From NCBI GenBank assembly GCA_028710605.1, contig JAQTTU010000001.1, positions 248,001-312,000 of the forward strand: DNA of 64,000 nucleotides, read 5' to 3'. The stretch's first letter is position 1. Each line of letters opens with the position of its first letter. The notes under the pieces were generated by a model. It had not been told where the DNA came from. It searched no databases and saw only the letters and a list, made by a program, of their open reading frames with translations. This document shows positions 1-64,000 of the stretch, piece by piece. This DNA comes from Sideroxydans sp. Lineage in GTDB: Bacteria; Pseudomonadota; Gammaproteobacteria; Burkholderiales; Gallionellaceae. Both the position numbers and the translations under genes were made by a program.

Positions 1-2970
1 CCACATCTCGGCGTAGAACACCGGGTCCTGGCGGCCCGAACTGAGCATCTTGGGGTTCTTGCCCAGCACTTCTTCGCGGCTGTAACCGGTGATGCGCGTG
101 AACGCCGGATTGACATCGATGATGATGTTGTCGGCATCGGTGATGGTGATCGCTTCCTGCGTGTTGTCGAACACGCTGGCCGCGATGCGCAAGCCCGCTT
201 CCGCCCGCTTCAGCTCGCTGATGTCGCGCCCGACGATAACCAGCCCTTTGCGGCTGCCGTCGTCGTTGAACAGCGGCACTTTAATGACATCGAACGTCAG
301 TTTGTCGCCGTCCGGCATGGGCATGATTTCTTCCACGCGCAGCATGCCGCCCGCTTGCCACGCCTGCTGATCCGTCTCCGCGCATTGCAGCAGCGCGGCC
401 TTGTTGTGCGGCTCGACCATCTCCGCCAGTTCCGCGTCGCGCTTGCCGCGACTGGTTCGCGCATCCAGGCCGAATGCCGCGCGCGCGGCGGAATTGGATT
501 CCAACCAGCGCCCTTCGCCGTCCTTGAATTCGATGGCATCGGGAATCGCCTCGATCAGCGTGCGCAGCAGCTCTTCGCTCTGGCGCAGTTCGGCGGATTT
601 CACATACACCATCTGCTCCAGCTCTTCCTTGCTGCGCCGCATTTCGGTAATGTCAACCAGCGTGCCGATGATGGCCGGTCTGCCCTGATATTCGATTTTG
701 CGCCCGTGCACATCGACCGCGATGGGCGAACCGTCGCGTTTGGACGCGGTGAAGCTGTAGCGCAAATCGCCCACCTCGCCGTCGAGACGGCGACGGATAT
801 TTTCCGCGACCAGCGATTGATCGTCATCGTGGATGAACTGGCGCACTGGAATCGCATCCACCATGCCGTCCGCCGATTCGTAGCCGAACATCTTGACCAG
901 GCCGGGGTTGACGTAGCGGAACACGCCGTCCTGAATGATGTAAATGCCGACCAGCGACTGCTCGACCAGCGCGCGGAATTTGGTGGATTCCTCGGCCACC
1001 AGCCCTTCCAGCCGCCGCCGGTATTCTTCCAGTTGCAGCATGGATTGTTTGCGGCTGGTGACATCGCGCACCACCGCGTGGATGCGCGGTTTGCCGCCGA
1101 GCTCAATACTGTTCAGGGTGATCTCGACATCGAACGGCGTGCCGTCAACGCGCAACGATTGCCACTCGACCAGCAGCGACTCGCCGCGCAAGACTTGTTG
1201 GTATTTCTCGAAAAATGCCTGCGACGACAATTGGCCGCCCGGTTGCCGTTCCGGCGCAAATTCCAGCGGCGAACGTCCGATGAGCTCCGCCGCCGTAACG
1301 CCGTACATGTCCGCGCCCTTGGGGTTGCACTCGATGATTTTGCCGCTCTCGTCCAGCAGGAAAAAACCGTCGTTGGCCGAGGTGAACAGCGTGCGGTATT
1401 TGAGTTCGTTTTCGGCCAGTGTTTGTTCCAGACGTTTGCGCTCGGTGATGTCGCGGCCTATGCCCAGTGCGCCATCTACTGCTCCGCTCTTGTCCCGCTC
1501 GGCGACGAAAATGACGTGATGCCAATGCAGGCTGCGGTCCGGGTGCAATATCTCGAATTCGACTTCCACCCGCTCGCCGCTTTCGATGACCTGCTCGACG
1601 AGCGCTTGCAGGCCGCGCAACTGCGCCGATCCGGGATCGGACTCAAACGGCAGATTTCCCACCACCGGCAAGAATTCGGGCGCGATGGTGAGCGCCATGG
1701 CCGGATTGACATAGATCACCCGGCAATTCCGGTCGTAGCGGATGACGTTGTCCGGCGTATTCTCGGCCAGCGTGCGGAATTCGCGCTCGCTTTCCTGCAA
1801 CGCGCGCCGGTTGCGTTCGCGTTCGGAAATGTCGCGCGCGATGCCCAGCACGCCGATCAGTTTTCCCCGGCTGTCGCGCATCGGCGACTTGATGGTCTCG
1901 AACAATCCGCGATAGCCGTCCGCCGCAAACGTCAGCCATTCTTCGTTGACGTTAGCGCTGTCCGACACCATCACTTTGCGGTCGTTCGCGCGGAAAGAAT
2001 CGGCCTGTTCCCTGTCCACAAAATCGTAATCGGTCTTGCCGATAATTTGCGCCTCCTTGGCACCGAACAGCAGTTCGAAGCGGCGGTTGCACGACAGGTA
2101 GCGCCCCTCCGCATCCTTCAGCCAGATCAGGTCGGGGATGGTGTCGATGACGGCGTGCAGCAGCAGCTCGTCCACTTCGAACTTTTCGCCCAGCAAGCCG
2201 TTGACCATGGACTGGGTCAGATCGTGCTCGCCCACCAGCCCGAGCATGCGCCCCGCGTCATCCACCACCGCCAGATGGCGCACCTTGCTCGCCAGCATCT
2301 GCGCGGCGGCCTGGTTGATGGTGGCATCGCCGGTGATGGTCAGCACCGGCGAAGTCATCACCTGCGCCAGCGGCACGCCGACATGATCGGGTTCGCGCGC
2401 ATAAAACTTCACCACGTCGCGCTCGGTGACAATGCCGACCGGCCTGTCGCCCTCGACCACCACCACGCAGCTCTCGCGCTGCGCCTGCATCAGGTTCAGC
2501 GCCTGCATCAGGCTGCTTTGCGGCGGCAGGCTGAGCACGGAACGTTTGACCACCGAGACCACCAGATGGTGTCCGGCCAGCGCGGTGAGATTCAGATGCA
2601 AACGGAAGTCGGTTTCGCTGACCACGCCGATGACCGCGCCGTCTTCGTCCGCCAGCACCAGATGGCGGATGCCTTCGCGCATGCAGGTCTGGTAGGCCTC
2701 CAGGCTATTCCGTTCGCCGGACATGACGATGACGGGCGCGGACATGCCGATGTGCAGCGGGGTTTCGGGAGGCGAACCGGCGCGCATGGCGCGCAAAATG
2801 TCGCGCTCGGTAACGATGCCGACCGGATGTCTGTCCGCGTTGATGATGACGATGCAGGAATACTTGCGCTGCGCCATGACGCGCGCCGCCTCGGAGATAG
2901 AGGCATCGGCAGGCAAACAGGCGACATCGCGCGAGGCGATGTCGATCAGCTGGTTTGATATTTTTTTCAT
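1..2970 (-). CDS. CBS and multi-PAS sensor protein, 3' end outside window
   Basis: The minus-strand frame is open from the ATG at 2970 to the window edge (990 codons, no stop seen), so the C-terminus is missing. The N-terminal ~260 residues hold four CBS repeats (two Bateman pairs) with recurring motifs such as PVGIVTERD, which occurs twice. At least six PAS domains follow, starting near residues 270, 397, 526, 662, 804 and 927, several closed by the PAC-type motif DITER or DISER. No transmembrane segment is visible, so it is probably a cytoplasmic sensor that reads adenylates or redox/ligand state. The output domain (GGDEF/EAL or histidine kinase are usual) lies outside the window, so its activity cannot be named. 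The start fits a protein beginning MKKISNQLIDIASRDV; no strong Shine-Dalgarno is seen. It lies downstream of dnaE on the same strand, 175 bp away. Confidence 0.9.
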   Translation of the reverse strand, partial: MKKISNQLIDIASRDVACLPADASISEAARVMAQRKYSCIVIINADRHPVGIVTERDILRAMRAGSPPETPLHIGMSAPVIVMSGERNSLEAYQTCMREGIRHLVLADEDGAVIGVVSETDFRLHLNLTALAGHHLVVSVVKRSVLSLPPQSSLMQALNLMQAQRESCVVVVEGDRPVGIVTERDVVKFYAREPDHVGVPLAQVMTSPVLTITGDATINQAAAQMLASKVRHLAVVDDAGRMLGLVGEHDLTQSMVNGLLGEKFEVDELLLHAVIDTIPDLIWLKDAEGRYLSCNRRFELLFGAKEAQIIGKTDYDFVDREQADSFRANDRKVMVSDSANVNEEWLTFAADGYRGLFETIKSPMRDSRGKLIGVLGIARDISERERNRRALQESEREFRTLAENTPDNVIRYDRNCRVIYVNPAMALTIAPEFLPVVGNLPFESDPGSAQLRGLQALVEQVIESGERVEVEFEILHPDRSLHWHHVIFVAERDKSGAVDGALGIGRDITERKRLEQTLAENELKYRTLFTSANDGFFLLDESGKIIECNPKGADMYGVTAAELIGRSPLEFAPERQPGGQLSSQAFFEKYQQVLRGESLLVEWQSLRVDGTPFDVEITLNSIELGGKPRIHAVVRDVTSRKQSMLQLEEYRRRLEGLVAEESTKFRALVEQSLVGIYIIQDGVFRYVNPGLVKMFGYESADGMVDAIPVRQFIHDDDQSLVAENIRRRLDGEVGDLRYSFTASKRDGSPIAVDVHGRKIEYQGRPAIIGTLVDITEMRRSKEELEQMVYVKSAELRQSEELLRTLIEAIPDAIEFKDGEGRWLESNSAARAAFGLDARTSRGKRDAELAEMVEPHNKAALLQCAETDQQAWQAGGMLRVEEIMPMPDGDKLTFDVIKVPLFNDDGSRKGLVIVGRDISELKRAEAGLRIAASVFDNTQEAITITDADNIIIDVNPAFTRITGYSREEVLGKNPKMLSSGRQDPVFYAEMW

Positions 2971-3145
2971 TTTTTCATACTCGACACAACCCGACCGTCT
3001 TTGCGGCGGACACACTGTCAAGCGCATCCTGTTAGGTTGTGGAAATTCCTCCAAGGCCGCACCGTAACACTCGCGGCATTATTTTTCAACTTGTTGGATT
3101 TTTGATGGTTTTTTGGATAGTCAGACACGCGGGTCGCACCCCGCA

Positions 3146-6100
3146 TCACGCGTAAACCACTTGCACATTCTCCGCGCCGCAGAGGGCGCGCAACCCTTCG
3201 AGCAACTCGTCCGGCAGCGAAACCTGCCATTCCTCGCCCAGACGCAGCGGTGCGCTGCCGATGAAATTGCGGTAATTGATCTGCACCGGGCATTGTCCGC
3301 CGCACCAGGGTTTGAGTTGTTCGGCCAGTTGCGCCACGCGCACGTTGCCGTCGATGGTGCAGAAAATATCCAGCCGTTTGGCGAAGGCGGCGCGCGCCGA
3401 GGCGTAGTCGAACAACGCTTCCGCCGTGACGCGCATGTTGCCGGAGTAGTCGTCCATGCTGGCGCGGCCTTGCACCACCAGCAGTTCGTCGTCGCGTATC
3501 CACGGGCGGTTGGCATCGTACAGGTCGCTGAACACGGTGACTTCCAGTTGCGCGCTGCCGTCGTCCAGCGTCACCACCGCCATCTTGCCGCGCCGCGTTT
3601 GCAGGATGCGCACGCCGTTGACCATACCCGCCAGCACCAGTTGTTTGCCGCTGTTGCGTTTGACGAAGCCGTTGTTACCGGCGGCCGGGGCGACCAGTTC
3701 CGGCGTGACTTCGACCAGTTTGTGTTTGACGAAGTTGGACAGCTCGGCGGCAAATTCATAATACGGATGCCCGCTCAGAAAGAATCCCAGCGCGGTTTTT
3801 TCCTGCGCCAGTTGTTCGCGCATTTTCCAGCGCGGAACATCGGCCATTTGCAGCACCATGTCGGCGCTGTCGTCGTCGCCGAACAGACTGTTCTGGTTGG
3901 CCGAGCGCGCGTGCTGTTCGGCGTTGCCCATGGCGGCATCGAGCGAGGCCAGCAACTGGTAGCGATGGTCGCAAATTGTGTCGAACGCGCCCGCGCGGAT
4001 CAGCGCTTCGATGGAGCGGCGGTTGACGATGCGCTTGTCCACGCGACGGCAGAAATCGAACAGGTTTTTGAACGCGCCATCCTTGCGCGCCGCCACAATA
4101 TTTTCCACCGCCGCTTCGCCCGTGCCTTTCACCGCGCCGAGGCCGTAGGCGATGGTCTTCTCATCCACCGGCGTGAAGCGGAAAAACGAGCTGTTGATGT
4201 CCGGCGGCAAAATGCTCACGCCCTGCTGCAAGGTGTCCTGATAGAAGAAACTGACCTTGTCGGTGTTGACCATTTCCGAGGTCATGGTCGAGGCCATGAA
4301 CGCGGCGGGGTAATGGCATTTCAGGTACGCAGTCTGGTAGGCGACCACCGAGTACGCGGCGGCGTGCGATTTGTTGAAACCGTAACCGGCGAACTTCTCC
4401 ATGGTGTCGAAGATTTCGTTCGCCTTCTTTTCGTCGATATTGTTGTTCGCCGCACCCGCCACAAAAATGCTGCGCTGCTCGGCCATTTCCTCGGCCTTCT
4501 TCTTGCCCATCGCGCGGCGCAACATGTCCGCGCCGCCCAGCGTGTAACCGGCCACCACCTGCGCCGCCTGCATCACCTGCTCCTGATACACCATGATGCC
4601 GTAGGTCGCGCCCACCACTTTTTCCAGACAAGGATGCGGGATGACCACTTGCTCGCGCTTGTGTTTGCGGTTGATGTAATCCGGGATAAAGTCCATCGGA
4701 CCGGGACGATACAACGCGTTCAGCGCGATCAAATCGTCGATGCAGTCCGGCTCTGCTTTCACCAGCGAATCCTTCATGCCGCGCGACTCGAACTGGAATA
4801 CAGCGGTGGTGTTGGCGGGTTTGAAAATCTTGTCGTAGGTCTGTTTGTCGTCCAGGGGGATGGTGTCGATGTTAAAGAGTGTTCCCTCACCCCCGCCCTC
4901 TCCCGGGGGGAGAGGGGGCAAAACAGCGTCAACATCATGCTGCACCGCTTCGTTGTGCGGAGCGGCGACTTCACTCCCTCTCCCCCCGGGAGAGGGTTGG
5001 GGTGAGGGAACACTTTGTGCATTCCTCCGCGCTGCTTGCAATTGCCGCACATACCTTACCGCCCAATCAATGATCGTCAGCGTGCGCAGCCCCAAGAAGT
5101 CGAACTTCACCAGACCGACCGATTCCACGTCATCCTTGTCGTACTGGCTCACCGTACTCTCGCTGCCTTCGGCGCAATACAGCGGGCAGAAGTCGGTGAG
5201 CTTGCCCGGCGCGATCAGCACGCCGCCCGCGTGCATGCCGACATTGCGCGTCAGGTCTTCCAGCCGTTCGCCCAGCTCCATCAACTCATCCACGCCTTCT
5301 TCGCTATTGATGATCGCATTGAACTCCGGCTCCATCTCGCGCGCCTTGGCCAGCGACACCGGCTTCACGCCATCCAGCGGCACCAGCTTGGACAAACGGT
5401 CGCACAGCATGTAGGGAAAATCCAGCACGCGTCCCACGTCGCGGATCACGCCTTTGGAGGCCATGGTGCCGAAAGTGGCGATCTGCGACACGTTGTTCAC
5501 ACCGTATTTATGGCGCACATATTCGATCACACGCTCGCGCCCGTCCTGGCAAAAGTCCACGTCGAAGTCGGGCATGGACACGCGCTCTGGATTGAGGAAG
5601 CGCTCGAACAGCAAGTCGTAACGCAGCGGATCAAGATCGGTGATGCCCAGCGAATACGCCACCAGCGAACCCGCACCCGAGCCGCGCCCCGGCCCCACCG
5701 GCACGCCGTTGGGAAATTTTTCGTCGCGGAATTGTTTCGCCCAGCGGATGAAGTCGGCCACGATCAAAAAGTAACCGGGGAAACCCATCTTGATGATGGT
5801 CTGGATTTCGAAGTCCAGCCTGTCCTGATACTCCGCCCACTTCTCGGTGCGCTTCGCCTCGTCGGGATACAGGTGCGCCATGCGCTCGACCAGCCCGCGC
5901 TGCGATTCGCTGCGCAGAAAATCATCCAGCGATTCGCCGTTGGGCGTGGGGAAATCGGGCAGGCAGGGCTTGCCCAGTTTGAGCGTGAGGTTGCAGCGCT
6001 TGGCGATCTCCACGCTGTTCTGCAACGCCTCCGGCAGATCGGCGAACAACGCCGCCATCTCGGCTTGCGTCTTGAAATATTGCTGCGCGGTGAACACGCG

Positions 6101-6790
6101 CTGACGGCGTTTGTCGTTCAGCACATAGCCTTCGGCGATGCACACCCGCGCCTCGTGCGCCTTGAAATCGTCGATGGCAAGAAACTGCACCGGATGCGTG
6201 GCCACCACCGGCAGCGCCAGCTCCGCCGCCAGCTTCACCGTGTCGCGCAAATGCACTTCCTCGCGCGGCGCGCCGTAGCGTTGCACCTCCAGATAAAAAC
6301 GGTTGGGAAACAACCCGGCGTAATCCTGCGCGATGACTTTGGCACTGGCCGCATTGCCGTTCGCAAGCGAAACACCCACTTCGCCCAGATGCGCGCCGGA
6401 CAACGCGATCAGCCCGTCCGTGCCCTCTTGCAACCATTCGCGTCGAATCTCCGGGCGACCGCGATTCTGGTTGTGCAAATACGCCCGCGTCAGCAACTCG
6501 CACAAGCGCAGATAACCCGCGTGCGACTGGCACAACAGCAGCAAACGGAACGGCTGCTCGCGCAGCGCATCGTTGCTCACGAACACATCGCAGCCCACCA
6601 CCGGTTTGATCCCCGCCCCGCGCGCCGCCTTGTAAAACTTCACCAGCCCGAACACATTGGACAAATCGGTCAGCGCCAGCGCGGGCATGCCATCGGCCTT
6701 CGCCGCGCTCACCGCCCCGGGAATGCGGGCGATGCCGTCGGCGATGGAATACTCGCTGTGTAACCGGAGATGAACGAAAGAGGGGTGCAT
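3146..6790 (-). CDS. dnaE: DNA polymerase III subunit alpha
   Basis: Replicative polymerase catalytic subunit of 1214 residues. The N-terminal PHP domain begins FVHLRLHSEYS. The palm carries the metal-binding motif PDFDVDF near residue 405 and the third aspartate in VKFDFLGLRTLTIIDWA near 570. The fingers motif ESRGMKDSLVKAEPDC, helix-hairpin-helix region and a C-terminal OB-fold region (QLVLAGMVNGVRI) follow in the usual order, and the length is slightly above the family norm. The excess is mostly a 45-codon insertion (about residues 593-638) encoded by a palindromic repeat, described separately; the frame stays open across it. The gene appears complete from MHPSFVHLRL to QVVYA. It is transcribed leftward from the 448-bp gap ending at 7238. 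Confidence 0.97.
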   Translation of the reverse strand: MHPSFVHLRLHSEYSIADGIARIPGAVSAAKADGMPALALTDLSNVFGLVKFYKAARGAGIKPVVGCDVFVSNDALREQPFRLLLLCQSHAGYLRLCELLTRAYLHNQNRGRPEIRREWLQEGTDGLIALSGAHLGEVGVSLANGNAASAKVIAQDYAGLFPNRFYLEVQRYGAPREEVHLRDTVKLAAELALPVVATHPVQFLAIDDFKAHEARVCIAEGYVLNDKRRQRVFTAQQYFKTQAEMAALFADLPEALQNSVEIAKRCNLTLKLGKPCLPDFPTPNGESLDDFLRSESQRGLVERMAHLYPDEAKRTEKWAEYQDRLDFEIQTIIKMGFPGYFLIVADFIRWAKQFRDEKFPNGVPVGPGRGSGAGSLVAYSLGITDLDPLRYDLLFERFLNPERVSMPDFDVDFCQDGRERVIEYVRHKYGVNNVSQIATFGTMASKGVIRDVGRVLDFPYMLCDRLSKLVPLDGVKPVSLAKAREMEPEFNAIINSEEGVDELMELGERLEDLTRNVGMHAGGVLIAPGKLTDFCPLYCAEGSESTVSQYDKDDVESVGLVKFDFLGLRTLTIIDWAVRYVRQLQAARRNAQSVPSPQPSPGGRGSEVAAPHNEAVQHDVDAVLPPLPPGEGGGEGTLFNIDTIPLDDKQTYDKIFKPANTTAVFQFESRGMKDSLVKAEPDCIDDLIALNALYRPGPMDFIPDYINRKHKREQVVIPHPCLEKVVGATYGIMVYQEQVMQAAQVVAGYTLGGADMLRRAMGKKKAEEMAEQRSIFVAGAANNNIDEKKANEIFDTMEKFAGYGFNKSHAAAYSVVAYQTAYLKCHYPAAFMASTMTSEMVNTDKVSFFYQDTLQQGVSILPPDINSSFFRFTPVDEKTIAYGLGAVKGTGEAAVENIVAARKDGAFKNLFDFCRRVDKRIVNRRSIEALIRAGAFDTICDHRYQLLASLDAAMGNAEQHARSANQNSLFGDDDSADMVLQMADVPRWKMREQLAQEKTALGFFLSGHPYYEFAAELSNFVKHKLVEVTPELVAPAAGNNGFVKRNSGKQLVLAGMVNGVRILQTRRGKMAVVTLDDGSAQLEVTVFSDLYDANRPWIRDDELLVVQGRASMDDYSGNMRVTAEALFDYASARAAFAKRLDIFCTIDGNVRVAQLAEQLKPWCGGQCPVQINYRNFIGSAPLRLGEEWQVSLPDELLEGLRALCGAENVQVVYA
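4879..5013. repeat. CCCTCACCCC-type REPIN inserted in frame within dnaE
   Basis: A 135-bp element bounded by a perfect 15-bp inverted repeat (GTGTTCCCTCACCCC at 4879-4893, its complement at 4999-5013). Each half holds a CCCTCTCCC/GGGAGAGGG hairpin. Its length is 45 codons, so the dnaE frame is kept. The encoded segment is rich in Pro, Gly and Glu (for example PSPQPSPGGRG and PPLPPGEGGGEG) and lies between the third palm aspartate motif and the conserved IPLDDKQTYD segment, where other DnaE proteins have a short linker. The same repeat family recurs at 15902-16020. Confidence 0.9.
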
Positions 6791-7238
6791 GATATTCGCG
6801 GAAAAAATCTGGGCTGGATTTTACCATCGCGCAAACTATGCTCCGGGAATAATCCTGAAAATTATTCGGGAGCGCGCGGAGGGAAATGCGCAATTTTCAA
6901 AACAGAACATCGTGGAGATGCCCGCCAATAGGCGATCTACGCGATGCGATTGATGGAGAGTGGCGTGGGTATTGGCTTGCGGGCGAGATGTGTTTCGCGC
7001 CTCCCTCTTTTACTCGGCGCGCATCCGGTTGAGCAGTTTGGGCGAATCCTGAGAAACGATTTTAGCTTCCATCCGCAGAATTTTAGGTTGCCCTAAAACA
7101 GAAGTCTCGCAGCGGGATTATGCTAACCGAATGAATAAATGAAAAACATCCGCATTGTGTTGACAGCGCGAACAGACATAGGCGACATTGCTGGCTTATG
7201 AAAATGTTTTCAATTTCTAGTTAGCCCTTGGGAGGTAT
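6791..7238. other. intergenic region upstream of dnaE
   Basis: 448 bp without a supported gene. It should hold the dnaE promoter (leftward) and that of the gene at 7239 (rightward). The part at 6908-6985 is a dispersed repeat, listed separately. No RNA gene is recognisable. Confidence 0.6.
6908..6985. repeat. dispersed repeat, CATCG...CAATAGGCGATCTAC family, full copy
   Basis: About 78 bp starting CATCGTGGAGATGCCCG, with the core CCAATAGGCGATCTAC and a second half containing GTATTGGCTTGCGGG. A similar full copy lies at 37629-37705 and partial copies at 13923-13948 and 50540-50596 (reverse orientation). Each half can pair partly with the other. Confidence 0.7.
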
Positions 7239-7703
7239 ATGTCCGATTTCAAGCTCACTCAAGGAATTGTCGAACTCAGCGTCGCAAAGACTTGGGATGA
7301 GGCAAAGCTCGAATGGGGGCTGGAACACATATGGCGAGAAGATGAGCCCGATACTTGCCTATGTGGACATTTTCCGATAGTTGAAATCTGCCTTCTCAGA
7401 AACTACCGAAACCAGAATACTGCAATCGTTGGAAACTGTTGTGTCAAGAAATTTAAAACCCTTCCGTCCGATCTTATATTTCAAGCAATCGGTCGCATTC
7501 AAGGAGATATTGAGCGCGCCATCAATGCAGAAACAATCGACCACGCATTCAAGAAAGGCTGGATAAATGAATGGGAGAGAAAGTTCTATATGAACACATG
7601 GCGCAAGCGAAAACTATCAGGAGCGCAGCATGACAAGCGTGTCCAAATTAACCAGAAGGTTATTTCTCACATTGTTCGAGCTCGCAATCAAAACAAGGGC
7701 TAA
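7239..7703 (+). CDS. hypothetical protein with Cys-rich zinc-site-like motifs
   Basis: 154 residues, preceded by a good Shine-Dalgarno (GGGAGG, 5 nt before ATG). The middle contains CLCGHFPIVEIC and, about 18 residues on, GNCCVKKF, an arrangement suggesting a metal site. The C-terminal third is basic and helical. I do not recognise the family with certainty; proteins with a similar CxCG...GNCCV layout occur on prophages and islands. It stands alone, more AT-rich than its neighbours, at the left edge of an accessory patch (7239-9640), which fits acquisition by transfer. Confidence 0.75.
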   Translation: MSDFKLTQGIVELSVAKTWDEAKLEWGLEHIWREDEPDTCLCGHFPIVEICLLRNYRNQNTAIVGNCCVKKFKTLPSDLIFQAIGRIQGDIERAINAETIDHAFKKGWINEWERKFYMNTWRKRKLSGAQHDKRVQINQKVISHIVRARNQNKG

Positions 7704-7824
7704 CCCTACGCTCAAGTTCGCTCCCTCCGCTCGAAAAAATGGGGGCAACTCTTGCATTACGACATCCCAACCCCTAACCCACGCATTGACAAAGTAGCTA
7801 CTTTGCCAATATTGTGCGGGCATC

Positions 7825-8268
7825 ATGAAAACTTACACCGCCAAAGAAATGAAGAACCGCTTGGGTCAGGTTTTTGAATCTGCCGAAAGCGCGCCTGTCG
7901 AGATCACCATGAACGGCAAGGTGTTCGCGTACCTGCTTTCCGCCGAGGATTACTGGAAACTGAACGGCGGCAGTAAGCTGGGCGAGCAGGAAAAGCGCGA
8001 TGTGCTGATCGATTTGATGAATGGTGAAATCACCGCTGTCGCTGCCATGAAAGCGCTTTGCCTGACGCAGCGCAGTGAGCTGAAAAAAGTATCCGCTGAA
8101 TTGGGTGTCGGTGTTAAGGATAAGTTGTTAAGCGAGAAGAACGATAAGCGCAATGCTTTTTTCGCGGACATCGCCAGCGGCAAGGCGCGCGCTGCCGATG
8201 CGATGTTGTTCCGCGAGGTGGCAGTCAAGTGTCGAGGCCGCGCGAAGTTCAGAAGCGACGAGTATTGA
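7825..8268 (+). CDS. Phd/YefM-like antitoxin with C-terminal extension
   Basis: 147 residues. The first ~50 (MKTYTAKEMKNRLGQVFESA...FAYLLSAEDYWKL) match the Phd/YefM antitoxin fold: a short DNA-binding strand-helix unit with the typical NRLGQVFESA helix and the YLLSAEDYW strand. The remaining ~95 residues are helical and charged and may neutralise or bind the partner. The ancestral start codon of the next gene (GTG at 8269) follows its stop codon directly, so the two genes formed a tight pair. The role inferred is the antitoxin/autorepressor of a toxin-antitoxin-like module whose second gene is now broken. An imperfect inverted repeat just upstream (AAGTAGCTACTTTGCC, around 7793-7808) could be its operator. 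Confidence 0.8.
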   Translation: MKTYTAKEMKNRLGQVFESAESAPVEITMNGKVFAYLLSAEDYWKLNGGSKLGEQEKRDVLIDLMNGEITAVAAMKALCLTQRSELKKVSAELGVGVKDKLLSEKNDKRNAFFADIASGKARAADAMLFREVAVKCRGRAKFRSDEY

Positions 8269-9157
8269 GTGCGCAGCAAAACTGAAAGCCTCCTCTAAAA
8301 ATCCAAATTTCGTCGCAATACTGCGTTGCTCACAAAAAATTGCTCCTTACATATCCGACATATGCTGCGTCGCAATTTTTTGCTCGCGCCTTGTCTTGCT
8401 TAGAACTTTGAATTTTTAGAGGAGGCCTGAAATCGCGTTTTCTTCCACCAACCTTGATACGGTTCTGAAAAATCTGCCGCGCGATGCAATCCTTGTCGGT
8501 GGGCAGTCGCTCATTTTCTGGTTGTCGTATTACAAGCTCGACAGCTTGTTGCGGGGTACTCCGGCCATCAGCAAGGACACCGATATTCTGGGCGACCGAA
8601 GCCATGTCGCGCTGATCGCGAATGCCATCGGCGGCCTCGCCAAATACCCTCCCAAAAAATCCATCACCATTATTTCCGGGCAAGTGTTGCTGCCGGTGGG
8701 TGAGCATGAGTTTGTGAATATTGATGTGATTCATCATGTCGGCACGATGGACACCGACGGCGTAAAACGCCGCGCGGTGGAAATGGCGGCGGACGGGCAT
8801 CCGTTTCTGGTGATGCATCCGATTGATGTGCTGATCAGCCGCGCGGAGAATTTCCGCTGCGTTCAGGACAAGCAAAATGCTGCCGGATTAAGGCAGGTGA
8901 CGCTGGCTATCAAAGTGGCGGAGCTTTATATCGCCGAAACCATCAAGCGCGATGAAAAAGTCGCGCTTAACGCTATCGAGAAAATCGCCGAAACGGCTCG
9001 CAGCCCGGCAGGCATATTTGCCAGAAAACACGGGGCTGAAATCTACGAAGCAATCAATCCGGTCAAACTCGTCAAACTGGTTGAGAGCAAGCGTTTTATT
9101 GCCGACAGGTTGCCCAGACTGATTGCTGAAATGGAAGGCGCGAGGGCTTCCCGTTAA
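8269..9157 (+). pseudogene. nucleotidyltransferase-like partner of antitoxin, split by MITE
   Basis: The GTG at 8269 directly follows the antitoxin stop and reads V-R-S-K-T-E before running into the palindromic element at 8288 and stopping within it. Removing the element plus one CTGAAA copy restores a continuous frame (V-R-S-K-T-E-I-A-F-S-S-T-N-L) through to the stop at 9157, about 250 residues. The restored protein has a nucleotidyltransferase-like GGQSLIFW motif near residue 30 and a KDTDI acidic motif, resembling AbiEii-type NTases that act as toxins. The present downstream frame has no ATG/GTG before a TTG at 8522, which would drop the GGQS motif. It is therefore probably inactive. Family assignment is tentative; the interruption itself is seen in the sequence. 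Confidence 0.8.
8288..8426. mobile_element. 139-bp MITE with 6-bp target duplication
   Basis: Terminal inverted repeats of about 20 bp (GCCTCCTCTAAAAATCCAAA at the left, one mismatch to the complement of the right end) are flanked by the direct repeat CTGAAA at 8282-8287 and 8427-8432. The interior is itself palindromic (AAAAAATTGC pairs with GCAATTTTTT), centred on CATATCCGACATATG. It has no coding capacity, so movement would depend on a transposase supplied elsewhere. Confidence 0.88.
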
Positions 9158-9247
9158 TCTTCTCTGTTTTTCTCGTATTATCCGGCGCAGTCCATGAGCA
9201 CATGTTTTATCATGAAACTGTTTTCAAAATAACAAAGGCACTCATCT

Positions 9248-9640
9248 ATGGCATGGAGTTATGAAGAACTGGAACAACGGCTCGAAAAATATGAGGTTGC
9301 CGTATCTGTCCGGGGCAGCACATTCCTGAAGGTTTTCTTCGGCATTTTCGGGGCGGCTATCGCGGTTGTCGTGCTTTTTATGACGAATATCCTACCCACC
9401 CCGGTTGCTGAAACTTGTCTCGCCGCAGCGCTCATCGCGTTTTGTTTGCTGGCGGCCTACATCGCTTTCACCGCGAAAGCATTCCATGAAGCCAACGGCG
9501 TATTTTGCCCCCATTGCGACGCATCACTGGCGACGCTGGGCGATGCTCTGGAGGGGTTTGAGGAAGATGGCATTGAACGACCGGAAAGTATGGAGTGCCC
9601 TCAATGTCATCGCGTGGTGGTACAGAAGAAAGCGCAATAG
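9248..9640 (+). CDS. small membrane protein with C-terminal zinc ribbon
   Basis: 130 residues. A short N-terminal amphipathic helix (EELEQRLEKYE) is followed by two transmembrane segments near residues 27-47 and 55-77, then a soluble tail with two CPxC knuckles (CPHCDASL and CPQCHRVV) about 35 residues apart, forming a probable zinc ribbon. Function unknown; such ribbons usually mediate protein or nucleic acid contacts on the cytoplasmic face. It is monocistronic between the broken toxin gene and a REPIN. Confidence 0.75.
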   Translation: MAWSYEELEQRLEKYEVAVSVRGSTFLKVFFGIFGAAIAVVVLFMTNILPTPVAETCLAAALIAFCLLAAYIAFTAKAFHEANGVFCPHCDASLATLGDALEGFEEDGIERPESMECPQCHRVVVQKKAQ

Positions 9641-9741
9641 TCCGCATTTCCCGGTAAACGGCTGCATGCGTTGATTGCTTGAACCCAGAAACGGCAGTCG
9701 ATGGCTAATACACTGCCACTTCCCAGCGTTGCACTGTCTTG

Positions 9742-9799
9742 GTAGGTGCGAATTTATTCGCACGCCAAAAGAGTTATGTGCGAATAAATTCGCACCTAC
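9742..9799. repeat. GTAG-type REPIN (TGCGAAT hairpins)
   Basis: Two inverted REP units: GTAGGTGCGAATTTATTCGC at the left and its near-complement ending CGCACCTAC at the right, separated by about 14 bp. The 5' GTAG tetranucleotide before a hairpin is the hallmark of REP sequences mobilised by RAYT (TnpA-REP) transposases. Confidence 0.85.
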
Positions 9800-9849
9800 A
9801 AACACCTCAACTGCGGTTTTTTTTGATTGAATCGCCCGTTGCCGCGCGC

Positions 9850-11544
9850 TTATTTAGCCGTGCCGTCCGGCACAGTGCCGACGCGAAATGCCGGCGCTTG
9901 ATATGCGCTATCCGCCGCCACGCTGTTCACGGTCGAGGCATTGCCGTCGCGCAGGGCGTAGTAATGCGGCGACATGATCTCCACGCCGGCGGCATCGAAT
10001 TTGTCGAGAATGTTGCGGTGCATGTCCGAGTAGATGTTGGCCATAAATTGCGGCTCTTTGGTGTAGGCGTTGATTTCGTAGCTGACGTAGTAATCGTCCA
10101 GCGAGGTTTGCAGCACGAACGGCGCGGGCTGCGGCAGAATTTTTTCCGTGGCCAGCGCGGCTTCAATCAGCAGGTCGCGCACTTGTTTCCACGGCACGTC
10201 GTAGCCGATGGTGACCGTGGTATGCAGAATCACGCCGCCGCCATCCGCCGCCGAGGTACTGAAATTGATGATCTGCGCGCCCATCACCAGCGAATTGGGA
10301 ATGGTCACGATCACATGCTTGATGGTATTGATGCGCGTCACCAGCAGCGTTTTCTCGACCACATCGCCCTCTGTGTCGCCGACCTTGATGCGGTCGTTCA
10401 ATTTGAACGCGCGGGTATAGGTCAGAATGATTCCGGCCACGATATTCGAAATGGCCGACGAGGACGCGAACGAGATGATTGCCCCGAGCACCAGACTCAC
10501 GCCCTGAAAAGCCTGCGAGCTGGAACCGGGAATATACGGGTAGGCGCTGATGAGCGCGGTGACGATGACCAGGAAGCGCACGATCTGGTAAGTGGGACGC
10601 GCCCAGTCGGCGTAGAACCAGTCAAACTTCAATTCGCCGCGTTCGATGAGCCTGAAAATATAAGCAATCAGTTTCAGGATATAAAACGCGATGAAGCCGA
10701 TGACGAAAATGTAAAACAGATTCGGGATATAGCCGATGACGTTGTGAAAAATCGTGGCGAACGGTTTGAGCAAATATTCGAGTATCGTGGCGCGCAACTG
10801 GCGCGTTTCCGGGAAAAATCCGAGACTGAGCAACAGAAAAACATACAGGCACAGCAACACGATAAACGTGCGCAAGAGTTTCAGCGCGGCCAGCAACAAG
10901 CCCTCAAGCCGTCTGGAAGAAAACAGCTCAACCCCTTTGAAGTGAATTCCCTTCTTCCAGTATTGGTCGGAAGCGAGCACCTTGCCGGTCAACCAGACGA
11001 ACGCTTTATTGTTCCAATGCAAGGCCAGCCACAATCCGATGAGGGCGAGAAAGAAGAAAGCGCTGGCGAAGCCGTAGATATGCCACGAGCGTTGGGTGCG
11101 GTAGTCGGTTACCGCCGCCCGTATCCGCCCGAGAATCTCCCCGGCCAGCGCCTCCGCAGATTTACCCCGGATTTCCGCATCGCGCGCCGTCACGATCATC
11201 AGCATCGCGCCGTCGCCGCCTATGCCCTGCCCTTCCGCCAGCGCGCTCACTTTGAGCGTGGCGACATCGGCATTGCCGTCGGCAAAATTCTGGATGTTTT
11301 TCAGAATGAGTTGGGCGCGGCTTTCCGGGCTCAGCGAAGCGATCGGACTGCCGGTGATTTCGATAATTTGCACCCCGGCAAATTGCACCGGGAAACCGGC
11401 GGGAGACGATGCGGCCTGCGGCGCGGAAGCCGCGAGCGGAGCACTGGCCAACTTGCCGGAGGGCGCGCCTTGCTTGGCATGCGCGGGCAGCGCGCCTAGC
11501 GCGCACGCGACAAAACACAGTACAGAAAAGATTCGCATCGCCAT
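9850..11544 (-). CDS. MscS-family mechanosensitive ion channel
   Basis: 564 residues from the ATG at 11544, which has GGAG upstream and begins a signal peptide (MRIFSVLCFVACALG, cleaved after PAHA). The longer frame to 11682 adds 46 residues lacking signal features and is rejected. A periplasmic domain of ~150 residues precedes several transmembrane segments between about residues 170 and 370. The MscS core follows, with the pore-lining helix region VLGAIISFASSSAISNIVAG and the beta domain motif GDTEGDVVEKTLL. It should act in the inner membrane as an osmotic safety valve. A diheme cytochrome gene lies divergently upstream; the start regions are about 250 bp apart. Confidence 0.92.
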   Translation of the reverse strand: MAMRIFSVLCFVACALGALPAHAKQGAPSGKLASAPLAASAPQAASSPAGFPVQFAGVQIIEITGSPIASLSPESRAQLILKNIQNFADGNADVATLKVSALAEGQGIGGDGAMLMIVTARDAEIRGKSAEALAGEILGRIRAAVTDYRTQRSWHIYGFASAFFFLALIGLWLALHWNNKAFVWLTGKVLASDQYWKKGIHFKGVELFSSRRLEGLLLAALKLLRTFIVLLCLYVFLLLSLGFFPETRQLRATILEYLLKPFATIFHNVIGYIPNLFYIFVIGFIAFYILKLIAYIFRLIERGELKFDWFYADWARPTYQIVRFLVIVTALISAYPYIPGSSSQAFQGVSLVLGAIISFASSSAISNIVAGIILTYTRAFKLNDRIKVGDTEGDVVEKTLLVTRINTIKHVIVTIPNSLVMGAQIINFSTSAADGGGVILHTTVTIGYDVPWKQVRDLLIEAALATEKILPQPAPFVLQTSLDDYYVSYEINAYTKEPQFMANIYSDMHRNILDKFDAAGVEIMSPHYYALRDGNASTVNSVAADSAYQAPAFRVGTVPDGTAK

Positions 11545-11793
11545 TGGGAGTGCTCCGAAAAAGTCGTTTCGTATTGCGTACCCGATGCATTCTGCGGCGG
11601 CATGGCAAACAAAGCAACGAAACCATTGTTGCCCGGAGCCAAAAAGTTCCCCAGCTTCACCGGGATATATTTTTCCATGCATTAAACATTAATTTTGATT
11701 TTTCGCTACACTGCGCGGCCTGAAAGCAGGTTAACCGGGGTCGAACAGACAGTTAACAGACTGCCGGAGATGTGCCATTCAAGGAGACAAGAC

Positions 11794-12213
11794 ATGAAGC
11801 GATTTGCAGTAGCACTGTTGCTGGCGACAGGCATGAATCTGGTCTATGCGGGAAGCGATCAGCAGCCAGGACCCAACGAAACCAAATGGAAAAAAGAATG
11901 CGGCAGCTGCCATGTCGCCTATCCGCCCCGGCTGATGTCGGCGGAAAACTGGCAAGGCCTGATGGACGGGCTGGACAAACACTTCGGCTCGAATGCGTCC
12001 CTCGATGCCAAGGACAACAAGCAGATTCTCGCTTTCCTGAAACGCAATGCGAGCAACGGCAATCTGTATAGTTCATCCAGTTTGCGCATCAGCGATACGC
12101 CCTGGTTCAAACGCGAACATCACGTGATCGCCGCCAAGGAATGGGATCATGCCGACGTGAAGAGCCGCTCCAATTGCGAGTCTTGCCACGGGGCGACCGT
12201 GCTGGGAAGCTGA
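11794..12213 (+). CDS. DHC-like diheme cytochrome c, periplasmic
   Basis: 139 residues from the ATG at 11794 (Shine-Dalgarno AAGGAG). The signal peptide MKRFAVALLLATGMNLVYA is followed by two heme sites, CGSCH and CESCH. The central region (NWQGLMDGLDKHFGSNASLD) closely matches the cytochrome at 49407, so the two are paralogues of the DHC (diheme cytochrome c) family, which usually works with a cytochrome b561 and the SHP oxygen-binding cytochrome in periplasmic electron transfer. Here it stands alone, without either partner next to it. A longer upstream extension of the frame (to 11695) lacks a ribosome site and is not used. Confidence 0.9.
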   Translation: MKRFAVALLLATGMNLVYAGSDQQPGPNETKWKKECGSCHVAYPPRLMSAENWQGLMDGLDKHFGSNASLDAKDNKQILAFLKRNASNGNLYSSSSLRISDTPWFKREHHVIAAKEWDHADVKSRSNCESCHGATVLGS

Positions 12214-12227
12214 TGCGGGCTTTGCCC

Positions 12228-12293
12228 GTAGGTCGGGCTTCAGCCCGACATATCTGTTCAGATTTGAAATTGTCGGGTTGAAACCCGACCTAC
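12228..12293. repeat. GTAG-type REPIN (GTCGGGCT hairpins)
   Basis: Left unit GTAGGTCGGGCTTCAGCCCG and right unit ending AAACCCGACCTAC, in inverted orientation 66 bp end to end. It starts 14 bp after the cytochrome stop codon. The hairpin differs from those at 9742 and 19977, so it is a separate REP subfamily. Confidence 0.85.
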
Positions 12294-12295
12294 AA

Positions 12296-12329
12296 AATAA
12301 AAAGCCGCCCACAAGGGGCGGTTTTTTTA
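12296..12329. terminator. bidirectional rho-independent terminator
   Basis: AAAAAGCCGCCC, a short loop, GGGGCGGTTTTTTT. T runs on both strands would end both the rightward cytochrome transcript and the leftward tRNA-Ser transcript. Confidence 0.85.
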
Positions 12330-12331
12330 TT

Positions 12332-12421
<90 letters not shown>

Positions 12422-12505
12422 GAACACTGCATTTCCGCACGCGCCGATGAAGCCCGGAAGCGTGAGGGCGCGCATTTTACCAGCAAGATTAATTTTTCGG
12501 GCAGA

Positions 12506-13939
12506 ATGTTCGACATGCGCAGCCTGCTCCCCCTACAACTTGCCGTCGTCCTCGCGCTGGGTGCCTGGCTCTGGGTCAAGACCACCGCTGTTTCACCTTT
12601 GCCGGATTGGCATCGGGGCGAATTGGTGGTCATCGTGCCGCCCGCCGAAATGGAAACCGCGAACGCTTTTGAAACGGCGCTGGCCGCCCAGTTTGCCCAG
12701 CAGTTACAAGTGCGGCTGAAAACGATTCCGCTGGCGATAGACGAAAAACTGCCCGCGCTGGTCGCGCACAAGGCGCATCTGGCGACGGCGGTGCGCAGCA
12801 CAACCGATTACGCATTGCGCTTCAGCAAATCCTATCAGGCGCTGGATGAACTGCTGATCTGCCAAGGCGATACGCCGGACGATATAGACGACCTCGCCGC
12901 GCGCACGCTGGTGGTCGCCGCCGGTTCGCCGCAGGAATCCGTGCTGCGCGAGGTGCAACGCGAACACGACAAGCTGTCGTGGCATTCGCAGCGCGATACT
13001 TCGCCGGTCGAACTGCTGGAACAAGTGGCCGAGGGCAAGCTGGACTGCACGGTGGCGAACAACGAGCAACTGGCCACCGCGCGCAACTATTATCCCGATC
13101 TGGGCAATGCGCTCGACCTCGGCTCACCTTCCGATTTGACCTGGGCTTTTGCCGCCGACGGCGACCCGCAATTGTTCGACGAGGCGCAGCAATTTTTCGC
13201 GCGCATCAAACGGGACGGTACGTTGCGCCGCCTGATAGACCGCTACTACGGCTACAACGAACGGCTGAACGCGGTGAACGCCGAAGCCTTCATCAACCAG
13301 GCGCGCACGCTGTTGCCGCGTTACCGCCAGTTGTTTCAGGAAGCCGCCGACCTCACCGGCATCGACTGGAAACTGCTCGCCGCGCTGGCCTATCAGGAAT
13401 CGCACTGGAACCCGCAAGCCACCTCCTACACCAATGTGCGCGGCATGATGATGCTGACCGAAGAAACCGCCGACCGCATGCAGGTGGAGAACCGTCTGGA
13501 TGCGCGCGCCAGCATCCTCGCCGGTGCGCGCTACCTGCAACTGCTCAAGGAACAATTGCCGCTGCGCATCAACGAAGAGGACAGACTGTGGATGGCGCTG
13601 GCCGCTTACAACCAGGGCATGGGACATCTGGAAGATGCGCGCATTCTGGCGCTGCAATCGGGCTTGAACCCGGACGTGTGGTCGGACGTGAAACGCACCA
13701 TGCCGTTGCTGGCGCGCCCGGCTTACTTCGCCAAAGCGAAACACGGCAAAGCGCGCGGCGGCGAAGCGGTGATTCTGGTGGAAACGATACGCCTGTATCA
13801 CGACATGCTGAAACGGCTGGACAGCGCGGACGAACAAAACAGCGCGCAAAACAATTTGCCGGACAAACTCATCGGCCTGCTCAAGGGCAGACTGGGTCTG
13901 AGCGCACCGCAGCAACCCCGTGAAGATGCCCGTCAATAG
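12506..13939 (+). CDS. mltF: membrane-bound lytic murein transglycosylase F
   Basis: 477 residues. An N-terminal signal or anchor helix (LAVVLALGAWLWV) is followed by a solute-binding-protein type 3 domain (about residues 40-265) and a Slt-type lysozyme-like domain (about 280-430). The catalytic glutamate lies in LAALAYQESHWNP, with downstream motifs GMMMLTEETA and AYNQGMGHLEDAR. MltF cleaves peptidoglycan glycan strands to 1,6-anhydro products in the periplasm. The last residues (E-D-A-R-Q) and stop codon are supplied by a copy of the dispersed CAATAGGCGATCTAC repeat, so the C-terminus has been remodelled by a repeat. The start could also be the ATG nine bases downstream. Confidence 0.92.
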   Translation: MFDMRSLLPLQLAVVLALGAWLWVKTTAVSPLPDWHRGELVVIVPPAEMETANAFETALAAQFAQQLQVRLKTIPLAIDEKLPALVAHKAHLATAVRSTTDYALRFSKSYQALDELLICQGDTPDDIDDLAARTLVVAAGSPQESVLREVQREHDKLSWHSQRDTSPVELLEQVAEGKLDCTVANNEQLATARNYYPDLGNALDLGSPSDLTWAFAADGDPQLFDEAQQFFARIKRDGTLRRLIDRYYGYNERLNAVNAEAFINQARTLLPRYRQLFQEAADLTGIDWKLLAALAYQESHWNPQATSYTNVRGMMMLTEETADRMQVENRLDARASILAGARYLQLLKEQLPLRINEEDRLWMALAAYNQGMGHLEDARILALQSGLNPDVWSDVKRTMPLLARPAYFAKAKHGKARGGEAVILVETIRLYHDMLKRLDSADEQNSAQNNLPDKLIGLLKGRLGLSAPQQPREDARQ

Positions 13940-13948
13940 GCGATCTAC
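13923..13948. repeat. partial dispersed repeat forming the mltF stop codon
   Basis: AAGATGCCCGTCAATAGGCG followed by ATCTAC matches the core of the repeats at 6908 and 37629. The TAG within CAATAG is the mltF stop codon. Confidence 0.65.
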
Positions 13949-13969
13949 AAGCAGCCCGTTACGGCGTTT

Positions 13970-14710
13970 TCACATTTGCCGGAACAAGTGCGCGTAGCTT
14001 CTGCTCACCGCGACCTTCTCCGTCCTGTCGCGCAAAGTGAGCGACACCTTGCCCAGCAAATCGTGATGCGCGGAAACAATTTGTTTGACGCTAACCAGCG
14101 TGCCCCGGTGCACTTGCCAGAATTGTTCCGGGTCAAGTTGGACTATCAAGTCCTTCAGCGGCGTGCGCAGCAACAGCTCGGCATCGCGCGTCAACACCGT
14201 GGTGTATTTGTCGGCGGACTGGAAGTAGCACACGTCCTCCACCGCCAGCATGCGCACCGACTGTCCCACCTGCACTTTTAACCAGCGCAAATGTTCCGGC
14301 TTGGCGGGTTTCGCCAGCAGTTGTTGCAAGCGCGCCATCAAGGCATCCGGCTCGAACATGGCGCGCTGCTGCAAGCGTTCCACGCAGCGCGCCAGACGCT
14401 CGTCGGAAACCGGCTTCAACAAATAATCGGCAGCCGCCTGCTCGAACGCCTGCACCGCATGGTCGTCGAACGCGGTGACGAACACCACGCGGCAATCCTT
14501 GCCCGCCGCCCGCGCCGCATCCAGCCCGCTCTGCCCCGGCATGCGGATGTCGAGGAAAGCGATGTCGGGGCTGAGTTCCTGCAACGCTTGTTCGGCAGCG
14601 ATGCCGTCGTGCACCACAGAGATGATCTGCAACTCCGGCCAGAGTTGCATCAGCCTGCGTTGCAGGTCGGCAGCCAGATGCTGTTCGTCGTCGGCGATGA
14701 GGGCTTTCAT
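13970..14710 (-). CDS. LytTR-family response regulator
   Basis: 246 residues. The N-terminal receiver domain has the acidic pair at DD (residues 7-8), phospho-acceptor Asp54 in AFLDIRMPG, and the conserved Lys in LLKPVSD. The C-terminal LytTR DNA-binding domain (about residues 140-245) contains YFQSADKYTTV and FWQVHRGTLVS. It resembles AlgR/LytR regulators, which bind imperfect direct repeats upstream of targets. Its partner is the histidine kinase at 14855-15901, upstream on the same strand and separated by a REPIN. The targets are unknown; the outer-membrane/ABC cluster next door is a candidate by proximity only. Confidence 0.93.
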   Translation of the reverse strand: MKALIADDEQHLAADLQRRLMQLWPELQIISVVHDGIAAEQALQELSPDIAFLDIRMPGQSGLDAARAAGKDCRVVFVTAFDDHAVQAFEQAAADYLLKPVSDERLARCVERLQQRAMFEPDALMARLQQLLAKPAKPEHLRWLKVQVGQSVRMLAVEDVCYFQSADKYTTVLTRDAELLLRTPLKDLIVQLDPEQFWQVHRGTLVSVKQIVSAHHDLLGKVSLTLRDRTEKVAVSRSYAHLFRQM

Positions 14711-14720
14711 TTCACACCAC

Positions 14721-14846
14721 CGTCATTCCCGCGAAAGCGGGAATCCAGTTGATTGAAGAAACCTTGCGCAGCAAGACAAGACCCACTATTTGTCCGCAAC
14801 GCGGGATGTATATTTGTACTGGATTCCCGCCTGCGCGGGAATGACG
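14721..14846. repeat. CGTCATTCC/GGAATCCAG-type REPIN between kinase and regulator
   Basis: Left unit CGTCATTCCCGCGAAAGCGG(GAATCCAG) and right unit ending CGCGGGAATGACG in inverted orientation. The same family occurs at 21317-21433, and a degenerate single unit lies near 45757. TTTCAT occurs on both sides of the element (14705-14710 and 14853-14858). Confidence 0.85.
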
Positions 14847-14854
14847 TTTAAGTT

Positions 14855-15901
14855 TCATCGCGGCAACTCCAAGCTCGCCGTCACGCCGCCGTGCGGATTA
14901 TTTTCCAGCACCAACCTGCCCGCCGCGCCGAACAACGCCGCCAACCGCGCACGCACATTCGCCAGCCCCGCTCCGCCGCCTTCGTCACCGATCAGCCCCA
15001 CACCGCTGTCCGTCACTTCGATGCGCAGCAAAAAACTTTCAACAGAAACTCGAATCACGATCTCGCCGCCGCCAATCTTCGGTTCGATGCCGTGACGCAC
15101 CGCGTTTTCCACCAGCGGTTGCAGCAGCATGGGCGGGAACAAGGAAAGACGGGCATCTTCGGGCACTTCCACGCGCCAGCGCAGGCGTTCGCCGAAGCGG
15201 ATTTTTAAAATCTGCAAATAATTTTCCAGCATGTCCAGCTCGTCGCCCAGCGTGGCGTGGTCGCTGCGTGCGCGCACCAGCGCGATGCGCAACCAGTCGT
15301 TGAGACGCTCCAATAATTTTTTCGCCAGCGCCGGATCGCTGTCGATCAGGCTGCCGACATTGGCCAGCGTGTTGAACAGAAAATGCGGCTCGATCTGCGC
15401 TTGCAACATTTTCAGTTGCGCTTCCATCTGGCGCTTCTCGCTTTCCATCTCGTTCATGCGCCGCTGTTTCACTTCGGCATCGAGTTGCTCGATGCGCTGG
15501 CTGAGAAAATATGTGAGGCTGCCGATGCCGCCGAAGAACAGACCGAGCACCACCGCCACCCACGCTTGCGGGTTGTCCCAACCACCGGCATCGGTGATCC
15601 ACGCCGCCAGCGACACGCCCAACATGATGCTGCCGGGAAAGCTGAACGTGAGTATCACCGCGCGTAAACGCTTATTGGCGACACGGCACATCACCGAGGC
15701 GTTGATGGCGTAGATGGACAAACCGATGCACTGCGAAAATACGAAGTTGATCCAGAAACCACCGCCGAATTTGATCGCCGTGAGCAAGCCGGCAATGGCC
15801 GTGTTGAACAGGAGATTGATGAAGGTGGTAATGAAAATGTTTTTGCGCATGCGCGGATTATCCAGCAATTCTAATTCGAACCAGTAGTCGTTGATTTTCA
15901 T
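14855..15901 (-). CDS. LytS/AlgZ-type sensor histidine kinase
   Basis: 348 residues from the ATG at 15901. The longer frame from 15952 is translated repeat sequence and is rejected. Four transmembrane helices occupy about residues 18-140, followed by a coiled coil and the His_kinase family phospho-acceptor motif QAQIEPHFLFNTLANV. The HATPase region follows, with PLVENAVRHGIEPK and EVTDSGVGL. It should phosphorylate the LytTR regulator encoded next. The Shine-Dalgarno-like GGAGAGGG just before the start codon lies inside the CCCTCTCCC-type repeat, so the repeat probably provides the ribosome site. Confidence 0.92.
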   Translation of the reverse strand: MKINDYWFELELLDNPRMRKNIFITTFINLLFNTAIAGLLTAIKFGGGFWINFVFSQCIGLSIYAINASVMCRVANKRLRAVILTFSFPGSIMLGVSLAAWITDAGGWDNPQAWVAVVLGLFFGGIGSLTYFLSQRIEQLDAEVKQRRMNEMESEKRQMEAQLKMLQAQIEPHFLFNTLANVGSLIDSDPALAKKLLERLNDWLRIALVRARSDHATLGDELDMLENYLQILKIRFGERLRWRVEVPEDARLSLFPPMLLQPLVENAVRHGIEPKIGGGEIVIRVSVESFLLRIEVTDSGVGLIGDEGGGAGLANVRARLAALFGAAGRLVLENNPHGGVTASLELPR

Positions 15902-16020
15902 TCCCTCTCCCGCAGGCGGGAGAGGGCTAGGGTGAGGGTTGTTGAGCTGCAATCAAACTATCCGGCACGCACAAACCCTCATCCCCATCCCTTCCCCCGC
16001 CTACGGGGGAAGGGAGTAAA
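15902..16020. repeat. pair of CCCTCACCCC-type repeat units
   Basis: Unit one at 15902-15942 has hairpin CCCTCTCCC/GGGAGAGGG followed by AGGGTGAGGG. Unit two at 15971-16018 has the tail CCCTCATCCCC followed by a CCCTTCCCCC/GGGGGAAGGG hairpin. Relative to the dnaE copy the two halves face the other way (hairpins outside, tails inside). Confidence 0.8.
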
Positions 16021-16033
16021 ACATTTGCACCAC

Positions 16034-17233
16034 TCACGGCAACGCAACCTTCAATCCCGCCGTAACACTGCGCGCGAACAGCGCCGACATTTCCTGACGC
16101 GCACTGCCGCTGTTGAACACCAGCGTGGCAAACGCGCTGAAATGCGGACTCAAATTTTTTTCGCCGTAAGCGCCCAGTTCATTGCTGCCGTCGGTGACAT
16201 TGTGCGTGAACATCGCGCGCCAATAATGCTCGCTTTCCATCATGTTGCTCTGCCACACCAGATGCAGGTAGTCGCGCCCCAGCAAAGGCGGCGCGTAGCC
16301 CAACGCCATGCCCGCCCACATTGGAGAAGCGGCGGCGCGAGCGAAGTAGGCATCCGTTTCAGCCTGAGTGTAGCCGTGGTTGTCGTGCAGATATTCGGCG
16401 TTGAACGATTGGCCGTTTTCAAACGTGTAAGCCGCACCCGCCAGCGACGTGGTGCGGCGCGGCGAGAGCGTTTGCAGACTGAACGGCTGCGCCGCATCGG
16501 CGGGCGATTGCAATGCGGAAACGCGCGCCGACGACCCCAATTCGCCATACAACAACAGCGTGTCGCTCAATGTGTACTGCGCGTTCGCACCATAGAACGC
16601 AGGCAGATCGGGCGCTTTCACCGCCACCACACCATACGCCCATTCGCCGCCGCGCTGATCCAGTTTGACCAGCCAACTGTCGCGCCACACATCAGGCGCG
16701 ACTGCGCCATATCCCGATCGCACAATACGCGCCAGCGTGGCACTGCTCTGCATGTCCGGTGTCCACGTGAGTTTGACGTTATCCATACCCACCAACTCGC
16801 GCATCGGATCGCTGCGCCCGTTGTCGAAATAAAACGGGCTGGACGGCGAGCGGAATTGCGCCGCGCCCCAGTTCATCACCTCGCGCCCGACGGCGACATT
16901 CCATCCCTCGGCGGCGCGTACGCGCAACTGCCATTGGCTCACATAACTTTCGTCGCTGCGCTGCAAATTTGTATCGCGCACAGAGGCGATAGGCCGCGCC
17001 GTAAAACGCACCGTTTCGTTCTCTGCCTTGAAATTAAAGCGCGCTTCCGCCACAACACTGCGCTGCGCCAACTGCGCGATCTGGTTGTTCGGATTCAACA
17101 CACTGTCGTCGCGCAAACTCATGCGACTGGTGTAACCGTACAGCGTGCCGTCCCACGAGGTGCGGCAGTCCGATTCTTCAGCGCAGGCGGGTGTGACCGC
17201 GAGACACAACAGCAGAAAACTAGCGCGGCGCAT
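16034..17233 (-). CDS. predicted outer-membrane beta-barrel protein
   Basis: About 399 residues from MRRASFLLLC, an N-terminal signal peptide cleaved near PACA. A start three residues upstream (17242) is equally possible. The mature part is rich in alternating aromatic/polar strands (LYGYTSRMSL, WQLRVRAAEGWNVAVGR, YTFENGQSFNAEYLHDNHGY) and ends with strand-like segments (FSAFATLVFNSGS, SVTAGLKVALP), as in porin-like barrels. I do not recognise a named family. It is the last gene of the leftward run from 22564 and overlaps the start-proximal membrane gene at 17220 by a few codons, so translation is probably coupled. The likely role is as the outer-membrane client or exit component of that export cluster (inference). 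Confidence 0.75.
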   Translation of the reverse strand: MRRASFLLLCLAVTPACAEESDCRTSWDGTLYGYTSRMSLRDDSVLNPNNQIAQLAQRSVVAEARFNFKAENETVRFTARPIASVRDTNLQRSDESYVSQWQLRVRAAEGWNVAVGREVMNWGAAQFRSPSSPFYFDNGRSDPMRELVGMDNVKLTWTPDMQSSATLARIVRSGYGAVAPDVWRDSWLVKLDQRGGEWAYGVVAVKAPDLPAFYGANAQYTLSDTLLLYGELGSSARVSALQSPADAAQPFSLQTLSPRRTTSLAGAAYTFENGQSFNAEYLHDNHGYTQAETDAYFARAAASPMWAGMALGYAPPLLGRDYLHLVWQSNMMESEHYWRAMFTHNVTDGSNELGAYGEKNLSPHFSAFATLVFNSGSARQEMSALFARSVTAGLKVALP

Positions 17234-17552
17234 CTTGGGCATCCAGTCTGCATTGCCGCATGTAGAGGAACAGCGGCAGTCCGCAAGATACGCCCACACC
17301 CAGCGTGCCCACCACGGGCAACCACAGGTGTTTCATCTGCAAGCGCATCCCTTCCACCCGGATGAATACGAACAACGTCACGCCCGATACCAGCACATCC
17401 AACCCTGACAAGCCGCCGATACGCGTGGAAAACAACTCTTCAAAGAACAGCGGAATATCGAGCCCGTGATCCATGAGCCAAGGCACGAACAAAATATTGG
17501 GCAGGATCGTGCCGATCACGCAAAGAAGCAAAAGCAGATGTCGAAATTTCAT
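17220..17552 (-). CDS. DUF2834-like small membrane protein
   Basis: 110 residues with three hydrophobic helices (about 5-25, 48-68 and 78-98) and the pattern GTILPNILFVPWL, which fits the DUF2834 family of three-helix inner-membrane proteins. Function unknown. It overlaps the next gene by a few codons and lies 36 bp after an outer-membrane-type gene, indicating co-transcription. Confidence 0.75.
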   Translation of the reverse strand: MKFRHLLLLLCVIGTILPNILFVPWLMDHGLDIPLFFEELFSTRIGGLSGLDVLVSGVTLFVFIRVEGMRLQMKHLWLPVVGTLGVGVSCGLPLFLYMRQCRLDAQDAPR

Positions 17553-17588
17553 TGATGCCTCCGAGTTGTTGTATTTAACCTGATTCGA

Positions 17589-18053
17589 TCAAAACTTCAT
17601 CGCCACGCCCGCGCTCAACGCCGTCCCGGCGCGCGTCTTGTCACCGAACAAAATGTCGTTGCGCAAGGTCACGAACGGTTTGAACGCGCCGTTCGTCTCC
17701 GGCTCCCAACCAAGGTTAGCCACCAGACCGGGCACGTTAGCCGTGGTGCTGTTGACTCCGAGATAGCCGATGGTGCCGATGGACAGGTTGAACCAGCCGT
17801 TCACTTTTTTCTCCAGCACGATGCCCGCCGCGAGATAGTCGCCTTGTTTGGTGTTGACGCGCGTCAGCTCCAGGCCGTACTTCTTTTCGCTTGAAGCGTC
17901 GAACAGCAAACGCATACCCGCATGCTGGTATGAGTTGCCGTCCATGCTGCCGAAGCCCGCATGGGGACGGATCAAAACTCCGGCATCGGCAAACGCCACG
18001 CTGGATAAACACAGGCTCATTGCCACACAAATATTTCGCAATTGAAGGTTCAT
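17589..18053 (-). CDS. small outer-membrane or periplasmic beta protein
   Basis: 154 residues from the ATG at 18053, which starts a clear signal peptide (MNLQLRNICVAMSLCLSSVAFA). The mature part consists of amphipathic strands ending in LSAGVAMKF with a terminal Phe, the usual recognition signal for BAM-dependent outer-membrane insertion. Its size suggests an eight-stranded barrel of OmpA/OmpX/OmpW type. No family-specific motif was recognised. It lies within the export-like cluster between the sorting protein and the DUF2834 gene. Confidence 0.7.
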   Translation of the reverse strand: MNLQLRNICVAMSLCLSSVAFADAGVLIRPHAGFGSMDGNSYQHAGMRLLFDASSEKKYGLELTRVNTKQGDYLAAGIVLEKKVNGWFNLSIGTIGYLGVNSTTANVPGLVANLGWEPETNGAFKPFVTLRNDILFGDKTRAGTALSAGVAMKF

Positions 18054-18183
18054 GTTTGTTTCGCTTTCTAACGTATTTGCTAAATTCACCACACCCAACT
18101 CATCTGCAAGCCCCTAAATACTGCAATCTCCAAGCTGGCCATATCGTAGATCACCTATTCATGCGGCTCGCGGAGGAGTTGAC

Positions 18184-18924
18184 CTATTGCAACTGCCCCA
18201 AATCAAATTCCGATGCCGCGATCTTTTTCACTTTCACCGTACCGAATTCCATCACGGTTTCCGCGTCAATCAGCGCATCGCGGATGGTCATCTTGCTCAC
18301 GAAGGCCGCACGCTTGCCGTCATGTTCGATGCTGTTGTTGTATTCAAACTTCGCCGTCTTCAGCAGCTTGCCGCTCACCGAATAAAACTCGGCCTTGACC
18401 CCGACCATGCGTTTCACCGACACCCAATAGCGGATCTTGTCGTAGGTCGCGCGCTTGTGTTTGGCAGACAGGTCGAGCACATAGCACGCTTCACCATCCA
18501 ATGTTTCCGTGCCGTTCATTTGCGCCTCGTAATCCTTGGCGTAGTTGGTGGCGGCGATGTCGCCGTTCGATGCCTGACCGCTCATGCGCTGGCGCGGCGA
18601 GATGGGAATGGGTTTGGACAGACCCGGCTTGGTGAGCCACATGTTGCGATCCACTTGCAGAATTTTCGAGCCTTTGAAACGCACCGGCTCCTGTGTTTCC
18701 GCCACGCTGGATTCATCCACCGCCTTGACGACGATGCGTTGCGGCTCGTCGATCTTGTCGCCGTCGCGCGACTGCAATTTGATCTCCCACACGATGCCCG
18801 GCAGCCCGCCACCGCGCGCTTGGTCGGAGTCGAGCAGAATGCGGTGCGCATCGGGTGCGGCAGAAGACGCAGCGCTCCACAACATCAGCGCAAGCAGGCT
18901 TAAACAATGTATGTTTGATTTCAT
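18184..18924 (-). CDS. outer membrane lipoprotein-sorting-type periplasmic protein
   Basis: 246 residues with signal peptide MKSNIHCLSLLALMLWSAAS (cleavage near SSA-AP). The body matches proteins annotated as outer membrane lipoprotein-sorting protein (LolA/LolB-like fold): MWLTKPGLSKPIPISPRQRM followed by SNGDIAATNYAKDYEAQ, the GEACYVLDLSAKHK strand and a conserved tail. These proteins typically accompany MacB/LolC-type ABC permeases and are thought to shuttle a lipid-like or lipoprotein cargo across the periplasm. The neighbouring ATPase and permease genes support that reading. The cargo is unknown. Confidence 0.85.
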   Translation of the reverse strand: MKSNIHCLSLLALMLWSAASSAAPDAHRILLDSDQARGGGLPGIVWEIKLQSRDGDKIDEPQRIVVKAVDESSVAETQEPVRFKGSKILQVDRNMWLTKPGLSKPIPISPRQRMSGQASNGDIAATNYAKDYEAQMNGTETLDGEACYVLDLSAKHKRATYDKIRYWVSVKRMVGVKAEFYSVSGKLLKTAKFEYNNSIEHDGKRAAFVSKMTIRDALIDAETVMEFGTVKVKKIAASEFDLGQLQ

Positions 18925-18942
18925 GTTTGTTCCGATCCGCGT

Positions 18943-19377
18943 TCAGTTGAAATACGAATGTTTAATGTTGTTCCGATTCGTTTTGATTCCCAGCAGCAGC
19001 AAGGAAAACATTGAAGAATACAAAATAAGTTGCGGCGCAGTTTGGTCGAGTAGCGAAGGATATTTGGCGATCACCAGCGACAAGCCGATGACAAAATTCA
19101 CTGCATAGATCGCCAGGATCAGCAGCGGCACCGCATTCGACATTTCGCGGCGAACGCCATGCACCACCAGCGCAATCCCGCCCACCAGCAGCGTCGCGCC
19201 AACTTGAAGGAATGCACCCTCCAGACTTGCGCCAGCAATCGCACTCAACTGCGCGACATCCCCGTAGATGTTCATCCAACCCCACGCTGTGTGCGCCAGC
19301 GCGAGCAACACCGACACCACGCCACTTGCTACAAGATATTTGTTCACGACGCCTCCACTTGTTTTGCTACGCACCAT
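18943..19377 (-). CDS. four-helix integral membrane protein
   Basis: 144 residues, preceded by GGAG nine bases before the ATG. Four hydrophobic helices (around residues 14-34, 50-72, 80-103 and 113-131) make up most of the protein. No enzyme motif is seen. It overlaps the end of the preceding gene by 11 bp, so it is translationally coupled in the cluster. Function unknown. Confidence 0.72.
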   Translation of the reverse strand: MVRSKTSGGVVNKYLVASGVVSVLLALAHTAWGWMNIYGDVAQLSAIAGASLEGAFLQVGATLLVGGIALVVHGVRREMSNAVPLLILAIYAVNFVIGLSLVIAKYPSLLDQTAPQLILYSSMFSLLLLGIKTNRNNIKHSYFN

Positions 19378-19951
19378 GGCGACTCCTCTGCCGCTGCGGT
19401 CGAGTGATAACCCATTTGAACACCAGATACAACAGGATGCTCAAGCCGCTGAACGCGCCCAACCATTTCAGTGCCGAGGCCATCGTGGTGGCGTACAGCA
19501 ACGCTTGCGGTTGCGCCGGATACAGATTGAACAGCGCGATGAAGCCGAAATTTTCCAGGTAATCGCACAAGCCAGCCGCGAACGGATACAGCACCAGCCA
19601 TTGCGGATAGACATGGCCGCGTCGCGCCAAGCGTTGCAGCAGGTAAACCACGATCAGCGCAAAAGAAAACGAGTACAGCGGAATGTAGAGCACATCGAGC
19701 GGCATCATCAGCCACAGGTAGAAATGCGCCGCTGCATCCGGTACGGAGCCAAAAAAATGCGCGGCGGTTTGCACGCCGTAGAACATCGTTACATCCAGCG
19801 GCAGCATGCCGTCGTTCATCTGGCCGAAGCGAAAGGCAATGACGTTCATCACCACGGTCATGGCCAGATTCAGCAGCAGGAACAGCAGCACGTTGCGGCC
19901 TGATGCGTGTTTGCTGATGCAATGGATTAGTTTGTTGTCTGACCAGTTCAT
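19367..19951 (-). CDS. five-to-six-helix integral membrane protein
   Basis: 194 residues from MNWSDNKLIHC, with AGGAG at good spacing; the longer frame (to 20080) reads through a REPIN and is rejected. Hydrophobic helices cover about residues 23-45, 60-80, 83-110, 120-145 and 160-182. Conserved-looking features are a central PLDVLYIPLYSFSFAL segment and an acidic CDYLENFGF motif. No family recognised. It lies between the permease and the 144-residue membrane protein. Confidence 0.72.
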   Translation of the reverse strand: MNWSDNKLIHCISKHASGRNVLLFLLLNLAMTVVMNVIAFRFGQMNDGMLPLDVTMFYGVQTAAHFFGSVPDAAAHFYLWLMMPLDVLYIPLYSFSFALIVVYLLQRLARRGHVYPQWLVLYPFAAGLCDYLENFGFIALFNLYPAQPQALLYATTMASALKWLGAFSGLSILLYLVFKWVITRPQRQRSRHGA

Positions 19952-19976
19952 TGTCGTTCTCCTGTTCGTGCGGTTG

Positions 19977-20035
19977 GTAGGAGCGAGCTTGCTCGCGAAT
20001 ATTTTTGAGTCATTCGCGAGCAAGCTCGCTCCTAC
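19977..20035. repeat. GTAG-type REPIN (GAGCGAGC hairpins)
   Basis: Left unit GTAGGAGCGAGCTTGCTCGC and right unit ending AGCTCGCTCCTAC, inverted, 59 bp end to end, between the permease stop and the next gene in the cluster. A third GTAG REP subfamily in this window. Confidence 0.88.
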
Positions 20036-20036
20036 A

Positions 20037-21299
20037 TCACACATGCCCCAGCGCATCAATGATGTCCTTCTTCGCCGCACGTCTTGCGGGCATGTACGCC
20101 GCCAGTGTGCCGACGATCCCCATCAGGAAGAAGGTGAAGATGATGCGCCCCGTATCCAGATCGACCAGCAGCGGCACGGCGGCGGCGCTGTTGGGCGGGG
20201 TGTAGGAGATGTTCGCCACATTGATACCCCAGCGCACGAGCAGCGTGATGAGCAAGCCGGTGACGCAGCCGATCAGTGTGAGCAGCATCGATTCCATGGT
20301 GAACAATTTCACCACGCCGCTGCGTTTCAAGCCGATGGCGCGCAGCGTGCCGATCTCGCGGGTACGCTCGACCACGGTCATGCCCATCGAATTCGCCACG
20401 CTCATGATGACCACGGTCAGCACGATGGAAAAGATGAAGCCGAAGATCATGTCGAACATGCCGTGCACCTGGTTATAGAAATCCGACAGCTCCTGCCAGG
20501 TCTGAATCTCGACATCGAATCCGGCGGCATTCAGTTTTGCTTGCAGTGTGTCGCGCATGGCGACGGTCTGCTTCACATCATCCAGCAACACCGTCAGCCT
20601 GTCGGCGCGGCCTTCCGCATCCAGCAGCGAACGCGCCAGCGCCAGCGAGACGAAAGCGAACTTGTCGTTGCTGCCCGCGTTGCCGGTGTTGAACGTGTGT
20701 CCGACGGTGATGTCCAGCGCGTTGGCTTGACCGGTCAGCGTATTCACCAGCACCGCCGCCTGCTCACCATTTTTCAAATGCAACATATCGACCAGACCTT
20801 CGCTCAACTCCACCACTTCGTCATGCTTGGGATCGAGCACTTTCTTTACTTTCTCGTACATGCCGCTGGCTTTTTCGCGCTCGGTCAAAATGTTTTGCTG
20901 CAAGCGTTCCATCGCCGACGGTTCGATGCCTTCGGCAATGAAGATGGTACTGGCGCGGCCATTGCTGACCAGCCCGCTCATGGCGAGGCGCGGCGAGATC
21001 AGCACCACATGCGGCTCCTGTTGCAGGATTTTGGTGATCGCCGACACCTCGTTCGCAGTAAGCATGTAGCGTTCGGGATCGAGCTTGCCTTCCTTGCGCA
21101 TGCCGCGCTTGCTCAAGGTCAGGTGTCCCAGCAATTCACCGTGAATGGATTGGCGCGCGAGCCCGTCATACACGTTGTGTGTGTATCCGGCGAACAGCGT
21201 GATGGCGGAGAAGCCGAGCGCGATGGCGAGCAGGGTCACCAGCGAACGGCGGCGGTTGCGCATGAGTCCGCGCAGGGCGAGTTTGAATGTGTTCTTCAT
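20037..21299 (-). CDS. ABC transporter permease, MacB/LolC-FtsX type
   Basis: 420 residues. One N-terminal transmembrane helix (SLVTLLAIALGFSAITLFAG) is followed by a periplasmic domain of about 230 residues and three C-terminal helices, the FtsX/MacB_PCD topology. Typical segments are MSVANSMGMTVVERTREIGTLRAIG and the coupling region near LKRSG. Type VII ABC permeases of this kind use ATP hydrolysis to drive periplasmic events such as lipoprotein release or efflux rather than classical transport. The ATPase is encoded at 21445. A REPIN with a 19-bp target-like duplication separates the two genes; the duplicated segment includes the ribosome site (GAGGTG) and start codon of this gene. Confidence 0.92.
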   Translation of the reverse strand: MKNTFKLALRGLMRNRRRSLVTLLAIALGFSAITLFAGYTHNVYDGLARQSIHGELLGHLTLSKRGMRKEGKLDPERYMLTANEVSAITKILQQEPHVVLISPRLAMSGLVSNGRASTIFIAEGIEPSAMERLQQNILTEREKASGMYEKVKKVLDPKHDEVVELSEGLVDMLHLKNGEQAAVLVNTLTGQANALDITVGHTFNTGNAGSNDKFAFVSLALARSLLDAEGRADRLTVLLDDVKQTVAMRDTLQAKLNAAGFDVEIQTWQELSDFYNQVHGMFDMIFGFIFSIVLTVVIMSVANSMGMTVVERTREIGTLRAIGLKRSGVVKLFTMESMLLTLIGCVTGLLITLLVRWGINVANISYTPPNSAAAVPLLVDLDTGRIIFTFFLMGIVGTLAAYMPARRAAKKDIIDALGHV

Positions 21300-21459
21300 G
21301 CGGTCACCTCGTTCATCGTCATTCCGGCGCAGGCCGGAATCCAGCGGTTTTGTTCAACATGCCTTTGGGTTTTGGCCTTGCTGCGCAAGGGAATATTTTT
21401 ATTAACTGGATTCCGGCCTCCGCCGGAATGACGGATTTGATTCTTCATGCGGTCACCTC
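21292..21459. repeat. REPIN with flanking 19-bp direct repeats
   Basis: The palindromic pair occupies 21317-21433 (CGTCATTCCGGCGCAGGCCG at the left, ending GGAATGACG at the right). The exact 19-bp sequence TTCTTCATGCGGTCACCTC is at 21292-21310 and again at 21441-21459. One copy holds the permease start codon, the other the ATPase stop codon overlapping a vestigial ATG. Confidence 0.9.
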
Positions 21460-22146
21460 ATCGCTTTCGATATTGCCGTCGCGTAATAATATTTTTCTGT
21501 CCACATGTTCCAGCAAACGCGGATCGTGCGTGGTGAACACGAACGTCACTTTGCGCGCGCGGTTCATCTCGCGCATCAAGTCCACCACCATGCGGCTGTT
21601 CTCCGAATCCAGATTGGCGGTCGGTTCGTCGGCGATGACCAGCTTGGGATTCACCACCAGCGCACGCGCGATGGCCACGCGCTGGCGCTGGCCGCCGCTC
21701 AACTTGTCCGGCAAGGAATGCTTGAAGCGTTCCAGCCCCACATCCACCAGCGCCGCCGCTGCACGTTCGCGTGCCGAATGTTCGGCCACGTTCTGAATCT
21801 GCAACGGCAGCATCACGTTCTCCAGCGCGGACAGCACCGGCACCAGATTGAAGTTCTGGAACACGAAACCCAGTTTCTTGCTGCGAAATTCGGTGAGCGC
21901 GTCGTCGTCCAGCAGATGCGTGTCCTGCCCGTCGAAAGTCACCTCGCCCGCCGTCGGCGCGTCGATCAGGCCGATGATATTCATCAGCGTGGATTTTCCG
22001 CTGCCGGACGGCCCCCACACCGCGAGGAATTCGCCCGCGTGGATGTCCAATGAAATGCTGTGCAGCGCATCAATCGTCGTCTCGCCCAGCATGAAGCGGC
22101 GTTTGATGTTGCGCAGTTTGAGAATCGGGGATTGCGTTTCGCTCAT
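21445..22146 (-). CDS. ABC transporter ATP-binding protein, LolD/MacB type
   Basis: 233 residues from the ATG at 22146 (GAGGA upstream). Walker A GPSGSGKST, Q-loop FVFQNFNLVPVLSALENV, signature LSGGQRQRVAIARALV, Walker B LVIADEPTANLD and switch His in FVFTTHD are all intact. It is the energy unit for the permease encoded next. The longer frame extending to 22323 overlaps the neighbouring gene and lacks a start signal. Its stop codon lies in an ATGA context, the usual form of a coupled junction, now displaced from the permease by the repeat. Confidence 0.95.
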   Translation of the reverse strand: MSETQSPILKLRNIKRRFMLGETTIDALHSISLDIHAGEFLAVWGPSGSGKSTLMNIIGLIDAPTAGEVTFDGQDTHLLDDDALTEFRSKKLGFVFQNFNLVPVLSALENVMLPLQIQNVAEHSARERAAAALVDVGLERFKHSLPDKLSGGQRQRVAIARALVVNPKLVIADEPTANLDSENSRMVVDLMREMNRARKVTFVFTTHDPRLLEHVDRKILLRDGNIESDEVTA

Positions 22147-22153
22147 GGCATCC

Positions 22154-22564
22154 TCACTGCAAATGGATGGATTGGGTGACCGTACCGTCACCGACATCGA
22201 ACGACGCTTCGGCGAAGTCCGGTGTCCCGACAAGATGGCGCGCATCGTTGGAAAATCCGTACAACTCCTTCGGCTTGCCGACAAAATTCGTATCCAGTTT
22301 TTCGTTGTGATTTTTGTCGGCAAAAGCGGAGATGGCGTATTTGCCGGGCTTCAGATCAGGAATGATGAGTGTGGTTGCATCGCCGCTCGCCTCCGCCTTG
22401 AGTGCGAGCACCGTTTTATCCGACAAGAAAGTTTCAGGTGAATTGAACAGCGCAACCATCAACACCTGCCCGACCAGCCCCTCGCCGTGAAATACCAATT
22501 TCAATTCGCCCGCCTGACTGGCGAACGGCAGCAGCAAAGCTGCCAGAATTGCGATGTGCTTCAT
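22154..22564 (-). CDS. DUF2141 family periplasmic protein
   Basis: 136 residues from the ATG at 22564 (AGGAGG upstream). Signal peptide MKHIAILAALLLPFASQAGE. The body fits DUF2141: a beta sandwich with the typical LKPGKYAISAFADKNHNEKLD and GKPKELYGFSNDAR segments. Function unknown. It is the first gene of the leftward cluster, 7 bp before the ABC ATPase, so it is probably a periplasmic component of the same system. Confidence 0.88.
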   Translation of the reverse strand: MKHIAILAALLLPFASQAGELKLVFHGEGLVGQVLMVALFNSPETFLSDKTVLALKAEASGDATTLIIPDLKPGKYAISAFADKNHNEKLDTNFVGKPKELYGFSNDARHLVGTPDFAEASFDVGDGTVTQSIHLQ

Positions 22565-22676
22565 GTTGCCTCCTGTGGTGATGACGGGAGACACTGTAAT
22601 GAAACGGGATGGGATGCGAAAGAGTATTGAGACGAAATGCAGAAAACGGGGAGTGAATTGCCGATGGCTTGATTTA

Positions 22677-24302
22677 TCAGGGAATATAGCCGGGTATCCT
22701 GGATTCGTCCACTTCATCCATCTGCTCTTCCGCCAAAAAACGGTGCGCATATTCCAGATACACTTTTTCGCGGATGAATACGTCGAACAGGTCTGGATCG
22801 ATATGCCCGCTCTGTTTGAATTTCCCCAGAATAGACAGCGATTCGGTGAGGGTTTTGCCTTCCTTGTAAGGACGGTCTTTGGCGGTGAGCGCCTCGAAGA
22901 TGTCGGCGATGCCCATCAGTCTCGCCTGCACCGACATTTGATCGCGTTTCAAGCCGTTGGGATAGCCTTTGCCGTCCATGCGCTCGTGGTGGCCGCCCGC
23001 GTACTCCGGCACATGCTTCAGATGGCTGGGCCACGGCAAGGATTCGAGCATTTTGATGGTGACCGAGATGTGGTGGTTGATGATCTGGCGCTCTTCGGCG
23101 GTCAGCGTGCCGGAGCGGATGGTGAGATTCGCCAGCTCATCTGCACTGAGGAAATTCGCCGCCTCGCCCTGCTCGTTGCGCCACTGGTATTGGGCGATGC
23201 TTTGCACGCGCGCGATGTCGGCATCGGACATTTTTTCGGAACCGGTGTTGCATGTCCACAAAAACTCGCGGTCGGAATCGAGCTGGCAGATGCGCGCTTC
23301 ATATTCGTCAGCACTCAGGCGGCCTTCGAGCATTTCTATCTTGGCATCGCGTTTGAGCACTTCCAGACGCGTGTCCAGCAGATGGATACGGTCGAAAATG
23401 GTTTGCAATTTGGTGGCTTTATCGACCACATGCACTGGCGTAGTGATCTTGCCGCAGTCGTGCAGTAGTCCGGCGATCTTGAGTTCGTAACGGTCTTTGT
23501 CGGTCAGGTTGAAGTCTTTGAGCGCGCCTTGTTTGTTGCGGTTCGCCGCTTCCGCCAACATCATGGTCAGCACCGGAACGCGCTCGCAATGCCCGCCGGT
23601 GTAGGGCGATTTATCGTCGATAGCGGTGTTGATGAGGCTGATCAAAGATTCGAACAGCTCTTCCATTTGCTGGATCAAACGCCGGTTGCTGATGGCGATG
23701 GCGGCTTGAGAGGCGAGCGACTCCAGCAACTGCTGGTCATCCTTAGAAAAAGGCTGCACGCCCCCGCTTTGCTTGTCTATGGCGTTGATGAGTTGCAGCA
23801 CGCCGATGATTTCGCGCTCGTGATTGCGCATCGGCACTGCGAGGAATGAACGCGAGCGGTAACCGGTCTTGGCATCAAATTTTTTGGTGCCGGAAAAATC
23901 GAAGCCTTCTGCAATATAGGCATCGGGGATATTGACCGTCTCACCGCTCAAGGCGGCATGGCTCACCACCATGGCGTGATTGGGCTGCCCGTTCTCATAC
24001 AGGCGGATAGGATAGAACGGGATCGGCTCCCCCGACAATCCGCCCATGCGGATACCGAGCGAGTCGTTGTTCAGTATCTCGAAGGTCAACTGCTGATGTT
24101 CGGCATCCAGCAGGTACAGCGTTCCGGCATCGGCATTGGTGATTTTCATGGCCGCGTTCAGGATGCTTTCCAGCAGGCGATTGATGTCGCGCTCACTGGA
24201 TAACGCGACACCGATTGCATTGAGATCGCTGAGACGGTTGAGCAGCCCTTCCAGCGTAGTACGCTGTGCGTGCTCTTGCGCCATGACCTTGTTCGTATCC
24301 AT
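22677..24302 (-). CDS. GAF and HD-GYP domain protein (cyclic di-GMP phosphodiesterase)
   Basis: 541 residues. A GAF domain spans about residues 20-190 (DAGTLYLLD, RSFLAVPMRN, IGVLQLINA). The HD-GYP domain follows, with GLLHDCGKI (HD pair), HHERMDGKGYPNGL (HHE and GYP signature) and GIADIFEALTAKDRPYK, and a long insertion between the first and second metal motifs. Residues for hydrolysis of cyclic di-GMP are present, so activity is likely. No membrane segment. It starts four bases after the stop of the GAF-PilB-like ATPase gene, so the two are an operon, suggesting that the nucleotide level near this ATPase is controlled locally. Confidence 0.93.
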   Translation of the reverse strand: MDTNKVMAQEHAQRTTLEGLLNRLSDLNAIGVALSSERDINRLLESILNAAMKITNADAGTLYLLDAEHQQLTFEILNNDSLGIRMGGLSGEPIPFYPIRLYENGQPNHAMVVSHAALSGETVNIPDAYIAEGFDFSGTKKFDAKTGYRSRSFLAVPMRNHEREIIGVLQLINAIDKQSGGVQPFSKDDQQLLESLASQAAIAISNRRLIQQMEELFESLISLINTAIDDKSPYTGGHCERVPVLTMMLAEAANRNKQGALKDFNLTDKDRYELKIAGLLHDCGKITTPVHVVDKATKLQTIFDRIHLLDTRLEVLKRDAKIEMLEGRLSADEYEARICQLDSDREFLWTCNTGSEKMSDADIARVQSIAQYQWRNEQGEAANFLSADELANLTIRSGTLTAEERQIINHHISVTIKMLESLPWPSHLKHVPEYAGGHHERMDGKGYPNGLKRDQMSVQARLMGIADIFEALTAKDRPYKEGKTLTESLSILGKFKQSGHIDPDLFDVFIREKVYLEYAHRFLAEEQMDEVDESRIPGYIP

Positions 24303-24305
24303 TTT

Positions 24306-26708
24306 CTACTTGATGCACACCGCGCGCACTTGGTGAATGTCGGTGACACCGGTCAATACTTTCTCTATGCCGTCCTGCTTCAGGGTGCGCATCCCTTCCT
24401 CCAGTGCAATGGCAAACAGTTCCGCCACACGCGCGTGTTCCTGAATGGCTTTTTTGATCGGATCGGTACCGATCAGCAATTCGTGCAAACCGACACGCCC
24501 GCGATAGCCTGTGCCGGCACATTTGTCGCAGCCGACTTTTTCGTAAAGCGTGATCTGGCCTTTGTCGTCGCCAAACAGTTTGACCCAATCGGCATACAGC
24601 GCTTTGTATGCGGCATTCGCGTCTTTCTTCCAGGTTTCCGTCCCCATCAGCTCAAGCGCATATTCCGTGAGCAGGGATTTGATTTCTTCCTGCGTGGCGA
24701 TATGCGCTTTCTTGCAATCCTTGCACAGGCGCTTACCCAAACGTTGCGCGAGAATACCCAGCAGCGCGTCGGCGAAGTTGAACGGATCCATGCCCATATC
24801 CAGCAGGCGGTTGATGGATTCCGGCGCGCTGTTGGTGTGCAGGGTGGCGAATACCAAGTGACCGGTAAGCGAGGCTTCGATACCGATAGACACCGTTTCC
24901 TTGTCGCGCATTTCACCGACCATAATCACGTCCGGGTCGGCACGCAGAAAAGCGCGCATGACGGTGGCAAAATCCAGTCCGGCTTTCTTGTTGATCTGCA
25001 CCTGACGCAGACCTTTTTGCGTAATTTCCACCGGGTCTTCCGCCGTCCAGATTTTGGTGTCCGGTGTATTGATATGTTTCAGGATCGAGTGCAACGTGGT
25101 GGTCTTGCCGGAACCGGTCGGGCCACACACGAAGAACAAGCCGTAGGGTTTGGATACGGTCTTTTTTATCAGGTCAAGGTTGCGCGCCGAGAAGCCCATG
25201 TTGTCCAGCGGAATCGGGTCGCCCGATGCCAGAATACGCATCACCACGTCTTCCACGCCGCCCTGCGAAGGAATGGTCGCCACGCGCAGCTCAATGTCCA
25301 ACGGGCCGTATTTTTTAAACTTGATCTTGCCGTCCTGCGGTTTGCGCTTCTCGGAAATATCCAGATCGCACATGATCTTGAGGCGAGTCACCAGCGCATT
25401 ACGGTAGGTTGAAGGCACCTCGATGTAATTCATCAGCGAGCCATCTTTGCGCACACGAATCATCGTTTTTGCTTTGCCCGGCCCCGGCTCGATATGAATA
25501 TCGGATGCCCCCATCTTGTAGGCATCGACGATGATCTTGTTAACCAGTTTGACCAGTTCATTGTCGGCCGCAGCGCTGACATCATCCTGACTTCCAGCGC
25601 CTAAATCTTCGTCTTCCTCGCCTCCCAGCGAAGTGAGCAGGTCATCCACCGAGCCTTCCATATCGGCCATGTTGCCGCTGAAATCCCCGGCACCGCTGCT
25701 GCTACCACCACCGCTGTAAAACAAGTCGAGCGTGGATTTAAATTCACGATGAGTACAAACTTTGTAAATAAGTTTGTTTTTGGGGAAGATGTTGTTAACC
25801 ACCCGCGAGGCCTGAATCCGCTCGGGGTCGGTGGTCAGAATCACTACGCCTTCCGGCGTGTCGTCGATCGGCACCCAGTGACTGCTTTCCACGTATTCGC
25901 GCTTGAGGTTACGCAACAACTCGGATGGTTTAATGCGATCTGTTTTGTGCGGCTCGTAGGGCACACCGAAGAAATTGGAAAGTGCCTTGCCCAACGCATC
26001 CGGTTTGACCTGAAATTCGTCGAGTAGCACATCTTCGATATCAACCCCTTTGCGCCGCGCGGTGCGTGTAGCCAACTCAAATTCGGCGGCCGACATCACC
26101 GCATCGGAGACCAGATAATCGTATTTGGTTTTGACCCCGCCGCTCTGTTGTTGACGCTGGCGCAGCGCAACGGAAAGGGTCTGTGTCAGCTCGCGCACTC
26201 CCTCTTCCACCATGGCGGGGAACGGCATGCCAGCCTTGTTATTGATGACCTGCATCACGCCGACCAGGTCGCCGTTTTCTTCCACGATAGGCGCAACCAG
26301 CATTTGCTTGGTGCGGTAGCCGGTACGCTTGTCCACGTCCTGCAGGAAGCGCAAAGTAGTGCTGTACGATGCTAATTCCTGCTCGTCATAAACGTCTTTG
26401 AGGTTGAGCAATTTTTTGCGGAAGGCGGCATAGCCGGCAATGCTTTGCTCGGCAATCGGCAACTTCAAATCCTTGAACGAATTCAGCCCGGTCTTGACTT
26501 TGGACACCAGAGAAGCCTTGTCCTCTCCCACCACGTAGATTGTCAGCCGGTCAGCATTGAACAACGCGCAAATATCCTTGCTGACATCCAGCATGATTTC
26601 ATCGATATTGCTGGTGGCATGAATTTTGTTGGTGACCTGATTGAGGTTCTTGGTGAACTCCAACCTCACCCCCATTTCAGTGGCGTTACCTTGTGCCGGA
26701 CTATTCAT
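24306..26708 (-). CDS. GAF domain fused to PilB/GspE-type secretion ATPase
   Basis: 800 residues from the ATG at 26708 (GGGGAG at good spacing). An N-terminal GAF domain (about residues 15-180; VAPIVEENGDLVGVMQVIN) precedes a MshEN/T2SSE-N-type domain (DVLLDEFQVKPDALGKALS) and the hexameric ATPase core: Walker A GPTGSGKTTTLHSIL, Asp box IWTAEDPVEI, Walker B DPDVIMVGEMRD, His box ATLHTNSAPESI. A C-terminal zinc site has CKDC and CDKCAGTGYRGR. Such ATPases power type IV pilus extension or type II secretion. A GAF sensor on the N-terminus is unusual, and no other pilus or secretion genes lie nearby, so its machine is unknown. It is followed by an HD-GYP gene. Confidence 0.92.
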   Translation of the reverse strand: MNSPAQGNATEMGVRLEFTKNLNQVTNKIHATSNIDEIMLDVSKDICALFNADRLTIYVVGEDKASLVSKVKTGLNSFKDLKLPIAEQSIAGYAAFRKKLLNLKDVYDEQELASYSTTLRFLQDVDKRTGYRTKQMLVAPIVEENGDLVGVMQVINNKAGMPFPAMVEEGVRELTQTLSVALRQRQQQSGGVKTKYDYLVSDAVMSAAEFELATRTARRKGVDIEDVLLDEFQVKPDALGKALSNFFGVPYEPHKTDRIKPSELLRNLKREYVESSHWVPIDDTPEGVVILTTDPERIQASRVVNNIFPKNKLIYKVCTHREFKSTLDLFYSGGGSSSGAGDFSGNMADMEGSVDDLLTSLGGEEDEDLGAGSQDDVSAAADNELVKLVNKIIVDAYKMGASDIHIEPGPGKAKTMIRVRKDGSLMNYIEVPSTYRNALVTRLKIMCDLDISEKRKPQDGKIKFKKYGPLDIELRVATIPSQGGVEDVVMRILASGDPIPLDNMGFSARNLDLIKKTVSKPYGLFFVCGPTGSGKTTTLHSILKHINTPDTKIWTAEDPVEITQKGLRQVQINKKAGLDFATVMRAFLRADPDVIMVGEMRDKETVSIGIEASLTGHLVFATLHTNSAPESINRLLDMGMDPFNFADALLGILAQRLGKRLCKDCKKAHIATQEEIKSLLTEYALELMGTETWKKDANAAYKALYADWVKLFGDDKGQITLYEKVGCDKCAGTGYRGRVGLHELLIGTDPIKKAIQEHARVAELFAIALEEGMRTLKQDGIEKVLTGVTDIHQVRAVCIK

Positions 26709-26819
26709 CACTTCTCCCCGCCTTGCTGTTGTTGTGCCTTGCGGATTGACCGCAGACAATTTTCCAATACAAAAACGCGCATTGATCGCTTGCAGCCGTT
26801 TGTCGTTACTGTTGACATA

Positions 26820-27584
26820 TCAAAACTCAAACTCTTGTCCGTTCTGTAAAATACCGGGAGCAAATCCCCGCACGCATTCACCAATCTCTTTCATGGTCAA
26901 CTCCACCTCTCCCGGCTTCAGATGCGTGATGAAAATTTCCGGGGACAAATGAAGTTTGGATAACTCTTCAGCTAGCAACCCGGGACACAAGTGTTTGGAC
27001 AAAACGGCCAACTCCTTATCGGCATCGGAAAATGCCGTTTCCACAATCAAATAACGCAAATTCTGTATGCGATTGACCTCTTGCCAGAACGCGTCGCAAG
27101 TTGTGGTGTCACCGCTGAATACCAGACTCGCCTCGCCGCTATCAATCTGATAGCCCACGGCGGGAACGACGTGATTGACAGGTAGTGGAGTTATTTTTCG
27201 TCCGTCGATCTCTACCGCCTCACCCAGCTTAATTTCATCGTAACGCATCACTGGTTGATGCATATTGGGAATCTCGGCAAAATCAGGCCATATCTCCCAG
27301 TTAAAAATATGCCGCTGCAATATTGCCAATGTCTCGGCGGTGGCATGAATGAGCAGCGGCTTGTCGCGCATCAGCCCCACACTGTCCACCAGTATGGGCA
27401 GGCACGCAATATGATCCAGATGGGAATGCGTGATGAAAATATGGTCGATCACGCTCATTTCTGCCAGACTCAGATCACCCAAGCCAGTACCGGCATCAAT
27501 CAGTACATCGTGATCCAGCAATAGCGATGTCGTGCGGAAATTCCCGCCGATTCCACCGCTGCATCCCAGCACTCTAAGCTTCAT
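26820..27584 (-). CDS. metallo-beta-lactamase-fold phosphodiesterase, class II cAMP type
   Basis: 254 residues from MKLRVLGCSGG; the longer frame overlaps the cyclase gene and is rejected. Metal-binding motif THSHLDHIA, then further ligands at NHVVPAVG, SGDTT and the C-terminal FITHLKPGE. The layout, with a glycine-rich first strand, matches class II cyclic nucleotide phosphodiesterases (3',5'-cAMP to 5'-AMP) within the metallo-beta-lactamase superfamily. It lies 10 bp after the adenylate cyclase gene, so synthesis and breakdown of the same messenger are encoded together. Substrate assignment rests on family and context. Confidence 0.85.
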   Translation of the reverse strand: MKLRVLGCSGGIGGNFRTTSLLLDHDVLIDAGTGLGDLSLAEMSVIDHIFITHSHLDHIACLPILVDSVGLMRDKPLLIHATAETLAILQRHIFNWEIWPDFAEIPNMHQPVMRYDEIKLGEAVEIDGRKITPLPVNHVVPAVGYQIDSGEASLVFSGDTTTCDAFWQEVNRIQNLRYLIVETAFSDADKELAVLSKHLCPGLLAEELSKLHLSPEIFITHLKPGEVELTMKEIGECVRGFAPGILQNGQEFEF

Positions 27585-27594
27585 CGCTTGTAAC

Positions 27595-29826
27595 TCATTT
27601 CGTGTTGAAGATGAACACTCCATCCCAGTTGTCGCCCGGCGGTTCATTACGGTAATAGGCGACACGCTCGGCATACACTTGGTACAGTTTGCACTGCGGC
27701 GACATATTGCGCAGGCTCAACAATTGAAGCTCGGCTTTATCCCAGTCTTGCTTGCGATAATAACGCAACGTCTGATGGAACAGCTTGACCTCTTCCGCCA
27801 ACTCCTTGTCAACTTCGCCATTCAATCCCAGCGGCTCGAAAATCGCCACCGGATGCACTTTGCCTTTTACGCGCACCAAATCCACTTCTCGATACAAAAA
27901 ATCGGGCACGGCTTGTCTGGTCGTTTCACCCACCAGCACCTGCGCGCCATACTCCTTGGTGATCCCCTCCAAACGCGAAGCCAGATTCACCGCATCGCCC
28001 ATTACAGTATAGGCTCTACGAACTTCAGAACCCATGTTCCCCACGCTGACGCGACCGGTGTTGATGCCCACGCCGATATGTATCTCCGGCCATCCGCGTT
28101 GTTTGAACTGCGGTTGAAGTTCCGCCAAGGTGCGCTGCATCTCCAGACCGGCCAGAATCGCATGATAGGCGTGGCGTTCGTCCGGCAAAGGCGCGCCCCA
28201 GAACGCCATGATGCAGTCGCCCATGTATTTGTCAATCGTGCCGCGTTGCTTGAATATTATGCGCGAAAGCGGGGTGAGAAATGCGTTCATCAACAACGAC
28301 AATTCCTTGGATTCAAGCTCCTCGGAAATGGTGGTGAATCCCCGCACATCGGAGAACAGAATAGTCATCTCGCGGCTGTCGCCCTCCATCGAGATGCTCT
28401 CTGGATTTCTGGCCATTTCCTCGACCACTTCGCCCGGCACATACTGTCCGAACAATCCGGTAATCTGCCGTTTGGCGCGCGATTCGACAAAATAGCCGAA
28501 AGTCATATTCAATACAAACAGCACCAATATCATCAGCATGCCGCCCGCCAGCGGCATTGCCATATTGCCGTATTGCCACAGCGACATATTCAGAACGACA
28601 TCGCCGGTCATCAATCCCAGCGTAATCAGCAGGCCGCGTATCGGGCTCAACAGCGGCAGAATCACGCTCAGCACCACACCGATGAACAGCAACAGAACCA
28701 CGTTTGCGCCCAGCACATAATGGGGATTCTGTTTGAGATTTTGACTGAGAATGCCGCTGATCATGTTGGCATGAACCTCCACCCCGGGATACACCTCGCC
28801 CACCGGCGTGGCGCGCATATCCACCAACCCCAGCGCCGATGTTCCCACCAACACAATCTTGTTTTGCAAGTCTGTCAGCGGCAATTTTTCGTGCAACACA
28901 TCGGTTATGGAAATATAGCGAAATGTGCCGCGCCCGCCGCGAAAGGGAATCAGCGTGCTGACATCGCCATCCACCGGAATAGTCAGCTCCCCCTGCGCGG
29001 ATACCAAAGACAGCCACTCCAGCCCGCTGTAATTCTTGCTTTGACTATCCGCAAATCCGGGCACCAGTTTGGGAAAACCCAATACCGAACGCACCACAGC
29101 CAGCGATAAAGAGTCGTAATAGGCACCGTCATATTCCACGATCATCGGGATACGCCTGACTACACCATCAAAATCGACCTGAGGATTGAAATGCCCCGCC
29201 GAAGCCGCACTCTGCTGCAACTCTGACAGATTGGCACCATAACTGTCCCATTTTAGAAAATTGACCGGATGCCCTCTGAAAAATCCGGCAGAAAAGACTG
29301 GCTGCGGAAGCGCGCCAACCATACTGCTCGTCGCTCCAGCTTCGCTGTTGCTGAAGTAATATCCCAATACCACGTTGCGCTGTTTGAGCTTGTTGGCGAA
29401 AAGCGCATCGTATTCAAGATGCGGCTTGATCTGGTTCAACACTGACTGAAACTTGGGAACATCCTTGAATTGCTTGCGCCCCAAGTCCAGCAACACGTTG
29501 AGGCCGGAACTGGTGTCTTTCTCGGCAAAGACCACGTCAAAACCGACCACCGCCACGCCATAATGATCAAACAACTCATCCATCAACAATGCCAGCTTGT
29601 CGCGCCCCCACGGCCAACGCCCTTCTTGTTTCAAACTTTTTTCGTCGATATCGAGAATCACGATGCGATCATCGCTTGTATTCGGCAAGGTCAGCCGCAT
29701 ACGATAATCATACAATTTTGCATCAGCATATTGGACAAAGCCCAGCTGATAGAATTTGGCTGCATCACCCAGAAAAGCCAGTACAAGCAGAATACCCAAG
29801 CCGATGAGAAGCGCGTGCTTTTTCAT
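27595..29826 (-). CDS. CHASE2-domain class III adenylate cyclase
   Basis: 743 residues. An N-terminal transmembrane helix (HALLIGLGILLVLAFLG) is followed by a periplasmic CHASE2 domain (about residues 35-335; RIVILDIDEKSL, GRWPWGRDKL), three closely spaced helices (340-450) and a cytoplasmic catalytic domain (about 480-690). The metal-binding Asp is in ILFSDVRGFTT, the adenine-specifying Lys in IDKYMGDCIMAFWG, and the transition-state Asn and Arg in GDAVNLASRLEG, so all catalytic residues are present. It should make cAMP in response to an extracytoplasmic signal. It lies upstream of the predicted cAMP phosphodiesterase and downstream of the FHA, phosphatase and kinase genes. Confidence 0.94.
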   Translation of the reverse strand: MKKHALLIGLGILLVLAFLGDAAKFYQLGFVQYADAKLYDYRMRLTLPNTSDDRIVILDIDEKSLKQEGRWPWGRDKLALLMDELFDHYGVAVVGFDVVFAEKDTSSGLNVLLDLGRKQFKDVPKFQSVLNQIKPHLEYDALFANKLKQRNVVLGYYFSNSEAGATSSMVGALPQPVFSAGFFRGHPVNFLKWDSYGANLSELQQSAASAGHFNPQVDFDGVVRRIPMIVEYDGAYYDSLSLAVVRSVLGFPKLVPGFADSQSKNYSGLEWLSLVSAQGELTIPVDGDVSTLIPFRGGRGTFRYISITDVLHEKLPLTDLQNKIVLVGTSALGLVDMRATPVGEVYPGVEVHANMISGILSQNLKQNPHYVLGANVVLLLFIGVVLSVILPLLSPIRGLLITLGLMTGDVVLNMSLWQYGNMAMPLAGGMLMILVLFVLNMTFGYFVESRAKRQITGLFGQYVPGEVVEEMARNPESISMEGDSREMTILFSDVRGFTTISEELESKELSLLMNAFLTPLSRIIFKQRGTIDKYMGDCIMAFWGAPLPDERHAYHAILAGLEMQRTLAELQPQFKQRGWPEIHIGVGINTGRVSVGNMGSEVRRAYTVMGDAVNLASRLEGITKEYGAQVLVGETTRQAVPDFLYREVDLVRVKGKVHPVAIFEPLGLNGEVDKELAEEVKLFHQTLRYYRKQDWDKAELQLLSLRNMSPQCKLYQVYAERVAYYRNEPPGDNWDGVFIFNTK

Positions 29827-29886
29827 ATACCGACCTCTTCTTCAGCAGAACGATGCATCACTGAAAAATCACTTTGAAGCCCCTGC

Positions 29887-30663
29887 TCAGGCCTTGAAAT
29901 AGAACTCCATCTTGACACCGGCCAACTCGATAATGTCGTGATCGTTCAACAGATGCGGCTGCTCTCCCACCGAAGACCCATTCACCAAAGGAAAGCTGCC
30001 TCCTTCGACGTGAGTAATAAAATAGCCGTGCGGACGGCGCGCAAGCACGGCTACCTGAACCCCCGGCTTGCCCAGAGTCGTCAGATTCTTGCTGAGTTCC
30101 AACTCCTTGCCCAGGTTCGGACCATTCAGGATTTGGATTACCGCAGCTTGCGATTGTCCTGCCGTAGCTGCCACAGCGGGCTTGACTTCCGCTCTGGGGG
30201 TGGTCGAATTGAATTGAGTCGTTGATTCATGCTTGGCGGCAGCGGCTGCCGCAGCCACTTCAACTTGCGCAGTGCGACCGAGACTGTCATCCGCTCTGGC
30301 TGGAGTCGCTGTTTTGACTGGAGCGCGCAACACCATGGTCTTTTCGAAATCTGCCGACGAGGTTTGGGTGGGCTGGTCGTTCAAATATTTAAGCTTGTAT
30401 TTTCCGATTTCAATGACATCGTTGTTCTGCAAAAAATGTTTTTGCGTGGGCGAACCATTAACGGATGATCCGTTGGTACTGCCTAGATCCTCGAAAAAGG
30501 AATCGTTCAGAATCGTAATAACCGCCGCATGCTCGCTGCTCACCGCAAGATTGTCGATGGCAATATCGTTGTGCGGTTTGCGCCCAATGGTCGTGCGTTC
30601 TTTGTTCAGTGGGTATTCTTTGATAACCACCCCGTCCATGCTTAGAATCAATTTTGCCGGCAT
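29887..30663 (-). CDS. double FHA-domain protein
   Basis: 258 residues. The first FHA domain (residues 20-95) has the phosphothreonine-binding signature TTIGRKPHNDIAID, SSEHA and DLGSTNGSSVNG. A linker rich in Ala/Thr follows, containing FEKTMVLRAP, a possible phosphorylation site. A second, more divergent FHA-like domain is at 175-255 (TTLGKPGVQVA, LVNGSSVGE), with the first-loop Arg replaced. FHA proteins bind Thr-phosphorylated partners; with the kinase and phosphatase next to it, this is probably the phospho-reader of the module. Cytoplasmic. Confidence 0.93.
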   Translation of the reverse strand: MPAKLILSMDGVVIKEYPLNKERTTIGRKPHNDIAIDNLAVSSEHAAVITILNDSFFEDLGSTNGSSVNGSPTQKHFLQNNDVIEIGKYKLKYLNDQPTQTSSADFEKTMVLRAPVKTATPARADDSLGRTAQVEVAAAAAAAKHESTTQFNSTTPRAEVKPAVAATAGQSQAAVIQILNGPNLGKELELSKNLTTLGKPGVQVAVLARRPHGYFITHVEGGSFPLVNGSSVGEQPHLLNDHDIIELAGVKMEFYFKA

Positions 30664-30694
30664 CTCAATTTCCCCGTAATAACTTGCTACTTCA

Positions 30695-31522
30695 TCAACT
30701 CTTAAACCACGACTTCAACTTGGCCAGCCATCCCTGTGGCGCTGCATAACCGCCTTTAACCTTTACCAGGATGACAGAAACGTTGTCACGCCCGCCATTG
30801 TCGTTCGCCTGCTCAATCAATTGTACCGCTGCGAGCGCAAGGTTTCCCCGCAGCATCTGCAACGTTGCCCCGATATCTTCATCCTCGACCATATCGTTCA
30901 GCCCGTCCGAGCAGAGCAGATACACATCTCCAGGTTGCACATCATGCACATGCACTTCCGGCACAACATTCGCATCGATCCCGACGGCTCGAGTGACCAG
31001 ATTCTTGTTTTTGGATAGCTTAGCCATCTCTTTGCTGATGACTCCGCTATCGATCTGTTCCTGCAGCAGCGAATGGTCGCGCGTGATGGTTTCAAATACT
31101 TCGTCGCGCAAACGGTACATGCGCGAATCCCCCACATGCGCGACCGCAACACGATCATCGTAAAACAGCGCCGTCACAATTGTCGTGCCCATGCCGGAGT
31201 ACTGCGGCTGGCTCTGAGCGGCATTGAAGATGGACAGGTTGGCTTTCTTTACATTCTCGCGCAGTAGAACAACACCCACCTCATCCCCGGAAGCGGGATC
31301 GATTTCTTCCGGCCTGACTTCATCAAGACTATGCCTGATCTCGCTGGACAACACGGAAACGGCGATCCCGCTGGCGACCTCGCCCGCATTGTATCCGCCC
31401 ATACCATCCGCCAACACCACCAGTCCATGCGGGGCATCGAAGGTCACGCTATCCTCGTTGTGGGAGCGCACCATGCCCGGATTGGTTTGACTGACTATCT
31501 CCAGTGCATCTTTTACATTCAC
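30695..31522 (-). CDS. PP2C-family Ser/Thr protein phosphatase
   Basis: 275 residues, Stp1/PrpC type. Metal-binding motifs are in NEDSVTFD, VLADGMGGYNAGEVAS, VAHVGDSRMYRLR and LLCSDGLNDMVED, with a final Asp in NDNGGRDNVSVILVK. All are intact, so activity is expected. It should reverse phosphorylation by the kinase encoded immediately upstream (22 bp gap). Cytoplasmic. Confidence 0.95.
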   Translation of the reverse strand: MNVKDALEIVSQTNPGMVRSHNEDSVTFDAPHGLVVLADGMGGYNAGEVASGIAVSVLSSEIRHSLDEVRPEEIDPASGDEVGVVLLRENVKKANLSIFNAAQSQPQYSGMGTTIVTALFYDDRVAVAHVGDSRMYRLRDEVFETITRDHSLLQEQIDSGVISKEMAKLSKNKNLVTRAVGIDANVVPEVHVHDVQPGDVYLLCSDGLNDMVEDEDIGATLQMLRGNLALAAVQLIEQANDNGGRDNVSVILVKVKGGYAAPQGWLAKLKSWFKS

Positions 31523-31544
31523 GGTTTACCCTCGCTGTTGATGG

Positions 31545-34064
31545 TTACTGTAATCCGGCCGCACATTGGCGGATCGCGTCCGCCATCGCAGCGCCATTCT
31601 CATAGCGATCTTCTTTCTTCTTCGCCAGTGCTTTATTGATGATGGCAACCACGCACGGAGGCAGATCTGGATTGATGCTCAAAATATCGGTATGCGGTTC
31701 ATTGGCGATGCGGAACATCAATTGCGCCATGGAATCGCCTTCGAATGGCAGCTTACCACACACCAGTTGGTACAGACTTACCCCCAGCGAGAACAAATCG
31801 GAGTGCCCTTCGATCTTGGTGCCGGCCAGTTGTTCGGGCGACATAAATGAAGGAGTACCGAGCACCATGCCGGTTTTTGTTTTGGACGAATCGGTGATGC
31901 GCGCGATACCGAAGTCGGTGACTTTCACCGTATCGCTTTCCATGTCATACATGATATTGGCAGGTTTGATGTCGCGGTGCACCACATTCAAACTGTGGGC
32001 ATATCCCAACGCATCGGCCACGCGCGCGATGATGCTCAACACCTTGGGCAATGGCAACAAAGTGTTCGGCTTTGTGTAAACCACCAAATCCTTGCCCTTG
32101 AGAAATTCCATTGCGATGTAGGCCAGATCATGTTCCTCGCCCGCATCGTACATGGTGACAATATTGGGATGGTTCAGGCGGCCCGCCGTTTCGGCTTCGC
32201 GGAAGAAACGGGCTTTGACATCTTCCAGTTCGTCCGCTTCGAACTCCTGCGACAGCGCCATGGTCTTGATTGCCACAACGCGGCTGATCTTCGGGTCTTT
32301 GCCCAGATACACCACCCCCATCGCGCCCTTGCCCAATTCCTTTTCGATCTGGTAACGCCCCAGCATGGGCTTGGCCAGCCCGGCTTGATCCAGCTTCATC
32401 GTACTGTCGTTGCTGTGACCGGAAGAGCCGCCGAGAATGATCGTTTCCGACATCGCCTTGGATTGCGCAGTGCGTGCTTCCAGATCGCGAAACTTCGGAT
32501 TGTGTTCTGCCATATATCTGAACACCGACTCGGCCTTGTTGAACTGGCGCTTGCGCTCGAAATCCAGACCAAGGTTGTACAGCACATCCATCAGACTATC
32601 GTCCAGCGGCACTTTGCGGAATTTGTCGAAGGCTATATCCAGTTGCCCCTGCCCCTGAAAGGCCAAGCCCAACATGCGGTTGCTTTCGGCAGAATCCGCA
32701 TCGGATTTTTCCTTACCCTTTTCGGTCAGCAGGAAGCGCTTGGTGGTCAACAGCAAATGTCCAACCAGCAACAAAGCGATTGGCAACATCAGTTGCAACC
32801 ACATCGCCTGCGTCGTCATCAGCACAAAATGCACAACCAGCAGAGTGACAAACAAACCTCCGGTAACCGCCGCTCCCAGCCCCGCACTCAAACGCGGCAA
32901 CAGCAGGATTAGATACAATGCAACCAGCAGGAACACCGCGATTTCCGCCCACACTCCCCAGCCGGGAACCACAAAAAAATCCTGCTTCAAAATGCTGGAG
33001 ACCGAGTGCGCCAAGGTCAGCACCGGCGGAGTCGCCGCAGAAATCGGGGTCACCTGCGCCGCACCTACTCCGGCAGCCGTCGCACCGATCAAGACGATTT
33101 TGTCCCTGTATTTTTCAACAGGAATTTTGCCTGTCAGCACGTCGTAAAATGAATCCACCTGAAATACCGACTTGCCATCCCGGTTCGCATAAAAATAAGT
33201 ATGCATGCGAAGAGCCGGGTCAGTGGCAATGCTCAAATTGCCGAGCTTGACTCCTTCGCCCAACGTCACTTGAATGTCTTTCGGATCAAGATTCAAACTC
33301 TTCGCCGCAATCATCAGTGACAGCGACGGATAGTATTGGTCGTAGTAACTCACCACCAGCGGTTCGGTGCGTATGCCACCATCCACGTCGGGGGTTGCGT
33401 TGATATGGCCCATCGCGATTGCGGCCTGCCCCAGCACCTGAATTGGCACCAATGCGCCGAGCGCAGGAATCGGCATGCCCGCATCGGATTCTCCTTTAAC
33501 ATTCACCAGACTATTTTTCAAAACATAATCCGGCAACGCTGCGTCCGGTTTGCCTTGCGGCTCGCCCAGATCAAAATACATACCGAGCAGCACATTGTTG
33601 ACCTTGGTCATGCTCTCAGCGAGCTTTTGATCATTATCCAGATGCTGCAAAGCTTCCTGCGTCAAGCCATGCAATTCCTGCCATGCAGCAGGACTGGTTT
33701 GTTGAAGGGGAGATTGTTCGAGATTGCTGGCGATTTTGAGAATGTAATCCAGACCGGCATCCACTTGCGGCTCAAAGAAAAACACCGTATTGCCGATGAC
33801 TTTGGGATGACCTTCGCCCAGCTTCTCCAGCAGCTTGCCTTGAATCTCGCGCGGCCACGGCCAGCGCCCAAGATTGGCGATACTTTCATCATCGATCGCG
33901 ATGACTGCAATTTTGTCGCTGGGTGTACGCGATGATGCCAACACGCCCCAGTCGTAAGCCTTGCGTTCCAGACTCTGTATCAGGTCGCCGCTGGCAATGA
34001 ACATGAACACCAGCGTGACCAGCAAAGCCGTGAACCAATCGGTCTTCCAAAATGTTTTTTTCAT
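31545..34064 (-). CDS. CHASE2-domain Ser/Thr protein kinase
   Basis: 839 residues. N-terminal transmembrane helix (residues 12-28), periplasmic CHASE2 domain (about 40-380; IAVIAIDDESI, GRWPWPREI, GMPIPALGALVP), three helices (about 385-460), a TPR-like linker (residues 480-550; GQLDIAFDKFRKV, FNKAESVFRYMAEH) and a C-terminal Hanks-type kinase (about 585-835). The kinase has glycine loop LGKGAMGVVYLG, VAIKTM Lys, catalytic HRDIKPANIMYD, DFGIAR and GTPSFMSPEQ, all intact. The CHASE2 sensor is shared with the cyclase at 27595, so one extracytoplasmic cue may drive both phosphorylation and cAMP. It is the first gene of a five-gene leftward run. Confidence 0.95.
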   Translation of the reverse strand: MKKTFWKTDWFTALLVTLVFMFIASGDLIQSLERKAYDWGVLASSRTPSDKIAVIAIDDESIANLGRWPWPREIQGKLLEKLGEGHPKVIGNTVFFFEPQVDAGLDYILKIASNLEQSPLQQTSPAAWQELHGLTQEALQHLDNDQKLAESMTKVNNVLLGMYFDLGEPQGKPDAALPDYVLKNSLVNVKGESDAGMPIPALGALVPIQVLGQAAIAMGHINATPDVDGGIRTEPLVVSYYDQYYPSLSLMIAAKSLNLDPKDIQVTLGEGVKLGNLSIATDPALRMHTYFYANRDGKSVFQVDSFYDVLTGKIPVEKYRDKIVLIGATAAGVGAAQVTPISAATPPVLTLAHSVSSILKQDFFVVPGWGVWAEIAVFLLVALYLILLLPRLSAGLGAAVTGGLFVTLLVVHFVLMTTQAMWLQLMLPIALLLVGHLLLTTKRFLLTEKGKEKSDADSAESNRMLGLAFQGQGQLDIAFDKFRKVPLDDSLMDVLYNLGLDFERKRQFNKAESVFRYMAEHNPKFRDLEARTAQSKAMSETIILGGSSGHSNDSTMKLDQAGLAKPMLGRYQIEKELGKGAMGVVYLGKDPKISRVVAIKTMALSQEFEADELEDVKARFFREAETAGRLNHPNIVTMYDAGEEHDLAYIAMEFLKGKDLVVYTKPNTLLPLPKVLSIIARVADALGYAHSLNVVHRDIKPANIMYDMESDTVKVTDFGIARITDSSKTKTGMVLGTPSFMSPEQLAGTKIEGHSDLFSLGVSLYQLVCGKLPFEGDSMAQLMFRIANEPHTDILSINPDLPPCVVAIINKALAKKKEDRYENGAAMADAIRQCAAGLQ

Positions 34065-34163
34065 ATTCGTCCTGCCCGTTTTTACTCAACCCCTGAGCCT
34101 GCAAGGGCGGATACTAAAACATTTTTCAAACCCAAGCCATACCTGTTTGATTTATCAGCCGTT

Positions 34164-34592
34164 TCACTTCACCAACAGCACGGGCACTTGAGCCAAATGA
34201 GCGACCTTGCTGGCCACCGATCCCAACAGCAAATCCGACCATGAGCCCTGACCGTGAGCGCTCATCACGATCTGATCCACAGCCTGCTCTTTGGCGTACT
34301 GCACGATAGCCTCGGCGGGGATACCGATGCTGATGTGATAGGCGTAGGCCAGACCGGTGTTATCCAGCTTGGCGCGCGCATCCGCCAATGCCGCATTGCC
34401 CTGTTCGCGATAATAGTCGTTGATCGTTTCCTGATCGATGAACAGCTTCACATTGCCGGAAGCCAGTTTCCATTGCACGTTGAGCAGATGAATCTGCGGG
34501 GCTTGCTTCAGCCACGCCACGCTGGCGATCACATAATCCACCGCGCGGTTAGCCGCTGCCGAACCATCTACCGGAATCATCACTTTCATCAT
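34164..34592 (-). CDS. universal stress protein, UspA family
   Basis: 142 residues with the Usp fold: IPVDGSAAANRAVDYV at the N-terminus and the ATP-binding loop MSAHGQGSWSDLLLGSVASK near the C-terminus. Small cytoplasmic proteins of this family respond to starvation and stress. Its start codon overlaps the stop of the terC-like gene (ATGA), so the two are translated together. Confidence 0.93.
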   Translation of the reverse strand: MMKVMIPVDGSAAANRAVDYVIASVAWLKQAPQIHLLNVQWKLASGNVKLFIDQETINDYYREQGNAALADARAKLDNTGLAYAYHISIGIPAEAIVQYAKEQAVDQIVMSAHGQGSWSDLLLGSVASKVAHLAQVPVLLVK

Positions 34593-35338
34593 TTACTCCC
34601 TCCCGATTGTCCCCCGGCAGAGGACACTTGCCCATCCACCAAATGGACTGCTTCGGCCTTCACCGCCATGCGCGCCGCCAGCCATTTACCGACCACCAAC
34701 ACCAATACCGCGCATACCACCGGCACCAGCCAGTGCAACGAATGTTGCGCCTCAACCAGCGGCTTGAACAATGCCTCGCTAACCAGCATTTCTCCGGCCA
34801 CATAACCCAGCAGCGCGCCTCCCGCGTAAATGATGAACGGAAAACGGTCTATCAGTTTCAACACCAACTGGCTGCTCCAGGCGATCAGCGGAATGCTGAT
34901 CAGCAAACCAAATACCAGCAGCGATACATTGCCTTTCGCGGCAGCCGCCACACCCAGCACGTTATCCAGACTCATCACAAAGTCGGCGACAATGATGGTC
35001 TTCACCGCGCCCCACAAATGCGTTTCCGCCTTGATGTTGCCCTCGCCGTGTTCTTCTTCCGGCAGGATCAGCTTGATGCCTATCCACAACAGCAGCAGTG
35101 CGCCGATCAGTTTCAAATAAGGCAGCGCCAGCAAACTCACCGCAAAAAAAGTCAGCACGATGCGCAAGCCGATTGCGCCGCCCACACCGTACAGGATGCC
35201 CTTTTTGCGCTGCGCTACAGGCAAATTGCGACAGGCCAATGCGATCACCACCGCATTGTCGCCCGACAACAGCAAGTCGATCACAATGATCTTGAACACG
35301 TCCACCCAGAACTGGGCGGAACTCAGCATTTCCAGCAT
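34589..35338 (-). CDS. TerC-family integral membrane protein (YjbE-like)
   Basis: 249 residues, seven predicted helices. Two family signatures with paired acidic residues in membrane helices are present: DLLLSGDNAVVIALACR and ADFVMSLDNVLGVAA. TerC/YjbE-type proteins are linked to tellurite resistance and to manganese or calcium export. A His/Glu-rich cytoplasmic loop (LPEEEHGEG) could bind metal. Transcribed with the Usp gene. Confidence 0.92.
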   Translation of the reverse strand: MLEMLSSAQFWVDVFKIIVIDLLLSGDNAVVIALACRNLPVAQRKKGILYGVGGAIGLRIVLTFFAVSLLALPYLKLIGALLLLWIGIKLILPEEEHGEGNIKAETHLWGAVKTIIVADFVMSLDNVLGVAAAAKGNVSLLVFGLLISIPLIAWSSQLVLKLIDRFPFIIYAGGALLGYVAGEMLVSEALFKPLVEAQHSLHWLVPVVCAVLVLVVGKWLAARMAVKAEAVHLVDGQVSSAGGQSGGSK

Positions 35339-35356
35339 TGCATTCCTTTAAAAACA

Positions 35357-35430
35357 GGAAGGGGGAAGAGAGAAGGGATCGCGCCTGCGGCGCTCAAGGG
35401 AAAACAATCCCTTTCACCCTTCCCCCTTCC
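35357..35430. repeat. inverted repeat between sucD and terC-like gene
   Basis: GGAAGGGGGAAG at 35357-35368 and its exact complement CTTCCCCCTTCC at 35419-35430, with further pairing inside (GAAGGGAT.. and ..ATCCCTTTC). It could be another repeat unit or a read-through attenuator; there is no T run typical of a terminator. Confidence 0.6.
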
Positions 35431-35447
35431 CCCCCTTTACCCTTCTC

Positions 35448-36332
35448 TTACAAACCCTTCAACACTTTCTGCATGGTGCGCCCCATCTCAGCCGGATTGC
35501 GCGTGATATGAATGCCGCATTCTTCCATGACTGCCAGCTTCTCGTTGGCTCCGCCTTGGCCGCCGGAGATGATCGCACCGGCATGACCCATGCGCTTGCC
35601 GGGAGGTGCGGTCACGCCAGCGATGAAGCCGACCACGGGTTTTTTCATGTGGTCTTTGATCCAGCGCGCGCACTCTTCTTCGTCCGTGCCGCCGATCTCG
35701 CCGACCATGATGACCGCATCGGTTTCGGGATCATCGTTGAACAAGCGCAACACGTCGATATGCTTGAGACCGTTGATCGGATCGCCGCCAATGCCCACGC
35801 AAGACGACTGGCCGTAACCCAATGCCGAGAGTTGTCCGACCGCTTCATAAGTCAGCGTACCAGAGCGCGACACCACACCGATGCGCCCCTTCTTGTGGAT
35901 GTGTCCGGGCATGATGCCGATCTTGATCTCGTCCGGCGTGATCAGGCCGGGGCAGTTCGGTCCGATCAGGATGGTCTTCTTGCCTTGCATCTTGTAGCGC
36001 GTCTTCAGCATGTCGTGCACCGGCACGCCTTCGGTGATGCAGATCACCAGATCCAGTTCGGCTTCCACCGCTTCGTCGATGGCGGCTGCCGCGCCCGAGG
36101 GCGGCACGTAAATCACCGACACGGTTGCGCCGGTGGCTTTTTTCGCGTCGAGCACGCTGGCATACACCGGAATGCCGTCAAACTGTTCACCGGCTTTTTT
36201 CGGATTCACACCGGCCACAAAACAATTCGCACCGTTCGCATATTGCTTGCAGTGAAAAGTGTGGAACTGGCCGACCTTACCGGTCATGCCTTGCGTGATG
36301 ACTCGGGTATCTTTGTTGATGAGTATGGACAT
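35448..36332 (-). CDS. sucD: succinyl-CoA ligase subunit alpha
   Basis: 294 residues. CoA-binding N-terminal Rossmann domain (VITQGMTGKVGQFHT), ligase domain with IGPNCPGLI and the active-site phosphohistidine motif GHAGAIISGGQGGA near residue 247. Catalyses succinyl-CoA to succinate with formation of ATP or GTP in the TCA cycle, as a heteromer with SucC. The sucC stop lies 5 bp upstream. Confidence 0.98.
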   Translation of the reverse strand: MSILINKDTRVITQGMTGKVGQFHTFHCKQYANGANCFVAGVNPKKAGEQFDGIPVYASVLDAKKATGATVSVIYVPPSGAAAAIDEAVEAELDLVICITEGVPVHDMLKTRYKMQGKKTILIGPNCPGLITPDEIKIGIMPGHIHKKGRIGVVSRSGTLTYEAVGQLSALGYGQSSCVGIGGDPINGLKHIDVLRLFNDDPETDAVIMVGEIGGTDEEECARWIKDHMKKPVVGFIAGVTAPPGKRMGHAGAIISGGQGGANEKLAVMEECGIHITRNPAEMGRTMQKVLKGL

Positions 36333-36337
36333 GTTGT

Positions 36338-37501
36338 TTAACCTTTCGCAGCCGCGACAACCTTCTGTGCCGCGTCAGCCATATCGTTACCGGAAATAAT
36401 GGGCAGGCCGGAGTCGGCCAGAATCTTCTTGCCCAAATCGACGTTGGTACCTTCCAGACGCACCACCAGCGGCACACCGAGTTTCACCTCGCGCGCAGCA
36501 GCGACCACGCCTTCGGCGATCACGTCGCAGCGCATGATGCCGCCGAAAATATTGACCAGAATCGCTTTGAGGTTGGGGTTCTTCAGCATCAGCTTGAACG
36601 CCTCGGTAACCTTCTCCGTGGTCGCACCGCCGCCCACGTCGAGGAAGTTGGCCGGGCTGCCGCCATACAGCTTGATGATGTCCATAGTCGCCATCGCCAA
36701 GCCTGCGCCGTTCACCAGACAACCAATGTTGCCGTCGAGCTGGATGTAAGAAAGGTCGAACTTGGAGGCTTCGATCTCCGCCGGATCTTCCTCGTCCAGA
36801 TCGCGCATGGCGACGATCTCTGGACGACGATACAGCGCATTGGAGTCGAAGTTGAATTTCGCGTCCAGCGCCACCACGCGATTGTCTGCGGTCACGATCA
36901 GCGGGTTGATCTCCGCCAGCATCGCATCCTTCTCCACGAACGCGCGATACAAGCCTTGCAGCACTTTGACCGCTTGCGCATTCGCCACATCGGGAATGCC
37001 GATGTCGCGCGCCACTTTGGCCGCTTCGGCATCGGTCAAGCCGGTTGTCGGGTCAATGCGCACGGTGTGAATTTTTTCCGGCGTATGTTTGGCGACCTCT
37101 TCGATCTCCATGCCGCCTTCGCTGGAAGCCAGCAGCGCAACGCGCTGCGAAGCGCGATCCACCACCATGCCCACGTACAGTTCCTTGACGATCTGCGCAC
37201 CTTCTTCGATCAACAGGCGACGCACCACCTGGCCTTCGGGGCCGGTCTGATGCGTGATGAGATGCATGCCCAGAATTTGTCCCGCAAATTGGCGCACTTC
37301 GTCCAGCGACTTCGCCACTTTCACGCCGCCGCCCTTGCCGCGACCGCCCGCGTGAATCTGCGCCTTCACCACCCAAACCTTGCCTCCCAATTGCGTTGCA
37401 GCCGCAACCGCTTCTTCGACGCTGAAGCAGGCCACGCCGCGCGGAGTCGGCACGCCGAACTCACGCAATATCTCTTTCCCCTGGTATTCGTGTATTTTCA
37501 T
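36338..37501 (-). CDS. sucC: succinyl-CoA ligase subunit beta
   Basis: 387 residues, the normal length. Starts [19 protein letters not shown]-grasp domain with [21 protein letters not shown]-terminal ligase domain with [11 protein letters not shown] and [11 protein letters not shown]. Forms the nucleotide-binding half of succinyl-CoA synthetase; first gene of the sucCD pair. Confidence 0.98.
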
Positions 37502-37628
37502 GATTCCTCCAAATTTAGGAAGGCGGAATTTACCAGACTGCCCATAGATGTGCAGTAGCTTTCAAGCAAATACGGGCGCGCGCCGCATTTACTTATTCTG
37601 ATGTCAATTCATTATTTGAAAAACATAA

Positions 37629-37705
37629 CATCGCGGAAACGCCCGTCAATAGGCAATCCGCATCATGCGCATCGTGGAGATGGCCGTATTTACTGGCTTG
37701 CAGGG
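37629..37705. repeat. dispersed repeat, CATCG...CAATAGGC family, full copy
   Basis: About 77 bp: CATCGCGGAAACGCCCGTCA then ATAGGCAATCCGC, and a second half with CATCGTGGAGATGG and TTTACTGGCTTGCAGGG. It occupies most of the gap upstream of sucC. Related to the copy at 6908. Confidence 0.7.
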
Positions 37706-37739
37706 AAGGTGCAGATTGTTTATTGGATGCAAATGCAAC

Positions 37740-37768
37740 GGGGTCGCCGGAAAATCTCCGGCGACCCC
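37740..37768. terminator. stem-loop downstream of the barrel gene
   Basis: GGGGTCGCCGG and CCGGCGACCCC form a perfect 11-bp stem with a 7-nt loop, 25 bp after the stop of the leftward gene at 37794. The T run is weak (GTTGCATTTG), so it may end transcription inefficiently. Confidence 0.6.
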
Positions 37769-37793
37769 GCCTTTCTCATCACTGCATTAACTT

Positions 37794-39965
37794 TTAGAAA
37801 TCCCAGCGCAACCCGGACGAGAAAAAGAAACGTGAACTTTTGGTGGATGATTGCGAGCCCTCGAATGTCCCGCTGTCAACACCGATATCCCCTTCAAACG
37901 TCAGTTGATCCCTGATGCGATAAGTCCCGCGCAGCGTCGGCGAGATGCGCGAGGTCACGCCCCCCGTCTGATCTGTCTGGCGATAAAACGACAGCATAGT
38001 GTCCGTCGCCCAGCCGTTATTGAACGGGAAGTGATTGGATAGAGACAACGATTGCCCGTTCACTTCGCTGCTGGTAGTGATCGAGGTATTTATCGACCAG
38101 ATGTCGCCTTCCTTGTAGATACCGCTGCCGACAAGCTGCGCCGATGCCCCCTTTTCTACGCCGCGACTTGGAGAGGCAGCAAGAATGCCCGTATTCGTAT
38201 TCGTCCCGCTGGCGGGCAACCCGGTGGTATTTGACACGCGCACATCGCCGCCCACCTGCCATTTATCATGAAACGGCCAGGTCGCACCGAGTTGCGCCAT
38301 ATTCGAAGTGGCGGTGCGAGCCAACGCCAGATCGCGCAGTTGGCTGACGGACATGGATTGCATAAGCGTGCTGATAGACGAGGTGCTCGCGCCATTCAAT
38401 GCATTGCGCACACTCAGGAACGGGGCTTTGCGGTGGTCGAGCATGAAGTTCACGTTAACGCCGGATACTCCTGTCGTCCCCATCAACTGCGCTGCATTCA
38501 ACGCCCTGAAATAGGTATCGTAATCCACGCTGGCAAACAGCGTTTTCTTGTCCTCAAAATAGCGCCACTCCGCGCCCAAAGCACGGCGATCCAGCGTGCC
38601 ATCCACGCTTTGGTTAATGCCGTAGAACGTGTATGAACCCATGTCGTAACTGACACCGAAGAAGGTCGGCCTGCTTCCCGACGAGTTGTCCCACAATTTG
38701 CCGACAACGCCGTTCACACGCGAATCCGGCGTGTCCGCCATAGAACCATAGATTCCGTCAAAGCGTCCCATCACCCCGCCGCCCGACGAAGATTGCCGCC
38801 CCACGCGCAACAGATAATCCAGTTTGCGATTCTTGATTTCGCCGTAGGCAGCGGTCAAACGGTTGGCGCTGGACTGACCTGAAACAAAGTTGGCGGTATT
38901 GGCATCGCGGAACACGATGCGTCCGTCATACTCATCGCTCACATAGCGTTCGGACGCGTCCACGTTGGTGATGAGCATGGAAGTGTCTGTCATCGAAGTT
39001 GATACGGTCGAAGCCACATTGTTATAAATTTGCGTCGAATCGGAATTGCTCTTGCCGTAGTAGTAATGCGAAGAAATACTCCCGAAGCGCATCCAGCGCC
39101 CGTCTTTTTTCTTTTCTTCGGTTGTAGCGGCCACCTGAGCGCCGCCCTTGCCGGAGAGTGCGACCAGACGCTGCATGACTCGCGCCACGCCTTCCCCTTC
39201 CGTGTAAAGACGCAGGTAAAGATCGTATTCCGTCTTGGCTTTGTCAAACTGACCGGCGCGTTCCCGCGCTACGCCCACCCACTCCTGTCCATCCTGCGTG
39301 TAATCATTGGGCGGCAACAGCAGCAACTTGTTCAGGGCATCAATGGCGGCTTCGTTCTTCTCGGCGGCGAGCGCTTCGCGCCCCTGCACCATCAGCGCAC
39401 GCGCCTGCTTGTTGTTCTCAACAAGGTTCGCTTCGTCCGCCGTCAATGTTGCCGCAGGTGCGACTTCAGGTTTGATGGTGGGCAAAAAAGGCAGCGCAAC
39501 CTTGCTCGCCGATATATTTCTGTCCGGCTTGATCGTGATGCGCAAACTGCGACTGTCTTTGCCCGGCGCGACAGTAAACTCGGCTTCGCGCGAAAACTCG
39601 ACCACCAGTTTCGGCGCGGAATTCATGTCGCGCGTAGTCACCGTAAAGCTCGGGATAAGACCGGAAGGCGGAGAGTTGCGCGTCTCGTTATCCAGCCACA
39701 CTTCGTTGCTCGTTTCCTTGTCAGCCTGCGGCCTCACGTCCTGCGCGCGATCAATAAATATCTCCAGCGTCTTGCCGTTTTTCGCGGGGAAATGCCGCAA
39801 GTATTGCACGGGTGCCGTCGTGTGAATCGTGGCGACGATGCCGTCGCTCTGGTATTCCAGACTGACATCATCCAGCGGCTGCGCAACAGCGTTGCCGGCT
39901 ATTGCCGAAAATAAAAACATACCGCAAGAATGTCGATACCTTTTAAAGAAAGACCTGATTTTCAT
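37794..39965 (-). CDS. predicted outer-membrane beta-barrel with N-terminal periplasmic domain
   Basis: 723 residues with GGAG upstream of the ATG and a signal peptide ending near GNAVAQ. Residues 30-150 form a beta-rich domain (YLRHFPAKNGKTLEIFIDRAQ) of AMIN-like character. Residues 180-270 look like TPR helices (ARALMVQGREALAAEKNEAAI). From about residue 285 to the end it is a series of amphipathic strands with Gly/Asn/Ser turns (WMRFGSISSHYYYGKS, YLLRVGRQSSSGGGVMGRFD) ending SSGLRWDF with a terminal Phe, the signal for outer-membrane assembly. This size allows a barrel of 20 or more strands. It lies 83 bp beyond the multiheme cytochrome gene at 40049 on the same strand, so it is a candidate porin for a cytochrome conduit. 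The family was not recognised; the barrel is inferred from the residue pattern. Confidence 0.78.
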   Translation of the reverse strand: MKIRSFFKRYRHSCGMFLFSAIAGNAVAQPLDDVSLEYQSDGIVATIHTTAPVQYLRHFPAKNGKTLEIFIDRAQDVRPQADKETSNEVWLDNETRNSPPSGLIPSFTVTTRDMNSAPKLVVEFSREAEFTVAPGKDSRSLRITIKPDRNISASKVALPFLPTIKPEVAPAATLTADEANLVENNKQARALMVQGREALAAEKNEAAIDALNKLLLLPPNDYTQDGQEWVGVARERAGQFDKAKTEYDLYLRLYTEGEGVARVMQRLVALSGKGGAQVAATTEEKKKDGRWMRFGSISSHYYYGKSNSDSTQIYNNVASTVSTSMTDTSMLITNVDASERYVSDEYDGRIVFRDANTANFVSGQSSANRLTAAYGEIKNRKLDYLLRVGRQSSSGGGVMGRFDGIYGSMADTPDSRVNGVVGKLWDNSSGSRPTFFGVSYDMGSYTFYGINQSVDGTLDRRALGAEWRYFEDKKTLFASVDYDTYFRALNAAQLMGTTGVSGVNVNFMLDHRKAPFLSVRNALNGASTSSISTLMQSMSVSQLRDLALARTATSNMAQLGATWPFHDKWQVGGDVRVSNTTGLPASGTNTNTGILAASPSRGVEKGASAQLVGSGIYKEGDIWSINTSITTSSEVNGQSLSLSNHFPFNNGWATDTMLSFYRQTDQTGGVTSRISPTLRGTYRIRDQLTFEGDIGVDSGTFEGSQSSTKSSRFFFSSGLRWDF

Positions 39966-40048
39966 CTCTACTCCTAATCCAACTATCCTTAAAATCCTGT
40001 AATCACCTGTCGTGGCCGCACGTCAACACATGCAGCCGAAACGACAGC

Positions 40049-41197
40049 TCATGGCTCGTTCCAGTAGTCGTATCTATTCTGGTGACAAGAGATGCAGTCC
40101 TGCCCGACAGAAAAGTGTTTATGCCCGTAACTTTTTTGCTTCATTCCCGCAAAGTTGCTTGTTCCGCTCAAATGGCAGGCGATGCATTGCGTACCGGCTT
40201 TCATCTGACTGTGATTCATGCCGGCCCAAGTGGAAGCGGTGGAATGACACCAATTGCACTGGGCGGGTGTATTCAACAGATTGGCAAGCGCATAGGCATG
40301 GTTTGCGGGAATACCCGTTATTCCAGCATGAGTCCCGTTGTGACAGGCCACGCAATCGCCCGCACCGAATGCCGCATCGTTGTGCCGATAGCGCGCACCG
40401 GCAAAGCTGGCGTAGCTCCGCACATGGCAGGACTCGCAATTGGTGATACCAACCGCCGTCGCACTGCCATGGATCGCGTTGACGGCCTGCGTCACGCCGC
40501 CTGCCGTCGTGTAAGACGGATTGGCGTGGCACTCGCCGCATGAAGTAAATGGTTTGTCGTGCTTGAAATAATGGCTATAGAAGCTGTAGTAGTTGCTATG
40601 GCAAGACGCGCAGTTGCTGATTGCCAAATTTACAATAAAAGTAGCGTGTTTGGCGGTTGTCGTGTAATTGCGCCCCGGCCCTCCGGCCTTATGGCAGAAC
40701 GAGCAATCCTGCGTCGCGCCGGTATGGTTCCAGCTCGCCGGAGTCCACGCGCTGCTGCGGTGACATTGGTCGCAGGAATAGGTAGTCGCAATATGTGTGC
40801 GATGCTTGCCCGTTGAGATGCGCCCATTGTGGCAAGTGGCGCATTGTCCCGGCGCGACCGTGCCGTGATTGAAGCGCGCGCCCAGCCAAGTGGCGGTATT
40901 GAAGTGGCAGCTTTCGCACGGCGCGTCGGTGATGATGTGGCTGTTCGATTTGGGGGTCGCCACGATGCGTTTACCGACCGCATGGCAGCCATCGCAGGTG
41001 CGCGGTATCCCTTTAAACACGCCGCCCGCATGACAGGTTTCGCACGCTGCCGAGGCATGCCCGCCGGAAAGCGGAAAACCGGTGGTCATGTGATTGAAGT
41101 CGCGTCCGCCCATTTGCGTTTCGGCCAGCGCCTGCAACGGCACCATAGACAGCGCTACCACAAACAAACTGCACAACATTTTTCTCATTCGTTTCAT
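40049..41197 (-). CDS. 13-heme c-type cytochrome
   Basis: 382 residues with signal peptide (MLCSLFVVALSMVPLQALAE). Thirteen CxxCH heme sites are present: CETCH, CDGCH, CESCH, CATCH, CDQCH, CSFCH, CASCH, CGECH, CESCH, CVACH, CNWCH, CIACH and CISCH, plus many extra His for bis-His ligation. The first ~150 residues, from GGRDFNHMTTGFPLSGGHA to the SAW-PASWNHTG segment, are almost identical to the 18-heme protein at 41270, so they are duplicates. No lipobox. It could be periplasmic or held within or outside an outer-membrane barrel; the barrel gene follows directly. Confidence 0.93.
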   Translation of the reverse strand: MKRMRKMLCSLFVVALSMVPLQALAETQMGGRDFNHMTTGFPLSGGHASAACETCHAGGVFKGIPRTCDGCHAVGKRIVATPKSNSHIITDAPCESCHFNTATWLGARFNHGTVAPGQCATCHNGRISTGKHRTHIATTYSCDQCHRSSAWTPASWNHTGATQDCSFCHKAGGPGRNYTTTAKHATFIVNLAISNCASCHSNYYSFYSHYFKHDKPFTSCGECHANPSYTTAGGVTQAVNAIHGSATAVGITNCESCHVRSYASFAGARYRHNDAAFGAGDCVACHNGTHAGITGIPANHAYALANLLNTPAQCNWCHSTASTWAGMNHSQMKAGTQCIACHLSGTSNFAGMKQKSYGHKHFSVGQDCISCHQNRYDYWNEP

Positions 41198-41225
41198 AAC
41201 TTACCCGCACATTCAAATTCCGCAT

Positions 41226-41256
41226 AAAAAGGCCGCGCAGAAACCCCTGCGCGGCC
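41226..41256 (-). terminator. terminator after the 18-heme cytochrome gene
   Basis: On the minus strand, GGCCGCGCAGG with loop GGTTT and CTGCGCGGCC is followed by TTTTTATG. It sits between the 18-heme and 13-heme genes, so expression of the downstream genes (13-heme, barrel) may be reduced or driven separately. Confidence 0.8.
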
Positions 41257-41269
41257 GGCAATACGTCAA

Positions 41270-42832
41270 TTATTCAGACCAATCCTGATATGAGCCGGAT
41301 CTCTTATGGCAACTCGTGCAGTTGTTAGCGGCACTGCCTTTATGCGACTTCTTGGTTTGCTGATTATTCCCCTGATAAGCATTGGGGCTGATGTGGCATG
41401 TAGCGCAAGTATTGCTGCCAATACTGTAGGTATGCAAAGTATTGATGTTCACTTTTGCCGTTCCGATGTGGCAACTACTGCAACTCACTCCGGCATTGAA
41501 CGGAATGTGGTTGCTCGGCATGGCACCGAGCGCCCCTTGCCAAGTAGTTTTGGAAGTGTGGCAATCGCTGCACGCGGCTGTAGTCGCAATATGGCCAGAC
41601 GGTTTGCCCAGTATCTTGCCGCCGGTTGTATAAGCTCCGCTGTGGCAAGTCGCACAGGCACTCGCAGTGTTGTGGTCAAAGACAGCGCCCGCAAAACTGG
41701 AGGTGCTCTTGTGGCAAGACTGGCACGAAGTCAGCCCCATTGCCGTGGTGACATTGTGGATGGCATTGGTCGCATGCACCACTCCCGCATACACCGGGCT
41801 AATGCCGTGGCAAGTTCCGCAGTTGGTCGATGCGCCCGCCCCCGAATGGTCGAACGTTGCGCCAACAAAACTGGAATAACTCTTGTGGCAAGCCTGGCAA
41901 GAGGTCAAGCCCATTGCCGTCAAACCGGTATGAATGCTACTGGTTGTGTGTGCCACGCCCGCATACACCGGAGTATCGTGGCAAGTACCGCACGAGCTTG
42001 ACGCACCCGCCCCAGAATGATCGAACGTCGCACCGGCAGTAAAGCTGGTGAAGTTCTTGTGGCAAGCCTGACAAGTGTTCAGCCCCATTGCGGTTGCGCT
42101 GATGTGAATGGAGGAAGAAGGTTTCTGCTTCACTCCCACATACGCCGGCTTATTCTCGTGACATGTTGCGCACGAAGTCGATGCACCGGCATGATCGTAA
42201 TAGGCGCTGTTGAAGCTATAGTAATTCTTGTGGCAAACGCCGCAAGTGCTGATCCCCATCGCCGACATCGTCGCCGCGCTCATGTGCGTGGATGCAGAAT
42301 AGTTACGCCCCGGACCAGCCGCGTTGTGACATGTCACACAGTCAGCAGTTACGCCGGTATGGTTCCAGCTAGCCGGAATCCAGGCGCTACTGCGGTGGCA
42401 TTTGTCGCATGAATAAGTGGTAGCAATGTGAGCACTGTTTTTCCCAGTTGAGATGCGTCCGTTATGACAACTGGCGCATTGCCCCGGCGCTACCGTACCG
42501 TGATTGAAGCGCGCCCCCAGCCAGGTGGCGGTATTGAAGTGGCAGCTTTCGCACGGTGCATCGGTAATGATGTGACTGTTCGATTTGGGAGTGGCCACGA
42601 TGCGTCTGCCGACCGCATGGCAAGCATCGCAAGTTCTCGGTGTGCCTTTGAACACGCCGCCCATGTGGCAGGTTTCGCACGCCGCAGCGGCGTGACCGCC
42701 GGAAAGCGGAAAGCCAGTGGTCATGTGGTTGAAGTCGCGCCCGCCCGGCTGCGTTGCCGCAACGGCCTGCAATGACGCAAAAATTAGCGCTACGGCGAAC
42801 AAACCCCCGATTACTCGTCCTAGTCGTTTCAT
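41270..42832 (-). CDS. 18-heme c-type cytochrome with internal repeats
   Basis: 520 residues from the ATG at 42832; nine extra residues in the longer frame precede the signal peptide. Eighteen CxxCH sites were counted. After a ~145-residue N-terminal part shared with the 13-heme protein, the middle consists of repeating two-heme units of about 45 residues (TAMGLTSCQACHKSYSSF, then GATFDHSGAGAS..CGTCH), at least four times, with a C-terminal part of different sequence. The modular gain of units explains the higher heme count. Secreted through Sec; periplasmic or surface location unknown. Confidence 0.93.
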   Translation of the reverse strand: MKRLGRVIGGLFAVALIFASLQAVAATQPGGRDFNHMTTGFPLSGGHAAAACETCHMGGVFKGTPRTCDACHAVGRRIVATPKSNSHIITDAPCESCHFNTATWLGARFNHGTVAPGQCASCHNGRISTGKNSAHIATTYSCDKCHRSSAWIPASWNHTGVTADCVTCHNAAGPGRNYSASTHMSAATMSAMGISTCGVCHKNYYSFNSAYYDHAGASTSCATCHENKPAYVGVKQKPSSSIHISATAMGLNTCQACHKNFTSFTAGATFDHSGAGASSSCGTCHDTPVYAGVAHTTSSIHTGLTAMGLTSCQACHKSYSSFVGATFDHSGAGASTNCGTCHGISPVYAGVVHATNAIHNVTTAMGLTSCQSCHKSTSSFAGAVFDHNTASACATCHSGAYTTGGKILGKPSGHIATTAACSDCHTSKTTWQGALGAMPSNHIPFNAGVSCSSCHIGTAKVNINTLHTYSIGSNTCATCHISPNAYQGNNQQTKKSHKGSAANNCTSCHKRSGSYQDWSE

Positions 42833-43039
42833 GAGATACCCCCAAATTATTATTTTCACTACTTAAGTATTTGGCTTGCCCAAGGCCTACCCTGTTTGAA
42901 ACAAGGCCGTTCGCAATTTCAAAGCGAACACCGAGCACACTACATCAAGACTATTTGCAATCTTATTATCCCCGACGCGGGCGGCACCCGAAACACCGCG
43001 CATCGGTTTGCACTTTAAGACGAACGGCAGATACGGTTG
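42833..43039. other. gap between 24-heme and 18-heme cytochrome genes
   Basis: 207 bp with no gene. A small hairpin (CGTTCGC...GCGAACA, about 42909-42931) and two direct copies of CAAGGCC lie here. It may hold a promoter for the 18-heme gene. Confidence 0.4.
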
Positions 43040-44803
43040 CTAACGTGTCGCCGCCCCCATCTTTACGGTTTTCCAGTCATTTCCCTCGTGGCAACGGTCG
43101 CAACGGTCGCCGAAGTTGCCGTTGTGCACATCATCCCTGTCATGGCAGCTACCGCACGCCGAGGACAGCAACACCTTCTGCCCCGACATCGGTTTCTTGT
43201 GGCAGGAGTAGCACTTGTCGGCGGTTTTCTTGTGCGCGCCATCCAGCTTGAACTTAGTCTTATTGTGGTCAAAATCCCATGACTGCCACGAGCGCGTAGA
43301 GTGGCAAGTCTGGCATTCGGTTCCAAACTTGCGTTTGTGCGTATCGTCTTTTTCGTGGCAACCGAAGCATTCCTTGCTCGCATCCTTGAAGGTCGGCGCG
43401 GCATGACACTTCTTGCACGACACGAGTGAGTGCTTGCCCAACAGCGGGAATACCGACATGCGCTGGTGGTTGAAACTGGTCTTGTTCCACGATTCTTCCA
43501 CGTGGCAGGACTCGCATTTCTTGCCTTCCTGGCCTTTGTGCTTGTCGTCCTTTTCGTGGCAGGAGAAGCAGTCGGTTTTCAGCTTGTCCTTGTAAAGATC
43601 GCCTTTGTGGCACGACACGCACTTGACCGGCGCGTGCTTGCCCAGCAGCGGATATTTGGTCTGTTTGCCGTGATCGAATTTGATTTCTTTCCAGTCTTTT
43701 TCGACGTGGCAATCCTCGCACTTGGTGCCGAAGTTGCCCTTGTGCTTGTCGTCTTTCTGGTGACAGGCATTGCACAGCGTCTGCAACTTGTCCTTGTACA
43801 AATCCCCCTTGTGGCACGACACGCACTTGGCCTGCACGTGCTTGCCCAGCAGCGGATACTTGGTCTTGCTGTGGTCGAACAGAATTTCTTTCCAGCCTTT
43901 TTCGACGTGGCAGTCCGCGCATTTCTGCCCGAAACTGCCTTTGTGCTTATCGTCCTTCTGGTGACAGGAAATACAAGTCGTCTTCAGCTTTTCCTTGTAC
44001 GGGTTGCCTTTATGGCAGCTCTCGCACTTGGCGGGAGCATGCTTGCCCAGCAGCGGGTACTTGGTCTTCTTGTCGTGGTCGAAGGTGATTTCCTTCCAGC
44101 TCTTCTCGATATGGCAGGTCTCGCACTTCGGCCCGAAATTGCCTTTGTGCTTGTCGTCCTTCTTGTGGCACGAGAGGCACTGCATGGACGTGTCTTTGTA
44201 TTTGCTGTTGATGTGACACTTGTCGCACTTCACTTCCTCGTGCTTGCCCAGCAGTTTGAACTTGGTCTTGGAGTGATCGAAATTGGTGGTCTTCCAATCC
44301 TTGTCCGAGTGGCACTTGGCGCAATCCGTTCCCAGACCGCCTTTGTGTTTGTCGTCTTTTTTGTGGCAGCTATAACAAACGCTGGGCGCGTCGCGGAATT
44401 TCACTCCCGCCTTGTGGCAACTGGTGCATTTTGCTTTTTCGCCGAGGTGGCCGCCCTTCAACACAAAATCGGTCAGCTTGTGATCGAATTTATCGTGATC
44501 GAACGCGGCCACTTTGGCCTCGCGTCCTTTGTGTTCGGTGTGGCATTCCTTGCACTCTTTGCCCTGCTCCATGCGCCCGTGGTAGCCGGTCTTGTCGGCA
44601 ATATCCTTGCCGACTTCCTTGTGGCAATCCGCGCACATGGTTGACTGCGCGCCCTTGTCGAATTTCTTGTGGCACTTCTCGCACTCCTCTTCCACCTTGG
44701 CGTGGCCTTTGATGACCTCGCCCGGCATCAGCAATTTATTGGCGTGCGCCTGCGCGGACATCAGCAGCCCGGCCAGCATGAGAATTCGCAAGAAAGTTTT
44801 CAT
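43040..44803 (-). CDS. 24-heme c-type cytochrome built from three-heme repeats
   Basis: 587 residues from the ATG at 44803 (a TTG two codons upstream is less likely). The signal peptide MKTFLRILMLAGLLMSAQAHA is followed by 24 CxxCH sites. From residue ~100 the chain is a tandem array of units of about 60 residues, each with three hemes and the recurring parts KDDKHKGNFG.KCE.CH, VEK.WKEI.FDH..TKYPLLGKHA and CHKGDLYKDKL.T.C..CH. The Lys-rich composition gives a high positive charge. Long, evenly spaced heme chains like this suit electron transfer across the periplasm. It lies 21 bp after the gene for the cytochrome-b-like membrane protein, so they are co-transcribed. Porin-cytochrome complexes of PCC3 type in iron oxidisers are recalled to have MHCs of this size. 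Confidence 0.95.
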   Translation of the reverse strand: MKTFLRILMLAGLLMSAQAHANKLLMPGEVIKGHAKVEEECEKCHKKFDKGAQSTMCADCHKEVGKDIADKTGYHGRMEQGKECKECHTEHKGREAKVAAFDHDKFDHKLTDFVLKGGHLGEKAKCTSCHKAGVKFRDAPSVCYSCHKKDDKHKGGLGTDCAKCHSDKDWKTTNFDHSKTKFKLLGKHEEVKCDKCHINSKYKDTSMQCLSCHKKDDKHKGNFGPKCETCHIEKSWKEITFDHDKKTKYPLLGKHAPAKCESCHKGNPYKEKLKTTCISCHQKDDKHKGSFGQKCADCHVEKGWKEILFDHSKTKYPLLGKHVQAKCVSCHKGDLYKDKLQTLCNACHQKDDKHKGNFGTKCEDCHVEKDWKEIKFDHGKQTKYPLLGKHAPVKCVSCHKGDLYKDKLKTDCFSCHEKDDKHKGQEGKKCESCHVEESWNKTSFNHQRMSVFPLLGKHSLVSCKKCHAAPTFKDASKECFGCHEKDDTHKRKFGTECQTCHSTRSWQSWDFDHNKTKFKLDGAHKKTADKCYSCHKKPMSGQKVLLSSACGSCHDRDDVHNGNFGDRCDRCHEGNDWKTVKMGAATR

Positions 44804-44824
44804 ATTCAAATCGGGATTGGTAAC

Positions 44825-45721
44825 TTAATAAGCATGCACCGCATACACGTGGTAGAACGCGCTGAACACCATCATATAAACCAGCGGAATATGGAAAATG
44901 TGCCACCACGAAAACAGCCGCTCGTAGGTGCGGAACTGCGCGGCATCGCGCACTGCGCGCAGGTAGGACGAAATTTTATCGCGGTACTCCTGCAACATAT
45001 TTTCCATACCGGCCATTTGCTGTGCGGTGAAATTTTTCTCGCCTGCCTGCGCCAGCATGATCTGGCGAATTTCTTTGGACAACGCACGCGACAGCGCCGA
45101 AGCCTGATAACCCACCCTGACAAAGTTGGCGAAACCGTAGCCGGTATCTTTGCTGTAACTCTCGGCACGCGCGCGGAACTCATCCAGGGCTTTTTCCACA
45201 CTGGGCGCGAAGCTGAACATGGATTTGACATCGCCGCTCTGCTCCATTTCAGCGCGCAATTCGTTCACCGTGGTTTGTCGGCCATAAAGCCCGTGGTGAA
45301 TTTTGGTATAAAAGAAACGCCCGAAAGTGCCGCTGCCCGACACCAGCAGCATGCACAACATCGCCACCGCCGCGTTGGGCGAACCGATGGGATGGATGAA
45401 CGGGATATACACGTGATAAGTGGAATGGAAAATGATGGTCATCGGTCCCAGAATGCCCAGCACCATGTGCCACTTGAACCATGAGGGCAAAATACCGAAA
45501 TTCTCGAAGAACTTGACGCGCTTGCGCAACGGGTAGAGCAGCAGCACCAGCATCATCAGGCCGCCCGCCAAACCGAGGTTATAGCCGAAATCAAAAAGCT
45601 CCTCGCCCGGCTTGTACAACGTTTGCGGATACAGCACAAAATAGCCGCCGAACGTAATGATGCCCACGATGCCGATGAATATCAGCCAGTGCAGATGTTC
45701 AGATTGATTTTTTGCTCTCAT
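44825..45721 (-). CDS. cytochrome-b-like inner-membrane protein, His-rich helices
   Basis: 298 residues, with GGAAGG before the start (ATG at 45721; a GTG at 45724 is possible). Five hydrophobic helices: HWLIFIGIVGIITFGGYFV, a second at 48-66, WHMVLGILGPMTIIFHSTYH, AAVAMLCMLLVSGSGTFGRF, and a C-terminal FSWWHIFHIPLVYMMVFSAFYHVYAVHAY. Paired His in helix three (WHMVL...FHSTYH) and the last helix (WHIFHIP...FYHVY..H) are spaced for heme ligation, as in b561/ferric-reductase-like proteins. A cytoplasmic or periplasmic helical domain of about 120 residues lies between helices four and five. It probably exchanges electrons between quinol or the partner oxidoreductase and the 24-heme cytochrome encoded next (inference). 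Confidence 0.85.
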   Translation of the reverse strand: MRAKNQSEHLHWLIFIGIVGIITFGGYFVLYPQTLYKPGEELFDFGYNLGLAGGLMMLVLLLYPLRKRVKFFENFGILPSWFKWHMVLGILGPMTIIFHSTYHVYIPFIHPIGSPNAAVAMLCMLLVSGSGTFGRFFYTKIHHGLYGRQTTVNELRAEMEQSGDVKSMFSFAPSVEKALDEFRARAESYSKDTGYGFANFVRVGYQASALSRALSKEIRQIMLAQAGEKNFTAQQMAGMENMLQEYRDKISSYLRAVRDAAQFRTYERLFSWWHIFHIPLVYMMVFSAFYHVYAVHAY

Positions 45722-45965
45722 CACTATTACCTTCCCATTATTTTTATAAACATCCAGTCATTCCGGCACAGGCCGTAATGCTGCAATTCTATTGGACTTT
45801 CCCCCGTCCGTATTTTTTCGGGCTGCGGATTGTAGAGGGGAAGCCCAGCCCCGGCAATTCGGAAATTTTACGTTTGGACGTTTGTCTTCCGTGGCCTCGC
45901 AACATAGAATGCCGCCGACCGCACACCTCACCGTTTCTTAATCCAAACTTCACGGGCGACACATC
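45722..45965. promoter_or_regulatory. divergent promoter region of the cytochrome locus
   Basis: 244 bp between the leftward cytochrome-b-like gene and the rightward Fe-S/FAD gene; both promoters must lie here. It includes a degenerate CGTCATTCC-type repeat unit (CAGTCATTCCGGCACAGGCCG, around 45755-45777 in part). No clear -35/-10 pair was assigned. Confidence 0.45.
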
Positions 45966-47261
45966 ATGGATATTTTCGACTATTCGATTTACCTCATCCC
46001 TTTGTTCATCATCGTTTATTTCTACCTGAGCGGCAGAAAGAAAAAAGAGAACGCCTCGGTCGAAATCATGAACGAGGCCATCGAAGCCGGACTGACCGAG
46101 CCTCCGTCTTTGCACCCCGAAATCGACCCCAAAATGTGTTTGGGTTCCGGCAGTTGCATCCCGGCCTGCCCCGAAGGCGCGATCGGCATGATTAAAGGCA
46201 AGGCGGTACTGATTAACCCTACCCACTGCATCGGCCACGGCGCGTGTGCGGCGGCCTGTCCGCACAATGCGATCACGCTGGTGTTCGGCACGTCCAAGCG
46301 CGGCATGGACATCCCGCAAGTCAGCCCCAGCTTCGAGACCAACGTCCCCGGCATTTTCATCGCGGGCGAACTGGGCGGCATGGGATTGATCCGCAAAGCG
46401 GCCACGCAAGGCACGCAAGCCATCGAACATATCGCCAAGCTCAAGGGCGGCAGCAATCCTTACGACGTGGTCATTATCGGCGCGGGTCCGGCCGGACTGG
46501 CGGCAACGCTGGGCGCGATGGAACACAAATTGAAACATGTCACCATCGAGCAGGACACTTCGCTGGGCGGCTGCATCTTCCAATATCCGCGCAACAAAGT
46601 GGTGATGACCGCGCCGGTGAAATTGCCCGTCGTCGGCGAGATGCGCTTCAAGGAAGTCAGCAAGGAAAAACTGCTGGAATTTTGGCAAGGCATCATCGAC
46701 AAAACCGGCATGAAGCTCAACTTCAACGAGCGCATGGAAGCCATCACCAAGACCGACAGCGGCTTCGTGGTCAAGACCAGCAAAGGCGAATATGCGACGC
46801 GCGCCGTGTTGCTGGCTATCGGACGGCGCGGCACGCCGCGCAAACTGGGCGTTCCCGGCGAAGACCAAGCCAAGGTCGTGTACCGCATGATTGACCCGGA
46901 GCAGTATAAAAACATGCACGTGCTGGTGGTGGGCGGCGGCGACAGCGCGCTGGAGGCGGCGATTGCGATTGCCGAACAACCGGGCACCACGGTGACCCTG
47001 TCTTATCGCAGCGATGCGTTCGGGCGCGGCAAACCGAAAAACCGCGACAACCTGAAAGCGATGACCGACAAGGGCAGAATCGACGTGCGCCTGAAGTCGA
47101 ACGTCAAGCTGATTGAAAAAGACAAGCTCGTGCTGGAACAGGATGGCAATAAATTCGAAATCCCCAACGATGCCGTCATCGTCTGCGCGGGCGGCATTCT
47201 GCCCTCGCCGTTCCTCAAGGAAATCGGCGTGCTGGTGGAAACCAAATTCGGCACAGCCTGA
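45966..47261 (+). CDS. membrane-anchored ferredoxin-FAD pyridine nucleotide oxidoreductase
   Basis: 431 residues. One N-terminal transmembrane helix (YSIYLIPLFIIVYFYLSG), a two-cluster ferredoxin-like domain (residues 50-110; CLGSGSCIPACPEGAI and CIGHGACAAACPHNAI) and a thioredoxin-reductase-like flavoprotein domain with FAD motif VVIIGAGPAGLAATLGA and NAD(P)H motif VLVVGGGDSALEAA. The redox CxxC of thioredoxin reductase is absent, as in YpdA-type enzymes. Each ferredoxin motif has Ser or His at the second Cys position, so the clusters may be 3Fe-4S or have another ligand. It is transcribed divergently from the cytochrome operon and could link NAD(P)H to the membrane cytochrome. Confidence 0.9.
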   Translation: MDIFDYSIYLIPLFIIVYFYLSGRKKKENASVEIMNEAIEAGLTEPPSLHPEIDPKMCLGSGSCIPACPEGAIGMIKGKAVLINPTHCIGHGACAAACPHNAITLVFGTSKRGMDIPQVSPSFETNVPGIFIAGELGGMGLIRKAATQGTQAIEHIAKLKGGSNPYDVVIIGAGPAGLAATLGAMEHKLKHVTIEQDTSLGGCIFQYPRNKVVMTAPVKLPVVGEMRFKEVSKEKLLEFWQGIIDKTGMKLNFNERMEAITKTDSGFVVKTSKGEYATRAVLLAIGRRGTPRKLGVPGEDQAKVVYRMIDPEQYKNMHVLVVGGGDSALEAAIAIAEQPGTTVTLSYRSDAFGRGKPKNRDNLKAMTDKGRIDVRLKSNVKLIEKDKLVLEQDGNKFEIPNDAVIVCAGGILPSPFLKEIGVLVETKFGTA

Positions 47262-47331
47262 TGCCGCGCCCGCATTGGCGCGGCATTGAGTCTGGCTTGC
47301 CGTTTCTAAAATCATTATCTCTGTCTCTCGA

Positions 47332-48693
47332 TTAGACTTGCGCGGCTTGTGCGAACTTCACCTTCACACACAAGCCGCGACCGTTTTCGTTCTGCCCGAA
47401 TTGCAATGAAGCGTCGTGCACTTCGGCGATGCGTTTGACAATGGACAAACCCAGGCCGCTGCCGCTGGCCTGCGTGTCCGCCGGGCGATAAAAGCGCTCC
47501 GCGATTTTGTCTATTTCACCCTCGGGAATTCCCGGGCCGTCATCGCTCACCGACAGGCAGACCGCCCCTTGCTCCCGGCCGATATTGACTTGCACCGTTG
47601 TTCCTGCCGCCGTGTGCCTCACCGCGTTGTCGATCAAATTGCGCATCAGAATGCGCAACAGCTCGGGATTGCCCGGAACGCCTATTTCATCGCCGTCGGC
47701 CAACTCGATATGCACCCCTTTGTCCAGCGCGGACGGCGCGATTGCCGCAATTTCGCCGGAAGCTTTTTCTCTTAGACTGCAAATTGCCGTCGCACCGCCG
47801 TCCAGCGCATCCACCCGCGCCAATGTCAGCAACTGTTCGATCAAGTGCGTGGCGCGGTCGCAACCCACGATCGCGTTGTCCAGCGCATGCATGCGTTCCG
47901 CATCTCCGCTGGCGGCGCGCGCCACTTGTGCCTGCGCCTTGATCGCCGCCACCGGCGTGCGCAACTCGTGCGCGGCATCGGCGGTAAAGCGCCGCTCTTG
48001 CTGAATGGTCGCGTCAATGCGCACAAACAACTGGTTGAGTCGTTCGATCAGCGGCAATACTTCTCGCGGCGCGGCTTCTGTGTCCAGCGCAGTCAGCGTG
48101 TTCGGATCGCTATTCCCGACATCAGTGGCCAGCTTGTCCAGCGGGCGCAAGCCGCGCGCCACCGCCACCCACAGCAAAGCAGCCAGCAACGGCAAGGAGA
48201 GCCATAGCGGCTCCAGCAAGTTACCCGCGATGCCGCGAGCAACTTGATCGCGCACATCGGTACGCTCTGCGACATGAATCCGGTATTTTCCGTAATCATC
48301 CCAAGTGCTGTACACGCGCCAGCTGTGTCCTTCGACAGTGCTGTCGCTGAAGCCGTAATCCTGATTGGCCAACGGTTGCGCCGGGGCGTTGGCAGAATGC
48401 AGGCGAAGCTGGTTGCCTTTTTCCCAAATTTGAAACGCCACACTGCGATCACGCTTGTGCAACTGCGGCGCATGCTCGGTTTCGATGTCGTCGATATCGT
48501 GCGAAGCCTGTACAACCAAGAGCGCGGCGGTCTGCTCCAGATAAACATCCAGCACCTCGTCCAAGTCTTCGCGCGCGTCAAAATAGGTGAAGGCCGTCGC
48601 TCCAATCCACACCAGCAGCACTGTCGTCAGCGACAGCAGCAGCAATCTTTGCTTTAACGAGCCGTGGCCGCGCATATCAAGCCTTCTTGTCAT
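47332..48693 (-). CDS. sensor histidine kinase, QseC/TctE-like
   Basis: 453 residues. Transmembrane helices at about 17-36 and 165-185 flank a periplasmic sensor loop of ~125 residues. The HisKA motif FTADAAHELRTPVAAIKAQ lies near residue 245, followed by N box RNLIDNAVRHT, G1 SVSDDGPGIPEG and G2 GSGLGLSIVKRIAE. It overlaps the response regulator gene by 17 bp and should phosphorylate that regulator. The neighbouring cytochrome genes suggest a redox, oxygen or metal cue, but this is not shown by the sequence. Confidence 0.95.
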   Translation of the reverse strand: MTRRLDMRGHGSLKQRLLLLSLTTVLLVWIGATAFTYFDAREDLDEVLDVYLEQTAALLVVQASHDIDDIETEHAPQLHKRDRSVAFQIWEKGNQLRLHSANAPAQPLANQDYGFSDSTVEGHSWRVYSTWDDYGKYRIHVAERTDVRDQVARGIAGNLLEPLWLSLPLLAALLWVAVARGLRPLDKLATDVGNSDPNTLTALDTEAAPREVLPLIERLNQLFVRIDATIQQERRFTADAAHELRTPVAAIKAQAQVARAASGDAERMHALDNAIVGCDRATHLIEQLLTLARVDALDGGATAICSLREKASGEIAAIAPSALDKGVHIELADGDEIGVPGNPELLRILMRNLIDNAVRHTAAGTTVQVNIGREQGAVCLSVSDDGPGIPEGEIDKIAERFYRPADTQASGSGLGLSIVKRIAEVHDASLQFGQNENGRGLCVKVKFAQAAQV

Positions 48694-49345
48694 CGCGTAT
48701 CAAATAGCCCACGCCGCGTATGGTTTCGATCAGCTCGGGAAACAGCTTGCGGCGCAAATGATGGATATGCACTTCCACCGCATTGCTCTCAACCTCTTCG
48801 CCCCACGCATAGAGCTGCTCTTCCAGCTGAGCGCGCGACAGCACTTTGCCGGTGCTGAGTATCAGGGCGTGCAGCACCGCAAATTCTTTGGGGGACAGCT
48901 CCACAACTTGATCGCGATAAAGCACGCGATGGGCGGCAGGATCAAGCTGCACTCCGCCAGCCTGCAACAGCAACTCCGCCTTGCCGCTGGCACGGCGCAC
49001 CAACGCGCGCAACCGCGCCGCCAATTCGCCCATATCGAACGGTTTGAGCAGATAGTCGTCCGCGCCCGCATCCAGCCCTTTGATGCGGTCGTCCACCGTA
49101 TCTCTTGCGGTCAAAATCAACACCGGCATCGGCGCGCCGCGACTGCGCAGGCGGCGCAACACCTCCAGACCGTCCAGTCGCGGCAACCCCAGATCCAGCA
49201 CGACTGCCGCGTAAGCCTCGGTGCCCAGCGCCTGATCCGCCGTTACGCCGTCGCGCATCCAGTCCACGGCATAGCCGGACTGCTTCAAACCGGCCTGAAT
49301 GGCATCGCCCAGCAGTACATCATCTTCGACTAGCAGAATACGCAT
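48677..49345 (-). CDS. OmpR-family response regulator, QseB-like
   Basis: 222 residues. Receiver domain with phospho-acceptor Asp51 (VVLDLGLPRLDG), acidic residues at 8-9 and Lys in YLLKPFDMGE; C-terminal winged helix (about 125-220; LSPKEFAVLHAL, VEVHIHHLRRKLF, IRGVGYLIR). A DNA-binding regulator, paired with the kinase encoded next. It may control the SHP/DHC genes upstream or the cytochrome locus downstream. Confidence 0.95.
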   Translation of the reverse strand: MRILLVEDDVLLGDAIQAGLKQSGYAVDWMRDGVTADQALGTEAYAAVVLDLGLPRLDGLEVLRRLRSRGAPMPVLILTARDTVDDRIKGLDAGADDYLLKPFDMGELAARLRALVRRASGKAELLLQAGGVQLDPAAHRVLYRDQVVELSPKEFAVLHALILSTGKVLSRAQLEEQLYAWGEEVESNAVEVHIHHLRRKLFPELIETIRGVGYLIRDDKKA

Positions 49346-49406
49346 ATCACCCCCGCTTATCTAACGTGTCCGTTGGCATAGTACGTTGCCTTGCGCCGTT
49401 CTCCAA

Positions 49407-49967
49407 TTAGCGGGGAATCCTGATGTTGTGCTCGTTGAAATCGCCGCTCTCCGCCTGAGGATGGCAAGCGGCGCAATTGGCCGGGCTTTTCACCTTCGGG
49501 TTATTCCAGACAGTGGGCGAAATTTCGCGGCCGTCGTGTTTGTGTTTAAACCAGGCACCTTCCGTGATTCGCAGCGGCGCTGCGGCGGCACTCCAGCGGT
49601 TGGACGCATTGCTCACCAGAAAATCGGTGATCTCTTTGTTCTCCTGCTCGGTCAGCGAAGCATCCGTGCCGAAATGCTTATCCAGACCGGACATCACTTT
49701 GCGCCAGGATTCGGCGGGCAACAATCCCGGCGAATAGGCAATGTGGCAGGCGGAACACTCCTGCTTGAATGTGGCATTCACTTGCGGAGGTTGAACCGGT
49801 TTCCCGCGATTCTCACCGCCGTATTTTCCACCATGGCTTTCACCCACACCCCACCAGCCGCGTTCTGCACGCTCGCTTTCTTCGGCATGGGCAACCGACA
49901 TCATGCCGCCCGCCAGTAACGCAGCAACGGCAAACGTTCCGACAAACTTTCTGGCATCCAACAACAT
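49407..49967 (-). CDS. DHC-like diheme cytochrome c, periplasmic
   Basis: 186 residues from the ATG at 49967 (AAGGAG, 6-nt spacing). Signal peptide ends near SVAHAEE. Two heme sites: CSACH and CAACH. The core (SWRKVMSGLDKHFGTDASLT) is closely related to the cytochrome at 11794; this copy has an additional Gly/Arg-rich linker after the signal peptide. DHC proteins relay electrons between a b561 cytochrome and SHP. The SHP-like gene lies 10 bp upstream on the same strand. No b561 gene is present in the group. Confidence 0.92.
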   Translation of the reverse strand: MLLDARKFVGTFAVAALLAGGMMSVAHAEESERAERGWWGVGESHGGKYGGENRGKPVQPPQVNATFKQECSACHIAYSPGLLPAESWRKVMSGLDKHFGTDASLTEQENKEITDFLVSNASNRWSAAAAPLRITEGAWFKHKHDGREISPTVWNNPKVKSPANCAACHPQAESGDFNEHNIRIPR

Positions 49968-49977
49968 AATCATCTCC

Positions 49978-50388
49978 TTATTTAATTGTGAGCAGATAAG
50001 CGAGCACATCGCCTTTTTCCTGCGCGGTACAGGCGCGGCTCAACACATCATTGCAATTGCGCTTGAACCATTTTTCCACTTTGGCCGGATCGGTAAAACG
50101 CTCAGCATTGGCCGACGGTGCCAGCGGTTGAATGACTTTGCCGGTCTTGCTATGTTTGCCGGAGTTGGCGGGATTATCGGTATGGCATGAAGCGCAGCTC
50201 AATTCACCTCCATGCTTTGCCTTGAAGAACTGCTCCCCGTTCACCGCAGTGAACCCCTTATTGCCGCCCTCGGCCTTGGCCGAACTCGCCAGAGAATTCA
50301 GTATTTGATTCGGTGTTTCAGCCAACGCCGGTTGTGCCACCAGCCCGGCAACGGCCACCAACACTGCTACATAAAATATACGCGACAT
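49978..50388 (-). CDS. SHP-like monoheme cytochrome c (DUF1924)
   Basis: 136 residues from the ATG at 50388 (GGGAG upstream); an alternative start 12 codons earlier precedes the signal peptide. Signal peptide ends AQPALAE. A single heme site CASCH; the downstream WFKRNCNDVLSRACT segment carries the Asn and disulfide-forming Cys pair that mark the sphaeroides heme protein family, in which Asn is the labile sixth heme ligand and oxygen or NO can bind. Part of a short operon with the DHC-like gene and, possibly, the two-component genes. Confidence 0.9.
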   Translation of the reverse strand: MSRIFYVAVLVAVAGLVAQPALAETPNQILNSLASSAKAEGGNKGFTAVNGEQFFKAKHGGELSCASCHTDNPANSGKHSKTGKVIQPLAPSANAERFTDPAKVEKWFKRNCNDVLSRACTAQEKGDVLAYLLTIK

Positions 50389-50539
50389 GATTTGCTCCCA
50401 AGAGTTGCTTTTCGATGCGTGCACAATAATGAGGCCGACTTAAGGAATTCTTAAATGCGGAACAATTTCTTTTCCCATGCAGGAAAGAAGGAATTCCCGG
50501 ATTCACACCACCACACATGATCGCAAGCCAGACAACACG

Positions 50540-50596
50540 CCATTCTCCATCGACCGCATGTCGCAGATCGCCTATTGACGCGGCTTGCGGGGCAGA
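50540..50596. repeat. dispersed repeat, reverse-orientation copy
   Basis: CCATTCTCCATCGACCGCAT, then AGATCGCCTATTGACG and GGCTTGCGGGG. AGATCGCCTATTGACG is the reverse complement of the CGTCAATAGGCGATCT core seen at 13923. Confidence 0.65.
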
Positions 50597-50663
50597 GGGC
50601 TCAATTTAATTTTGAAATATTGACAACAAAAAAGCCACGCATCGCTGCATGGCTTGATTTGAT

Positions 50664-50739
50664 TGGTGCCGCTTGTCGGATTCGAACTGACGACCTACCG
50701 CTTACAAGGCGGTTGCTCTACCAACTGAGCTAAAGCGGC
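50664..50739 (-). tRNA. tRNA-Thr (anticodon TGT)
   Basis: 76 nt with encoded CCA. Acceptor stem GCCGCTT/AAGCGGC, D loop AGCTCAGTTGGTAGAGC, anticodon stem ACCGC/GCGGT with loop CTTGTAA (anticodon TGT), T arm GTTCGAATC. Confidence 0.96.
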
Positions 50740-50771
50740 GTAGTGTTGGCTTGCGCCGCACTGGGTGAAAC

Positions 50772-50816
50772 TGGTGGGTCGGGCGAGATTCGAACTCGCG
50801 ACCAACGGATTAAAAG
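50772..50816 (-). other. tRNA-Lys 3' fragment: attachment site of integrated element
   Basis: 45 nt identical to the expected 3' part of a tRNA-Lys(TTT): anticodon loop CTTTTAATCCG, T arm CGAGTTCGAATCTCG, acceptor 3' strand and CCA. Upstream of the anticodon loop the similarity ends abruptly. A 3' fragment beginning at the anticodon loop is the usual duplicated att site of elements that integrate into tRNA genes. The orientation places the element at higher coordinates. Confidence 0.85.
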
Positions 50817-51000
50817 GCCGTACCGTGTTTCCCTCAACCATGCGGGTTTGAAGCCCGTTTCCGGTCCGCAATCTTTGCAAAACTTAGCCTATAACGGCGC
50901 GCCTTCCAGAATGTTTGCGGACTGAAATTTGAGGCGCGCATTATGCCACAGGAATTTAGTTTTTTTGGCCAACTTTTTGGTTGTTGTTCTAATCGGCGTT

Positions 51001-51603
51001 CTATCCAACAAGTCTGGCCAGACTTTCATATTTGTTCGAGAGTGGTGCATTAGCGAAATACTCATTAACACCTTCCTGTGAAGCCGATCGAGCGAGCATT
51101 AAATTGTGCTCCATCTGCTTGTGAGCAATTACAGGTGCGTATGTGGGGTTGCTACGCATTTTGTCCAACTCCTTCGCTGCCGATTCAGACAATGTTTCAG
51201 AATAGGTGTAGGTAGCCTTCCCACGCCTGAAGAGGTAGTCGAGGATGATGAGATCGCCGGGAGGCTGTGCATCGGGGTGTGAGGTCTTGTGCATGGAAAT
51301 GTCGATCTTTTTGCCTTGATACTCCACCCAGGCATGTGACGCAGCTCCGTCCCACTCGCCATCATTGATCCAGCCTACAACAACCCGTACCGAGATGCCA
51401 TACTTGCGCCGCAGATGCTCATAAAGGAAGAAAGCCAAGTTGTAGCAGCCCTCGGTCATACCGAGGGTTTCCACTATTTTGGTGTATGTGGCCAGCGCGA
51501 CTGTTGCGACAGTTTTTTCATCTCCAGACAAAGAAGCCAGCCAATTTTCGTTTTGGGCTTTGAGTGCGACAATCTCAGCCTTCCTGCGCGATGCTTCACC
51601 CAT
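51001..51603 (-). CDS. transglutaminase-like fold protein, possible cysteine protease
   Basis: 200 residues, GGAG six bases before the ATG. Residues 50-105 show a Cys-His-Asp order typical of transglutaminase/papain-like enzymes: Cys53 in MTEGCYNLAFFLYEHL, His90 in ASHAWVEYQGKKIDI and Asp101. Function not known; similar folds include peptidases acting on peptides or crosslinking proteins. It is the first gene inside the att site on this side of the element. No signal peptide. The catalytic triad is read from the pattern only. Confidence 0.7.
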   Translation of the reverse strand: MGEASRRKAEIVALKAQNENWLASLSGDEKTVATVALATYTKIVETLGMTEGCYNLAFFLYEHLRRKYGISVRVVVGWINDGEWDGAASHAWVEYQGKKIDISMHKTSHPDAQPPGDLIILDYLFRRGKATYTYSETLSESAAKELDKMRSNPTYAPVIAHKQMEHNLMLARSASQEGVNEYFANAPLSNKYESLARLVG

Positions 51604-51656
51604 GAATAACTCCGTCTATAGTTTATCTAGCATGCAATTGCCTTTCGGTATTGCAG

Positions 51657-51836
51657 TTATTTTTTAGGATTTGACTCGGCCTGCAGTTTGGCTAGGTGCG
51701 GTACATTTTTTGCGCGTTTGGCTTTAGAAAAGTCATATTCGGCTTTCATGATCTCTTCATCAGCCACCGTCGTATTGTGTGAAGAGGTGCGCTGCCGAGG
51801 CGGCTTTTGTTGGCCATGACGTTCACTCTTGCTCAT
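51657..51836 (-). CDS. small antitoxin-like protein, orphan
   Basis: 59 residues, basic. The tail AEYDFSKAKRAKNVPH resembles the YDFSKAKRGK motif of some BrnA/CopG-type antitoxins. No toxin gene is adjacent. The start codon lies two bases past the end of the thermonuclease gene, so it is probably co-translated with it. Low-complexity N-terminus; could also be an unrelated small protein. Confidence 0.5.
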   Translation of the reverse strand: MSKSERHGQQKPPRQRTSSHNTTVADEEIMKAEYDFSKAKRAKNVPHLAKLQAESNPKK

Positions 51837-51837
51837 A

Positions 51838-52347
51838 TCATTTTGCTTTCTGAATTTTTCGCCACTCCCACGGCGGTGTAGGGCTAGCTTCCGCCCACAC
51901 GCCCAACTTGGACGCTTGCGCCGTCCTCTGGTCGTTGTAAAAGGTGCTATCGGTCACGTATTTGTCATAGACCATGGCCATGCCGCGCCGGACCTGTTCA
52001 CGATTCACATCGAGGCCGTCCACCGCGATACCGCATACTGAGCGTCCGTAACGGTCGGTAACGTCGCAGGTGACCGTTACCACCTTGCCGAAAGTGAGCT
52101 GAGCCAAGGATTGCTTGGAGTCGTTTCCAAAAGGCTGCGAAGGCTTGTTTTTGCCGTGGGATGTCTCGGGGGCATCGATCTGCGCCAAGCGGATCCGGCG
52201 CTGCGTGCTGGAAGCGTCCAAGATGGTGAGGGTGTCACCGTCGGCCACGCTAACAACCTTGCCGGTGATCGTATCGGCCAACACCGCCTGCGAACACAGT
52301 AGCAAGGTCAAGAGCGGGATCGCTACAGCAGCTCTTATTTTATTCAT
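51838..52347 (-). CDS. thermonuclease-family (SNase-like) secreted nuclease
   Basis: 169 residues from MNKIRAAVAIP; the longer frame overlaps the preceding gene. Signal peptide cleaved near VLADT. SNase fold: GKVVSVADGDTLTI, the arginine in RRIRLAQIDAPE, DRYGRSVCGI, and the terminal active-site region QASKLGVWA. Metal-dependent endonuclease, probably exported. Such nucleases are frequent cargo of conjugative plasmids and integrative elements. Confidence 0.9.
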   Translation of the reverse strand: MNKIRAAVAIPLLTLLLCSQAVLADTITGKVVSVADGDTLTILDASSTQRRIRLAQIDAPETSHGKNKPSQPFGNDSKQSLAQLTFGKVVTVTCDVTDRYGRSVCGIAVDGLDVNREQVRRGMAMVYDKYVTDSTFYNDQRTAQASKLGVWAEASPTPPWEWRKIQKAK

Positions 52348-52360
52348 ACCAGCAATTCCA

Positions 52361-52564
52361 TTATTTACGAATGAACTTGCGGCCTTGCGCAAACCAGCTA
52401 CGCGCCTCTTCTGTGTTGCCCTGATCGAGCGCAGCCATAACATGCGCCAAACCGCTGACAGCCTGCTCTTTCGACAAGCCACCAGCTTTATAGTCATCGA
52501 GAACATGGCCGAGGAAAGCATCCATGTTGACGTGATCGTGTTCAGTCAGATTCTTTGTTCCCAT
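52361..52564 (-). CDS. small hypothetical protein
   Basis: 67 residues, helical, no Cys. Contains KAGGLSKEQAVSGLAHVMAA. Not recognised. Lies in a series of short leftward genes of the element. Confidence 0.6.
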   Translation of the reverse strand: MGTKNLTEHDHVNMDAFLGHVLDDYKAGGLSKEQAVSGLAHVMAALDQGNTEEARSWFAQGRKFIRK

Positions 52565-52585
52565 GATCGTCTTTCCGATTAGTGT

Positions 52586-52852
52586 TTAGCTGTTACCGCT
52601 TTTCATTTCTTCAGCAGTAACCAAAGCATGGCGTACTGTTCCTGGAATGAGAATGGATAACTTCCCTTTGTTCTTCCCACTCAGAGCTGCGCGAAATTCT
52701 GCCCCAGTCACTTTCATGACAGTCCAATCTTTCGGCTGTGCGCCGAGCCAGCCTGCCGCATAAAGCCGGAAGTTCTCGGGCACGGGTGAAAGTTTTTTTA
52801 AGGCAACTTTCCCGTAATCCGTTTCAGCGAAGACATCTTTTTCCATGCTCAT
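52586..52852 (-). CDS. small hypothetical protein
   Basis: 88 residues, mixed alpha/beta, with ribosome-site-like GGAAAGG ahead of the start. No family recognised. In the same run of element genes as its neighbours. Confidence 0.6.
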   Translation of the reverse strand: MSMEKDVFAETDYGKVALKKLSPVPENFRLYAAGWLGAQPKDWTVMKVTGAEFRAALSGKNKGKLSILIPGTVRHALVTAEEMKSGNS

Positions 52853-52885
52853 ACATCGCCTTTCCGTTCGGGATTAAATTAGGCG

Positions 52886-53209
52886 CTACGGTTTCGGATA
52901 AACAATTACGTCAGTTATCCCGGTCGCGCATGTCTTGCAGTATTCATCGTCCCCATTCCGGCACCATCCTGCCGCGCAAAGTAAGGAGTCAACCTCCTCT
53001 TTGGATTTCTTGGGTACGAATATGCTTTCACCGCAGTTTGCACAAATACACCTGAAACCTTTTCGGAACCCAAAGGCTGCGATCATGCTGCCAATAACGG
53101 CCATGGCGGCGCAAAGAATGGCGCTATCAAGGTGTCCAGAAAACACACTCAGTATTGCCATTAAAACCAGTGCGAGCACCAGTAACAATAATTGCTGCTT
53201 TGCACCCAT
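52886..53209 (-). CDS. membrane protein with C-terminal Cys knuckles
   Basis: 107 residues, AAAGGA upstream. Two transmembrane helices (about 5-23 and 30-48) and a soluble tail with CICANCGESIF and CAAGWCRNGDDEYCKTC, a probable zinc ribbon. Function unknown. Confidence 0.68.
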   Translation of the reverse strand: MGAKQQLLLLVLALVLMAILSVFSGHLDSAILCAAMAVIGSMIAAFGFRKGFRCICANCGESIFVPKKSKEEVDSLLCAAGWCRNGDDEYCKTCATGITDVIVYPKP

Positions 53210-53221
53210 ATTTATCCTTTC

Positions 53222-53359
53222 CTATCGACCTAATTTCACACAGGCATCGAGCGCAGCGCGTCCAGAGCGGCAGCACGAACACACACTCTTATTGAGCAGC
53301 CCACTGTATGCATGGATGCGATTACCACGGCACTTTTCGCAAAATCTGACTGCAATCAT
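53222..53359 (-). CDS. very small Cys-rich protein
   Basis: 45 residues (ATG at 53359, strong upstream GGGAGGGCGGG). Contains FCEKCRGNRIH and SVCSCCRSGRAA, so a compact zinc finger is likely. Confidence 0.6.
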   Translation of the reverse strand: MIAVRFCEKCRGNRIHAYSGLLNKSVCSCCRSGRAALDACVKLGR

Positions 53360-53374
53360 GATTCCCGCCCTCCC

Positions 53375-53740
53375 TTATTTGTCATGCCATGTGCCCCAGT
53401 TTTCATGTGTCCGGCAAAAGTTAATTGCAACCAGGACAGCCGCGACTGCCTCAATAGCTGTAACCCAAGCAGCCCATGCTGGCGTAACATGGTTCTCGCC
53501 ACCTGAGATTGCACTAAGCACGAAAAGAATGAAAGCTAGGATGAATAGACCAATACGAAAACTCACCCAGTATGGAACCAGAATCAACAACCCCATGCCT
53601 ATGATGCCCAGCACTTCTGGATTCATTCCAATTGCCATAATTCCATGTGTAACAAGTGAGAATGAACACCCTGTCGCCACCCAATAGACAAACAGAATCG
53701 AGAGCAGAATAGCACCAGCAGTCTCTTGTGATTTCGACAT
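53375..53740 (-). CDS. four-helix membrane protein
   Basis: 121 residues from MSKSQETAGAIL, with AGAAGGGAAG ahead. Four hydrophobic helices separated by short loops, without catalytic motifs. Not recognised. Confidence 0.62.
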   Translation of the reverse strand: MSKSQETAGAILLSILFVYWVATGCSFSLVTHGIMAIGMNPEVLGIIGMGLLILVPYWVSFRIGLFILAFILFVLSAISGGENHVTPAWAAWVTAIEAVAAVLVAINFCRTHENWGTWHDK

Positions 53741-53751
53741 GGCTTCCCTTC

Positions 53752-53925
53752 TCATTGCGCCGGCACGGCGCAAGCAATGACCTCAAATTTTGCATTGCAC
53801 TGCGGGCAATATGTGATAACCACTTTACCGGCAGATGATACTCGGCGAATCGCCGCGAACTTATGCCTTTTGGGGCATTGCGCGTTGTCTCGATATGTTT
53901 TCTTCACTGAAGTATTCATACGCAT
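53752..53925 (-). CDS. small zinc-knuckle-like protein
   Basis: 57 residues from MRMNTSVKKTYR (a start two codons later is possible). CPKRHKFAAI, then CPQCNAKFEVI, the order of a zinc ribbon. The longer frame (to 53979) overlaps the regulator gene and has no ribosome site. Confidence 0.55.
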   Translation of the reverse strand: MRMNTSVKKTYRDNAQCPKRHKFAAIRRVSSAGKVVITYCPQCNAKFEVIACAVPAQ

Positions 53926-53957
53926 ATAGTACACGTCGCGCCGTTTACTGCAAAGCA

Positions 53958-54170
53958 CTATTTTGCGTACACAGAACAAATTTCTTTGTGTGTACGGCGG
54001 AATCGTCCCAATACGTTACTTACCGACTGTTTTGACAGTCCGGTTTCAGCTATCGCGTCCTGATTGCCTTTGCCTTTCACCAGCACAAGAAAGGCTGCGG
54101 TGCGCGCAGGCTCCTTGGATTGAATCAGCTTGGCGATCAGGTCGAATTGTTTCTTCGTGAGTTCTGGCAT
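53958..54170 (-). CDS. KorA/TrfB-like DNA-binding regulator
   Basis: 70 residues. The segment LTKKQFDLIAKLIQSK and AIAETGLSKQSVSNVLGRFR fit the helix-turn-helix of TrfB/KorA proteins, which repress plasmid maintenance and transfer promoters. Its start codon overlaps the stop of the 35-residue ORF upstream (TAATG), and that ORF in turn overlaps the integrase-like gene, so the three are a translationally coupled operon. A candidate operator is the inverted repeat at 54966-55019. Confidence 0.78.
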   Translation of the reverse strand: MPELTKKQFDLIAKLIQSKEPARTAAFLVLVKGKGNQDAIAETGLSKQSVSNVLGRFRRTHKEICSVYAK

Positions 54171-54277
54171 TACTGGTTCTCTTGATTTAGCTGAGCTTGA
54201 GCGCCGGGTGTGATGCGCGGATGCTTGGCCATCACTCCATCAATACATGCCTCTACGCGTGGGGCTTGTTCTTCCAT
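54170..54277 (-). CDS. 35-residue ORF between integrase-like and KorA-like genes
   Basis: Begins MEEQAPRVEACIDGVM. Overlaps the upstream stop at 54277 and the downstream start at 54170, which supports translation. No function suggested; may serve mainly to couple translation. Confidence 0.5.
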   Translation of the reverse strand: MEEQAPRVEACIDGVMAKHPRITPGAQAQLNQENQ

Positions 54278-54945
54278 CAAATCACTCCTGCTACCAATTT
54301 ACTTAATCGTGCCGTATCGCCCTGGCACAGCGCCCGTGTCGCCCCCAGACTGGATTGCCCAAGGATTTCATTGATCGTGCGCAACTTGACGTGTTTGCGG
54401 TGCAGCTTCACGGCCAGCGTCCGCCGCGCCGATCCGGTGTTGCATCCTTCAAGCCCGGCACCTGCGATCAACTTATTCAATAAATTTGTGAGGCTGGCGC
54501 ATGAACGGTATGTCTTGTCACCCCTTTCGGTCACGCGAAACGTGAACCCATCACCACCCTTGGCCAAGAACAACGGCGAGACCGGATCAAGCCCACGGTA
54601 TTTCACTTGCTTTGGAGCCACGCCAAGCCCTTTGGCGATGCGCTCGGCTAGGTAGGCATCAATCGCCGCCACGAGCCTCTTGTTCGTCCACATGAGCGGC
54701 CTGATGCGGCCATTGAACGAAATATCGGCGCGCACCTCGGTATCTTCTTTCGGCTTGCCATTTTGCAGGTAGTCATTCACGCGCAGCGCTGCAATTTCAG
54801 ACGGCATCAACCCGGTGCCAAACAAGGTATAGATCAGCGCCACGTTGCGCACGCCGTGTTCGCCGGTTGTTGCAAGAGTCACTTTGACAAGCAGATCAAG
54901 ATCCTTGTCTTCAACAATCTGCGGCTTCGCCATTCGCATACCCAC
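54277..54945 (-). CDS. integrase-like protein lacking catalytic residues
   Basis: 222 residues with the fold of a tyrosine recombinase catalytic domain: FGTGLMPSEIAALRVND, then SARRTLAVKLHRKHVK and NEILGQSSLGATRALCQGD. The canonical residues R-H-x-x-R-H-Y are altered: Met for the first Arg, Ser for the His before ARR, Gln for the LGH His and Cys at the expected Tyr. It has no N-terminal arm-binding domain. It may act as a DNA-binding regulator or accessory factor rather than the enzyme that integrates this element. A family of such proteins is known on plasmids and integrative elements. Confidence 0.8.
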   Translation of the reverse strand: MGMRMAKPQIVEDKDLDLLVKVTLATTGEHGVRNVALIYTLFGTGLMPSEIAALRVNDYLQNGKPKEDTEVRADISFNGRIRPLMWTNKRLVAAIDAYLAERIAKGLGVAPKQVKYRGLDPVSPLFLAKGGDGFTFRVTERGDKTYRSCASLTNLLNKLIAGAGLEGCNTGSARRTLAVKLHRKHVKLRTINEILGQSSLGATRALCQGDTARLSKLVAGVI

Positions 54946-54965
54946 TTCTACAAAATGCCGGAGAT

Positions 54966-55019
54966 ATTACCAGAACTGGATGGTAATACATGCCTAATCA
55001 GTATAGTTTCACCATCCAG
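54966..55019. promoter_or_regulatory. inverted repeats in divergent promoter region
   Basis: ATTACCA...TGGTAAT (54966-54987) and CTGGATGGT (54976-54984) paired with ACCATCCAG (55011-55019). They lie between the leftward integrase-like operon and the rightward gene at 55181. Candidate operator for the KorA-like regulator; the link is inferred. Confidence 0.5.
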
Positions 55020-55180
55020 AAGCGCAAAAACGCATGCCATGGCGCGTTGGCGCTCTACATACCGGAAACGGCCTAATTCCCCATCCAGGTTATTTCTCGC
55101 CTCGCCGGTTGCGGATTCGCGGTCTGCTGGATATAGATTGGCAGGAGGTCGCCGATCTCCATCATCCAAGGAGAACAACC

Positions 55181-55507
55181 ATGCAACAGCCAACTATTTA
55201 CCTGCCAGGCGATGAAGTAATACTTAAGGATCGACGCACCGGCCTGCTGTACGCCCTCACCCAAAACAGCCGCAATCCGCTGGCGCGCGACAACCGCCGA
55301 CCGGCCAATTGGTACTTTCTGCCAGATCGCGTTGGCACGCACGGCGCAGTGGTGACAAGCCAACCCTGTACCGTGTCAGAACAGGATATTGGAAGCAAGA
55401 TCAGGCATCGAGCAGGCGCTTGGCCAGCGCCAGGTCATGTAATTGGTTTCGAGGAACGGCAACAGGTATATGTCGCGCACATGAAGGATGATATTTGCCG
55501 TGGGTAA
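55181..55507 (+). CDS. hypothetical protein
   Basis: 108 residues from the ATG at 55181 (AAGGAG at 7-nt spacing). Starts MQQPTIYLPGDEVILKDRRT, a beta-rich opening followed by loops. No family recognised. One of two rightward genes in the element part of this window. Confidence 0.65.
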   Translation: MQQPTIYLPGDEVILKDRRTGLLYALTQNSRNPLARDNRRPANWYFLPDRVGTHGAVVTSQPCTVSEQDIGSKIRHRAGAWPAPGHVIGFEERQQVYVAHMKDDICRG

Positions 55508-55852
55508 CGGCCAAGATCACCATCGGCTCACCGCGCTCAAGCATGTGTGCAGTTTGCTTTTTTGCGCAAGTTGCAGTTTTGGCAAGTTTGGGTGCCGGCG
55601 CTGGCCAGCCAGCCGGTGACCGGCGAGTATCAAAACCAACGCCCTGCTGCCCCATTACAGGCAGGAGGATGTGAAGGTGAGACGGAATGATGGTTGTGCG
55701 TTGGAGAAGCTGGGATGCGGCGGCAGCGATTCACGGCGGGCGAGCGACGCGCGCATGAGGTCGAGCGGGATGGTGCGGTGTAGAGGCGATGGGATTGGGC
55801 GGAGCGGCACGGCGATGGGTGGGGTTGGGCGGCGACTTTGCACGCGGGCATG
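55508..55852. other. gap without a supported gene
   Basis: About 345 bp between the rightward gene at 55181 and the terminator at 55853. Short open frames on both strands lack ribosome sites and show no consistent composition. Nothing is assigned. Confidence 0.5.
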
Positions 55853-55891
55853 AAAAAATCCCTGGCCGTCAAAGACGGACGCAGGGATTTT
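55853..55891 (-). terminator. rho-independent terminator
   Basis: On the minus strand ATCCCTG, the loop CGTCCGTCTTTGACGGC and CAGGGAT, then TTTTTTC. Ends the transcript of the leftward gene at 55902. Almost the same element occurs at 57771-57805. Confidence 0.85.
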
Positions 55892-55901
55892 GTTTATTGT
55901 T

Positions 55902-56183
55902 TTACGCTGCAACAGGAACAGTTGCTGCGTCAGGTAATTCGCTGATTGCTTCCAATGCATCAAATACTTCTTGATACACGGCAGCACCCTGTTCTCCGTC
56001 CCAATAATCCTGCTCGGAACAACGACTAACGTAGTCGATATCGGACTCGTTGTTTTCTTGAATGTGAGAACTGCCGTATATGGCCTTGTATGCCTCATAC
56101 GCGTTATCTTGCCCAGTCACATACAAATAAATGATCCACGCCTTGTACAAACTGCGCTTATCCATTTTGGGTTTATTTGCCAT
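55902..56183 (-). CDS. small hypothetical acidic protein
   Basis: 93 residues, AAAGGAG ahead of the start. Contains SLYKAWIIYLYVTGQDNAY and a tail with repeated EA/ED. Not recognised. Confidence 0.62.
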   Translation of the reverse strand: MANKPKMDKRSLYKAWIIYLYVTGQDNAYEAYKAIYGSSHIQENNESDIDYVSRCSEQDYWDGEQGAAVYQEVFDALEAISELPDAATVPVAA

Positions 56184-56215
56184 TGCTGGCTCCTTTCAAT
56201 TGGTGAAATTATTGG

Positions 56216-57058
56216 TTACATGTGTAGTTTGTCGGTACTTTCGATGCGCTTTATTTCGTTTTCAACCGCATCGCGCACTGATTCGTAATCCGCCTGTTGG
56301 TCACCGGTTTCCTGATAAGCCACATGAACATTTCCCATGATTTTTGTGAGTAATTCCTTATCCTCAAGTTCTGAATAATATTCACGCAGACCATCAACTG
56401 CGTCATTGAAGAATCCAACAAAGTCACTCAGTTCTTGATAAAGGTGGCTTGTTGAAGCAAAAGTGGTAAGGGAACGCTTAATATCACCATCCCAAACCGC
56501 GCCAAGCTTCACGCAATCGCTGCAGAAGACATTGAAGATGTCACCCTTCTTGATGTTATGTCCAACACATGCCCGGTGAACATGGGGAAGATTGGATACA
56601 TCAAAATCGTCAAAGCCATGCTCTGACGACGAGAGCTTCACCTCAATTTCATCTGCGTCAGTTTGTGTTTGTTTCTTATCCTTAAGGACTCCTTTCGTTT
56701 GAATAGGCTGATGCTTTGCCAACTTCAAACTCTCTGGATTGTAGAAATTGAAAGGGTCACGCCCTTTTGAAACACCGAGTTTATCGGTCTCCAAAATTAT
56801 GACAATTTCGCAATCGATCACTGCCTGAACGACTCCATAAAAGACCCCGCGTTTACCACGTGCCCAATACAGACAACCTGGTTGGATGGAATTTGCAGCT
56901 TCCAATCCAGCTTGCAGTGAAGCAAGACACGAAATTTTGGAGGCCAGTTCGTATATCTCGCTGCTGGGAACGACGTTGCCGTTCTCATCAGTAAGCTTGC
57001 CTTCCCAGTTCCCGTTCTCTTGATCATCGACAACGATGAAATATTTCTTCTTTGGCAT
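56216..57058 (-). CDS. hypothetical protein
   Basis: 280 residues, no membrane segment or signal peptide. Two Cys pairs in the middle (HRACVGH...VFCSDCVKLG) may bind metal. The N-terminus KKKYFIVVDDQENGNWEG suggests a compact beta domain. C-terminal third helical and acidic. Not assigned to a family. Confidence 0.65.
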   Translation of the reverse strand: MPKKKYFIVVDDQENGNWEGKLTDENGNVVPSSEIYELASKISCLASLQAGLEAANSIQPGCLYWARGKRGVFYGVVQAVIDCEIVIILETDKLGVSKGRDPFNFYNPESLKLAKHQPIQTKGVLKDKKQTQTDADEIEVKLSSSEHGFDDFDVSNLPHVHRACVGHNIKKGDIFNVFCSDCVKLGAVWDGDIKRSLTTFASTSHLYQELSDFVGFFNDAVDGLREYYSELEDKELLTKIMGNVHVAYQETGDQQADYESVRDAVENEIKRIESTDKLHM

Positions 57059-57164
57059 TTTGACTCCCTAGAAAATTCCCGGCGAATCCCCCGATGGGGG
57101 AATCCATCGGGCATTTGGTTGTTGAGCATCCGATGCGCCGGACTTGGCGCATGTGTTGGTTCAG

Positions 57165-57362
57165 CTATTCAGAAACCGCCAACCGTTGCCGGTTGTACGG
57201 GCTATTGAAAGAGCCTGAGACTTGATCCAGAAACGAAGCATCGATAGCCATCATCGCGCCCGATACAGGATCCTTTAGCACTTCCAGCTCCACGTCACAC
57301 CCCGTTTCCGGGTCTTTAACGGTAATTAAGCCAGCGTGTATTGCTTGTGTAGCCTTCGTCAT
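57165..57362 (-). CDS. small hypothetical protein
   Basis: 65 residues, AAGGAG ahead of the start. Contains VKDPETGCDVELEVLKDP and the Met/Ala-rich SGAMMAIDASFLDQ. Not recognised. Confidence 0.6.
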   Translation of the reverse strand: MTKATQAIHAGLITVKDPETGCDVELEVLKDPVSGAMMAIDASFLDQVSGSFNSPYNRQRLAVSE

Positions 57363-57406
57363 TTTTTTCTCCTTGGTTTGATTGCGCAGTCTCTTCCTGC
57401 CGGCGA

Positions 57407-57679
57407 TCAGCTCGCAGATGATTGAAGTTCTGGTTTGTGCAGCTCAACTTGGGGTTTGAGCTGCAGCCAGATGTTGGCAATAGTCTGTGGGTCTCCATTT
57501 TCAATAGCCGCACCAAGTTCACGAACAACTGCTAACGTTTCTTGAACTTGGATTGCATTGTCACGGCTACACTCGTGACTCTCCATATCAGGGTCAACCG
57601 ACCCGTCTATGTAACTATCGAAGTCATCCACCAAGCACTGGATTGCGTCTGCTGCATTGTGTTTAGCCAGATTGCACAT
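57407..57679 (-). CDS. hypothetical protein, leader-repeat gene A
   Basis: 90 residues from MCNLAKHNAADAIQCL, chosen because GAGAGGAAA lies just upstream and the first eight residues match gene B at 57816. The longer frame (57712) translates the shared leader. No family recognised; acidic helical protein. Confidence 0.65.
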   Translation of the reverse strand: MCNLAKHNAADAIQCLVDDFDSYIDGSVDPDMESHECSRDNAIQVQETLAVVRELGAAIENGDPQTIANIWLQLKPQVELHKPELQSSAS

Positions 57680-57752
57680 TTGTTTCCTCTCTTCTCGATC
57701 AAAAACCGACATTGGTTCACCGGGTATTGGAGTAACAGCGGGTAATAAAAAT
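57680..57752 (-). promoter_or_regulatory. shared 5' leader, copy A
   Basis: Together with the first ~25 bases of the gene, about 95 bp nearly identical to 58206-58277 and its coding start. Contains CCAATGTCGGTTTTTGATCG and the ribosome site GAGAGGAAA. An A/T-rich TTTTTATTACCC at the distal end could be part of a -10 element. Confidence 0.7.
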
Positions 57753-57770
57753 GTGCGGACGGCGGACGTG

Positions 57771-57805
57771 AAAAAGCCCTGGCCGTCATAGACGGACGCA
57801 GGGCT
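57771..57805 (-). terminator. rho-independent terminator
   Basis: AGCCCTG, loop CGTCCGTCTATGACGGC, CAGGGCT, TTTTTC on the minus strand. Near-duplicate of the terminator at 55853; ends the transcript of gene B. Confidence 0.85.
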
Positions 57806-57815
57806 GTTGTGAGCT

Positions 57816-58205
57816 TCAGGCTAAAGCGGAAAGCGTTTCATATTCAGCCGTATTTTCCTCGTAGCAACGAGGGCATACACCCTTATAAGGGGTGGTGGCT
57901 GGATCGTAGTACGCACCGCAATCCCCGCATTGCATGGGTTCGTTGGCCATCAATTGCGTTTCCTGATTCTCAATGCTCTTGAGCGCGCGCTGACACCCAT
58001 CTTCCGTTGCACCAAACAAGCCGCAATCAACACCATAAGGGTTTGTCAGCCACACACCGTGCTCATTGAGTGACACGTACCAACCTTTCATATCCACGTG
58101 ACCATGAGCCTGCAAGTAGGCAAACAAATCCACGCCTGTCATTGCAGTAAGCGGTTGGCCAGATAATGCCGACAGCACATCATTGTGTTTAGCCAGATTG
58201 CACAT
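57816..58205 (-). CDS. hypothetical protein with C-terminal zinc ribbon, leader-repeat gene B
   Basis: 129 residues from MCNLAKHNDVLSALSG. A central MKGWYVSLNEHGVWLTN segment and a C-terminal CGDCGAYYD...CPRCYEEN zinc ribbon. Shares its first eight codons and leader with gene A but not the rest. Function unknown. Confidence 0.68.
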   Translation of the reverse strand: MCNLAKHNDVLSALSGQPLTAMTGVDLFAYLQAHGHVDMKGWYVSLNEHGVWLTNPYGVDCGLFGATEDGCQRALKSIENQETQLMANEPMQCGDCGAYYDPATTPYKGVCPRCYEENTAEYETLSALA

Positions 58206-58277
58206 TTGTTTTCTCCCTTCTCGATCAAAAACCGACATTGGTTCCCTGAGTATTGGATGAACAGATAGCAATAAAAT
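58206..58277 (-). promoter_or_regulatory. shared 5' leader, copy B
   Basis: About 90 percent identical to copy A, including CCAATGTCGGTTTTTGATCG; ribosome site GAAGGGAG. Confidence 0.7.
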
Positions 58278-58555
58278 TTCTCGGCTGATCTATGAATCGG
58301 GCTTTATGTGATAACCGCGTACTTATTGGATTAAACCGCCAGTTTCCGAAATGGATAACGGATAACAGATAACGAGTAATGCATAAAAGAAGTCAAGAAT
58401 TCAACATATCCGGCACGCCGGATATGTTGCCTTTCCCCGTCCTTTCCAGGCTGCAAAAATCGTTTGACCAATCGAAAATTGTATGCAGAATGAACTCATC
58501 GAAGTTGAATTGCCTGCCACAACGGTGGTGAGAGAAAAAATAAGAAAGAGGTGAC
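58278..58555. other. divergent region upstream of the secreted-protein gene
   Basis: 278 bp between leader B and the rightward gene at 58556. It contains three near-direct copies of GATAACG/GATAACA (58355-58380), the palindrome listed next and a possible promoter (TTGACC near 58464, CAGAAT near 58486). No gene is seen. Confidence 0.5.
58402..58429. promoter_or_regulatory. 28-bp perfect palindrome
   Basis: CAACATATCCGGC, AC, GCCGGATATGTTG. It precedes the rightward gene by about 125 bp. Candidate operator or part of an oriT; no T run, so not a terminator. Confidence 0.6.
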
Positions 58556-59044
58556 ATGATGAATAAGAATATGAAATTGGTTGTACTGGCATGTGTGCTG
58601 ATGGGTGCTGTGGCCGCTCAGGGTGAGACACTGCCGCAGGTGGTGCAGTCTGTGGACAACACCATCCGCGCATCCGCTGAGCAAAACCGCAAGGCGGTTG
58701 TTCAGTTGGGAAGCCAGATGATGCAGGAACGGGAGCAAAAACAACAGAAAGAAGCTGCTGCCAGAGACAAAAAGCTTGTACGGGATGCCAAAGCGCAACA
58801 GGCCGAATTGCGCAACTCGGTGCAGGGAACAAACTACGTGGCTACCACTTATCAAGCTGGGCCAAAATATGAAGTTTTAGGTGATCCGTTTGAAGGCCAC
58901 CCAGCATTTGAACGAGGCACAACGAAAGAACGGTGTGACAAGGCTGGAGGCGATCCCAAGAATAAGGATTGTCAGTTTATTCAACGTATGAAAGATATGC
59001 GCGGCCCATATTACGTGAAGGGTTCCGATTCCTACGGCGACTAA
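58556..59044 (+). CDS. secreted protein sharing a tail motif with TraG-like protein
   Basis: 162 residues, AAAGAGGTGAC ahead of the start. Signal peptide (MKLVVLACVLMGAVAAQGE), then a Gln/Lys-rich coiled coil (SQMMQEREQKQQKEAAARDK) and a C-terminal part with TNYVATTYQAGPKYEVLGDP. The same motif, almost identical also at nucleotide level, ends the TraG-like protein encoded at 59567. It could be a mating-pair accessory or exclusion-type protein in the periplasm. Family not known. Confidence 0.7.
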   Translation: MMNKNMKLVVLACVLMGAVAAQGETLPQVVQSVDNTIRASAEQNRKAVVQLGSQMMQEREQKQQKEAAARDKKLVRDAKAQQAELRNSVQGTNYVATTYQAGPKYEVLGDPFEGHPAFERGTTKERCDKAGGDPKNKDCQFIQRMKDMRGPYYVKGSDSYGD

Positions 59045-59064
59045 CAAACCCCGCCCACAGACGT

Positions 59065-59106
59065 AAAAAAGCCGCCAATCCCAAAGGGAAAGGCGGCTTC
59101 TGTTTT
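59065..59106. terminator. bidirectional terminator between convergent genes
   Basis: AAAAAAGCCGCC, ATCCCAAAGGGAAA, GGCGGCTTCTGTTTT. Serves the rightward gene ending at 59044 and the leftward gene ending at 59123. Confidence 0.8.
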
Positions 59107-59122
59107 ACTACCAAAATGAGCG

Positions 59123-59263
59123 TTAAGCGTGCTTAGCTCCACTGTGATTGTGATGAGATGTCTCGCTTTCGCGATTACGCAACCACAAGACAAAACCAGC
59201 AAGCCCAACCCCACCCACAGCAACAATGGCAAAAGCCAGTATCAATCCGAGTTCAAGGTTCAT
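59123..59263 (-). CDS. single-helix membrane peptide
   Basis: 46 residues: MNLELGLILAFAIVAVGGVG and continuing hydrophobic to about residue 28, then a His-rich tail (SHHNHSGAKH). Its start overlaps the stop of the next upstream gene (ATGA), which supports translation. Function unknown. Confidence 0.6.
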   Translation of the reverse strand: MNLELGLILAFAIVAVGGVGLAGFVLWLRNRESETSHHNHSGAKHA

Positions 59264-59472
59264 TTTTCATCCCTTTCATATTTGATTGATTCTAGCACTA
59301 CCGCTGTGGCTTGCAAGCCAAGCCACGCAGTTCCACCAGCAAGCCACACCCAAGTGCTATCAAGCTTAAACCCGCCTGCTGCAGCTGTAGCGCTTACCCC
59401 CCAAGAGATACGGCGCAGCTCTCTTGCCAATGCTTCCACGGCCTTCTGGTTGAAATATAATTTCAATCCCAT
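59260..59472 (-). CDS. small membrane protein, leader-repeat gene C
   Basis: 70 residues from MGLKLYFNQKAVEAL (GAGGAG upstream). N-terminal amphipathic helix and one hydrophobic segment (WVWLAGGTAWLGLQATAVVL). Preceded by a third, shorter copy of the shared leader. Coupled to the 46-residue peptide. Confidence 0.62.
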   Translation of the reverse strand: MGLKLYFNQKAVEALARELRRISWGVSATAAAGGFKLDSTWVWLAGGTAWLGLQATAVVLESIKYERDEK

Positions 59473-59543
59473 TTCGCTTCTCCTCAATCATCGAACCGAC
59501 ATTGGTTCACTAAGGAATTGGAGAAACAGAGGGGTATAAAAAA
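59473..59543 (-). promoter_or_regulatory. shared 5' leader, copy C (degenerate)
   Basis: GTGAACCAATGTCGGTTCGA matches the core of copies A and B; distal TTTTTTTATACCCC resembles their A/T-rich end. The ribosome site differs (GAGGAG). Confidence 0.6.
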
Positions 59544-59566
59544 ACCAGCAACAGGCCAAACCCTGT

Positions 59567-62500
59567 CTAATCCTTCTTGAACGGATCTTCAATTGGAGTG
59601 TATTTAGGCCCAGCTTGATAAGTGGTAGCCACATAATTGGTTTTGCGCATATCACTGCTTGATTGCTTCACTTCAGGCGCTTTATCAACCGGTCTCCACT
59701 GTTCACCGTCATGGTGCATCACGCCCTCATCACTAACCGCATACATCCCCTTGAATTGGGCAGGATCCTCGGGCATCCCATTCTTCCACTTCTCTTCACC
59801 CAAAAACCACTTTCCGTCCTCACCAACATAATATCCGCGAGCTACACCGTCTTTTTCCACGAGACCACCCACTGGCCGGCCAGACTCATCCACGCCACCA
59901 ACGGTGAACTTATGGCCTTCGGAATCTTTCCGATCAGCCGAGTATTCCCCCATCACAACAGGCGCAGAACCCCCTTGGGCTGCTGGCGCAGCATACTGGG
60001 TGCTGCCCCCAGTACCAGGAGCGCCAGACAAGCTCTGAGACGTTCCTGGCTGCGCAGGTGTGGCTCCGCCAGTACCGCGCAACTCGAACATCGGATTGGC
60101 AGTATCGTTGACCGATCCTTTTGGCAGGAACTTGTCTGTGAGTTTTAGACCTTGATCAGTGATAGCACCACCAAGTGCAGCCCCAGTCGCAGGGCTTCCT
60201 GTTTCAGCAGCAGTCACCCCCCCAATAACCAAACCTGTACCGACGCTCACCGCCTTGGCAGCTGTATTCACCACAAGCTTCTTACTTAAATCGTCTTCAG
60301 CTTGCTTGAATTTCTCTGAAGCCTGCGGCACAGTGTTTTGAGGCATGCCACCCTGCACGACAGGCGCTGTATGCGTTGCCTTATCAACCTTCGTCTCAAT
60401 TCCTGTAAACCCAGCCGGATTAACGCCGGTCGCAGGTGCTTGCACCTGTGCTGCTTTACCTGCCGCTTGTTGGGAGTTTTGCGTGTTGATCACGGCTGCT
60501 GCTTCTGCAGTACCTCCTTTAGTTTTCAACTTGTCAATTGCAGCTTGTTCCTTCTCGGTAAATTGAGCACCACCGTCTTTGAATTCACTCCCGAATGCTG
60601 ACGAAATCAGTTGCGCACCATCATCCAAATCATGCTGAGTCGAATAATCGTTCAATACCTCCAGTGCAGCCCCACCCCGACTCCCTGCCGCGTTCCATGT
60701 TTTTTGCCGCCTCAGCTCGCGCGCTTTCATTCCGAGTTTCCACTGCGCTTCATTTCCTCCGAGTTTTAGATAATCGGCTTTGGTCTTATCAACGAATGCT
60801 TGCTCGTCATAGGTTTCATGCCCAGGTGTAGAGCCAGGCAACATGTAGCCATTGTTCTCCATCACCGCACGAGCCACAGTCGAACTATCCGACTCCGCCG
60901 TTGCGCCAACAGACAGCGACGCGCGACGCGCCATCTCGGCCTTTTGATTATAGTCATCTGCTTTTTTAATGGCTGTCTGGTAAGTGGCTCCCATTGTATT
61001 CCCCAGCTGCGCACCAACCTGTAAACCAAGCGTCTTGTCCTTGCCTTCAGAAAACGAAGTCTGCAACGCTTCCACATGCTTCTTTGCGCCGGTGTTGGTG
61101 TTCTTGTAATTCGCAGCGAGGGTGTTTGCCGACGAAACAGCCGTACCGTGCTCAATCCCAGCTTCAGCGGCAAGATTTGCCCCAGTGCCAATAATTTCAG
61201 CCAAGGGCGTGCCCATCTGCAGCTTGGCTCCAATGTAGCCCTTCATAGCCGTTCTATCTTCAGCGGTCAGCTTCGTGCCATGAGCCAGCTCTTCAACAAT
61301 CGTGTTTATTTTGTCGGCGCTATCCGTCTTGGTTTTGCTCAGTGCTTCGCCATATTTGACGTTCAGGCTGCGCGTGTCTGCTTGCGTTTTTGTTTGGGAA
61401 TATTTGGCTTCTAACGCCTTGCTTGCATTATGACCTTCGCTCGTGGAAAGCGCTTCGTTATGGGTGCCTGTTTTTTCAAGCGCAGCGCCGACTTTTAATT
61501 TATCCTCACCGATCTGCCCCTTGGTGTCGTTGTTCACAAAATTGCCATGGCCATCAACGTTCATCGAAACTTCAGACCCCGATCCAACCAACGCCCCCTT
61601 CTCCGCTAATGCCCCATTCTTCATCGGGTCTGGTGACATCGCTTTTTCATCGAAATGATCCCTCGGATTCATCGCGCCAGAGAGCTTCGTCAGGCCATAT
61701 ACAGAACCGGAAAGCAGCGCCATGCTGAGCATTGGGGTAAGAGCGAAGAGTTCCGAAGCCAAACCGATCTTGGTGGCCAATACTTCATAGAATGGATATG
61801 CGTTCGTCATATTTACACCGCCACTTGCCATTTGCCCAAGTGCATCACTCGTCTGCATCTGAATAATGTAATTTATGACCATTGCCGTTGGTAAAAAGGA
61901 TTGTGTCCAAACAGCGAACATGATGTAGCCGCCCAATACAGCGATCGTTTTACTTGGCATCATCATGGCCACGATCAGCAGGATTGGCGAAAACAAGTAA
62001 AACAGAATCATCAAAATATTCATCATCGGCACAGCCGTCTTAGCGAATATTGAGGCTCCTGCCGCCTGATCCAAACGAGTTTGATCCTGCGCACTGAAAA
62101 CACCCGCGTTAGCAATACAAGTGCTGGTCATCAATGATGCTGACGTGTTGCACTTGATGGCATTTGACAGCGGCTGCATGGCGATCGCATTGACGATGAA
62201 GGATTGTGCATCTTGCTGCGCCGACATCAATCCGCCAGTTACGTCATTAAGCGCGTCCGTCAGATTTGAAAGTTCTGTTCCTGGCACAATCGGAATTGGT
62301 CGATCAGAAAATGACTTTGTAATGAGTGAATGCAATCCGCCCGCAGTGATAATAGGATTGGCACTCACAAGTCCTGTTGCGGCGGCCAAGGCGGACTGAG
62401 AACTTTCACATGTATATGTAGAGCCTGCTGTTGGCCCGCCATCTGCATAAAACACCGTCAACCCGGCAACCGGAAACGAACCATCAGTAGCCAACATGTA

Positions 62501-63067
62501 ATTGGTAAGAATCGGGGTGTTGATCGCTTTCTTTGAATCCCAGGCCGTAGAATATTGGGCGCAATCACGAATGTAAGACTCAAACGAATTTGACCAATTT
62601 GAACTTGCTGATTTGACATTACCGGGACGCAATGAGTAGATCAATTTAAGTGGATTTGCGAATCCGCCGTCTTTAAATGTTTTGCTAGCCGTCGGGGTTG
62701 TCATTGTTGACTCAATCAAATTTCCAAGTTCATAGGAAATTTTCGAAGCGAAACTCGCTGGCACACCGACTATCAAAGGGATGTTGGCGACATTATCAAC
62801 TTGACCGGTATAGTAGTCTTCGACAGTGAGCGTCATCTTCGGCTGAATGCCGCCGAAATACAGAAAAAACAATATTAGAAAAGCATTTACATTCGGCTTG
62901 CCCCCACTCACCGCTGGCAGAATCATAAACAGCAAAGCAATCAAAAACGAGAGAAGAATCAGCGAGCCACCATTGAAGGTGGGAGAGCCGAAGATCATTC
63001 CGACTGCATTGAGCGCCGACATCACCATTTGGTGCTCACCGAACGAGAAGATAGTTCCGACTGTCAT
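59567..63067 (-). CDS. TraG-like conjugal mating-pair stabilisation protein
   Basis: 1166 residues, AAGGAAAATC before the ATG. The N-terminal ~460 residues contain several hydrophobic helices (SLILLSFLIALLFMILPAVS; MNILMILFYLFSPILLIVAM; LFALTPMLSMALLSGSVYG), as in TraG_N of F-type secretion systems; the rest is hydrophilic, helical and probably periplasmic. F-type TraG acts in mating-pair stabilisation and exclusion. The extreme C-terminus (TNYVATTYQAGPKYTPIEDP) repeats the motif of the secreted protein at 58556. Lies 17 bp after the TraH-like gene. Confidence 0.85.
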   Translation of the reverse strand: MTVGTIFSFGEHQMVMSALNAVGMIFGSPTFNGGSLILLSFLIALLFMILPAVSGGKPNVNAFLILFFLYFGGIQPKMTLTVEDYYTGQVDNVANIPLIVGVPASFASKISYELGNLIESTMTTPTASKTFKDGGFANPLKLIYSLRPGNVKSASSNWSNSFESYIRDCAQYSTAWDSKKAINTPILTNYMLATDGSFPVAGLTVFYADGGPTAGSTYTCESSQSALAAATGLVSANPIITAGGLHSLITKSFSDRPIPIVPGTELSNLTDALNDVTGGLMSAQQDAQSFIVNAIAMQPLSNAIKCNTSASLMTSTCIANAGVFSAQDQTRLDQAAGASIFAKTAVPMMNILMILFYLFSPILLIVAMMMPSKTIAVLGGYIMFAVWTQSFLPTAMVINYIIQMQTSDALGQMASGGVNMTNAYPFYEVLATKIGLASELFALTPMLSMALLSGSVYGLTKLSGAMNPRDHFDEKAMSPDPMKNGALAEKGALVGSGSEVSMNVDGHGNFVNNDTKGQIGEDKLKVGAALEKTGTHNEALSTSEGHNASKALEAKYSQTKTQADTRSLNVKYGEALSKTKTDSADKINTIVEELAHGTKLTAEDRTAMKGYIGAKLQMGTPLAEIIGTGANLAAEAGIEHGTAVSSANTLAANYKNTNTGAKKHVEALQTSFSEGKDKTLGLQVGAQLGNTMGATYQTAIKKADDYNQKAEMARRASLSVGATAESDSSTVARAVMENNGYMLPGSTPGHETYDEQAFVDKTKADYLKLGGNEAQWKLGMKARELRRQKTWNAAGSRGGAALEVLNDYSTQHDLDDGAQLISSAFGSEFKDGGAQFTEKEQAAIDKLKTKGGTAEAAAVINTQNSQQAAGKAAQVQAPATGVNPAGFTGIETKVDKATHTAPVVQGGMPQNTVPQASEKFKQAEDDLSKKLVVNTAAKAVSVGTGLVIGGVTAAETGSPATGAALGGAITDQGLKLTDKFLPKGSVNDTANPMFELRGTGGATPAQPGTSQSLSGAPGTGGSTQYAAPAAQGGSAPVVMGEYSADRKDSEGHKFTVGGVDESGRPVGGLVEKDGVARGYYVGEDGKWFLGEEKWKNGMPEDPAQFKGMYAVSDEGVMHHDGEQWRPVDKAPEVKQSSSDMRKTNYVATTYQAGPKYTPIEDPFKKD

Positions 63068-63084
63068 GATTTTCCTTGTTGCGG

Positions 63085-64000
63085 CTAATTATTTTTTTGG
63101 TCGCGTGCCGCCACAATGGCATCAACATACGCCATGGCACTCTGGATTGACGCATCTTCCCGATAAATATCATCGGCAATTTTTGTGCGCTCTCCGCGAA
63201 GCTCTACTATCCTGTCTTTTACATCTTGAGAAAGTTCAACAAACTGCTTGGCTCCCGGAATTGGATTGCCACTACCATCAAGATTGCTCGATGATTCCAT
63301 GCCCGATATGGCCATCAATGACGCATTGGCGATTCGATCAACTATTTCGAGTGCCATAAAGTGCTTCAGCTTTGTTGTCAGGTATGGAATGTTGCTGTAC
63401 TCATTGCCATGCATTTTGCGAATCATGCTCACAACGGGAGCGGGCATGATGTCCAGAAAAATAGCCTGCTCTGTTGTTAGCGCTTTATTTCCGTTTGTTG
63501 CGCCGGCAATTCGTGCGGAGATTGATGTTGGATCGACAGGAAGGCTCATGTTGGTACCATTGACCGTCGTCGTCATTGTTCCACCATTTAGTTTGTCTTT
63601 AATTTTTTGTGTATCAGCAAGCGATAACCAAGCTGGATTTCCATTCATCATGACTTCGACATACGTTTCTGCATCAACAAATGTCAACGCAGTGGCTGAA
63701 GGTGTTAGACAGCGAACAGGTTCATCACACGTCCATTTGTACTTCCCTTCGCCACCTTTCAGTAAGTCATAAAAACCCAATTTCGGATCTATCGGGTAAG
63801 CATCTACATTTTTTGGGTCTTTTGTAATGGAAGTCGTTTTGACAAAAGAACCAAGCATCGACAACAATATTTCTTGAACGTATTGAGGCCCTAAAACAGC
63901 ATCCGCAGGAACGTTAAATAATGGATAAGTAACCTTGCTGCCAGATTTTGCATTGGCTAATCCTTTCCACGTTGTATTACCCATTGACGGTGATTTGTCT
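63085..64000 (-). CDS. TraH-like conjugal pilus assembly protein, 5' end outside window
   Basis: The frame is open to the window edge; the ATG at 63984 is internal because in-frame codons continue upstream (D-K-S-P-S-M). The visible ~305 residues include the Cys pair WTCDEPVRCL and a helical C-terminus (DIMPAPVVSMIRKMHG, MALEIVDRIANASLMAISGM), as in the C-terminal half of TraH proteins. TraH works in the periplasm or outer membrane in F-pilus assembly, together with TraG and TraF. Name based on context and pattern. Confidence 0.75.
   Translation of the reverse strand, partial: DKSPSMGNTTWKGLANAKSGSKVTYPLFNVPADAVLGPQYVQEILLSMLGSFVKTTSITKDPKNVDAYPIDPKLGFYDLLKGGEGKYKWTCDEPVRCLTPSATALTFVDAETYVEVMMNGNPAWLSLADTQKIKDKLNGGTMTTTVNGTNMSLPVDPTSISARIAGATNGNKALTTEQAIFLDIMPAPVVSMIRKMHGNEYSNIPYLTTKLKHFMALEIVDRIANASLMAISGMESSSNLDGSGNPIPGAKQFVELSQDVKDRIVELRGERTKIADDIYREDASIQSAMAYVDAIVAARDQKNN

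Follow-up and report, generated by a model that had tools for sequence, protein, structure and literature searches.

A divergent Fe-S/flavin gene accompanies a PCC3-type porin-cytochrome locus in Sideroxydans

Since 2017, PCC3 has been treated in the literature as a possible iron oxidase, with no function demonstrated and no cytoplasmic partner known. As described in the text of He et al. 2017 (PMC5566968), it comprises a barrel, an extracellular multiheme cytochrome (MHC), a large periplasmic MHC, and an inner-membrane protein (IMP) of approximately 300 aa, which has five helices, two WX3HX13H motifs, and an SGXXG motif and was proposed to be quinone-active. Published periplasmic MHCs carry 21, 24, or 27 hemes, the published ratio being 22-39 residues per heme, and Sideroxydans lithotrophicus ES-1 encodes PCC3 at Slit_0867-0870 and Slit_1446-1449. 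For PCC4 subgroup II, the same text describes an Fe-S gene adjoining that of the IMP. The MtrCAB, MtoAB, and PioAB systems also join a porin to a multiheme conduit across the outer membrane.

Gene content of the locus

This study analyzed a 64,000-nt stretch of Sideroxydans DNA (the window), in which the locus occupies positions 37794..47261 and comprises five minus-strand genes and a divergent plus-strand gene, here called FSF. The minus-strand genes encode, in order of position, a probable barrel, three cytochromes with 13, 18, and 24 hemes, and a b-type membrane protein. The coordinates of the preliminary description were correct, and the features are as follows.

37794..39965, minus strand: PCC3 porin candidate, 723 aa, with a signal peptide, an N-terminal part, and a C-terminal probable beta-barrel; homologues hold the same place in PCC3 loci
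40049..41197, minus strand: 13-heme c-type cytochrome, extracellular-type PCC3 MHC (CxxCH count, homology)
41270..42859, minus strand: 18-heme c-type cytochrome, extracellular-type PCC3 MHC (CxxCH count, homology)
43040..44809, minus strand: 24-heme periplasmic-type PCC3 MHC (CxxCH count, heme spacing)
44825..45724, minus strand: PCC3 IMP with two WX3HX13H motifs, SGXXG, and two predicted b hemes
45725..45965, no strand: IMP-FSF divergent intergenic region, with a degenerate CTTAAG-N5-CTTAAG-like site
45966..47261, plus strand: FSF, membrane-anchored Fe-S/FAD/NAD(P)H oxidoreductase, 431 aa, proposed fifth PCC3 component
46119..46286, plus strand: FSF ferredoxin-like domain, residues 52-107
46299..46448, plus strand: FSF segment SEG, residues 112-161, FAD-binding
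46455..47258, plus strand: FSF FAD/NAD(P)H segment CORE, residues 164-431, with GAGPAG at 172 and GGGDSA at 323

Judged by sequence, the five minus-strand genes match PCC3 (PMC5566968), and the locus looks like an extracellular-electron-transfer locus. The preliminary description had taken this set of cytochromes, barrel, and IMP to be distinct from PCC3, and this was not upheld; the conduit type is already known, and the divergent Fe-S/flavin gene is what is new. The probable barrel, the extracellular-type MHC, the large periplasmic-type MHC with 24 hemes, and the IMP with its motifs are shared with the published system, whereas the window differs in having two tandem extracellular-type MHCs (as do loci L056, L071, and L084) and in FSF, which is absent from the portions of the published PCC3 descriptions examined. 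No mention of an FSF-PCC3 link was found in the PCC3 texts covered by the search, and no permuted TrxR-fold Fe-S flavoprotein was noticed among the papers listed in the literature searches.

A recount of CxxCH sites returned the 13, 18, and 24 (55 in total) first reported for the three consecutive genes; 500 shuffles of each protein gave means of 0.16, 0.20, and 0.33, respectively, with a maximum of 3. The 13- and 18-heme proteins are tandem relatives (56% identity over 374 aa), and their homologues occupy the matching place in PCC3 loci; their extracellular assignment is by type. In the 24-heme protein, the heme spacing repeats every three hemes, or about 67 residues, over most of the length, and its very many hemes and low ratio of 24.5 aa per heme are those of a PCC3 periplasmic MHC. 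The DmsE/MtrA profile TIGR03508 (cut-off 192.2) scored 39.7 bits on the 13-heme and 65.6 bits on the 18-heme protein, and the 24-heme protein was not listed. The true starts of the 18-heme, 24-heme, and IMP genes are likely the ATG codons at 42832, 44803, and 45721, each a few codons inside the listed ORF.

The 723-residue protein is probably a beta-barrel. Its N-terminal part has a weak TPR match (residues 198-267), and its C-terminal part shows a modest two-residue period in hydrophobicity (z = 2.4). The protein ends in RWDF, with F or Y as the last residue in all 35 homologues listed. A PDB search with it returned nothing usable, and the Pfam scan gave no match to MtrB_PioB (PF11854), in which the protein differs from the barrels of MtrCAB, MtoAB, and PioAB; an MtoAB-like pair is encoded on another contig (C22) of the same genome. 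A large ORF antisense to FSF (45789-47315) had no family match and was treated as a shadow ORF.

The inner-membrane protein initially noted as His-rich was identified as the PCC3 IMP by both WX3HX13H motifs and SGXXG. A simple hydropathy scan placed four helices in it, versus five in the PCC3 description; over 19 IMP rows, the scan gave five helices in 10, four in 7, and six in 2. A long loop precedes the last helix, and the K/R counts place this loop and the FSF domains in the predicted cytoplasm. No Pfam or NCBIfam name scored above cut-off for the window IMP, and a PDB search gave no usable match. Compared with NADPH oxidases and the ferric reductase/NOX family PF01794, the PCC3 IMP is alike in its two HX13H pairs on helices 3 and 5 and its two predicted b hemes, as set out in the text of PMC5566968, and would be alike in having a cytoplasmic NAD(P)H/FAD donor, as proposed here. 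It is unlike them in that the donor would be a separate polypeptide with Fe-S clusters and in that sequence similarity is lacking: PF01794 had no match in the window IMP and was absent from the nine families listed for 19 homologues.

Domain architecture of FSF

FSF begins with a hydrophobic anchor, followed by a ferredoxin-like domain and then an FAD/NAD(P)H domain. The preliminary description of a divergent membrane-bound ferredoxin/FAD gene held for these domains, with one correction, to the Fe-S domain. The cluster motifs of the window protein read C58-x2-S61-x2-C64-x3-C68-P and C88-x2-H91-x2-C94-x3-C98-P; because the second Cys is gone from both, the domain departs from the ordinary type, and FSF does not satisfy the eight-Cys 2[4Fe-4S] pattern (two CxxCxxCxxxCP). 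Among 93 FSF sequences, the second-Cys position of motif 1 was Ser in 64, Ala in 23, and Cys in 6, and that of motif 2 was His in 93/93.

SEG, assigned as FAD-binding (15 of 18 PDB matches landed on the FAD segment), precedes the GxGxxG core in FSF, whereas ordinary relatives carry it after the NAD(P)H part. This order points to a circularly permuted FAD domain, and the natural permutation would set the Fe-S domain beside the FAD segment. Together with the invariant His at a cluster-ligand position, it makes FSF unusual in itself.

The label YpdA-like stood as fold kinship only. YpdA, thioredoxin reductase, and the TrxR-type ferredoxin-NADP reductases have TrxR-fold FAD and NAD(P)H domains, as does FSF, and the best PDB match was YpdA 7a7b (E 7.7e-27); unlike this group, FSF has a permuted FAD domain, no CxxC, and an additional membrane anchor and Fe-S domain. 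Identity with YpdA was rejected; the score against NCBIfam YpdA (TIGR04018) was 163.8 bits versus a cut-off of 339.9, and the GAGPAG motif places Ala where the text of PMC6591457 reports the catalytic Cys14. Thioredoxin reductase was also rejected on the permuted FAD domain and the lack of CxxC in the NADPH part; CxxC was absent after residue 160 in 17/17 aligned FSF. HdrA profiles scored far below cut-off on FSF and were restricted to the region around the Fe-S part. The electron-bifurcating NfnL/HdrA-type enzymes similarly combine FAD/NAD(P)H domains with clusters and a non-Cys ligand position.

The CORE and SEG segments also occur in more distant cNMP-FAD-ferredoxin proteins, which likewise adjoin IMP-like proteins and MHCs (L207, L221, L222, and L230). 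These proteins differ from FSF in having CORE before SEG (22 entries, 21 distinct proteins), cNMP domains (in one Pfam-scanned protein), and a C-terminal ferredoxin with Cys at the checked position in 22/24 (two without a motif match).

Pairing of FSF and the IMP across genomes

Three genome samples were compared, in which full FSF members scored at least 557 bits and other flavoproteins at most 236 bits. The results revealed that full-length FSF and the PCC3 IMP occurred in identical genomes: each in 21/399 of the order sample (13 of 158 genera), in 6/398 of the phylum sample (four of the six also belonging to the order sample), and in 5/94 of a family of another class. Among genomes without a full PCC3 IMP, full-length FSF was found in 0/378, 0/392, and 0/89, respectively. 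FSF is an overlooked gene present in nearly all of the PCC3-containing genomes examined. The preliminary description had set a test beforehand, namely whether the cytochromes and the Fe-S/FAD gene fail to be conserved together; they were found to be jointly conserved, which did not refute its reading of an apparent extracellular-electron-transfer locus with the Fe-S/FAD gene as a member; that reading is supported.

In the order sample, FSF and IMP stood head to head in 19/21, and the pair was also found on the plasmid of a Bacteroidota species (Emticicia) that is not known for iron oxidation. The pairing was kept in three gene orders: divergent beside the IMP (most loci), downstream of the barrel (L210 and L211), and between the IMP and the MHCs (Emticicia).

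Close relatives showed three exceptions to the pairing among 41. Two IMPs and no FSF were found in G013 (92% completeness), and FSF without the IMP in G001 (82% complete, with a gene truncated at the end of a contig) and G022 (69%). Assembly PLYB had PCC3 without FSF in the stretch examined. Eleven Gallionellaceae IMP loci had no adjoining FSF, and 8/11 were in assemblies with FSF at another locus; in G004, FSF adjoins sucC without intervening PCC3 genes, and PCC3 lies elsewhere in the genome.

A partner tracking the PCC3 IMP so closely would supply the missing cytoplasmic end of the pathway. FSF in this role would predict both the electron donor of PCC3 and the direction of flow, each testable with one gene.

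Proposed electron path, alternatives, and the divergent region

On balance, we lean toward a PCC3 conduit with FSF as an unrecognised fifth component, in which FSF and the IMP would form a unit resembling an NADPH oxidase or ferric reductase, extended by multiheme cytochromes and moving electrons mainly outward. An anchor would hold FSF in the inner membrane, and its redox domains would lie on the cytoplasmic side; its FAD domain (permuted TrxR fold) would accept two electrons from NAD(P)H and pass single electrons to two unusual clusters, one a predicted Cys3His [4Fe-4S] and the other a predicted [3Fe-4S] or open-site cluster. These would reduce the IMP b heme on the cytoplasmic side, and a stack of two IMP b hemes (H86/H278 and H100/H292) would carry electrons across the membrane to the 24-heme wire spanning to the outer membrane. 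The barrel would then hand electrons on to the extracellular cytochromes with 13 and 18 hemes and so to Fe(III), humics, or similar acceptors.

A fuller version of this proposal, offered tentatively, is that PCC3 is an NAD(P)H-fed export line present in at least two phyla, in which FSF, with its permuted FAD domain and Cys3His cluster, and the di-heme IMP together make a transmembrane reductase of NADPH-oxidase-like type, split between two proteins, and drive a periplasmic wire built of triheme units. Such a line would serve redox balance or the reduction of extracellular acceptors and would bypass quinone.

The preliminary description had the path running from outside to NAD(P)H. This direction is probably wrong because, at ordinary Fe(II) potentials and with the membrane potential, the downhill course would be from NAD(P)H outward; FSF could feed PCC3 from NAD(P)H, which suggests that electrons may leave the cell along the wire instead of entering it from iron. 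The competing account is uptake from Fe(II), minerals, or other cells, with FSF reducing NAD(P)+ or with the IMP reducing quinone, as in the published model (PMC5566968), and FSF as a side branch. Iron-oxidising Gallionellaceae frequently have PCC3, and the texts of PMC10734462 and PMC12442390 discuss it as a putative iron oxidase. The latter also reports that a PCC3 IMP was upregulated when CL21 cells oxidised iron, which fits uptake and counts against an outward reading. MtoAB-like genes also occur in the genome from which the window comes. Against uptake, general bioenergetics would place circumneutral Fe(II) above NADP+/NADPH and would set inward flow through stacked b hemes against the membrane potential. 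According to PMC8788666, growth of ES-1 on Fe(II) lowered PCC3 expression rather than raising it, and the FSF-IMP pair extends to Emticicia. The proteome table of PMC12016527 gave no clear readable trend for PCC3. Taken together, we regard uptake as unlikely, though by no means negligible. If the outward direction is true, counts of iron oxidation potential for which PCC3 serves as the marker would need revision.

We further considered whether FSF is a housekeeping reductase for thiols, quinones, or cytochrome maturation that is a mere neighbour of PCC3. Much of the neighbourhood, including sucCD, is co-inherited within Gallionellaceae, and the two close relatives with FSF and no PCC3 IMP, both incomplete, would agree with such hitchhiking. 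Over 26 loci, FSF distances correlated with those of sucC at r = 0.63 and with those of PCC3 parts at 0.72-0.75; because sucC was followed nearly as well, co-inheritance within this family adds little, and the correlation was not convincing as proof of it. However, no full-length FSF lacked a full PCC3 IMP in the three samples, and the pairing persists where flanking genes differ: the sucC, sucD, terC, two-component, and small-cytochrome genes of the window were not found in the stretches examined at 23 loci of other genera, where a single weak response-regulator match was the exception. Hitchhiking is very improbable. Flavin-based bifurcation, in which FSF would split NADPH electrons between the high-potential PCC3 line outside and a low-potential ferredoxin that serves to fix nitrogen or carbon, is also very improbable. 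In its favour, FSF has two predicted clusters alongside its FAD and NAD(P)H domains, with a non-Cys ligand position in one of them, and Rnf and ferredoxin genes of iron-oxidising Gallionellaceae are discussed in the text of PMC10734462; against it, neither a second flavoprotein nor a ferredoxin partner was seen among the cluster genes.

FNR-type regulation of the divergent region was rejected. An FNR-type site with at most two mismatches occurred in 2/29 regions, that of the window being one of them, versus 4.0 expected from shuffles, and the whole window had 36 FNR-type matches versus a mean of 30.35, which is near chance. The CTTAAG-N5-CTTAAG-like site at 45937-45953 has three mismatches in the window and is exact in five related loci.

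Gene layout and identity of the cytochrome set

The genome that contains the window is near-complete (3.36 Mb; 99.71% completeness), and its nearest named relatives by protein comparison are Sideroxydans and other Gallionellaceae MAGs. The locus comprises a minus-strand series of genes and one divergent gene.

Features of the locus in the window
45724-44825, minus strand: inner-membrane protein (IMP), first (most upstream) of the series
44809-43040, minus strand: 24-heme cytochrome, after the IMP gene
42859-41270, minus strand: 18-heme cytochrome, after the 24-heme gene
41197-40049, minus strand: 13-heme cytochrome, after the 18-heme gene
39965-37794, minus strand: probable barrel of 723 residues, last of the series
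45966-47261, plus strand: FSF, an Fe-S/FAD protein of 431 residues anchored at its N-terminus, divergent from the minus-strand genes

The sucC and sucD genes are located downstream of the locus; past FSF, the window encodes a QseBC/PmrAB-like two-component pair and two c-type cytochromes of small size. The 13- and 18-heme proteins form a tandem pair with 56% identity across 374 residues.

The preliminary description regarded the cytochrome set as differing from PCC3, the porin-cytochrome conduit described by He et al. 2017. The IMP of the window carries WX3HX13H starting at residues 82 and 274, together with SGXXG starting at 131, and all three motifs also occurred in 21 of 21 other IMP sequences compared. 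For the periplasmic multiheme c-type cytochromes (MHCs) of Gallionellaceae PCC3, a passage of PMC10734462 gives heme counts of 21, 24, and 27, and the 24-heme count of the window matches one of these three values. Because the IMP motifs and the 24-heme count both fit PCC3, the proposed contrast fails; the cytochrome set of the window is PCC3.

Of 61 complete ORFs for the first MHC after IMP in the retrieved loci (a few genomes are included twice), 58 encoded 21 (11 ORFs), 24 (38 ORFs), or 27 hemes (9 ORFs); the three MHCs outside this series contained 9, 10 (in L098, where the gene is split), and 23 hemes (Emticicia). In the 24-heme protein of the window (43040-44809), a three-heme unit recurs every 66-71 residues along most of the length. 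Judging from sequence, the IMP-adjacent periplasmic MHC appears to come in triheme steps, as though length were added module by module. Loci L156, L159, and L160 each encode 62 CxxCH sites in a single ORF of approximately 1,690 residues; these extracellular-type PCC3 cytochromes adjoin FSF-IMP pairs of other genera.

The C-terminal part of the barrel candidate exhibited two-residue periodicity above shuffles (z = 2.4, and z = 0.9 for the N-terminal part), with 11 segments exceeding the periodicity threshold. The final residue was F or Y in the 35 listed homologues, and a search of solved structures gave no usable relative.

Association of FSF with the inner-membrane protein

FSF is a consistent partner of the PCC3 IMP. 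The IMP profile matched 21 of 399 genomes in the order sample (E <= 1e-15), and full-length FSF (E <= 1e-170) was identified in the same 21 genomes and in 0 of the 378 others; the full-length cut-offs were chosen after the gap was visible, and the gap is wide across the samples (at least 557 bits versus at most 236). The next FSF-profile matches, at 5.6e-49 and weaker, were partial and belonged to other flavoproteins. Carriers of both genes spanned 13 of 158 genera. The phylum sample (398 genomes), which shares four of its six carriers with the order sample, contained full-length IMP (at least 288 bits) in 6 genomes and full-length FSF (at least 597 bits) in the same 6; 15 further genomes with only IMP-like matches of 44-74 bits were left out of the PCC3 count. 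A 94-genome family of another class in the same phylum, which we guess is probably Alphaproteobacteria, contained IMP in 5 genomes and FSF in the same 5, and a four-genome family of that class contained both in 1 genome, a carrier already in the phylum sample. The case rests on these wider samples, because the Gallionellaceae neighbourhood is inherited as a block. Among 41 close relatives, 19 had IMP and FSF and 18 had neither; G013 (92% complete) had IMPs without FSF, the incomplete G001 and G022 had FSF without IMP, and G025 had a weak IMP match only.

FSF was head to head with IMP in 19 of 21 order-sample genomes. It lies on the same strand downstream of the barrel in G286 and directly after the barrel in G461, where the contig starts inside the cluster; it is approximately 4 kb away in G563 and on another contig in G345. 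Of the five carriers in the 94-genome family, two have FSF at a distance of approximately 4 kb and three have it on a separate contig. A set of 52 named loci, almost entirely from Gallionellaceae, included 48 with room for a neighbouring gene; FSF was head to head in 37 of these and in a 38th case with less room, and it was present in the retrieved stretches of 38 of 40 assemblies. Of the 11 named loci that had room but no neighbouring FSF, eight come from assemblies where FSF occurs elsewhere; two of the 11 consist of a solitary IMP with no MHC. In G004 and G022, FSF adjoins sucC with no PCC3 genes in between, and PCC3 is elsewhere in G004. A search of the retrieved stretches of 23 other-genus loci found none of the window's flanking genes (sucC, sucD, terC, those of the histidine kinase and the response regulator, and those of the small cytochromes), except for a weak match to the response regulator in L211; L168, of the same genus, is alone in having these flanking genes.

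On pEMTOL02, a plasmid of Emticicia oligotrophica (Bacteroidota) and the one plasmid record recovered at E <= 1e-30, co-directional genes encode IMP, FSF, a cytochrome with 23 hemes, another with 40 hemes, and a 538-residue protein, in that order. This IMP (281 aa) has both WX3HX13H motifs, and the FSF has 46% identity to that of the window. The 538-residue protein did not match the barrel profile; it may be a barrel. The set adjoins a cytochrome c biogenesis gene (ccsA), and the plasmid was typed non-mobilizable (L225). Given this Bacteroidota plasmid location beside ccsA, the PCC3-like set and FSF may move as a package. A passage of He et al. 2019 (PMC6344600) lists Bacteroidetes among taxa with putative novel PCC genes.

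A second module in the window's own genome (C22, L230, 376500-396400) encodes a FAD-ferredoxin relative of 799 residues, a protein resembling IMP (39.6 bits), and a cytochrome with 9 CxxCH sites; it is located approximately 7 kb from mtoAB-like porin and decaheme genes.

The exact sequence CTTAAG-N5-CTTAAG, which we take to be a PmrA/QseB-like box, occurred in 5 of 9 IMP-FSF intergenic regions whose locus shows a QseBC-like pair (e.g., L053, L063, and L067-L069; the L068 and L069 regions nearly duplicate each other). It occurred in 0 of 20 regions without such a pair in the retrieved locus, although some of these stretches end before the pair could be visible. L084, with no visible pair, has a copy with 1 mismatch. 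In the window, the IMP-FSF intergenic copy (45937-45953) has 3 mismatches, and a near-perfect copy (50439-50455; 1 mismatch) is positioned immediately upstream of a gene for a small c-type cytochrome (start at 50424) on the far side of the two-component pair.

Domain order and cofactor motifs of FSF

Pfam identified ferredoxin domains and a Pyr_redox domain in FSF. At residues 108-164, 15 of 18 PDB matches fell on the FAD segment located after the NAD(P)H domain, and the remaining three fell elsewhere; the matched proteins were of the thioredoxin, glutathione, and lipoamide reductase type, with weak E-values (best 0.018). Unlike in these relatives, the segment (SEG) stands before the GxGxxG core (CORE) in FSF. 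With CORE and SEG profiles derived from the FSF alignment, the reverse order, CORE then SEG, was found in 22 large relatives, 21 of them distinct because one protein is counted under both L205 and L207. Ferredoxin-SEG-CORE was kept in nine additional FSF proteins, among them those from the other class and the one from Bacteroidota. At the sequence level, this order indicates that the FAD domain of FSF is a natural circular permutation. One other protein (L198) has the SEG-CORE order of FSF and is fused to what we read as a NapH-like membrane ferredoxin. A 780-residue protein in L231 (G427, 7911-10250) has SEG before CORE and is fused to an apparent NapH-like membrane ferredoxin; none of the ORFs in the retrieved stretch had more than one CxxCH.

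The Fe-S motifs of FSF have canonical spacing with the second Cys replaced. Among 93 distinct C-terminal sequences from all retrieved loci, many of one family, this position was Ser in 64, Ala in 23, and Cys in 6 for motif 1 and His in 93 of 93 for motif 2. The large relatives had Cys there in 22 of 24 entries, with one motif each, and two gave no motif match. Because the second Cys is changed in both motifs, FSF is predicted to hold one Cys3His [4Fe-4S] cluster and one [3Fe-4S] or open-site cluster. CxxC was absent from the FAD/NAD(P)H part in 17 of 17 aligned rows, and the position of Cys14, named as the catalytic residue of YpdA in a passage of PMC6591457, is Ala in FSF.

Membrane topology and direction of electron flow

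A hydropathy scan of 19 IMP rows revealed five helices in 10, four in 7 (including the window IMP), and six in 2. Across the ten rows with five helices, the helix 2-3 loop (4-7 K/R) and the helix 4-5 loop (119-147 residues) were K/R-rich and therefore cytoplasmic, and the C-tail had no K/R. With this loop topology, the four motif histidines would pair as H86 and H278 for a cytoplasmic-side heme and H100 and H292 for a periplasmic-side heme. The arrangement is likened by He et al. (PMC5566968) to that of ferric reductase and NADPH oxidase. The FSF anchor was detected in 16 of 17 rows, with a net positive charge after it in 15 of 16.

A cytoplasmic NAD(P)H flavoprotein beside an IMP with two predicted hemes suggests an outward route from NAD(P)H through FSF, IMP, and the 24-heme wire; electrons would pass from NAD(P)H to FAD, Fe-S, the b hemes, and the wire to the outside. 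On general bioenergetic grounds, inward flow to NAD(P)+ would be uphill from the usual Fe(II) potentials and would also be opposed by the membrane potential. The PCC3 expression data are mixed. PCC3 was downregulated in ES-1 on Fe(II), according to a passage of PMC8788666; the passage with the ES-1 proteome table gives no readable trend for PCC3 (PMC12016527); and one PCC3 IMP was up in CL21 oxidising iron, as stated in part of PMC12442390. That putative PCCs of methylotrophs might reduce Fe(III) or humics was already suggested by He et al. 2019.
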